This document shows positions 1 through 25,947 of a stretch of 25,947 nt of DNA, piece by piece. This DNA comes from a virus, in IMG/VR virus record IMGVR_UViG_3300042344_000008, positions 1-25,947 of that record. One strand, written 5' to 3'. Made by a program: the position numbers and the translations under genes. The notes under the pieces were generated by a model. It saw only the letters and a program-made list of their open reading frames with translations, had not been told where the DNA came from and did not search any database. How positions within the stretch are numbered: position 1 is the first letter of the stretch; every line of letters begins with the position of its first letter.

Positions 1-163
1 TACCGGAGCAACAGGAACAGTTGCGGTCCATGCTACCGCCACGCAGACAAGAGCGATAGACGAAGGCACTTACTACTATGATTTAGAAATTACCGCGCCC
101 ACCGGCGTAGTAACCCGATTAGTGCAAGGGCAGGTTGTTGTGAGTGCGGAAGTGACTCGATGA
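1..163 (+). CDS. Structural protein, C-terminal fragment (partial)
   Basis: The window opens inside this gene; the frame starts at base 2 and ends at TGA 161-163, giving 53 C-terminal residues. The fragment contains TYYYDLEITAPTG followed by VVTRLVQGQVVVSAEVTR. This G-x-Y-x-YDLE-I...G...L-x-G-x-V...EVT pattern is typical of short beta-rich phage proteins found next to tail fiber genes (an Ig-like or BppU-like fold is plausible). Its stop overlaps the next start (ATGA at 160-163), so the two are translationally coupled. The N-terminus is outside the window, so the exact role cannot be given. Confidence 0.6.
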   Translation, partial: TGATGTVAVHATATQTRAIDEGTYYYDLEITAPTGVVTRLVQGQVVVSAEVTR

Positions 164-450
164 GCGAAGATGTAATAGTAGTTCAACCGGTAATCAATCA
201 GATTACTGTCGCAGCTCCGGGTCCGCAAGGTCCGGCTGGAGCCTTCACGCCAAGCGATATCGCTTATACGCATACGCAATCAGTATCAAGTGCGACATGG
301 ACCATAAATCATAATCTAGGCTTCCAACCGGTAGCAGTTGTATTAGACTCTGCCGGAACTCAATGCGAAGGCGCTATTTCTTACCCAAGCGTTAATCAAA
401 TGGTGATAACCTTTACAGGTGCTTTCACCGGCGTAGCATACATAGTTTAG
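160..450 (+). CDS. Small tail-fiber-like protein with HNLG domain
   Basis: This 96-residue protein has a short collagen-like piece (GPQGPAG near residue 22) and a beta-rich C-terminal half beginning around residue 38, with the motif WTINHNLGFQPVAVV. The same type of domain closes the neighbouring 478-residue fiber (TITHNLNTRDVIVSV). Such HNLG domains occur in many phage fibers and baseplate appendages. It is coupled by an ATGA overlap to the gene before and lies 10 bases before the next ATG, which has its own GGAG site. It is probably a virion appendage or fiber-tip component. I do not recognise a specific family. Confidence 0.6.
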   Translation: MSEDVIVVQPVINQITVAAPGPQGPAGAFTPSDIAYTHTQSVSSATWTINHNLGFQPVAVVLDSAGTQCEGAISYPSVNQMVITFTGAFTGVAYIV

Positions 451-460
451 GAGAACACAC

Positions 461-1897
461 ATGGCACGCAAGTTTCTAGTTTCAATAGATTTAAGCAAGA
501 ACGAATTACAGAACGCGGCAATACAGAACCTTGCTTCGGCTCCTGCTGCTCCTGCCACCGGGCAGATTTACTTCAACACAGTTGATGCTGCGCTTTATAT
601 CTACAATGGAACGCGTTGGGAAATTGCCGGTAACGCAATTCTTTCCGGGCTGCTTGCTTCTCGACCATTGGCAAACGCGGTAGATGCTGGAACTATTTTT
701 TATGCTACCGACACTTATCTTTTTTATTACTCAGACGGATCTACTTGGACACAGACAAACGCGTTCGGAACCGTAACTGCGCAAACTTCTTATGGTGCTT
801 CTAGTGGTAACGGATCCGCGACTACTTATGCTCGCGCAGATCACACTCACGGAACTCCGGCACTCGGAACTTCAACGCCAAACGCAATTTCCGGAGCAGC
901 TGGAGCAGCTGGATCCGCGAGCGTTCCTTCGAAAGAAGATCACACACACGCTTTCACGCCAAGTCAAGATCTCAACATGCAAGGCTTCAAACTCGGCAAC
1001 TTGGCAACACCAACAGTAAGCACAGACGCAGCTACTAAGCAATATGTTGATGATGTTGCGCAAGGTCTAAATATTCACGCAGCTTCCTATGCCGCAACTA
1101 CCGCTAACCTTAACGCGACTTATAGCAACGGCACTAGCGGCGTAGGAGCAACATTAACTAACGCTGGAACGCAAGCTGCTTTCACTACTGACGGCACAAC
1201 GCCTTCGGTCAATGATCGTATTCTTGTAAAAAATCAAACTACTACTTCTCAAAATGGTATTTACACACTTACCACAGTAGGTAGCGGATCTGTAAACTGG
1301 GTGCTTACTCGCGCAACCGACTTCGACACCGCAGTAGAGATCGCCGGCGGTGACTTTACTTTCGTAGATAACGGAACACTTAACGCCAATACAGGCTGGG
1401 TAAATGTTGATGAAGTAACAACAGTAGGCACAGATCCTATTGAGTTTCAACAGTTCTCCGGCGCTGGAACTTATACTGCTTCCAACGGCGTATTACTCAC
1501 CGGAACTAACTTTACTTTCGCCCCTAGATCCGGATACGGCTTACAAACAGGAGCAAGCGGCGCAGAAATCAAACTCGCTACTACTTCCGGACTTAATCTA
1601 TCTTCTGATCTAGCAGTAGGCGCTGGTAATGGTATTTCAGTTCTTACCAACACAGTAGCCATTGACTCAGCAGTAGTCGTAAGTAAGTACGCAGCCAATG
1701 TCGGTGACGGATCTGCTACTTCTTACACAATCACACATAACCTAAATACTCGTGATGTAATAGTAAGCGTCTATGAAGCAAGCGGATCATACGCAGAAGT
1801 AGTTTGCGATGTTTTGCATGCTACCGCCAATACTGTTACGCTCGCATTCTCTGTTGCCCCTACACTCAATCAATATCGAGTAGTCATACACGCATAG
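461..1897 (+). CDS. Tail fiber / minor tail protein
   Basis: This 478-residue protein is low in Cys and rich in Thr, Ala, Gly and Asn, as fibers are. From the N-terminus it shows MARKFLVSIDLSKNELQNA, a beta unit with GQIYFNTVDAALYIYNG, two DHTH repeats (around residues 126 and 160, the ARADHTHG type common in fibers), then an NMQGFKLGNLATPT...KQYVDDVAQGL segment characteristic of phage fiber shafts. A long beta domain follows (INDRILVKNQ-like element near residue 250), and the protein ends in an HNL-type domain shared with the gene upstream. It sits upstream of the portal rather than beside the main fiber cluster at 16444-21839. Fiber class is well supported; the receptor is unknown. Confidence 0.8.
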   Translation: MARKFLVSIDLSKNELQNAAIQNLASAPAAPATGQIYFNTVDAALYIYNGTRWEIAGNAILSGLLASRPLANAVDAGTIFYATDTYLFYYSDGSTWTQTNAFGTVTAQTSYGASSGNGSATTYARADHTHGTPALGTSTPNAISGAAGAAGSASVPSKEDHTHAFTPSQDLNMQGFKLGNLATPTVSTDAATKQYVDDVAQGLNIHAASYAATTANLNATYSNGTSGVGATLTNAGTQAAFTTDGTTPSVNDRILVKNQTTTSQNGIYTLTTVGSGSVNWVLTRATDFDTAVEIAGGDFTFVDNGTLNANTGWVNVDEVTTVGTDPIEFQQFSGAGTYTASNGVLLTGTNFTFAPRSGYGLQTGASGAEIKLATTSGLNLSSDLAVGAGNGISVLTNTVAIDSAVVVSKYAANVGDGSATSYTITHNLNTRDVIVSVYEASGSYAEVVCDVLHATANTVTLAFSVAPTLNQYRVVIHA

Positions 1898-1915
1898 TAA
1901 AAAAGGGAGATACAC

Positions 1916-3760
1916 ATGGGTCTTCGTGACCGTATCGCAAAGGCATTACTGGCTGGAGACTTAGACAAGAAGCCAAACCTGCCGGCTGGTGCTACTACCA
2001 TGTCGGAAAACGATATGCGTAACGCAGCTCTTAATCAGATTGCGCAGAACTACGGCAACTCGAACCCATTACCGCGTAACCCTTGGTTGAACATGGTTCC
2101 GTTCGGTCCGGGTATGCCGATTACTCCGGGAGCAATTAACCCTTTACGCCCTGACGGCAGACCGGATCCGCGCCGCTACGAATACCAAGTAGCGCAAAAC
2201 ATCAACATCACCGAAACACGCCTTGTTCCTTTTAAGACTCTGCGAGCTGCGGCAGATCAGATAGATATTTTGCGGCGTTGTATCGAAGTATTGAAGAGCA
2301 AGATTACTGGGCTGGATTGGGATATTGTTTTAGGAACAGACGCTTCCGAAAAGATCGCAGCAGAGTCCGGCGGGGATCATGTTCGCGCTATGGCGAAGGC
2401 TCGCCAAGAATATACCGATGAGATTAACCGCATTAGAACATTTTGGGAGAACCCGGATAAGGCAAACGGGCTTACCTTTTCGGATTGGTTAATGATTGCT
2501 TTAGAAGAGATCCTAGTTATTGACGCTTGGGCAGTTTGGCCACAAATGAGTGTCGGTGGAGATCTCTACGGCTTACAGATCCTTGACGGATCCACAATTA
2601 AGCCATTACTGGATGATCGCGGTATGCGCCCTATGCCGCCTAACTCAGCTTTCCAACAGATCCTATACGGCTTTCCACGCGCCGAATTTACTGCGAATGA
2701 CGATGATCCGAAGGCAGACGGCGAATTTACGGCTGATGACTTGGCTTATATGGTTCGTAATCGCCGCACAATTAGCGTATATGGGCAATCTCCAACCGAG
2801 CGAGCGCTACCCCTAGCCGATATTTACTTGCGCCGCCAACAATGGATTAGAGCCGAATACACAGACGGCGTATTGCCGGAGCTGATGTTCGAGACAGATG
2901 CTACTTGGGGAACTAATCCGGAGCTGCTACGCGCTTACGAAAATATCTTTAATGACGATCTATCCGGGCAAACCGAACAACGCAAGCGCGCTCGCTTATT
3001 GCCTAGCGGTATGAAGCCGGTTCAATACGAAGGCTATGGCGAGAAGTTCAAAGACACGCTCGATGATTACTTGATTACTTCGATTTGCGGACACTACGGA
3101 GTCCAACCGGCAGAAATCGGCTTTTCTCCTAAAGGCGGACTCGGTGGCGCTGGATTTGAAGAAGGTAGGGCTTCGAGCGCAGAAGCAATCGGTGCGCAAC
3201 CGCTTGTAAATTGGATCAACAGAATGCTAACTAATCTTTCTTACACTTATCTCGGTATGCCACGCGAATTAGAGTTTAGAATGATGACTTCTAAGCGACT
3301 AGATAACGAAGAAAACGCTCGCAAGGCTCAGATCGAAGTTACAAGCGCCGGTAAGACTATCAACGAACGCAGATCCGAAATGGGCTTGCCTTTACTAGAT
3401 ACTCCGCAAGCAGATATGCCGCTATTGGTTGGTGGCGCTGGGATTTATCTATTCTCACCTGACGGCATTATCAATGCTGCTGATGTTGTGAGCGCTCCGG
3501 CTCTTGCTGGACCCGAAGCAACTCCGTCAGCTCCGACTACGGAAGTAGGAGAGAAGCCGCAGGTAGAGCCAAGCGCTGAGCAAGAAGAAACAATAGAAGA
3601 AGAAGTCAAGGCATTTCTAAAATGGGCAAGTAAAGGCAAACGCGCTCGCCAATTTGAGTTCTATGAGATAGATCCGGTAGTAGGAGAAGCGTTAAATCGT
3701 TGCGCGTTCGAAGGAGATCTCGATACCGCTCGATCTATTGCTAAAGCGTATATCTCATGA
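1916..3760 (+). CDS. Portal protein
   Basis: This 614-residue protein forms the dodecameric ring at the capsid vertex through which DNA enters and leaves. Support comes from size, position directly before a Mu gpF-like head protein and the protease, and portal-like stretches such as ADQIDILRRCIEVLKSKITG and LDWDIVLG near residues 117-142, as in actinophage portals. The mid region has SICGHYGVQPAEIGFSPKGG, the usual portal segment, followed by a helical stem region. The C-terminal 100 residues contain an acidic stretch and a small FLKWASKGKRARQFEFYE domain that may face the capsid interior. GGGAGAT lies 6 bases before the ATG. The stop overlaps the next start (ATGA). Confidence 0.9.
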   Translation: MGLRDRIAKALLAGDLDKKPNLPAGATTMSENDMRNAALNQIAQNYGNSNPLPRNPWLNMVPFGPGMPITPGAINPLRPDGRPDPRRYEYQVAQNINITETRLVPFKTLRAAADQIDILRRCIEVLKSKITGLDWDIVLGTDASEKIAAESGGDHVRAMAKARQEYTDEINRIRTFWENPDKANGLTFSDWLMIALEEILVIDAWAVWPQMSVGGDLYGLQILDGSTIKPLLDDRGMRPMPPNSAFQQILYGFPRAEFTANDDDPKADGEFTADDLAYMVRNRRTISVYGQSPTERALPLADIYLRRQQWIRAEYTDGVLPELMFETDATWGTNPELLRAYENIFNDDLSGQTEQRKRARLLPSGMKPVQYEGYGEKFKDTLDDYLITSICGHYGVQPAEIGFSPKGGLGGAGFEEGRASSAEAIGAQPLVNWINRMLTNLSYTYLGMPRELEFRMMTSKRLDNEENARKAQIEVTSAGKTINERRSEMGLPLLDTPQADMPLLVGGAGIYLFSPDGIINAADVVSAPALAGPEATPSAPTTEVGEKPQVEPSAEQEETIEEEVKAFLKWASKGKRARQFEFYEIDPVVGEALNRCAFEGDLDTARSIAKAYIS

Positions 3761-4659
3761 TTTGGGGCGCTCATCAGGCAGACGGGCGCATAGCTGCGAA
3801 TAACGCTCGAAAGATCCGAGCTGCGTTGGGGCTGGAGATCAATGCCCGGCAAGTGTATGACCGCTATCTTGAAACTCAACCTACCGTAAGCGACAACATA
3901 GCCCAAGATCGAGCCAAAGCCCGCGCATGGGCGATGCTAAATGTCGGACTTAACGAAGACGCTTTATACCAAGTCTTATCTAGGCTATGGGCTGAAGGCG
4001 TGGTTACTGGATACGCGGCTGCGGAAGAACTGATAGCACAACTAGAACGCCGGAGATCTCGTAAGATCGCTAAAGAAAACACTTATATTGATTGGGCAAA
4101 CTGGAAGCCCGGTGACCTAGCTGCTGCGGCGCTGGTCCGACCTAAAGGCGCTTTAGCACGCTTACTGGAGCAAGCTGCGGTTAGCATTAGATCCTTAGCG
4201 AAAGAGACTTACAATGAACTCGGAACAGCAATTGCAGACTCTTTGGCGGTTGGCTTGTCTCCGGAACGCGCAGCCAAACTCATTAACGACAAGATCCGGA
4301 ACCCAAAGCGATCTCTTACTATTGCGATTACTGAACTTAACCGCGCTATGTCTGCCGCCGCAATCGAACGATACAGACAAGCCGAAATAGAATATATGGA
4401 GTGGTCGGTTAGCGATCCTTGCCCTATTTGTGCGCAGAACGCTGGTCAAGTAGTTCAAATGGGTGGAACATTCAACTCCGGATCTACGCAACCGCCCGCA
4501 CACCCAAATTGTCGATGTGTTTTATTACCGGTAATTCCGGAGTATGACGATAACGGGGTCATAGATGTCGCGCCTAAAACTGCTAAGATTACTGCCCAAG
4601 ATCTTGCTCGATTAGACGCAGCTCTTGAAAACATAGAAATAGAGTGGGTGAATTTATAG
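3757..4659 (+). CDS. Minor head protein, Mu gpF / SPP1 gp7-like
   Basis: This 300-residue head-morphogenesis protein follows the portal with a 4-base overlap. The N-terminal 170 residues are mostly helical. The C-terminal domain carries the family's metal-binding signature: CPIC (Cys222 and Cys225), about 23 residues, then HPNCRC (His249, Cys252, Cys254). In SPP1 the homologue gp7 binds the portal and a few copies enter the capsid, acting during assembly or DNA ejection. The portal-gpF-protease order is the standard arrangement. The stop TAG shares its last base with the GTG chosen as the next start. Confidence 0.88.
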   Translation: MIWGAHQADGRIAANNARKIRAALGLEINARQVYDRYLETQPTVSDNIAQDRAKARAWAMLNVGLNEDALYQVLSRLWAEGVVTGYAAAEELIAQLERRRSRKIAKENTYIDWANWKPGDLAAAALVRPKGALARLLEQAAVSIRSLAKETYNELGTAIADSLAVGLSPERAAKLINDKIRNPKRSLTIAITELNRAMSAAAIERYRQAEIEYMEWSVSDPCPICAQNAGQVVQMGGTFNSGSTQPPAHPNCRCVLLPVIPEYDDNGVIDVAPKTAKITAQDLARLDAALENIEIEWVNL

Positions 4660-6752
4660 TGGCAGACAGTTTTGTTCCACCCGCCGGAGCTGCTGCTGCT
4701 GCGAAACGCGCTATCAAATGGATCGAAGAAGGTAAGGCTGGATCCGGATTTACTTCTACGGGTAGAACTCGCGCAGGACAGATTGCCCGCCGCGAAGCAA
4801 TCAGTAGAGATACGGTTATGCGTATGGTGTCGTTCTTTGCGCGACATGAGCCGGATAAAAAGGCAGAAGGCTTTAGCGCCGGAGAAAAAGGTTATCCTTC
4901 TCCCGGTAGAGTTGCGTGGGATGCTTGGGGTGGAGATGCTGGAAGATCTTGGGCCAATAGAACTGCTGAGTCAATTAGAAATAAGGAGAAAGCACCAATG
5001 ACCGATTTAACTACTTCGTATTTTGCGATTGAGAAGGCAGATCGAAACGCTGACGGAACACTTATGGTGTATGGCAAGGCTACCGATGACTCAGTTGATA
5101 TAGATCAACAAATTTGTGACGCTTCTTGGCTGGACCGCGCTATGCCTGATTGGTTTAAGACCGGCGGCAACATTCGCGAACAACATAGTTCTATCGCAGC
5201 TGGAGTTGCGAAAGAATATGAAGCCAAATCAGACGGGCATTATATTCGAGCGCTGGTCGTAGATCCGATCTCAGTTCGCAAAGTAGAAACCGGCGTTCTT
5301 AAAGGCTTCTCTATCGGTATTAAGAACCCACGCGTAGCCCGCGACAACAAGGCTGCCAACGGAAGAATTATTGACGGGCAAATTGTAGAAGTATCGCTAG
5401 TGGATCGCCCTGCTAATCCGAACTGCCAATTAGTTCTTGCTAAATCAACTTCCGCAGACTCAACTCTAATTATGGTAGAAGATCTAATAGAGAAGAAGGA
5501 AGAGCCGGATTACGAAAGTATCAATGTCGGTGGCGCTGGATCCGAACCCGCAGATAAAGAACTCTATAACCGCGTTAAGGCAGAAGCCAAGGATAAGTTC
5601 GATGTTTATCCTTCTGCGGTAGCCAACGCATGGGTAGTCCGAGAGTATAAAAAGCGCGGCGGTAAGTATAAGAAAAAGACTAAGAAGAGCCTTACTAAGT
5701 GCTTAGAGTGCGGTTGTAATCAACCCGAAGTAAGCCATGGCGGCGGTCCAACACTATTGCCTGACGGCACTATTACCGCACACATGAGTACTGCCGACAT
5801 TATTTCCCCTACGGAAACACCAAAGTTTGCCCTACAATCAGACAGTAATCTATCGACAGGAGCGGATCCAATGGAGCAGGTTAAAGAAATATTAGATCTT
5901 TCCGCCGCCTACAAGAACGCAGACCTGCTAAAGTTCGACAAGAAGACATACGACACGGCGCGTACGGCTCTCGCTCAACTCATTGCTATCGAAGCAGAAG
6001 AAATGGGCGCTGGATCGAACGAAGAAATGTCGTTACAACATTTACTATCCGCAGTACATCACCTTTTTGCTTGGTACGAAGGTGAAGAAGCAGAAGGAGA
6101 GATCATGCAGGAGACAGAAATCGAAATGGCTGCTGGAGCCGATAAGAAAGATATGAAGCCAAAAAAGGGCGAATCACTTAAAGAGTTTAAAGCCCGTTGC
6201 AAAGAAGTCGGCATGAGCGACAAAGAAGCAATCGAATGCTTCGACAAATACATGGCGGCAGATAAAATGGAAGACGAAGATAAACCGGCTAAGAAAAAAA
6301 CCGACAAAGAAGATGACGAAAAGAAAACCGGTCATAAGTCGGTAGAGTCCGAAGACGCAGCTCCGGAAGCAGTAGAACCGGATGTCGTAGAAGAAGAAAA
6401 AGATAATTCTGATGATGATAAGTCAGCAGATGTAGAAGCCATAATCGAGCAAGTGGTAAAGAGTGCAACCGAGTCTCTACGCAAAGAGATTGCTGACTTA
6501 GTGACCGCAACAAAGGCGGCACAAGAGAAAGCATCTACGCTGGAATCCGAGTTGGCTATTGCCAAATCTCTCGCGGTGGCTGGTGGTCCGAAACGAACAG
6601 GACACTCAGTTGAGCAATCAACAGATTTACTGGTTAAGGCTGCCAATTACAAAGCGAAAGCAAACGCAACAACCGACCCAACACTAGCCCAAGGCTACAA
6701 GCAGCTCGCGCAAGAATTCTTCGCAAAAGCAGCCGAAGCCAACAAGCAGTAA
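4659..6752 (+). CDS. Prohead protease-scaffold polyprotein
   Basis: From GTG 4659 this is 697 residues in three parts. Residues 1-113 are an N-terminal domain (RAIKWIEEGKAGSGFTSTGR, ARHEPDKKAEGF, GRVAWDAWGGDAG) that I associate with actinophage capsid proteases. Residues 114 to about 270 are an S78 / HK97 gp4-type serine protease: EQHSSIAAG (His176), GFSIGIK (Ser218) and IVEVSLVDRPANP (Glu244) match its catalytic pattern. A basic KRGGKYKKKTKKS segment and a CLECGC motif follow, then from residue 405 an acidic, Lys/Glu-rich coiled-coil region that resembles a scaffold. GTG 4644 is an alternative start but would overlap the previous gene further. Two internal in-frame starts with strong ribosome sites are listed separately. 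It precedes the major capsid gene, as expected. Confidence 0.85.
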   Translation: MADSFVPPAGAAAAAKRAIKWIEEGKAGSGFTSTGRTRAGQIARREAISRDTVMRMVSFFARHEPDKKAEGFSAGEKGYPSPGRVAWDAWGGDAGRSWANRTAESIRNKEKAPMTDLTTSYFAIEKADRNADGTLMVYGKATDDSVDIDQQICDASWLDRAMPDWFKTGGNIREQHSSIAAGVAKEYEAKSDGHYIRALVVDPISVRKVETGVLKGFSIGIKNPRVARDNKAANGRIIDGQIVEVSLVDRPANPNCQLVLAKSTSADSTLIMVEDLIEKKEEPDYESINVGGAGSEPADKELYNRVKAEAKDKFDVYPSAVANAWVVREYKKRGGKYKKKTKKSLTKCLECGCNQPEVSHGGGPTLLPDGTITAHMSTADIISPTETPKFALQSDSNLSTGADPMEQVKEILDLSAAYKNADLLKFDKKTYDTARTALAQLIAIEAEEMGAGSNEEMSLQHLLSAVHHLFAWYEGEEAEGEIMQETEIEMAAGADKKDMKPKKGESLKEFKARCKEVGMSDKEAIECFDKYMAADKMEDEDKPAKKKTDKEDDEKKTGHKSVESEDAAPEAVEPDVVEEEKDNSDDDKSADVEAIIEQVVKSATESLRKEIADLVTATKAAQEKASTLESELAIAKSLAVAGGPKRTGHSVEQSTDLLVKAANYKAKANATTDPTLAQGYKQLAQEFFAKAAEANKQ
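4983..5000 (+). promoter_or_regulatory. Internal ribosome site and in-frame ATG for the protease
   Basis: AAGGAG at 4983-4988 lies 9 bases before ATG 4998, in the same frame as the polyprotein. Initiation here would yield MTDLTTSYFAIEK, beginning exactly where the S78 protease fold should begin. This Shine-Dalgarno match is better than that of the upstream GTG at 4659. The product would be 584 residues. That it is used is inference. Confidence 0.6.
5858..5873 (+). promoter_or_regulatory. Internal ribosome site and in-frame ATG for the scaffold
   Basis: AGGAG at 5858-5862 is 8 bases upstream of ATG 5871, again in frame. It would start a separate 293-residue protein, MEQVKEILDLSAAYKN..., covering the acidic coiled-coil region only. 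Lambda gpC/Nu3 is the established precedent for a scaffold made from an internal start within the protease gene. Use of this start here is inference. Confidence 0.6.
5871..6752 (+). CDS. Nested capsid scaffold protein (predicted)
   Basis: This is the in-frame C-terminal product expected from ATG 5871, 293 residues. It is helical and highly charged: an N-terminal helical region (KEILDLSAAYKNADLLKFDK), a region resembling a helix-rich domain to about residue 145, an acidic linker (EEEKDNSDDDKSADVEA), then a long coiled coil (EQVVKSATESLRKEIADLV through ELAIAKSLAVAGG). Scaffolds of tailed phages are typically acidic, elongated coiled coils that co-assemble with the capsid protein and are degraded by the protease. 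It ends 20 bases before the major capsid gene. Independent expression is not proven. Confidence 0.55.
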   Translation: MEQVKEILDLSAAYKNADLLKFDKKTYDTARTALAQLIAIEAEEMGAGSNEEMSLQHLLSAVHHLFAWYEGEEAEGEIMQETEIEMAAGADKKDMKPKKGESLKEFKARCKEVGMSDKEAIECFDKYMAADKMEDEDKPAKKKTDKEDDEKKTGHKSVESEDAAPEAVEPDVVEEEKDNSDDDKSADVEAIIEQVVKSATESLRKEIADLVTATKAAQEKASTLESELAIAKSLAVAGGPKRTGHSVEQSTDLLVKAANYKAKANATTDPTLAQGYKQLAQEFFAKAAEANKQ

Positions 6753-6772
6753 AGACGAAAGGAAACACAAAC

Positions 6773-8440
6773 ATGGCGGAAATGCCACGCGCAACCGATC
6801 TGTTTGGTGACGCTTCTCCAAGAGAAGCCGCAGAGCGCCACGAAGAATACTTAGGAGAACTTAATAAGTCTCTTGCTAATTCTTCAAGCGTTCCCGGACA
6901 AACACCAACACAAGATCCGCTTGCTGCTATGGAAGCACTAGCTGCTACCAAATCACTTACCCCTGACGCGCTCGCTGGACTACAAAACGCGCTATCAGCA
7001 CAAAGAGTTGCTATGCAAGAGATCCAAAAGGATATTACTCTTACTAGCCCACTCTCAACATCCTTCGCAGCCTTCGATCTCGAAGCACCTGCTAAGTTGC
7101 TCACTCCACGCCCAACACCACTTCGTAACCGCATTCCGCGTAAGAAGGGCGTTGGTACCTCACACCGCGTCAAGAGAATTCTTGGCTACACCGGTACCGG
7201 TACTGGCGGCGTAGGAAATACTTGGCCGGGAATTACTGAGTCAAGCACCGCAACATTCGGATCTATCAACTATGAGCGCGGTCCAAAGATCTCGTACTCA
7301 GCAGATGATCTAGTATTGCCATACAACTCATACTCTCTATCAGATAGCGTGTCATTTGACGCTAACTTCTCAGGTTTGGGTTATCAGGATCTCCGTCAGC
7401 TATCAAGCACATCCACTCTATACGCAACAATGCTTATGGAAGAAAGAATGATGCTTATGGCACGCGGAACCGCAAGCGGTTACTCAGGCGCTCTCACAGC
7501 TCCTACCTTTACCCTTGCTTCTCCTGTTGCTTCCGGATCTCAGACTGCTCTCGCAGCTAATACCTACTATGTGAATGTCACCGCTGACGCTGGTATTTCC
7601 GGCAACGGCTTTGGTGAGTCAATCGTAGGAACAGAAGCAAGCACCGCAGTAGCATCCGGCGATGTTCTAACAATCACAGTATCTACTGCGGTTGCTGGAG
7701 CGCTTGGCTATAACATTTATGTTGGTACCGCAACAGGTAACGCCAATGTGAAGTATCAGGGAACTCTAAAGGGAACAGGAACCTTCACAATTCAAGGCGC
7801 TACTGCTACCGGTCTAACTGGAAATAACGCAGCTTTCACTACATCAGGAGCAGCCGCAACCCGCGCAGCAGCAGATACTTCTGCTTACTCAACCGGTTAT
7901 GACGGAATTCTCCCAACAGTATTGGGCGCAAACTCCGGTTACAACAACTCAATCAACTCCACTTTCAGCACCGCTAATCCGGGCAGCGAGTTCCAAACAG
8001 TATTCGCTTCGCTCTATCAGTCAGTTAAGGCTGATCCGGACCTAGTATTGCTAAACGGAAATGATCGTAAGCAGCTCTCTGACGCAATCAAGAGTGGATC
8101 TACCGCTAACTATCGCTTGGTCATTAATGATCCGGGCGAAGGCGGAACAACATACGGATCTATTGTTACTGGACTTCAGAACGAAGTTACCGGTAAGGCA
8201 GTAGATCTTATGGTTCATCCTTGGCTAAATCAGGGTGTGGCTCCGGTCCTATCCTTTACTCTGCCAATCCCTGATACCGAAGTGTCCGATGTTTGGGCTA
8301 ACTTCTTAGTTCAGGATTACATGGGTATTCAATGGCCTGTAACTCAGTTCAGTTACGACTTCTCAACTTACTTCCGTGGCACTTTCTTCTGTACCGCTCC
8401 TGCTTGGAACGGCGCAGTATCAGGAATTATCAACGCATAA
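6773..8440 (+). CDS. Major capsid protein with beta-rich insertion
   Basis: At 555 residues this is larger than a simple HK97-fold capsid protein. The first 95 residues are helical and could be a delta domain or scaffold-like part removed by the protease. The core has TPLRNRIPRKKGVGTSHRVK, ISYSADDLVLPYNSYSLSDS and ERMMLMARGTASGYSGAL, which resembles actinophage HK97-fold capsids. Residues about 240-350 are a Thr/Ala/Gly-rich beta segment (ANTYYVNVTADAG, LGYNIYVGTATGN) that looks like an inserted Ig- or fibronectin-like domain. After it the core resumes (ADPDLVLLNGNDRKQLSDAI, then YDFSTYFRGTFFC). AAAGGAAAC precedes the ATG. A terminator follows directly. Confidence 0.9.
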   Translation: MAEMPRATDLFGDASPREAAERHEEYLGELNKSLANSSSVPGQTPTQDPLAAMEALAATKSLTPDALAGLQNALSAQRVAMQEIQKDITLTSPLSTSFAAFDLEAPAKLLTPRPTPLRNRIPRKKGVGTSHRVKRILGYTGTGTGGVGNTWPGITESSTATFGSINYERGPKISYSADDLVLPYNSYSLSDSVSFDANFSGLGYQDLRQLSSTSTLYATMLMEERMMLMARGTASGYSGALTAPTFTLASPVASGSQTALAANTYYVNVTADAGISGNGFGESIVGTEASTAVASGDVLTITVSTAVAGALGYNIYVGTATGNANVKYQGTLKGTGTFTIQGATATGLTGNNAAFTTSGAAATRAAADTSAYSTGYDGILPTVLGANSGYNNSINSTFSTANPGSEFQTVFASLYQSVKADPDLVLLNGNDRKQLSDAIKSGSTANYRLVINDPGEGGTTYGSIVTGLQNEVTGKAVDLMVHPWLNQGVAPVLSFTLPIPDTEVSDVWANFLVQDYMGIQWPVTQFSYDFSTYFRGTFFCTAPAWNGAVSGIINA

Positions 8441-8452
8441 GTAAGGCAATAG

Positions 8453-8489
8453 GGGGCGCGACACATTTGAACAGTCGCGCCCCTTATTT
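8453..8489 (+). terminator. Rho-independent terminator after the capsid gene
   Basis: GGGGCGCGAC (8453-8462) pairs perfectly with GTCGCGCCCC (8474-8483) over a loop of 11 bases, followed by TTATTTC. The T tract is short, so it may terminate only partly, letting some transcripts reach the connector genes. Placement after the most abundant protein's gene fits a role in setting expression ratios. Confidence 0.7.
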
Positions 8490-8507
8490 CAGTTATCGGG
8501 GGCATAT

Positions 8508-8786
8508 ATGACACGCATGGTAGCGCCGGATCGCGGCGTTAAAGAAACAGTAATTGGCGCATCGAAATACAATCCGGACAAAGGCGGGATCTACAATGTA
8601 GATAACTCGCGGCATGTTAATGCAATGAAAGCAGAAGGCTATTTTGAAGCAGCTCTTAATCCGCACGCTGCTGGAGACGGCACACGCGGCTTTTGTTGCG
8701 TAGAATGTGGCTTCAATGGTTGGTTCCGCAAGTGCGGGCGCTGCGGCGTAGAAGCAGTAAGTCCGCCACCAAGAGACGGAGAGTAA
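8508..8786 (+). CDS. Small zinc-ribbon protein
   Basis: This 92-residue protein follows the capsid terminator, with GGGGGC 4 bases before the ATG. The N-terminal two thirds has no recognised fold (ETVIGASKYNPDKGGIYNVD). The C-terminal third has two CxxC pairs, CVECGFNGWFRKCGRC, which should bind one zinc ion. The stop abuts the next start (TAAATG). Its place between capsid and connector suggests a head protein or head-assembly factor, but the function is not known to me. Confidence 0.65.
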   Translation: MTRMVAPDRGVKETVIGASKYNPDKGGIYNVDNSRHVNAMKAEGYFEAALNPHAAGDGTRGFCCVECGFNGWFRKCGRCGVEAVSPPPRDGE

Positions 8787-9680
8787 ATGGCTACCGGAGT
8801 AACAACAAATACTTTCTCGGAGAACTCTTACTTAACTATTGCCGAATACAAGAACGCTCCGACTAGCATTGATTACGATAATCTCGTAGTAGGCGGTAAC
8901 GCCAACGCCCAAGACGGAGAGCTGAGCCGCGTTATTCTTCGCGCTTCTTCCTATCTTGATGAATACCTTAATCAAAATCTAGTAGCCGATACTCAGACCG
9001 AGACTCAACGCACCCGTATTACTCCGCAGGGCTATGTCTCGCTACATCCAAACCGCAACCCTATTATTTCTTTAAGTTCTTTCGAATATGGATCCGATCC
9101 CAACGGCTTAATCGCTATGTCGGATCCGAGTCAATCTTGGTTCGAAAATCAACAAATCATTATTCCGCTTTCGCAGCTCTCTACGACTTATTCAAGCGCT
9201 GGACCGCTTGCCTTCGGTGGAAATCTAGGATCTCGCACTCAGATCTATTGTAAATATACCTATGTCGCGGGCTTCGTCAATACAACGCTGGCTTCTGCCG
9301 CGAACGCAGCCGCAACTTCTCTTACAGTCAATTCCGGAGCAGGAATACTTGCGGGCGCGCAGCTCCGAATCTATGACGGGGCAAATCAAGAGACAGTAAC
9401 AGTAGCAAGCACCTACACCTACGGATCTACGACAGTTCCGCTAACTGCTGGACTTTCCTATGCTCACGCAGCTGGAGTCGCAATAGGCAATATGCCCAAC
9501 GCAGTCAAAGAAGCAGCGATCCTAATTACTACGGCATTGATTAAAGTGCGTGGCGATAACTCAATGACTATGAACATTACTACGCAACCGAGCGCAAATC
9601 TATCTACCGGAACAAGCCGCTACGGATCCGAAATACAATTAGCGCTAGATATGGTAGATAAATACCGCAGGGTCCGATAA
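8787..9680 (+). CDS. Head-tail connector (adaptor) protein
   Basis: This 297-residue protein lies where the gp6/gp15-type adaptor is usually found. Helical adaptor-like parts are at residues 45-70 (ELSRVILRASSYLDEYLNQN) and 236-255 (MPNAVKEAAILITTALIKVR), the second matching the usual C-terminal helix of this class. Between them, residues about 165-235 form a beta-rich segment (AATSLTVNSGAGILAG, GANQETVTVAS, GLSYAHAAGVA) that looks like an inserted module seen in various phage virion proteins. It is coupled to the next gene by a 1-base TAATG overlap. Adaptor assignment rests on position and helix pattern. Confidence 0.65.
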   Translation: MATGVTTNTFSENSYLTIAEYKNAPTSIDYDNLVVGGNANAQDGELSRVILRASSYLDEYLNQNLVADTQTETQRTRITPQGYVSLHPNRNPIISLSSFEYGSDPNGLIAMSDPSQSWFENQQIIIPLSQLSTTYSSAGPLAFGGNLGSRTQIYCKYTYVAGFVNTTLASAANAAATSLTVNSGAGILAGAQLRIYDGANQETVTVASTYTYGSTTVPLTAGLSYAHAAGVAIGNMPNAVKEAAILITTALIKVRGDNSMTMNITTQPSANLSTGTSRYGSEIQLALDMVDKYRRVR

Positions 9681-10168
9681 TGGCAGGGCGCACCGGAGTT
9701 CGGCAGCAGCTCTCGGAGTTTATTTCAAACCCGCCGATAGCCACGCTCAATCAAGTATTCACTTCTTTCCCGAAGCGCATTAACTATCAAGTCAATTCGC
9801 AGCCCGGTCAGTTATCGCGAGCTGCCGCAGTAGTTTTTATTCAAGCCGAAGATGAGTCACGCATAGCGGTAGGCGGTGCTACGAACGGCTGGAAACGCGT
9901 AGATTACACAGTAATTGTTCAGATCTATCAGCACTCGCTGGAGCGCAATAGCGAAAACGCGATGACGGCATTTGATACCCTTGTCGATAATATCAAGGAT
10001 AGACTACGCAGCGATCACAACTTTGGGGATACTACGGGAACGCTAGTATGGCAGGGAGCCGAACCCCGTATCTCAGCTCGATACGGCGAGCCGGCAACTT
10101 CGCAAGAAGGCGCTACGGAAACCTACGCTGAGATAGAATTCGTTGTTACCGAGATGATCCAAGCATAA
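9680..10168 (+). CDS. Neck / tail-terminator-like protein
   Basis: This 162-residue protein alternates helix and strand: an N-terminal helix, FPKRINYQVNSQPGQLSRAAAVVFIQAEDE, a central DYTVIVQIYQHSLERNSENAMTAFDTLVDNIKDRL (a strand followed by a long helix) and a final strand ETYAEIEFVVTEMI. That order and its position, two genes before the tail tube, match the tail-terminator (lambda gpU-like) or tail-completion class. It starts within the preceding stop codon. The next gene follows after 5 bases with AAGGAG. Confidence 0.5.
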   Translation: MAGRTGVRQQLSEFISNPPIATLNQVFTSFPKRINYQVNSQPGQLSRAAAVVFIQAEDESRIAVGGATNGWKRVDYTVIVQIYQHSLERNSENAMTAFDTLVDNIKDRLRSDHNFGDTTGTLVWQGAEPRISARYGEPATSQEGATETYAEIEFVVTEMIQA

Positions 10169-10173
10169 GGAGC

Positions 10174-10365
10174 ATGATGAAATATACATATAACGGAACA
10201 GAAGAACGCGTGTTCCCAACGCTAGGGATCACAGTTAAGCCCGGACAAGAGTTTGACGCGCCTGAGAATTTCAGCGCGGCAGATGTAACTCCTGCTGGCG
10301 CGAAAGTAGCACCAAAAGCACCAACAAACCCGTCTGCCGCGTCAGACATGAAAGCAGGAGAGTGA
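10174..10365 (+). CDS. Small conserved-position tail protein, unknown
   Basis: This 63-residue protein has a compact N-terminal half (KYTYNGTEERVFPTLGITVKPGQEFDAPENF) and an Ala/Pro/Lys-rich disordered tail. AAGGAG at 10167-10172 is very close to ATG 10174; ATG 10177 is an equally plausible start. Short beta proteins of this type often occur just before the tail tube gene in actinophages. Its own tail carries AGGAG for the next gene. I do not know its function. Confidence 0.55.
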   Translation: MMKYTYNGTEERVFPTLGITVKPGQEFDAPENFSAADVTPAGAKVAPKAPTNPSAASDMKAGE

Positions 10366-10369
10366 TTAA

Positions 10370-11356
10370 ATGACAGTACAGAATTCCGTACGCAGTTATT
10401 TAGGTATTGCTAAAGAAGCAACTAAAGGAACTGCCGTAGCACCAACAGACTTTATCCCGGTAATGGTTGATAGCCTAAAGCCGGTTGATTTAATTGATCC
10501 ACTTTACGATACTGGACTACGCGGATCTATGGTTACTAACTATAACTATATTCCGGGTCGCACTAGATCTACTTTCGATTTTGGCGGTCATGTGTTTGCC
10601 GATACTATCGGTTATTCAATCGCTGGAATTATGGGATCCGTAGCAACAACCGGAGCGAGCGCACCTTTTACTCACACAGTATCCTTGCTCAACGCAAGCG
10701 CTACCGGAGCTGACTCACAACCGATCTCCTACACTCTCACCGACTTCTATGCTGCGCAAGTTCGCGCATACGCCGGTATTCAATTCCATGACTTCTCTTT
10801 GAAGTTTAACGCTGACGGAATGCTTGAATATGACGCGAAGGGAACAGGTTGGGCTTCTGCTTCGGCTTCTACCCCTACTCCTTCGTTCTCAACTGTTCTT
10901 CCTACTCCGGTATGGCGTGGAGCGGTCACTATTGGCGGAACTACAATCACCAACTCTATCTCCGGCTCATTAGATCTAAAGCGTTCAGTAACTCCGATCT
11001 ACGGCATTTCTACTACGCAAAATCCTTATCAGATCTTTACCGGACCGCTAGAAGTTACCGGCAAGTTTGAGTTTGTTATGGAAGATAACACCGAATTGAC
11101 CCGTTATCTCACAAACACTCAACCTGCTATTGTTCTAAATTGGAACTACGGATCAGGCGCAAGCGAACTACAACTACAAGCAACCTTATCTAAGGGCGCT
11201 TATGTAGCAGCTGTAATTGATCGTGGAGAAGACTTCGTCAAGATCGCGGTAGATGTAAATGCGCAAGCACAAACTACTGACGCTGGATCTTCCGGCGGAT
11301 TTGCTCCGATCAAGTGGGTTCTAAAGAACGCAAAAGCAAGCGGTACTTACGCGTAA
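10370..11356 (+). CDS. Major tail tube protein
   Basis: This 328-residue protein begins SVRSYLGIAKEATKGTAVAPTDFIPV, a start typical of siphovirus tail tube proteins (GIAKE.T.GTAV.PT). It continues with beta-rich sequence including RTRSTFDFGGHVFADT and ISGSLDLKRSVTPIYG. It lies immediately upstream of the chaperone pair and the tape measure, as expected. AGGAG lies 8 bases before the ATG. The tube is a stack of hexameric rings surrounding the tape measure. A structured hairpin follows. Confidence 0.87.
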   Translation: MTVQNSVRSYLGIAKEATKGTAVAPTDFIPVMVDSLKPVDLIDPLYDTGLRGSMVTNYNYIPGRTRSTFDFGGHVFADTIGYSIAGIMGSVATTGASAPFTHTVSLLNASATGADSQPISYTLTDFYAAQVRAYAGIQFHDFSLKFNADGMLEYDAKGTGWASASASTPTPSFSTVLPTPVWRGAVTIGGTTITNSISGSLDLKRSVTPIYGISTTQNPYQIFTGPLEVTGKFEFVMEDNTELTRYLTNTQPAIVLNWNYGSGASELQLQATLSKGAYVAAVIDRGEDFVKIAVDVNAQAQTTDAGSSGGFAPIKWVLKNAKASGTYA

Positions 11357-11367
11357 CAACTAGATCC

Positions 11368-11423
11368 GAACAGGCGGGGTAGGTTGATAACGATAGCCTT
11401 CCCGTTATCCCACCCGCCTGTTC
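11368..11423 (+). terminator. Two-tier hairpin after the tail tube gene
   Basis: GAACAGGCGGG (11368-11378) pairs with CCCGCCTGTTC (11413-11423), 11 pairs. Inside it, GATAACG (11386-11392) pairs with CGTTATC (11403-11409). No T tract follows (CTTACGC), so it may be an attenuator or an mRNA-stabilising end rather than a classical terminator. It separates the abundant tube gene from the low-copy chaperone and tape measure genes. Confidence 0.6.
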
Positions 11424-11468
11424 CTTACGCTACGATAGGCGGAAGGCAACTACTAGGAAAGGCAAATA

Positions 11469-11822
11469 ATGTCTAAGCAAATCAAACTACCTTCGGGAAA
11501 CACAGTAAAACTCAAAGACCCTAAAGATCTACGCGTAAAAGATCGTAAGCGCGTAATTAAAACTACTGACTCGCAAGAAGGCGATCTATCTAAGGCTATG
11601 GCGCTAGGAGAAGCAATTATCGCTATGCTCGTAGAAGAGTGGTCCTTCGATCTAATTATTCCTTCCGTCAAAATCGAGTCTATCGAAGAACTAGAAATGG
11701 CAGATTACGATTATCTAATTGAACAGACCAAAGACGCACAGAAAGCGTTGTTCCCTAGCCTAACGGAAAGTGACGATAACACCGCAGACCCAAAAGCGAT
11801 TACCGCCGACTCCAAAGATTAA
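11469..11822 (+). CDS. Tail assembly chaperone, unshifted form (gpG-like)
   Basis: This 117-residue protein begins MSKQIKLPSGNTVKLKDPKDL and has a helical middle (DLSKAMALGEAIIAMLVEEW) and an acidic, disordered C-terminus. It is the G-type chaperone that coats the tape measure before tube polymerisation. Position between tube and tape measure, length and the frameshift signal near its end all agree. AGGAAAGG precedes the ATG. Most ribosomes should stop at TAA 11820-11822; a fraction should shift to the longer form. Confidence 0.85.
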   Translation: MSKQIKLPSGNTVKLKDPKDLRVKDRKRVIKTTDSQEGDLSKAMALGEAIIAMLVEEWSFDLIIPSVKIESIEELEMADYDYLIEQTKDAQKALFPSLTESDDNTADPKAITADSKD

Positions 11823-12016
11823 AGTGGTTGCTCAAAGGCGGTCATAGGATCGCTGAGTTCGATTATCCTGATGAGCAGTGGTTTTATTATCAAATGGCGG
11901 AACGCTTCGGCTGGACTCCGGATCAAGTAGATAATTTACCCGCTAATACGGCGGATTGGTTAATGGCGATTGCGGTGACAGTAGAAGAAGTCAAAGCAGA
12001 AAGGATAGATCCGTGA
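11469..12016 (+). CDS. Tail assembly chaperone, -1 frameshift form (gpGT-like)
   Basis: A -1 shift at CCCAAAA (11789-11795) joins 109 residues of the first frame to 73 of the second, giving 182 residues ending at TGA 12014-12016. After the junction the protein reads ADPK|SDYRRLQRLKWLLKG, then DYPDEQWFYYQMAERFGW, TPDQVDNLPA and DWLMAIAVTVEEV, a small helical domain of the T type (fGW.pd.vd.lp). No good ribosome site precedes the second frame; its only upstream candidate is TTG 11828. As in lambda gpG/gpGT, the T part should recruit tube protein. Confidence 0.85.
11789..11795 (+). promoter_or_regulatory. Slippery heptamer for programmed -1 frameshift
   Basis: Read in the first frame the bases are gaC CCA AAA, an exact X XXY YYZ heptamer. 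Re-pairing one base back gives CCC AAA, then AGC in the downstream frame, which is open from 11780. ACCGCC (11802-11807) can pair with GGCGGT (11837-11842) starting 6 bases downstream, a possible stimulatory stem. Confidence 0.85.
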
Positions 12017-12471
12017 GCGGTGCGATAATAGTCAAGAACCTGAAAGAAGTTCTAGCTGCTATTGACGGCGCTGGAGATCGCATAGAGCAAGGCGCACAGA
12101 TAGGCATAGCCCAAGCCGGCTTAGCAATTCAACGCCAAGCGCAAATCAATGCTAACACCGGCACACGCCGCCGCGAAGGTAGCCGGATTATTCCGCCTAA
12201 GCACATTGGCCCTAGCGGATCCGGACCGAATGTAATTACTGGAACGCTCCGGAGATCTATCCGCACATCAGTATCCTTTGGATTTGACTCTTATATTGCG
12301 GTAATTGGTCCAACAGTTGAGTATGCGCGAGCAGTCGAATTAGGCTCACCGCGCTGGAAATCCGGCGTAAAATATCCTTACCTAGAACCGGCGGCTATTG
12401 CTCTAATCAAGAGCGGTAAGATTAACCGGATCTTTGTTGGTGCAATTAAGTCTAAGTTAGGTAGGGGATAA
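12013..12471 (+). CDS. HK97 gp10-like tail completion protein
   Basis: From GTG 12013, which overlaps the previous stop (GTGA), this is 152 residues: MSGAIIVKNLKEVLAAIDG. The segments TGTRRREGSRIIPPKHIGPS, GTLRRSIRT, AVIGPTVEYARAVELG and KYPYLEPAAIAL match the gp10 family pattern (tG.Lr.Si, vG....YA..vE.G, .PfL.pA). A longer reading from 11956 would only overlap the chaperone domain. In HK97-type phages this protein is usually between connector and tube genes; here it lies between the chaperones and the tape measure. It ends in a TAATG overlap with the tape measure. Confidence 0.75.
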   Translation: MSGAIIVKNLKEVLAAIDGAGDRIEQGAQIGIAQAGLAIQRQAQINANTGTRRREGSRIIPPKHIGPSGSGPNVITGTLRRSIRTSVSFGFDSYIAVIGPTVEYARAVELGSPRWKSGVKYPYLEPAAIALIKSGKINRIFVGAIKSKLGRG

Positions 12472-15400
12472 TGGCTACTACGCTGGAAACCCTAGTTGTA
12501 AAATTACAGGCTGATGTTGCGGATCTTAAAGGCGGATTAGCGCAAGCACAAACTTCTCTAAAAGGTTTAGATGAAGGCGTGAAAACCGCCAATACCGGCA
12601 TGGGTAAGTTCGGTGCTTCGCTCAAAAAACTAGCCGGAGTAATGGCTGCTACCTTCGGAGCGCAACAACTTGTTTCATTTGCTAAAGATACGGTAATGGC
12701 TGCTTCTAATATGGAAGAGTCGTTATCTAAAGTCCGAATTGTGTTTGGAGAAGGTGCGGCGGAAGTAGAGAAGTTCGGCGCAGCCGCCGCAAAGAACATG
12801 GGTATCTCTAATCAAGCAGCTCTCGAAGCAGCAGGAACTTACGGCAACTTATTTCAAGCGTTTGGGTTAGGTCAAGGCGAATCGCAAAAAATGAGTACTT
12901 CGCTGGTCCAACTAGCGGCAGATATGGCTTCGTTCAATAACACTAGCGTTGATGACGCGATACTTGCGCTGCGATCCGGTCTATCGGGAGAAACCGAACC
13001 GCTAAAGAAGTTCGGCGTAGCGTTATCCGATGTTAGATTGAAGGCAGAAGCCGCCGCTATGGGCTTAGGAACTTACACGGGAACACTTCCACCGGCAATC
13101 AAGTCGCAAGCTGCCTATTCGTTAATTATGAAAGATACTACATTGGCGCAAGGCGATTATGCCCGGACCGCAGACGGAACCGCCAACACAATGAAAACGA
13201 TGAAAGCGCAGTTTGATGACGCGAAGGTAGCGCTCGGAGAAGCACTCATGCCGGCATTTCGGGGATTGTTATCAGTATTAAAGTTAATCATTCCTATGCT
13301 AAAAGCACTTGGCGCTTTCTTCAAAAATAATAAAGATGAAATTAAAGCCTTCGCAATAGCAGTCGGAATTGGATCTGTAGCATGGGGTATCTACACAGTA
13401 GCGGTCAAGAGAGCTGAGATAGCGCAGAAGTTATTAAACCTAGCCCAAAAGATGAACCCTATTGGCTTAATTGTAATAGCAGTAGGCTTGCTCGCAGCTG
13501 GACTTGTTAAACTATGGAAAAATAGCGAGACATTCCGAAATGTCGTTATTAGTGTCGCTAAGGTAGCAATTAAAGCCTTTGCTTCTGTAATTCCTATGGT
13601 CGGTCAAGTCTTCGAAGCCATTATGAAAATTGTTACTGGACCAATGAGATTATTTTTAGGCGTGCTATCTAAGTTACCCGGTGTTGGCAAATACGCCAAG
13701 GGAGCCTTAGATACAATCAATAAAGGATTAGACGGTATCTCTGATTTCGCAGATAAAGCAGCGAAGAAAGCTAATGATTTAATTACCACTCTCGACAATG
13801 TCGGTAAGGCTAAAGACAAAGCAGAGGGGGCTGGATCTAAAGGCAAGGGTAAAGGTAAAGGTGAGGGTGCGGGCGAAAAGAATGCTGACGGCTTTGTGGA
13901 TCCTGCTGCGGCAAAGAAAGCTGCGGCTTTGGAAGAAAAAAACCTAAAAAAATTAGAGGGATATAAAAAGAAAGTCACAGACATTTATAGTGACATGAAC
14001 GAAGTTATTGTTGAAAGCAAAGAAAAACAAGCAGAAGCCCTAGCGCAGCGTGACGAAAGAATTGCTGATGCCCATAAGTCACATGGCAAGACAGTAACGA
14101 AGTTGAATGAGCGGTATCAAGAAGCCATGTCTGAGGCTAGTAACCGCTATAACAAACAGAAGATCGCACTCAATGAACGCTATCAAGAGCAGTTAGAGTC
14201 CGCCCAAAAGCGCTATGACGAAACCGCCCGTGACGCTCGCAAGCGCCATACGGACAATTTAATCAAGATCTCCCAAGAATATTCAGAGAAAAAGAGAGAA
14301 TTAGATTACAAATTACAAGAGACATTATCTGACCTGACAGAAAAAGCCGAAGAAAAACGCCTTGATGTAACGGCTAAGGGTCAAGAAAAACTTCTAAGCA
14401 TTATTGAGAAAGGTCGTGAGCGCCTTCGTTCAGCATGGGAAGGCGGCACCGCTTTTAATATCAAAGATTTATTTGGTAAAGATGTTAAAACTCAGGGCGC
14501 GTCAGGATTGCTAGAAGGCTTGAAACAACAACTATCAGCAACGCAAACATTACAAACGCGAGCAGGAGAGTTAGCAGGTAAAGGTTATACGCAAACTTTT
14601 ATTGAGCAAATCGTAAAGGCGGGTCCGGCAGCAGGAACAGAAATGGCTGACTCTTTATTAAAACTAGACGCTGCTACGCAAACGCAAATTCAAGAACTTT
14701 ATATGAGCCTAGAAACTTTGAATAAAGACGGCATGAACTCATTGGCGGAGTCCATGAATAATTCTCAAAGTTTTGCAACCGCCGAACTGGCTGAAATGTA
14801 TGAGGCTACTAAACAGGAGATCGCGAAAGCGTTATCTGACATAGATACTGAACTTGTTAAAAATATCGCAAAAACGCAAAAAGAATATGAAAGATCTTTG
14901 GCGGAAGCTGCGAAGACCCGTGATGAAAAACTAGCCGAATCGTTTGAAGCCCTTAATACCGCGTTGGCGGCTGCCAATGAAGAACTTTTGGAAGCCCAAA
15001 AGCAAGCTGCTAGTGAATTACATAAAGGACTTGCTGAGGCCAAAGAGGCATTTCTAGCAGCCCAAGAAGAAGCCCAAAAAGATTTAAGTAAAGGATTAGC
15101 AGAGGCACAAGCCGATCTTACCGAGAAATTAGAAGAGGCTCAAAAAGATTATCAAAAAGCAATAGACGAAATTGCTAAAGAGACTGAAAAGAAGTTAGCA
15201 GAGCTGCGTAAAAAGTTAGCCGAAACGGCAGCTGCAATGGCTGCTATGGGAGCGGCGGCTGCGGCGGCTGCGGCAATGCAGGGAGCGCCTTCCATTGGCG
15301 GCGGATCTACGGGCGGCGGATCTACGGGCGGCGGCGATTATTATGCGACTAAAGCCGCAGGATATTATGGATCAACAGGCTACGGCGGTATGACCCAAGC

Positions 15401-15584
15401 GGAAATAGCAGCAGAGTTGAGGCGCGAAAGTGGAAATAAAGGCGTAACATTGAACACAACAATTAACGCTACTACCAACGCGTCAGCTGCCAGTATTGCT
15501 AGTAGCGTAGTGGCGGCACAAAAGTATGGACAAGCGGTGACAGTAAGTCGCACCGGCGGCTTCAATATGGATAAGTTTAAATAA
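12471..15584 (+). CDS. Tape measure protein
   Basis: This is the longest gene of the window, 1037 residues. It sets tail length and occupies the tube lumen. Residues 55-240 resemble the conserved tape measure core (MAASNMEESLSKVRIVFGEG, LRSGLSGETEPLKKFGVALS). Hydrophobic helices lie near 262-283, 293-313 and 330-348. Residues 452-470 form a Gly/Lys linker (KGKGKGKGEG). Residues 500-650 and 770-920 are charged coiled coils with a 22-residue spacing (LNERYQ at 545 and 567; KGLAEA at 852 and 874). An Ala run (919-935), a GGGSTGGGSTGGG linker and a C-terminal domain follow. At the usual 1.5 angstrom per residue, a tail of roughly 155 nm would be expected. No peptidase motif seen. Confidence 0.92.
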   Translation: MATTLETLVVKLQADVADLKGGLAQAQTSLKGLDEGVKTANTGMGKFGASLKKLAGVMAATFGAQQLVSFAKDTVMAASNMEESLSKVRIVFGEGAAEVEKFGAAAAKNMGISNQAALEAAGTYGNLFQAFGLGQGESQKMSTSLVQLAADMASFNNTSVDDAILALRSGLSGETEPLKKFGVALSDVRLKAEAAAMGLGTYTGTLPPAIKSQAAYSLIMKDTTLAQGDYARTADGTANTMKTMKAQFDDAKVALGEALMPAFRGLLSVLKLIIPMLKALGAFFKNNKDEIKAFAIAVGIGSVAWGIYTVAVKRAEIAQKLLNLAQKMNPIGLIVIAVGLLAAGLVKLWKNSETFRNVVISVAKVAIKAFASVIPMVGQVFEAIMKIVTGPMRLFLGVLSKLPGVGKYAKGALDTINKGLDGISDFADKAAKKANDLITTLDNVGKAKDKAEGAGSKGKGKGKGEGAGEKNADGFVDPAAAKKAAALEEKNLKKLEGYKKKVTDIYSDMNEVIVESKEKQAEALAQRDERIADAHKSHGKTVTKLNERYQEAMSEASNRYNKQKIALNERYQEQLESAQKRYDETARDARKRHTDNLIKISQEYSEKKRELDYKLQETLSDLTEKAEEKRLDVTAKGQEKLLSIIEKGRERLRSAWEGGTAFNIKDLFGKDVKTQGASGLLEGLKQQLSATQTLQTRAGELAGKGYTQTFIEQIVKAGPAAGTEMADSLLKLDAATQTQIQELYMSLETLNKDGMNSLAESMNNSQSFATAELAEMYEATKQEIAKALSDIDTELVKNIAKTQKEYERSLAEAAKTRDEKLAESFEALNTALAAANEELLEAQKQAASELHKGLAEAKEAFLAAQEEAQKDLSKGLAEAQADLTEKLEEAQKDYQKAIDEIAKETEKKLAELRKKLAETAAAMAAMGAAAAAAAAMQGAPSIGGGSTGGGSTGGGDYYATKAAGYYGSTGYGGMTQAEIAAELRRESGNKGVTLNTTINATTNASAASIASSVVAAQKYGQAVTVSRTGGFNMDKFK

Positions 15585-16435
15585 TGGTTAGCGTTCTTTA
15601 TTCCTTCTCTTTCAACGGGCAAGTCTTCGGCGGCGCTGGATCCCCGTATCAAATTCAATCGGTAGAAGGGCTGGAGTCTTTACCGGAGATCCGTAGGCAA
15701 GATGATAACCGGGGCTACGCAGACGGCATGTTTTCCGGGCGTGATTTCTTAGGCGGGCGCTCTATATTCATTACATTTCTAACGCTGGGATCCGGAAGCA
15801 ATACGGCGCAAGAGAACTACAACACTATTCAATCATATCTATTGCCGCAGACTTCCGGAACTACCCCGTTATTCTTTATGCTAGACGGAACGCAACAGTA
15901 TATTGACGCTCGCGTTCGCGGCTTACGCACTACGCTGGACCCTAACTACACCTACGGATACATTGTTTCGCAGGTAGAGTTTTTCTGCCCGGATCCGTCT
16001 TACTATAACGCCAACGATCAGACCGCGACCCTTCTCTATTCACCGCCTACGGGTCGTATCTATAACCGCACTTACAATTTGACCTATGGCGGCGGCAGCT
16101 CGGTCATCACTACCACTATCAGCAATACCGGGTGGGCTACGGCTTACCCTATAATCACTATCAATGGACCTATCACCAACCCGCAAATAGGATCCGTAAC
16201 TTCCGGAGACTCGCTGCTATTTGACGGAACTTATAGCGATACGGACTTTCTTGAAGTAGATCTCTATAATAAGTTAATTACGCTTAACGGCGTATCTGCC
16301 CGTAATTTGCTAACATCGGGTACTTGGTTTTCGGCACCACCCGGAAACTCGAACTTCTTCCTTACTGGACTCGCAGGTAGTACGCTAGTCAATGTAACTA
16401 AGGCAGTAGTCGAGTGGAATTCGGCTTACATTTAG
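15584..16435 (+). CDS. Distal tail protein (Dit-like)
   Basis: This 283-residue protein directly follows the tape measure (TAATG overlap), the standard Dit position. The N-terminal part, VEGLESLPEIRRQDDNRGYA followed by GMFSGRDFLGGRSIFITFLT, is the ring-forming beta-barrel pattern (leg....r......G...g.....r.i...), and DARVRGLRTTLDPNYTYGYI then VSQVEFFCPDPSYY continues it. The C-terminal half, from residue 160, is a beta-sandwich-like region rich in Thr, Asn and Gly. Dit forms a hexamer that joins tube and tip complex. AGGAG follows for the next gene. Confidence 0.82.
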   Translation: MVSVLYSFSFNGQVFGGAGSPYQIQSVEGLESLPEIRRQDDNRGYADGMFSGRDFLGGRSIFITFLTLGSGSNTAQENYNTIQSYLLPQTSGTTPLFFMLDGTQQYIDARVRGLRTTLDPNYTYGYIVSQVEFFCPDPSYYNANDQTATLLYSPPTGRIYNRTYNLTYGGGSSVITTTISNTGWATAYPIITINGPITNPQIGSVTSGDSLLFDGTYSDTDFLEVDLYNKLITLNGVSARNLLTSGTWFSAPPGNSNFFLTGLAGSTLVNVTKAVVEWNSAYI

Positions 16436-16443
16436 GAGATTAA

Positions 16444-17424
16444 ATGGCACTACGCACACCACCTTCTTGGTTACAAAACGGATCCCACCCGGCAGAAAAT
16501 GATCGCCTGACCGCGCAAGCTATCTTTGCGACTACGGGTATTGTTACTAGCGGATCTATGGCGGTATCGGCTAACTCACCGGTGGGCATGAGTGTTCTTG
16601 TTGCGAGTGGTTGGGCGGCTATTGTAGGAACAACACAAGCCAACATGGGAACTTATTTGGCTTACAACGATGCTACCGATACTTTGGCTATTGCTACTGC
16701 GGATCCTACAAACCCAAGAATAGATCGAGTCGTAGTAACTGTTAATGACGCTTACTACACCGGCGCGACCAACAATGTTGTGCTATCGGTTCTTACCGGC
16801 ACTCCGGCTGGATCTCCTACTGCTCCGGCTACTCCGGCTAACTCTATATCGTTGGCTACTATTGCGGTAGCAGCTGCCGCGCTATCTATCGGATCGGGAA
16901 ACATTACCGACACAAGAGTATTAGTTACTACTAACCTACCTACCGGAGACATTACGGCAGTTACCGCCGGCACAGGATTAAGCGGTGGCGGGTCAAGCGG
17001 CGGCGTCACTTTGAGCATTGATACTGCGGTAACGGCAGATTTATCTACCGCGCAAACGCTTACAAACAAAACTTTAACAACACCAACGCTTTCTTCACCG
17101 CTTATTAACTTGGGTATCAACGCCCAAACCGGAACTACTTACACAACAGTACTGGCAGATAACGGCAAATTGACTACTCTAAGCAACGCTTCCGCAATAG
17201 CGGTAACTATTCCGCTCAACTCATCAGTAGCCTATCCCGTAGGCGCACAGATCAATATGGCGCAGCTCGGAGCCGGACAAGTAACAGTATCCGGAGCCGG
17301 CGGCGTAACTCTTGTATCTACCGGCGCAACGGCGGCTACTCCTAAAACTCGCGCACAGTATTCAACGCTGACTTGTGTTCAGACTTCTACCAATAATTGG
17401 ATAGTAATGGGAGATATTTCGTGA
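16444..17424 (+). CDS. Minor tail / fiber protein with repeated C-terminal module
   Basis: This 326-residue protein starts MALRTPPSWLQNGSHPAEND, and its first 165 residues resemble an N-terminal module I associate with actinophage baseplates (GTYLAYNDATDTLAIATAD, PTNPRIDRVVVTV, LATIAVAAAAL, ITDTRV). The last 150 residues (VTAGTGLSGGG, TAQTLTNKTLT, INAQTGTTYT, ASAIAVTIP, GAGQVTVSGAGGVTL) form a beta module that recurs in the gene at 17675. AGGAGATTA precedes the ATG. The stop overlaps GTG 17421. Likely an attached fiber or baseplate appendage. Confidence 0.78.
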   Translation: MALRTPPSWLQNGSHPAENDRLTAQAIFATTGIVTSGSMAVSANSPVGMSVLVASGWAAIVGTTQANMGTYLAYNDATDTLAIATADPTNPRIDRVVVTVNDAYYTGATNNVVLSVLTGTPAGSPTAPATPANSISLATIAVAAAALSIGSGNITDTRVLVTTNLPTGDITAVTAGTGLSGGGSSGGVTLSIDTAVTADLSTAQTLTNKTLTTPTLSSPLINLGINAQTGTTYTTVLADNGKLTTLSNASAIAVTIPLNSSVAYPVGAQINMAQLGAGQVTVSGAGGVTLVSTGATAATPKTRAQYSTLTCVQTSTNNWIVMGDIS

Positions 17425-17675
17425 GTCGGCAAGCCTTAACCCCTACTAATGTTCCGGCGAGCGCTTCGGCTATATCTACGCCTACGCTGCGCACCGGAGA
17501 TCTTTATTACAACACTACTACCGGACTTATGGTTTATGACGGAGCAGCTTGGCAACAGGTCAGCTCCGGCGCTGCTACCGAGATAGACGCGGGAGTGTTT
17601 GATAGTATTGCGCCATATAACGGCGGCAGCCCAACGACAACGGCAACACAGACTTATGACGGGGGTACTCCATAA
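17421..17675 (+). CDS. Short fiber-associated protein
   Basis: From GTG 17421 (GTGA overlap with the previous stop) the protein has 84 residues: MSRQALTPTNVPASASAIS. A small beta unit, LRTGDLYYNTTTGLMVYDG followed by AAWQQV, is a form of a unit found in other fiber proteins of this phage. The remainder is low-complexity (GGSPTTTATQTYDGGTP). The TAATG overlap couples it to the next gene. It may be a linker or cap in the fiber complex; the function is not known. Confidence 0.6.
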   Translation: MSRQALTPTNVPASASAISTPTLRTGDLYYNTTTGLMVYDGAAWQQVSSGAATEIDAGVFDSIAPYNGGSPTTTATQTYDGGTP

Positions 17676-18313
17676 TGGCAGTAGTAACGCAAATTCAGAT
17701 CCGGCGCGGAACTGCCGCTCAATGGACTTCGGCAAACCCTACTCTCGCAGCTGGAGAGTTTGGCTACGAAACCGATACCAATAAAGCCAAAATCGGTAAT
17801 GGGTCGAGCGCTTGGACCGCTTTATCATACGCAATCTCCGGAGCTGCTGGAACAGTTACAAGTATTATTGCTGGAACTGGACTTTCCGGCGGAACTATTA
17901 CTTCTACCGGCACGATAGCAATAGATACTGCTACTACGGCAGATCTCACTACGGCGCAAACACTTACCAATAAGACTCTCACCGATCCTAAAATAAACTT
18001 AGCAATCAACGCACAGACCGGAACTACTTATACTTTTGTATTAACTGATAATGGAAAAGTAGTGACCGCTTCTAATGCTTCCGCGATTACTATAACTATT
18101 CCGCCTATCTCTTCAGTTGCTTACGCAACCGGAGCGCAGCTCAATGTCATTCAAAAAGGCGCTGGACAAGTCACTTTTGCGCAAGGATCCGGAGTCACTA
18201 TTCGCAGCACAGGCGCAACCGCTACCGCACCTAAACTTCGCGCTCAATACTCATCTGCCACTTGTATTCACGAAGGCTCTGATGTCTGGTATGTAGTAGG
18301 AGATATTGCCTGA
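17675..18313 (+). CDS. Tail fiber protein with RRGT-type N-terminal domain
   Basis: This 212-residue protein begins with a well-known fiber/tropism-determinant unit, TQIQIRRGTAAQWTSANPTL then AAGEFGYETDTNKAKIGNGS and AWTALSY. From residue 55 it carries the same C-terminal module as the 326-residue protein upstream (IIAGTGLSGGTI, TTAQTLTNKTLTDPKI, LAINAQTGTTYTFVL, GAQLNVIQKGAGQVTF, ending VWYVVGDIA). The two modules are clearly homologous, hence a within-genome duplication. ATGA-type overlap leads to the next gene. Confidence 0.8.
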   Translation: MAVVTQIQIRRGTAAQWTSANPTLAAGEFGYETDTNKAKIGNGSSAWTALSYAISGAAGTVTSIIAGTGLSGGTITSTGTIAIDTATTADLTTAQTLTNKTLTDPKINLAINAQTGTTYTFVLTDNGKVVTASNASAITITIPPISSVAYATGAQLNVIQKGAGQVTFAQGSGVTIRSTGATATAPKLRAQYSSATCIHEGSDVWYVVGDIA

Positions 18314-18852
18314 TGCCTATTCTTGGTCTTATCGCTTCTTCTACCCGTCAAGGATTAGCAACTAATAGTTACGAGTCAATTTCTACTCCTACTATTTCAG
18401 GGAGTGCTAATTTTGTTGATTTTACTTCAATTCCGCAAACATATAAGTATTTACAAATTAGATTCTCTGTTATTGGAAGCGTCCAAAACTCTGATATTAC
18501 TTTTCAATTTAATAGTGATACTGCTTCTAATTATACATATCATGAATTGCGTGGTAACGGAAGCACAACAACCGCTTCTGGTAACGGCTCAACTACTTTT
18601 GGTTATGTTGCTACTAACGCTACAAATTCAACCTATCCTTGCGTGGGTATTGTAGATATTTTTGATTACGCAGATACAAATAAAAAAACTACTGTACGGA
18701 CAGTATCAGGTAAAGACGAAAACGGCGGGGGAACTGTACAAATATTGACGGGTGTATATAAACAAACAACAGCAATTACTTCTATTAGATTTGACGCTGG
18801 AACTACAATAGCCACTAACTCAAAAATTGCTCTCTACGGAATTAAGGGTTAA
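18313..18852 (+). CDS. Receptor-binding-type fiber protein, cassette copy 1
   Basis: This 179-residue protein is the first of three tandem related proteins. Shared pattern: near the N-terminus NSYESISTPTISGS, FTSIPQTYKYLQIRF, then FQFNSD, a middle VDIFDYADTNKKTTV, and a C-terminal KIALYGIKG. This beta-jelly-roll-like, Ser/Thr/Asn-rich pattern ending in LYGIK is common in phage fiber tips. Base use differs from most of the window: AT-rich, with no GATC or CCGG. It starts inside the previous stop (TGATG). Recognition of a host surface receptor is inferred. Confidence 0.7.
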   Translation: MPILGLIASSTRQGLATNSYESISTPTISGSANFVDFTSIPQTYKYLQIRFSVIGSVQNSDITFQFNSDTASNYTYHELRGNGSTTTASGNGSTTFGYVATNATNSTYPCVGIVDIFDYADTNKKTTVRTVSGKDENGGGTVQILTGVYKQTTAITSIRFDAGTTIATNSKIALYGIKG

Positions 18853-18854
18853 AC

Positions 18855-19358
18855 ATGCCATCAACATACGAAAAAATCCAAACTACAACAATAGGAACGG
18901 CAACATCTAGCGTATCTTTTACAAGTATTAGTTCTGCCTATACAGATATTATTTTAGCGTGGGCGTATAAATCTAACTCATCTAATAATCCAACTTTAAG
19001 ACTTACCTTTAATGGTAATTCAACAGGATATAGCGGTAGGCAAATGGGTGGAAATGGAGTAGCGCCACTTAGCAACAACAATACCAGTGCGTCATTTATC
19101 TCTCTTGCTAGAATAGTAGGCGCGCCAACTCCGTCAGGAGACACAGGGCTCGTGCTTTTACATGTTATGGACTATACAAATACAAATAAATATAAGTCTA
19201 TTTTTTGCCAAGTTAATAGCGCAAGTCAAGGTTCAGAAGTAGATGTAGGTGTTTGGGCAAATAATGCGGCTATTAACAGAATAGATATAGACACTCCGAC
19301 TAGCACAGATTATGCGGTAGGTTCAGTTATTACTCTCTATGGAATAAAGGCGGCATAA
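18855..19358 (+). CDS. Receptor-binding-type fiber protein, cassette copy 2
   Basis: This 167-residue protein follows after 2 bases. It shares the pattern of its neighbours: TYEKIQTTTIGTATSSVSF, TSISSAYTDIILAW, LRLTFNGNS, LLHVMDYTNTNKYKSIF and the ending VITLYGIKAA. Between these anchor points it diverges strongly from copies 1 and 3, as expected for receptor-binding loops. Codon use is AT-rich, again without GATC or CCGG. The next gene starts within its stop (TAATG). Confidence 0.7.
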   Translation: MPSTYEKIQTTTIGTATSSVSFTSISSAYTDIILAWAYKSNSSNNPTLRLTFNGNSTGYSGRQMGGNGVAPLSNNNTSASFISLARIVGAPTPSGDTGLVLLHVMDYTNTNKYKSIFCQVNSASQGSEVDVGVWANNAAINRIDIDTPTSTDYAVGSVITLYGIKAA

Positions 19359-19870
19359 TGCCTACAACATATACGCTTATTGAAACAGTAACGGTAACCT
19401 CAGGAACTCCTTCTACTATTCTTTTTTCTAGCATACCGCAAACTTATGATGATTTACTTATTAAAATGAGCATGCGAACTAATGAATCAGGTGTTTATTA
19501 CTCTGATACAGATATTACTTTCAACTCAGAATCTAGTAGGCGTTGGAATGGTATGTATAATATAAATAATACAGTAGCAGGGTCAGCAAATAACGCTTTT
19601 AATATTATTGGTCCTAGTACTGCCGCGTTAGTATCTGCCAGTATATTTAGTAATGTTGAGATTTACATACCTGATTACAAGAGCAGTAATGATAAAGCCA
19701 TAGGCTCTACGGGAGCGCAAGAAAATGAATCAACAAGTAATATTGGCGTATCGTGTATGTCTAATAAAGTAGTAAATGGAACGGCTATCACTAGCGTAGA
19801 ACTGGACCCCTTTAACGGAACGCTAGTTCTTTATTCTTCCGCATCACTATACGGAATATCTAAAGCATAA
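19358..19870 (+). CDS. Receptor-binding-type fiber protein, cassette copy 3
   Basis: This 170-residue protein repeats the pattern again: TYTLIETVTVTSGTPSTILF, SSIPQTYDDLLIKMSMRTN, SDTDITFNSES, IYIPDYKSSNDKAIG and the ending SASLYGISKA. It is closest to copy 1 in SIPQTY and to copy 2 at the N-terminus. It has the same unusual composition. The next gene has an independent strong ribosome site. Three proteins of one size and plan in a row suggest either a heteromeric tip or alternative receptor binders. Confidence 0.7.
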   Translation: MPTTYTLIETVTVTSGTPSTILFSSIPQTYDDLLIKMSMRTNESGVYYSDTDITFNSESSRRWNGMYNINNTVAGSANNAFNIIGPSTAALVSASIFSNVEIYIPDYKSSNDKAIGSTGAQENESTSNIGVSCMSNKVVNGTAITSVELDPFNGTLVLYSSASLYGISKA

Positions 19871-19882
19871 AAGGAGAAAGAA

Positions 19883-20110
19883 ATGACACTAACTAAACTG
19901 GTTGTGGATTGCTCCACAGGTATTACTTCGGAAGTAGAATTTACTCCTGAAGAAACTATTGAATATGAAATTAGACAAGCAGAATATAATGAGTGGAGAA
20001 GGCACCAAGAAGTCGAAGAGCAAGCCAAAGAAGAGGCTAAGGCTTCCGCTCTAGCCAAACTAGAGGCACTTGGTCTGACCGCAGAAGAAGCCAACGCGCT
20101 TATTTCTTAA
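19883..20110 (+). CDS. Small fiber-associated / fiber-assembly-like protein
   Basis: This 75-residue protein has AAAGGAGAAAG immediately upstream, the strongest ribosome site of the fiber region. It begins LTKLVVDCSTGITSEVEFTP, followed by an acidic helix (EIRQAEYNEWRRHQEVEEQA) and EAKASALAKLEALGLTAEEA. Similar small proteins with a helical, charged second half occur beside fiber genes in many environmental phages and are sometimes called fiber-assembly factors. It also lacks GATC and CCGG, so it may belong to the cassette before it. Function unproven. Confidence 0.6.
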   Translation: MTLTKLVVDCSTGITSEVEFTPEETIEYEIRQAEYNEWRRHQEVEEQAKEEAKASALAKLEALGLTAEEANALIS

Positions 20111-20127
20111 TTTAGGAAGGTCGGCAA

Positions 20128-21225
20128 ATGACTACTACCTATCGGTATCTGTTTGCCGATCTACTGACTAACGATATTCTTGCCGAGCTGCCGATTACGG
20201 GCGTAGCCTTTACTCAGCAGCTCAATCAGGCTGGAACCTTTACCGGTCATCTTCTAATCTCTGGACTCGATACCGAGAAGTTCAATGTTTTACCGGCTAC
20301 TATTCCGGGTCGCACCGCGTTATACATAGATCGCAACGGATCCTTGGTGTGGGGTGGGGTGATTTGGGGGCGCGAATACAATAGCGCTGAGCAGGTTATT
20401 ACCCTGACCGGGCGTGAGTTTGAGTCTTACTTTGAGCGCCGGCGTATAACTACTACTCTTTCCTATGCCAACACAGATCAACTTGCGATTGCTCGCGGGT
20501 TAATAAACGCTGCGCAAGCTGCTGGATCCGGAAACATAGGCGTTATAGTCGGAGCTGAGACTTCGGGCATACTGGTAGATCGAGTTTATTATGACTATGA
20601 GTTAAAGCAGGTCTATGGCGCTATTCAAGATCTATCGCGGCAGGAAGACGGCTTTGACTTTAATATCAAGGTAGATTACACGCCCGTAACCTTCGTGCCT
20701 AGAAAAACGCTTGTGCTGGGATACCCGCGAACCGGCGTAGTTTATTCAAGCAGCTCTACTTCCGCGCCGGTCTTCGAGTTCCCGGCGGGTAATGTGGTGG
20801 AGTATGTCTATCCGGAAGACGGAGCCATAGCCGCCAATACTATTTACGCTATCGGCGCTGGATCTAACGAAGGTAAGCAGAGTTCTACGGCGCAAAATAC
20901 TACGCTGCTGGGAGAAGGTTGGCCCTTACTAGAAGATCAGGCTAACTACTCCGATATTACGGATCAGACAGTTCTTGATGAATTAGCAATAGGTCAAGCC
21001 AACGCGGTTGCTTATCCGCCTACTACTATCCGCCTAGTAGTTCCGGCATTCGAGAACCCGGAGTTTGGCGATTACGCCATTGGCGATGATTGCCGCCTTC
21101 GGATCCTAGATAATCGGTTCCCGGAAGGGCTGGACTCGATCTATCGAATAGTAGGCTTATCGGTAGAACCGGGAGAAGACGGACCGGAGCGCGTTACGCT
21201 TACCTTGACGGAGACTACTAACTAA
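20128..21225 (+). CDS. Tail hub protein, ReqiPepy6 gp37-like
   Basis: This 365-residue protein is the tip or hub component (Tal / gp27-like fold). Recognisable segments: LPITGVAFTQQLNQAGTFTG, ALYIDRNGSLVWGGVIWGRE, VITLTGREFESYFERR and QEDGFDFNIKV, and near the end RIVGLSVEPGEDGPERVTLT, all matching the gp37-like family in actinophages. No endopeptidase or lysozyme domain is visible at the C-terminus. It normally follows Dit directly; here the fiber cluster sits between the two. AGGAAGG precedes the ATG; TAATG couples it to the next gene. Confidence 0.8.
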   Translation: MTTTYRYLFADLLTNDILAELPITGVAFTQQLNQAGTFTGHLLISGLDTEKFNVLPATIPGRTALYIDRNGSLVWGGVIWGREYNSAEQVITLTGREFESYFERRRITTTLSYANTDQLAIARGLINAAQAAGSGNIGVIVGAETSGILVDRVYYDYELKQVYGAIQDLSRQEDGFDFNIKVDYTPVTFVPRKTLVLGYPRTGVVYSSSSTSAPVFEFPAGNVVEYVYPEDGAIAANTIYAIGAGSNEGKQSSTAQNTTLLGEGWPLLEDQANYSDITDQTVLDELAIGQANAVAYPPTTIRLVVPAFENPEFGDYAIGDDCRLRILDNRFPEGLDSIYRIVGLSVEPGEDGPERVTLTLTETTN

Positions 21226-21839
21226 TGGCTTACATAAATCAACCGCCTGATATTCGGCAGCTCTTCGCAGCTCTTGATGACCGGTTGCGCAAACTAGAAA
21301 CCGCAGTTCGCTTCACGGCTCCGAGCGTGGCAAGCGAGCCTACCTATCCGCGAGAAGCAGACATAATCTACAACAATACTAATGATTACATGGAGTATTG
21401 GAACGGATCTGCTTGGGTAGTTTTTGGCGATAATAATTTAGGCGTACCAAAGGTCACTTTCACTAGCACATGGACCGGAACGGGATTAACCTTTACTGGA
21501 TCTCCTTCTACGGCTTATTACTCGCGCGTAGGCAAAATGATCTTTTTTAATATTAAAATATCTTGCGCTACCGTAACTAATTTTGGAACCGGTAATTATT
21601 CTTTAACGCTGCCGGCTGGACTAACGCCCAATGTAAATGCCATAGTCACAGGCGGATTACATCATATTGCTTCCGGAGACCATTATCTGCTTTATGGAGA
21701 TATTCAATCAGGATCGACTACTTTAGAATTATATTATCCTAAAAGCAATGGCACTATGGAGCGTATGGATCACAATAGTCCGCATACATTACAGGTCGCT
21801 GATTTTTTTTATTTTAGCGGCATGTATTTCTTATCGTAA
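21225..21839 (+). CDS. Tail fiber / tip protein with N-terminal coiled coil
   Basis: This 204-residue protein has an N-terminal helical stretch (DIRQLFAALDDRLRKLETAV) suited to trimerisation, then the unit ADIIYNNTNDYMEYWNGSAW, which matches units in the 478- and 84-residue proteins. The remaining 120 residues form a beta domain (TWTGTGLTFTG, GKMIFFNIKISC, GNYSLTLPAG, TLQVADFFYFSG), of the kind found in phage fiber tips. It is coupled to the hub gene by TAATG. It is likely the central spike or receptor-binding tip. The second half is more AT-rich than the first. Confidence 0.72.
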   Translation: MAYINQPPDIRQLFAALDDRLRKLETAVRFTAPSVASEPTYPREADIIYNNTNDYMEYWNGSAWVVFGDNNLGVPKVTFTSTWTGTGLTFTGSPSTAYYSRVGKMIFFNIKISCATVTNFGTGNYSLTLPAGLTPNVNAIVTGGLHHIASGDHYLLYGDIQSGSTTLELYYPKSNGTMERMDHNSPHTLQVADFFYFSGMYFLS

Positions 21840-21853
21840 GGTAATCTTCTCGC

Positions 21854-22072
21854 ATGGATATTCAACAATGGGCGGCGCTCGCAGTCGCAATAATGACTCT
21901 AGTAGGCGGCTTCGCAGCTCTCGTAAGGTGGCTGGTCAAGCATTATCTAATTGAGTTGAAGCCCAACGGCGGCAGCTCGCTTCGTGATGAGCAAAATAGG
22001 CAAGGCGATACAATCAAGCGGCTGGAGTCGCGCATAGATGAAATATATCTATTGCTTATTAATCGTTCTTAG
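21854..22072 (+). CDS. Small membrane protein with coiled-coil tail
   Basis: This 72-residue protein has one predicted membrane helix (about residues 6-27, AALAVAIMTLVGGFAALV) and a charged, helical C-terminal half (DEQNRQGDTIKRLESRIDEI) likely to form a coiled coil. AAGG lies 12 bases upstream, a weak site. It opens the lysis cassette. The plan resembles XhlA-type holin helpers and, in outline, an inner-membrane spanin subunit; the overlap of its 3' end with a lipoprotein gene in another frame recalls Rz/Rz1. Neither role can be decided from sequence. Confidence 0.65.
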   Translation: MDIQQWAALAVAIMTLVGGFAALVRWLVKHYLIELKPNGGSSLRDEQNRQGDTIKRLESRIDEIYLLLINRS

Positions 22073-22217
22073 CCTTTCCGGGTGCGGCTATGACGGGTGG
22101 GTTCGATATCCTTGCCAAGATCCGGCAAACTGGGAAGCGCCGGAGTGTAATCCACCGATCTGCGAAGCGACAGGCACCTGCACAAAAGATCTATTACCGG
22201 GGGTATTTGATGAGTAG
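22038..22217 (+). CDS. Small overlapping lipoprotein (Rz1-like architecture)
   Basis: This 59-residue gene starts at ATG 22038, with GGAG 10 bases upstream, inside the end of the previous gene and in another frame; it ends at TAG 22215-22217, past the start of the next gene. The protein begins MKYIYCLLIVLSLSGC: a basic start, a hydrophobic core and a perfect lipobox LSGC with Cys16. The mature 44 residues are Cys- and Pro-rich (GYDGWVRYPCQDPANWEAPE, CNPPICEATGTC). I recall similar small lipoproteins in environmental phages. It should be anchored to a membrane by lipid. A role in host lysis is inferred from location. Confidence 0.75.
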   Translation: MKYIYCLLIVLSLSGCGYDGWVRYPCQDPANWEAPECNPPICEATGTCTKDLLPGVFDE

Positions 22218-22500
22218 AAAGCGACTCAGCAACGAAGAACTACACGCTCGACTCGTAGTAACAATCGGGGTCATGCTTGCCTTTGTCTTTGGCGGATCTA
22301 TTTTTGCGTTGCTTTACGCTCTTGTTTTCGTCACTCAACCTATGGCGCAAGCGCCTAATGACGCTGCTTTTATTGACTTAATTTCGACTTTATGCGTATT
22401 TTTGACCGGCACTCTGTCTGGAATAGTAAGCGCTAATGGGCTAAAATCTAAACCTAAGCCGCCGATAGAGAAGGAGACGGGCAATGACGCTGGCAACTGA
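22210..22500 (+). CDS. Holin-like membrane protein
   Basis: From ATG 22210, which has GGGGG 6 bases before it, the protein has 96 residues. A basic N-terminus (MSRKRLSNEELHARL) precedes a long hydrophobic segment (residues 17-42, VTIGVMLAFVFGGSIFALLY), and a second at about 55-74 (FIDLISTLCVFLTGTLSGIV), ending in a charged tail (KSKPKPPIEKETGN). The longer reading from 22090 covers the lipoprotein gene in another frame and is not preferred. Size, two membrane helices, charged tail and location directly before the endolysin fit a holin. The stop lies inside the endolysin gene. Confidence 0.65.
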   Translation: MSRKRLSNEELHARLVVTIGVMLAFVFGGSIFALLYALVFVTQPMAQAPNDAAFIDLISTLCVFLTGTLSGIVSANGLKSKPKPPIEKETGNDAGN

Positions 22501-22954
22501 TGTAGCGCTATTAGAAATTGGATATACCGAAGGCGCAAATAATGATACTAAATATGGAAAATGGTATGGATTAAATAATAATCCTTGGTGCGCTATGTTC
22601 GTATCTTGGTGCTTTAATCAGGCTGGACTATCGGAGCATGTAGCAGCAAGCGGCAAAAAAGGTTTTGCGAGCTGCGATGCTGGCATGAAATGGTTTGCGG
22701 CTAAAGGTAAGTTAGTGCCGGTAGGAGATGCTAGACCGGGTGATATTGCTTTCTTCCAATTTGACGATGACGCGCAACCGGATCATGTCGGTATTGTTAT
22801 CAAGAACAACACTAAATTAAAAAGGCTTGTATGCGTAGAAGGTAATACCGCAAGTGGTATTGCTGGATCTCAGTCCAACGGAGACGGCGTATATGAGCGT
22901 AAGCGCAGTTACTCTCTAATCATGGCGGTAGCCCGCCCTATCAAGGAGAAATAA
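22484..22954 (+). CDS. Endolysin, CHAP-type amidase/peptidase
   Basis: This 156-residue protein consists essentially of one CHAP domain that cuts peptidoglycan. Visible residues: NNNPWCAMFVSWCFNQAG with catalytic Cys36, DARPGDIAFFQFD, PDHVGIVI with His101, and VEGNTASG with Glu119/Asn121, the order typical of CHAP cysteine amidohydrolases. No cell wall-binding domain and no signal peptide are present, so release needs a holin. AAGGAG is 7 bases before the ATG; the start overlaps the upstream gene by 17 bases. TAATG leads into the next gene. Confidence 0.9.
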   Translation: MTLATDVALLEIGYTEGANNDTKYGKWYGLNNNPWCAMFVSWCFNQAGLSEHVAASGKKGFASCDAGMKWFAAKGKLVPVGDARPGDIAFFQFDDDAQPDHVGIVIKNNTKLKRLVCVEGNTASGIAGSQSNGDGVYERKRSYSLIMAVARPIKEK

Positions 22955-23199
22955 TGAATAAAAAACAAACCGATCTAATCAAGTCAGCTCTACGCCACTT
23001 TGTCTTGGTGGCTATTGCGGTTTATCAAGTCACCGGTGGAGACGCAAAGGCGTTCGCCTATGGTCTAGCAGCAGCTATTATCGGTCCGGCTATTCGCGGC
23101 GTAGATAAGAGCGATCCGGCTTTCGGCAAAGTAGCGGATTGGGTCACGCTGGAGATAGACAAATTAGCCAAAGCAGACAAAAAGAAAAAGACGAAGTAG
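22954..23199 (+). CDS. Second holin-like small membrane protein
   Basis: This 81-residue protein has a hydrophobic region (about residues 12-50: HFVLVAIAVYQVTGG, AFAYGLAAAIIGPAIRG) that could make one or two membrane helices, followed by DKSDPAFGKVADWV and a Lys-rich tail (KADKKKKTK). Proteins with GPA.RG.DK.DPAFG next to endolysins are often annotated as actinophage holins. AAGGAG is placed 5-6 bases before the ATG. A strong terminator follows, so this closes the late transcript. Which of the membrane proteins is the true holin is unresolved. Confidence 0.68.
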   Translation: MNKKQTDLIKSALRHFVLVAIAVYQVTGGDAKAFAYGLAAAIIGPAIRGVDKSDPAFGKVADWVTLEIDKLAKADKKKKTK

Positions 23200-23205
23200 A
23201 GTTAG

Positions 23206-23233
23206 ACCCTGCTACGGCAGGGTTTATCTTTTA
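23206..23233 (+). terminator. Rho-independent terminator with UACG loop
   Basis: ACCCTGC (23206-23212) pairs with GCAGGGT (23217-23223) around TACG. C(UACG)G is an UNCG tetraloop, exceptionally stable in RNA. TTATCTTTTA follows, a fair T-rich tail. It ends the lysis cassette. Confidence 0.85.
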
Positions 23234-23242
23234 GGGGGCGGC

Positions 23243-23479
23243 ATGGGTCTATCTGAGTCAATCGCTAAGTTCGATTTTGGGTCAAGTGACGCTTGCCCTT
23301 TTCAAACACTACTGAATAAATTGAGTAAAGAAGATCAAGCGGTTATTGCTAATGCTTTTGATCGGGGAGTATCCGGCTACGCAGTATGTAAAGCGCTTAG
23401 ATCCGAAGGGCACCGCATAGCCGAAGTCTCCATTTATGACCATAGAAAGAAAATATGCCGATGCTTCAAGAAATCTTGA
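23243..23479 (+). CDS. Small HTH-like DNA-binding protein (candidate)
   Basis: This 78-residue protein has AGGGGGCGG before its ATG. Residues 35-66 (VIANAFDRGVSGYAVCKALR, then SEGHRIAEVSIYDHRKKI) fit a helix-turn-helix: a hydrophobic helix, a turn at EGHRIA, and a recognition-like helix ending HRKKICRC. This L...G..I....I..HR...C.C pattern is common in small actinophage proteins. It is the first gene after the late terminator. A DNA-binding or regulatory role is inferred only. Confidence 0.55.
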   Translation: MGLSESIAKFDFGSSDACPFQTLLNKLSKEDQAVIANAFDRGVSGYAVCKALRSEGHRIAEVSIYDHRKKICRCFKKS

Positions 23480-23709
23480 ACGATAGAGAAGATCAATACG
23501 GCAGCGCAGCAGTTAATTTTGCTCAGGCTGGTCGCGGCTGGGGCGCTATTTTAGGTATAGACGATATCCCGGCGTATAAAGTTGCGTTAATGCTGGACTT
23601 CTTCAAGAGTATTCGCTGCGTAGCCAATCCTGCCTACGAAGATAGTTGGTTAGATAAACTGGGCTATACCCGTCATGGCATGGATATAGCGTTATCTGAT
23701 GAGCCTTGA
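23455..23709 (+). CDS. Small phage protein, DUF6378-like
   Basis: This 84-residue protein overlaps the previous gene by 25 bases; ATG 23461 is an alternative start two codons later. The pattern LNDREDQYGSAAVNFAQAGR (R...YG....NF), WGAILGIDDIPAYKVALMLD and FFKSIRCV...EDSWLDKLGY matches what I know of the DUF6378 family, found in phages and of unknown function. The pattern recalls MazG-like helical proteins, but the catalytic acidic motif of MazG is not evident. It overlaps the metallophosphoesterase by 11 bases. Confidence 0.6.
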   Translation: MPMLQEILNDREDQYGSAAVNFAQAGRGWGAILGIDDIPAYKVALMLDFFKSIRCVANPAYEDSWLDKLGYTRHGMDIALSDEP

Positions 23710-24733
23710 AAAACGACTCAACGATATGCCGGAAGGCATTGACTCCGAGAATGTCGCAGAGCTGCGCCAAGCCTTACTCCGGCTACAAAAGCAATTAAAG
23801 AGATCTAAAGAGCGCACCGAAGATCTAGTAGAAATTACTCAGCAAGCTGCGTATGACGCGATGCTAACTATGGGTAAAGTCCAACCCGTACCGGAAGTCG
23901 TACCGGATAAAAGAAAAACAAAAGCCGAAGCAGCTTTATGGCACATGACGGATTGGCAGGGAGCCAAGCGCACCGTATCTTACAACTCAGAGATAATGCG
24001 CAAAAGAGTTATGGAGTTTGCGGCGAAAGCAGTTCGCATTACCGATATTCAGCGAGCAGATCACCCGGTAAAAACTTGCCATATTTTATTTGGCGGAGAT
24101 ATGGTAGAAGGCTTATTCAATTTCCCTACGCAAGCGTTCGAAGTCGATGCGACATTGTTTGAGCAGTATGTCCAAGTCTCTCGGTTATGCGTAGATGTAG
24201 TCCGGTTTGCGCTCGCCAACTATGAGCAAGTCACAGTAATCCCGGAGTGGGGTAATCATGGGCGTATAGGATCTAAGCGCGACAATGTGCCGAGATCCGA
24301 CAATTTTGACCGGATGTGCTATGAGTTAGCGCGGCAGCTCTTGGCTGGAGAGAAGCGATTAACTTGGCTGGACTGCCCGGAAGATGTCCAACGCGTAGAA
24401 ATAGGAGCCTATCGAGCGCTACTTATTCACGGAGACGAAGTAGGTAGAAATGGATTTGCTTCACCGGGCGCAATAGTCCAACACATGAACCGGTGGAGAT
24501 CCGGTTCGTATCCTTGGGAGTTCCGGGATGTTTATGTTGGGCATTACCATACTCACGCAGAGTGGCCAATGGCTAACGGCTTAGGATCCGTTTATCAAAG
24601 TGGATCCACCGAGTCAGATAATAGATACGCCGGCGTGATGCTAGCTGCGAGCGCTACCCCGTCTCAACGCTTACACTTCGTAGATCCCATTAAAGGCAGG
24701 GTAACGGCGGTGTATAAAGTATGGTTAGACTAG
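23699..24733 (+). CDS. Metallophosphoesterase
   Basis: This 344-residue protein has a helical N-terminal region (residues 18-60, coiled-coil-like) and a calcineurin-like phosphoesterase domain. Motifs seen: HMTDWQGAK (Asp85, Gln87), GGDMVEG (Asp134), EWGNHGR (Asn186, His187), LLIHGDEVG (His244) and GHYHTH (His282, His284). The first motif is D-x-Q rather than the classical D-x-H. Metal-dependent phosphodiesters of this type act on nucleic acids or nucleotides; the substrate is unknown. The end overlaps the next gene by 13 bases. Confidence 0.85.
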   Translation: MSLEKRLNDMPEGIDSENVAELRQALLRLQKQLKRSKERTEDLVEITQQAAYDAMLTMGKVQPVPEVVPDKRKTKAEAALWHMTDWQGAKRTVSYNSEIMRKRVMEFAAKAVRITDIQRADHPVKTCHILFGGDMVEGLFNFPTQAFEVDATLFEQYVQVSRLCVDVVRFALANYEQVTVIPEWGNHGRIGSKRDNVPRSDNFDRMCYELARQLLAGEKRLTWLDCPEDVQRVEIGAYRALLIHGDEVGRNGFASPGAIVQHMNRWRSGSYPWEFRDVYVGHYHTHAEWPMANGLGSVYQSGSTESDNRYAGVMLAASATPSQRLHFVDPIKGRVTAVYKVWLD

Positions 24734-25413
24734 ATAGGCTACTGACTCAAAATAGCGAGCTGCGCCCTGACGGGATCTATAATTGGTCTATTCCGGCGCT
24801 CGCCGCTAAGTTATCTAACGGAAAAAACATAAAGACTTGCCCTAACGCTGGAGCGTGTGCCAATGTTTGCTACGCCCGGAACGGCACTTACAATTTTAGT
24901 AATGTTAAGGCGCGGCATACCGCTAACTTAGAGTATGTAATCGATGATCCGCAGGGTTGGTTGGCGCAGATGCTAGAAGAAGTCAATCACCCGCGTATGC
25001 GCGGTAAATATGTCCGGATCCACGACTCAGGAGATTTCTTTTCGGAAGACTACTTGCGGCTATGGTTGAAAATAGCGCTTTTGACTCCGGATGTGACTTT
25101 CTATTGCTATACCAAGGAAGTCTCTATGTTCAAGCGCATAGTCGAATACGACTGCCCGAAGAACTTTCGCTATCTCTATTCGCTAGGCGGCAGAGAAGAT
25201 AACCTGATAGATCTCGAACTAGACCGCCATGCCGATGTGTTCCCTGATGACGCGGCAATACTGGAAGCCGGCTACTCTAATCAAGATGCTTCGGATCTGT
25301 TGGCAATCACCTTACCTTCCAACAAGATTGGCATACCGCAGAACAACATTCCGCAATTTAGAAAGCGGCTTGCTGGTCGGACTTTCGGAGAAGCGCAGCT
25401 GGACCGAAATTAA
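24721..25413 (+). CDS. GP88-like phage protein, Cys-rich motif
   Basis: This 230-residue protein resembles the phage gene product 88 family. It begins LLTQNSELRPDGIYNWSIPA and has CPNAGACANVCYARNGTYNF (Cys40, Cys46, Cys50), then YVRIHDSGDFFSEDYLRLWL, FYCYTKEVSMFKRI and NFRYLYSLGGRED. The three Cys in a C-x5-C-x3-C spacing could bind a metal or an iron-sulfur cluster, and the HDSGDF segment looks like a catalytic or binding site. No function is established that I know. The start overlaps the metallophosphoesterase. Its stop overlaps that of a gene on the other strand. Confidence 0.7.
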   Translation: MVRLDRLLTQNSELRPDGIYNWSIPALAAKLSNGKNIKTCPNAGACANVCYARNGTYNFSNVKARHTANLEYVIDDPQGWLAQMLEEVNHPRMRGKYVRIHDSGDFFSEDYLRLWLKIALLTPDVTFYCYTKEVSMFKRIVEYDCPKNFRYLYSLGGREDNLIDLELDRHADVFPDDAAILEAGYSNQDASDLLAITLPSNKIGIPQNNIPQFRKRLAGRTFGEAQLDRN

Positions 25414-25619
25414 TCTTCTTCTTCGTCATACTCGAAGTCGGAATCCCGTATGTCTATGTTGGCTTCTTTAGCGGTATGGAGCGCCCCTGCCATGAGCATT
25501 ACTGCTCGATTACACATATCGGTTAATTGATCCGGGTAAGTTGGATCCGCAGAGATCTCTATTTGTAAATTGTAAAGAACAAGAAACACTCTTGCTTGGT
25601 GCGATTTAGAGTCAGCCAT
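25410..25619 (-). CDS. Small acidic-tailed protein on the opposite strand
   Basis: From the ATG at 25619-25617, preceded on its own strand by ACAGGAGT 6 bases upstream, this is 69 residues: MADSKSHQARVFLVLYNLQI. A helical middle (DQLTDMCNRAVMLMAGALHT) leads to a very acidic end (DSDFEYDEEED). A longer reading from 25652 lacks a ribosome site. It is the only - strand gene I accept, since nothing else occupies this interval, it has a good ribosome site, and the protein looks ordinary. Acidic tails occur in DNA mimics and chaperones; this is not evidence of either. Function unknown. Confidence 0.6.
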   Translation of the reverse strand: MADSKSHQARVFLVLYNLQIEISADPTYPDQLTDMCNRAVMLMAGALHTAKEANIDIRDSDFEYDEEED

Positions 25620-25641
25620 ATCTACTCCTGTCCGGTTCCTA

Positions 25642-25660
25642 AAGGTTACCAAAAGTTACT
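25642..25660. promoter_or_regulatory. Direct repeat in the divergent intergenic region
   Basis: AAGGTTACC (25642-25650) and AAAGTTACT (25652-25660) match at 7 of 9 positions and are spaced 10 bases, one helical turn. They lie between the - strand gene and the divergent + strand gene, a plausible operator. No convincing -35/-10 pair was found on either strand in 25620-25754. Confidence 0.3.
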
Positions 25661-25720
25661 CCGCGACTCGCCAAGCGAAATCCGGGAAAACCGTAATGTA
25701 TCAGCGACAATAGACGCGCT

Positions 25721-25740
25721 GGGGCAGATCGCCCCTTATA
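25721..25740 (+). other. Short hairpin upstream of the last gene
   Basis: GGGGC (25721-25725) pairs with GCCCC (25731-25735) around AGATC, followed by TTATA. It could be a small terminator or a 5' leader structure; it lies 20 bases from ATG 25755. The stem is only five pairs. Confidence 0.35.
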
Positions 25741-25754
25741 GAAAGGAATAAATT

Positions 25755-25947
25755 ATGGCTAAGTTCGATTTAGACTCGTACGAAACCGTAGAAAGCCGCT
25801 TGGCTCGATTTTGGAAAGATCACCCGAAAGGCAGGGTTCTCACGGATCTAGTATTTCATGATGAGCGCAGGTTCATCGTCAAGGCAGAAATCTTTTTTGA
25901 TAGAGATGACCTAAGCCCGGTGTCTTCCGGTTATGCCGAAGAGATCG
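25755..25947 (+). CDS. Early actinophage-type protein, N-terminal fragment (partial)
   Basis: GAAAGGA lies 7 bases before ATG 25755; the window ends within the gene. The 64 visible residues, MAKFDLDSYETVESRLARFW, KDHPKGRVLTDLVFHDERRF and IVKAEIFFDRDD...SGYAEEI, match the start of a conserved actinophage early protein (YETVE.RL..FWKDHP.GR...), whose known relatives continue with an ENCETSAIGRAL motif as in single-strand annealing or ssDNA-binding proteins. That part is outside the window, so recombination function is inferred. Divergent from the - strand gene; likely the start of the replication region. Confidence 0.7.
   Translation, partial: MAKFDLDSYETVESRLARFWKDHPKGRVLTDLVFHDERRFIVKAEIFFDRDDLSPVSSGYAEEI

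Follow-up and report, generated by a model that had tools for sequence, protein, structure and literature searches.

A conserved pair of a small cysteine-rich lipoprotein and a two-helix membrane protein in phage lysis operons

The small gene at positions 22038-22217 (plus strand, 59 aa) of the analysed stretch of viral DNA (IMG/VR record IMGVR_UViG_3300042344_000008; 25,947 nucleotides, hereafter the window) encodes a lipoprotein of a widespread and hitherto undescribed family, which is frequent among phages from environmental samples but nearly missing from characterised phages. Its constant partner is a protein with two transmembrane (TM) helices, encoded directly downstream (22207-22500, plus strand, 97 aa). 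Sequence comparison supports the gene itself, its pairing, its position in lysis operons, the anchors and conserved surfaces of the proteins and the separateness of the pair from spanins. It is possible, at chances close to even, that both proteins form one unit of the lysis operon, which is located at the outer face of the cytoplasmic membrane and acts like an antiholin or lysis regulator. Somewhat more tentatively, the pair may represent an undescribed two-gene module, in which a disulfide-type domain with four cysteines (Cys4), tethered by a lipid or a helix, gates the two-helix protein in hosts of both envelope types and independently of an outer membrane.

Judged by its sequence and its relatives, the gene at 22038-22217 is real, far beyond chance. 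An in-frame TAG (22035-22037) directly abuts the ATG at 22038, so that the start is unambiguous, and a GGAG resembling a ribosome-binding site (22024-22027, plus strand) lies 10 nt before it, as the first-pass annotation had pointed out. This annotation had also described a lipoprotein signal with LSGC at Cys16 and a mature part with four more cysteines and several prolines, and these features are all present in the translation MKYIYCLLIVLSLSGCGYDGWVRYPCQDPANWEAPECNPPICEATGTCTKDLLPGVFDE. The signal comprises residues 1-15, the lipobox LSGC is encoded at 22074-22085 (plus strand; codon of the lipid-attachment residue Cys16 at 22083-22085), and the invariant, putatively extracytoplasmic core RYxC...C..PxC.....C covers residues 23-48 (22104-22181, plus strand). 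A search among environmental phage proteins and a comparison of synonymous sites, both proposed at that stage, agree with a translated gene: one scan of IMG/VR yielded 541 stretches encoding relatives, and in the lipoprotein frame synonymous change was high and protein change low (dS 0.25 and dN 0.015 to the nearest distinct relative, L006). Towards remoter relatives, synonymous sites were mostly saturated, at a dN of about 0.05-0.2 in the core.

The reported overlap with two membrane protein genes was confirmed and amounts to 35 nt with the upstream gene (22038-22072) and 11 nt with the downstream gene, but the use of three frames over 22072-22217 had been overstated, as the downstream gene starts at 22207. 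Its relatives begin at the position matching this ATG (MSRKRLSNEELHARL...), and several of them (L007, L010, L043, L048 and L061) possess no extension 5' of it; the second overlap is therefore restricted to 11 nt. The open frame at 22090-22206 is not conserved among relatives. Moreover, synonymous change in the lipoprotein frame is free in this region, which argues against a second constrained frame. Coding in three frames across 22090-22206 was consequently ruled out.

Loci were compared in group A (L002-L081), group B (L085-L164 and L165-L238, the latter set found via the partner protein) and group D (L239-L318). These groups hold related and sometimes overlapping contigs, and the counts refer to loci rather than to independent events. 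The aligned relatives have seven invariant positions, including four cysteines, in the consensus R-Y-x-C ... C-x-x-P-x-C ... C. The lipobox is conserved in all 34 distinct relatives of group A and in all 45 of group D, and it is found in none of the 64 distinct relatives of group B, in which LSGC is replaced by LSGD or similar residues and the N-terminal part looks like a TM anchor that stays uncleaved. A lack of lipobox conservation, which had been named as an argument against the lipoprotein, is thus limited to one clade, where the anchor helix would tether the protein, and the family keeps its extracytoplasmic domain while the anchor changes.

The lipoprotein had no match in Pfam, and Foldseek against the PDB returned nothing. 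When PDB sequences were searched with a profile, all matches were at the level of chance and most of them were to antibody light chains. Matches to PHROGs were marginal; the best-supported one (Cor, phrog_1119) spans residues 1-28, i.e. the signal peptide alone. Peptide-pattern scans of GTDB genomes detected no relative in prophages or hosts. Similarity was found in 4-5 of 50,697 phage reference records (the similarity to Pantoea phage Phynn being weak, E 0.7), and these are all environmental assemblies except for one doubtful match. Since almost no phage of the reference collections carries the lipoprotein, this component was left unannotated. In the literature, no inner-membrane lipoprotein was found described in a lysis cassette.

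The gene of the two-TM protein lies directly 3' of the lipoprotein gene in 308 of 309 informative loci, i.e. those in which the contig leaves room, and the result is the same from either search direction. At the single listed exception (L060), the contig ends within the length of the two-TM gene; a further locus (L311) gave no profile match because its match sits at a contig end. The AlphaFold2 model of the two-TM protein is a helical hairpin (mean pLDDT 71). Its best-conserved segment is the putative extracytoplasmic loop VFVTQPMAQAPNDA (22324-22365, plus strand; 3.45 bits versus 2.79 and 2.96 in the helices), and six of the eight invariant residues (L36, F41, V42, Q44, P45 and D52) are located at the outer end of the first helix and in this loop. 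The protein belongs to phrog_25359, which is annotated as function unknown. A match to the holin family PF07332 was below the cut-off, and holin matches in general were only sub-threshold. In group D, the two-TM protein possesses a long proline-rich C-terminal tail with endings such as PPPPTTPPDYIDP, which is absent in groups A and B.

The assignment of the lipoprotein gene to a lysis cassette was well founded, as the pair lies within lysis operons beside an endolysin or Rz gene, with the two-TM protein as a small helical membrane protein before the endolysin or spanin. In the window (all genes on the plus strand), the pair is preceded by the gene of a coiled-coil protein with one TM helix (21854-22072, 72 aa) and followed by an endolysin with CHAP/NlpC-P60 domain matches (22484-22954). 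Directly 3' of the latter, a membrane protein of 81 aa is encoded (22954-23199), which is a holin candidate; it had no family match, and its relatives occur only in group A (31 loci). Around the pair, the upstream neighbours come from eight or more unrelated families and the downstream ones from approximately six, which replace one another, and the adjoining endolysins are of the CHAP/NlpC, M15 peptidase or GH19 kind. This persistence of the pair, while the outer neighbours change families, suggests a functional unit. In group A the median spacing from the two-TM gene to the next gene, usually the endolysin gene, is -4 nt, and in all 69 loci of group D the two-TM gene runs up to or into the start of the Rz gene. 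In most group-B loci, the pair is separated from the endolysin gene by another gene, nuclease-like or of a different kind; at L083 (3443-3850) and at many group-B loci, this is a thermonuclease-like gene with a signal peptide before a GH19 endolysin.

The record DSL-LC01 carries a separate holin-like gene adjoining the pair (phrog_443, 1.5e-5). Because of this gene and of the membrane protein after the endolysin in the window, the holin may be a protein other than the two-TM protein. DSL-LC01 itself was rejected as a cultured actinophage, since it was assembled from a metagenome and its host is a prediction (PMC10611076). At L082 (OQ999401), the gene 5' of the pair (7651-7953) matched a PHROG labelled "nuclease" (4.6e-18) as well as a holin PHROG (1.5e-5). 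Its product reads as a membrane protein, and the nuclease label is therefore probably a transferred error.

In group D, a further small lipoprotein gene, nested in or overlapping a longer frame, is located 3' of the two-TM gene in all 64 loci with enough sequence. At L084, the longer protein matches Rz-like spanins of PHROGs (1.4e-12) and the nested protein gave a match at 4e-5. A strict lipobox script found 13 of 56 of these group-D o-spanins, and a profile found all of them. Group D carries spanins and therefore most probably serves diderm hosts.

The hosts of group A were deduced from WhiB, which is restricted to Actinobacteria and their phages and is used as a phage marker (PMC6802176). 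This marker was preferred because capsid and portal similarities of the window yielded only distant matches with mixed hosts. Of 22 group-A records, 15 carried WhiB, among them that of L005 with a lipoprotein identical to the one of the window; all 12 group-B and all 14 group-D records lacked it. The window record contains no WhiB, but it is a fragment. Group A is accordingly assigned to actinophages; the window belongs to a freshwater virus infecting actinobacteria. As group A is actinobacterial and group D diderm, the pair appears to work in both envelope types. Among the other genes of the window, a portal protein (1916-3760, PF04860) has distant relatives only, in phages of mixed hosts. 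A GP88 family protein (24721-25413; PF17338, 1e-50), the family of which is known from mycobacteriophages, also occurs in the records of L005, L018, L033 and L081 and, more weakly, in the group-D record of L253.

Two signs point to retention of the lipoprotein at the inner membrane. All 70 group-D loci encode an acidic residue at position +2 or +3 after the lipoprotein cysteine (ED in 54, otherwise SD, KD, QD, DD or FE), whereas the cysteine of the nested Rz1 in these operons is followed by AS or GS. Acidic residues there have been linked to retention in the inner membrane, although species differ (PMC6469965). The TM-anchored clade points to the same membrane.

These observations are consistent with a mechanism, in which the Cys4 domain would be tethered at the outer face of the cytoplasmic membrane by its lipid, or by a TM helix in one clade, and would dock on the short conserved loop (FVTQP...D) of the two-helix hairpin. 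The docked domain might then determine the moment at which the hairpin opens the membrane or permits lysis, or whether it does so at all, and the lipoprotein would act like an extracytoplasmic antiholin or lysis regulator. The membrane location, the physical contact of both proteins and the effect on the timing of lysis are the steps which we infer. Against this mechanism count the missing functional assignment of phrog_25359, the sub-threshold level of its holin matches, the separate holin-like gene of DSL-LC01, the further small membrane protein of the window and the gene between pair and endolysin in group B. Another role in lysis, which the first-pass annotation had offered as its second option, is supported for the lipoprotein in the lysis cassette of an actinobacterial phage. 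Phage lysis is usually described as the work of a holin and an endolysin, plus a spanin for diderm hosts. Here a further component would be added, which is shared by phages of both envelope types and paired with one membrane protein. Its co-occurrence with true spanins makes the role of the lipoprotein directly testable.

Superinfection exclusion is an unlikely alternative, according to which the pair would stop the DNA or tail proteins of an incoming phage at the cytoplasmic membrane, its place in the late operon being incidental. Such exclusion is known from small lipoproteins of phages (Cor, T5 Llp) as well as from small membrane proteins (T4 Imm/Sp), and an extracytoplasmic tether at the inner membrane would fit this function. 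However, exclusion genes are usually expressed early, whereas the pair keeps its place in the lysis operon, where stop and start codons of neighbouring genes overlap. Cor is likewise a small phage lipoprotein with a similar signal peptide, but the match to phrog_1119 stops at this peptide and the mature domain shows no similarity; a Cor-like exclusion protein was therefore ruled out. Rather improbable is a helper of wall degradation, whose Cys4 domain would bind peptidoglycan, its precursor lipid II or the endolysin and thereby aid the access or cutting of the enzyme. It would provide the target common to monoderm and diderm hosts which is needed here, and the pair does adjoin endolysins of several kinds; however, the endolysin family changes while the pair remains constant, and the fixed partner is the two-TM protein and no enzyme.

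A spanin-like disruptor, i.e. an o-spanin or its monoderm analogue that fuses or breaks envelope layers together with the upstream coiled-coil protein, is very improbable, because separate canonical nested Rz/Rz1 genes occur in the same operons of group D, acidic residues follow the lipoprotein cysteine there, one clade is TM-anchored, the upstream partner is not conserved and predicted in the wrong topology, and group A comprises actinophages. The first-pass annotation had compared the lipoprotein with Rz/Rz1 spanins, and this reading did not withstand the analysis: by its sequence features, the lipoprotein is not an outer-membrane spanin. It shares with lambda Rz/Rz1 that a small lipoprotein, rich in Cys and Pro, is encoded in the lysis operon by overlapping genes and, in the window, after a TM protein with a coiled coil. 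In contrast to Rz1, it has an invariant Cys4 core instead of a proline-rich unstructured tail. Of the features of an o-spanin, the lipobox is found in groups A and D, but outer-membrane sorting residues and the status of sole o-spanin in the operon are lacking in group D, and the upstream protein does not have the N-in/C-out topology predicted for an i-spanin partner. Lambda Rz is N-in/C-out (PMC6139136), whereas the upstream protein carries positive charges after its helix in 27 of 27 distinct relatives and is predicted N-out/C-in by the charge rule; elsewhere, unrelated genes replace it. The Pfam family Phage_lysis (Rz) was detected in none of the 26 records of groups A and B, which is weak evidence because spanins vary widely and the records may be incomplete. 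A lipoprotein gene adjoining that of a coiled-coil membrane protein is thus insufficient for calling a spanin.

The proposed regulatory pair can rather be compared with T4 RI, an extracytoplasmic antiholin that acts on a holin (PMC8385771). The shared principle would be an extracytoplasmic domain that binds a holin and keeps it in check; however, RI is released and soluble, and holin T possesses one TM helix and a periplasmic domain instead of two TM helices (PMC8385771). No sequence match to RI was found. In the lysis cassette of mycobacteriophage F1, LysF1b resembles the upstream protein of the window (single TM helix, N-out/C-in, charged cytoplasmic helix), and LysF1a, with two TM helices and N-in/C-in, resembles the two-TM protein; these likenesses concern topology only, and the available part of the report notes no lipoprotein component (PMC13056207). 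Deletion of LysF1b impairs lysis (PMC13056207). LysZ of Corynebacterium phages, as presented there, differs in its size (177 aa), its single TM helix with N-in/C-out topology and in not being a lipoprotein, but it, too, adds to the lysis cassette of an actinophage a further membrane protein that acts outside the membrane (PMC13056207).
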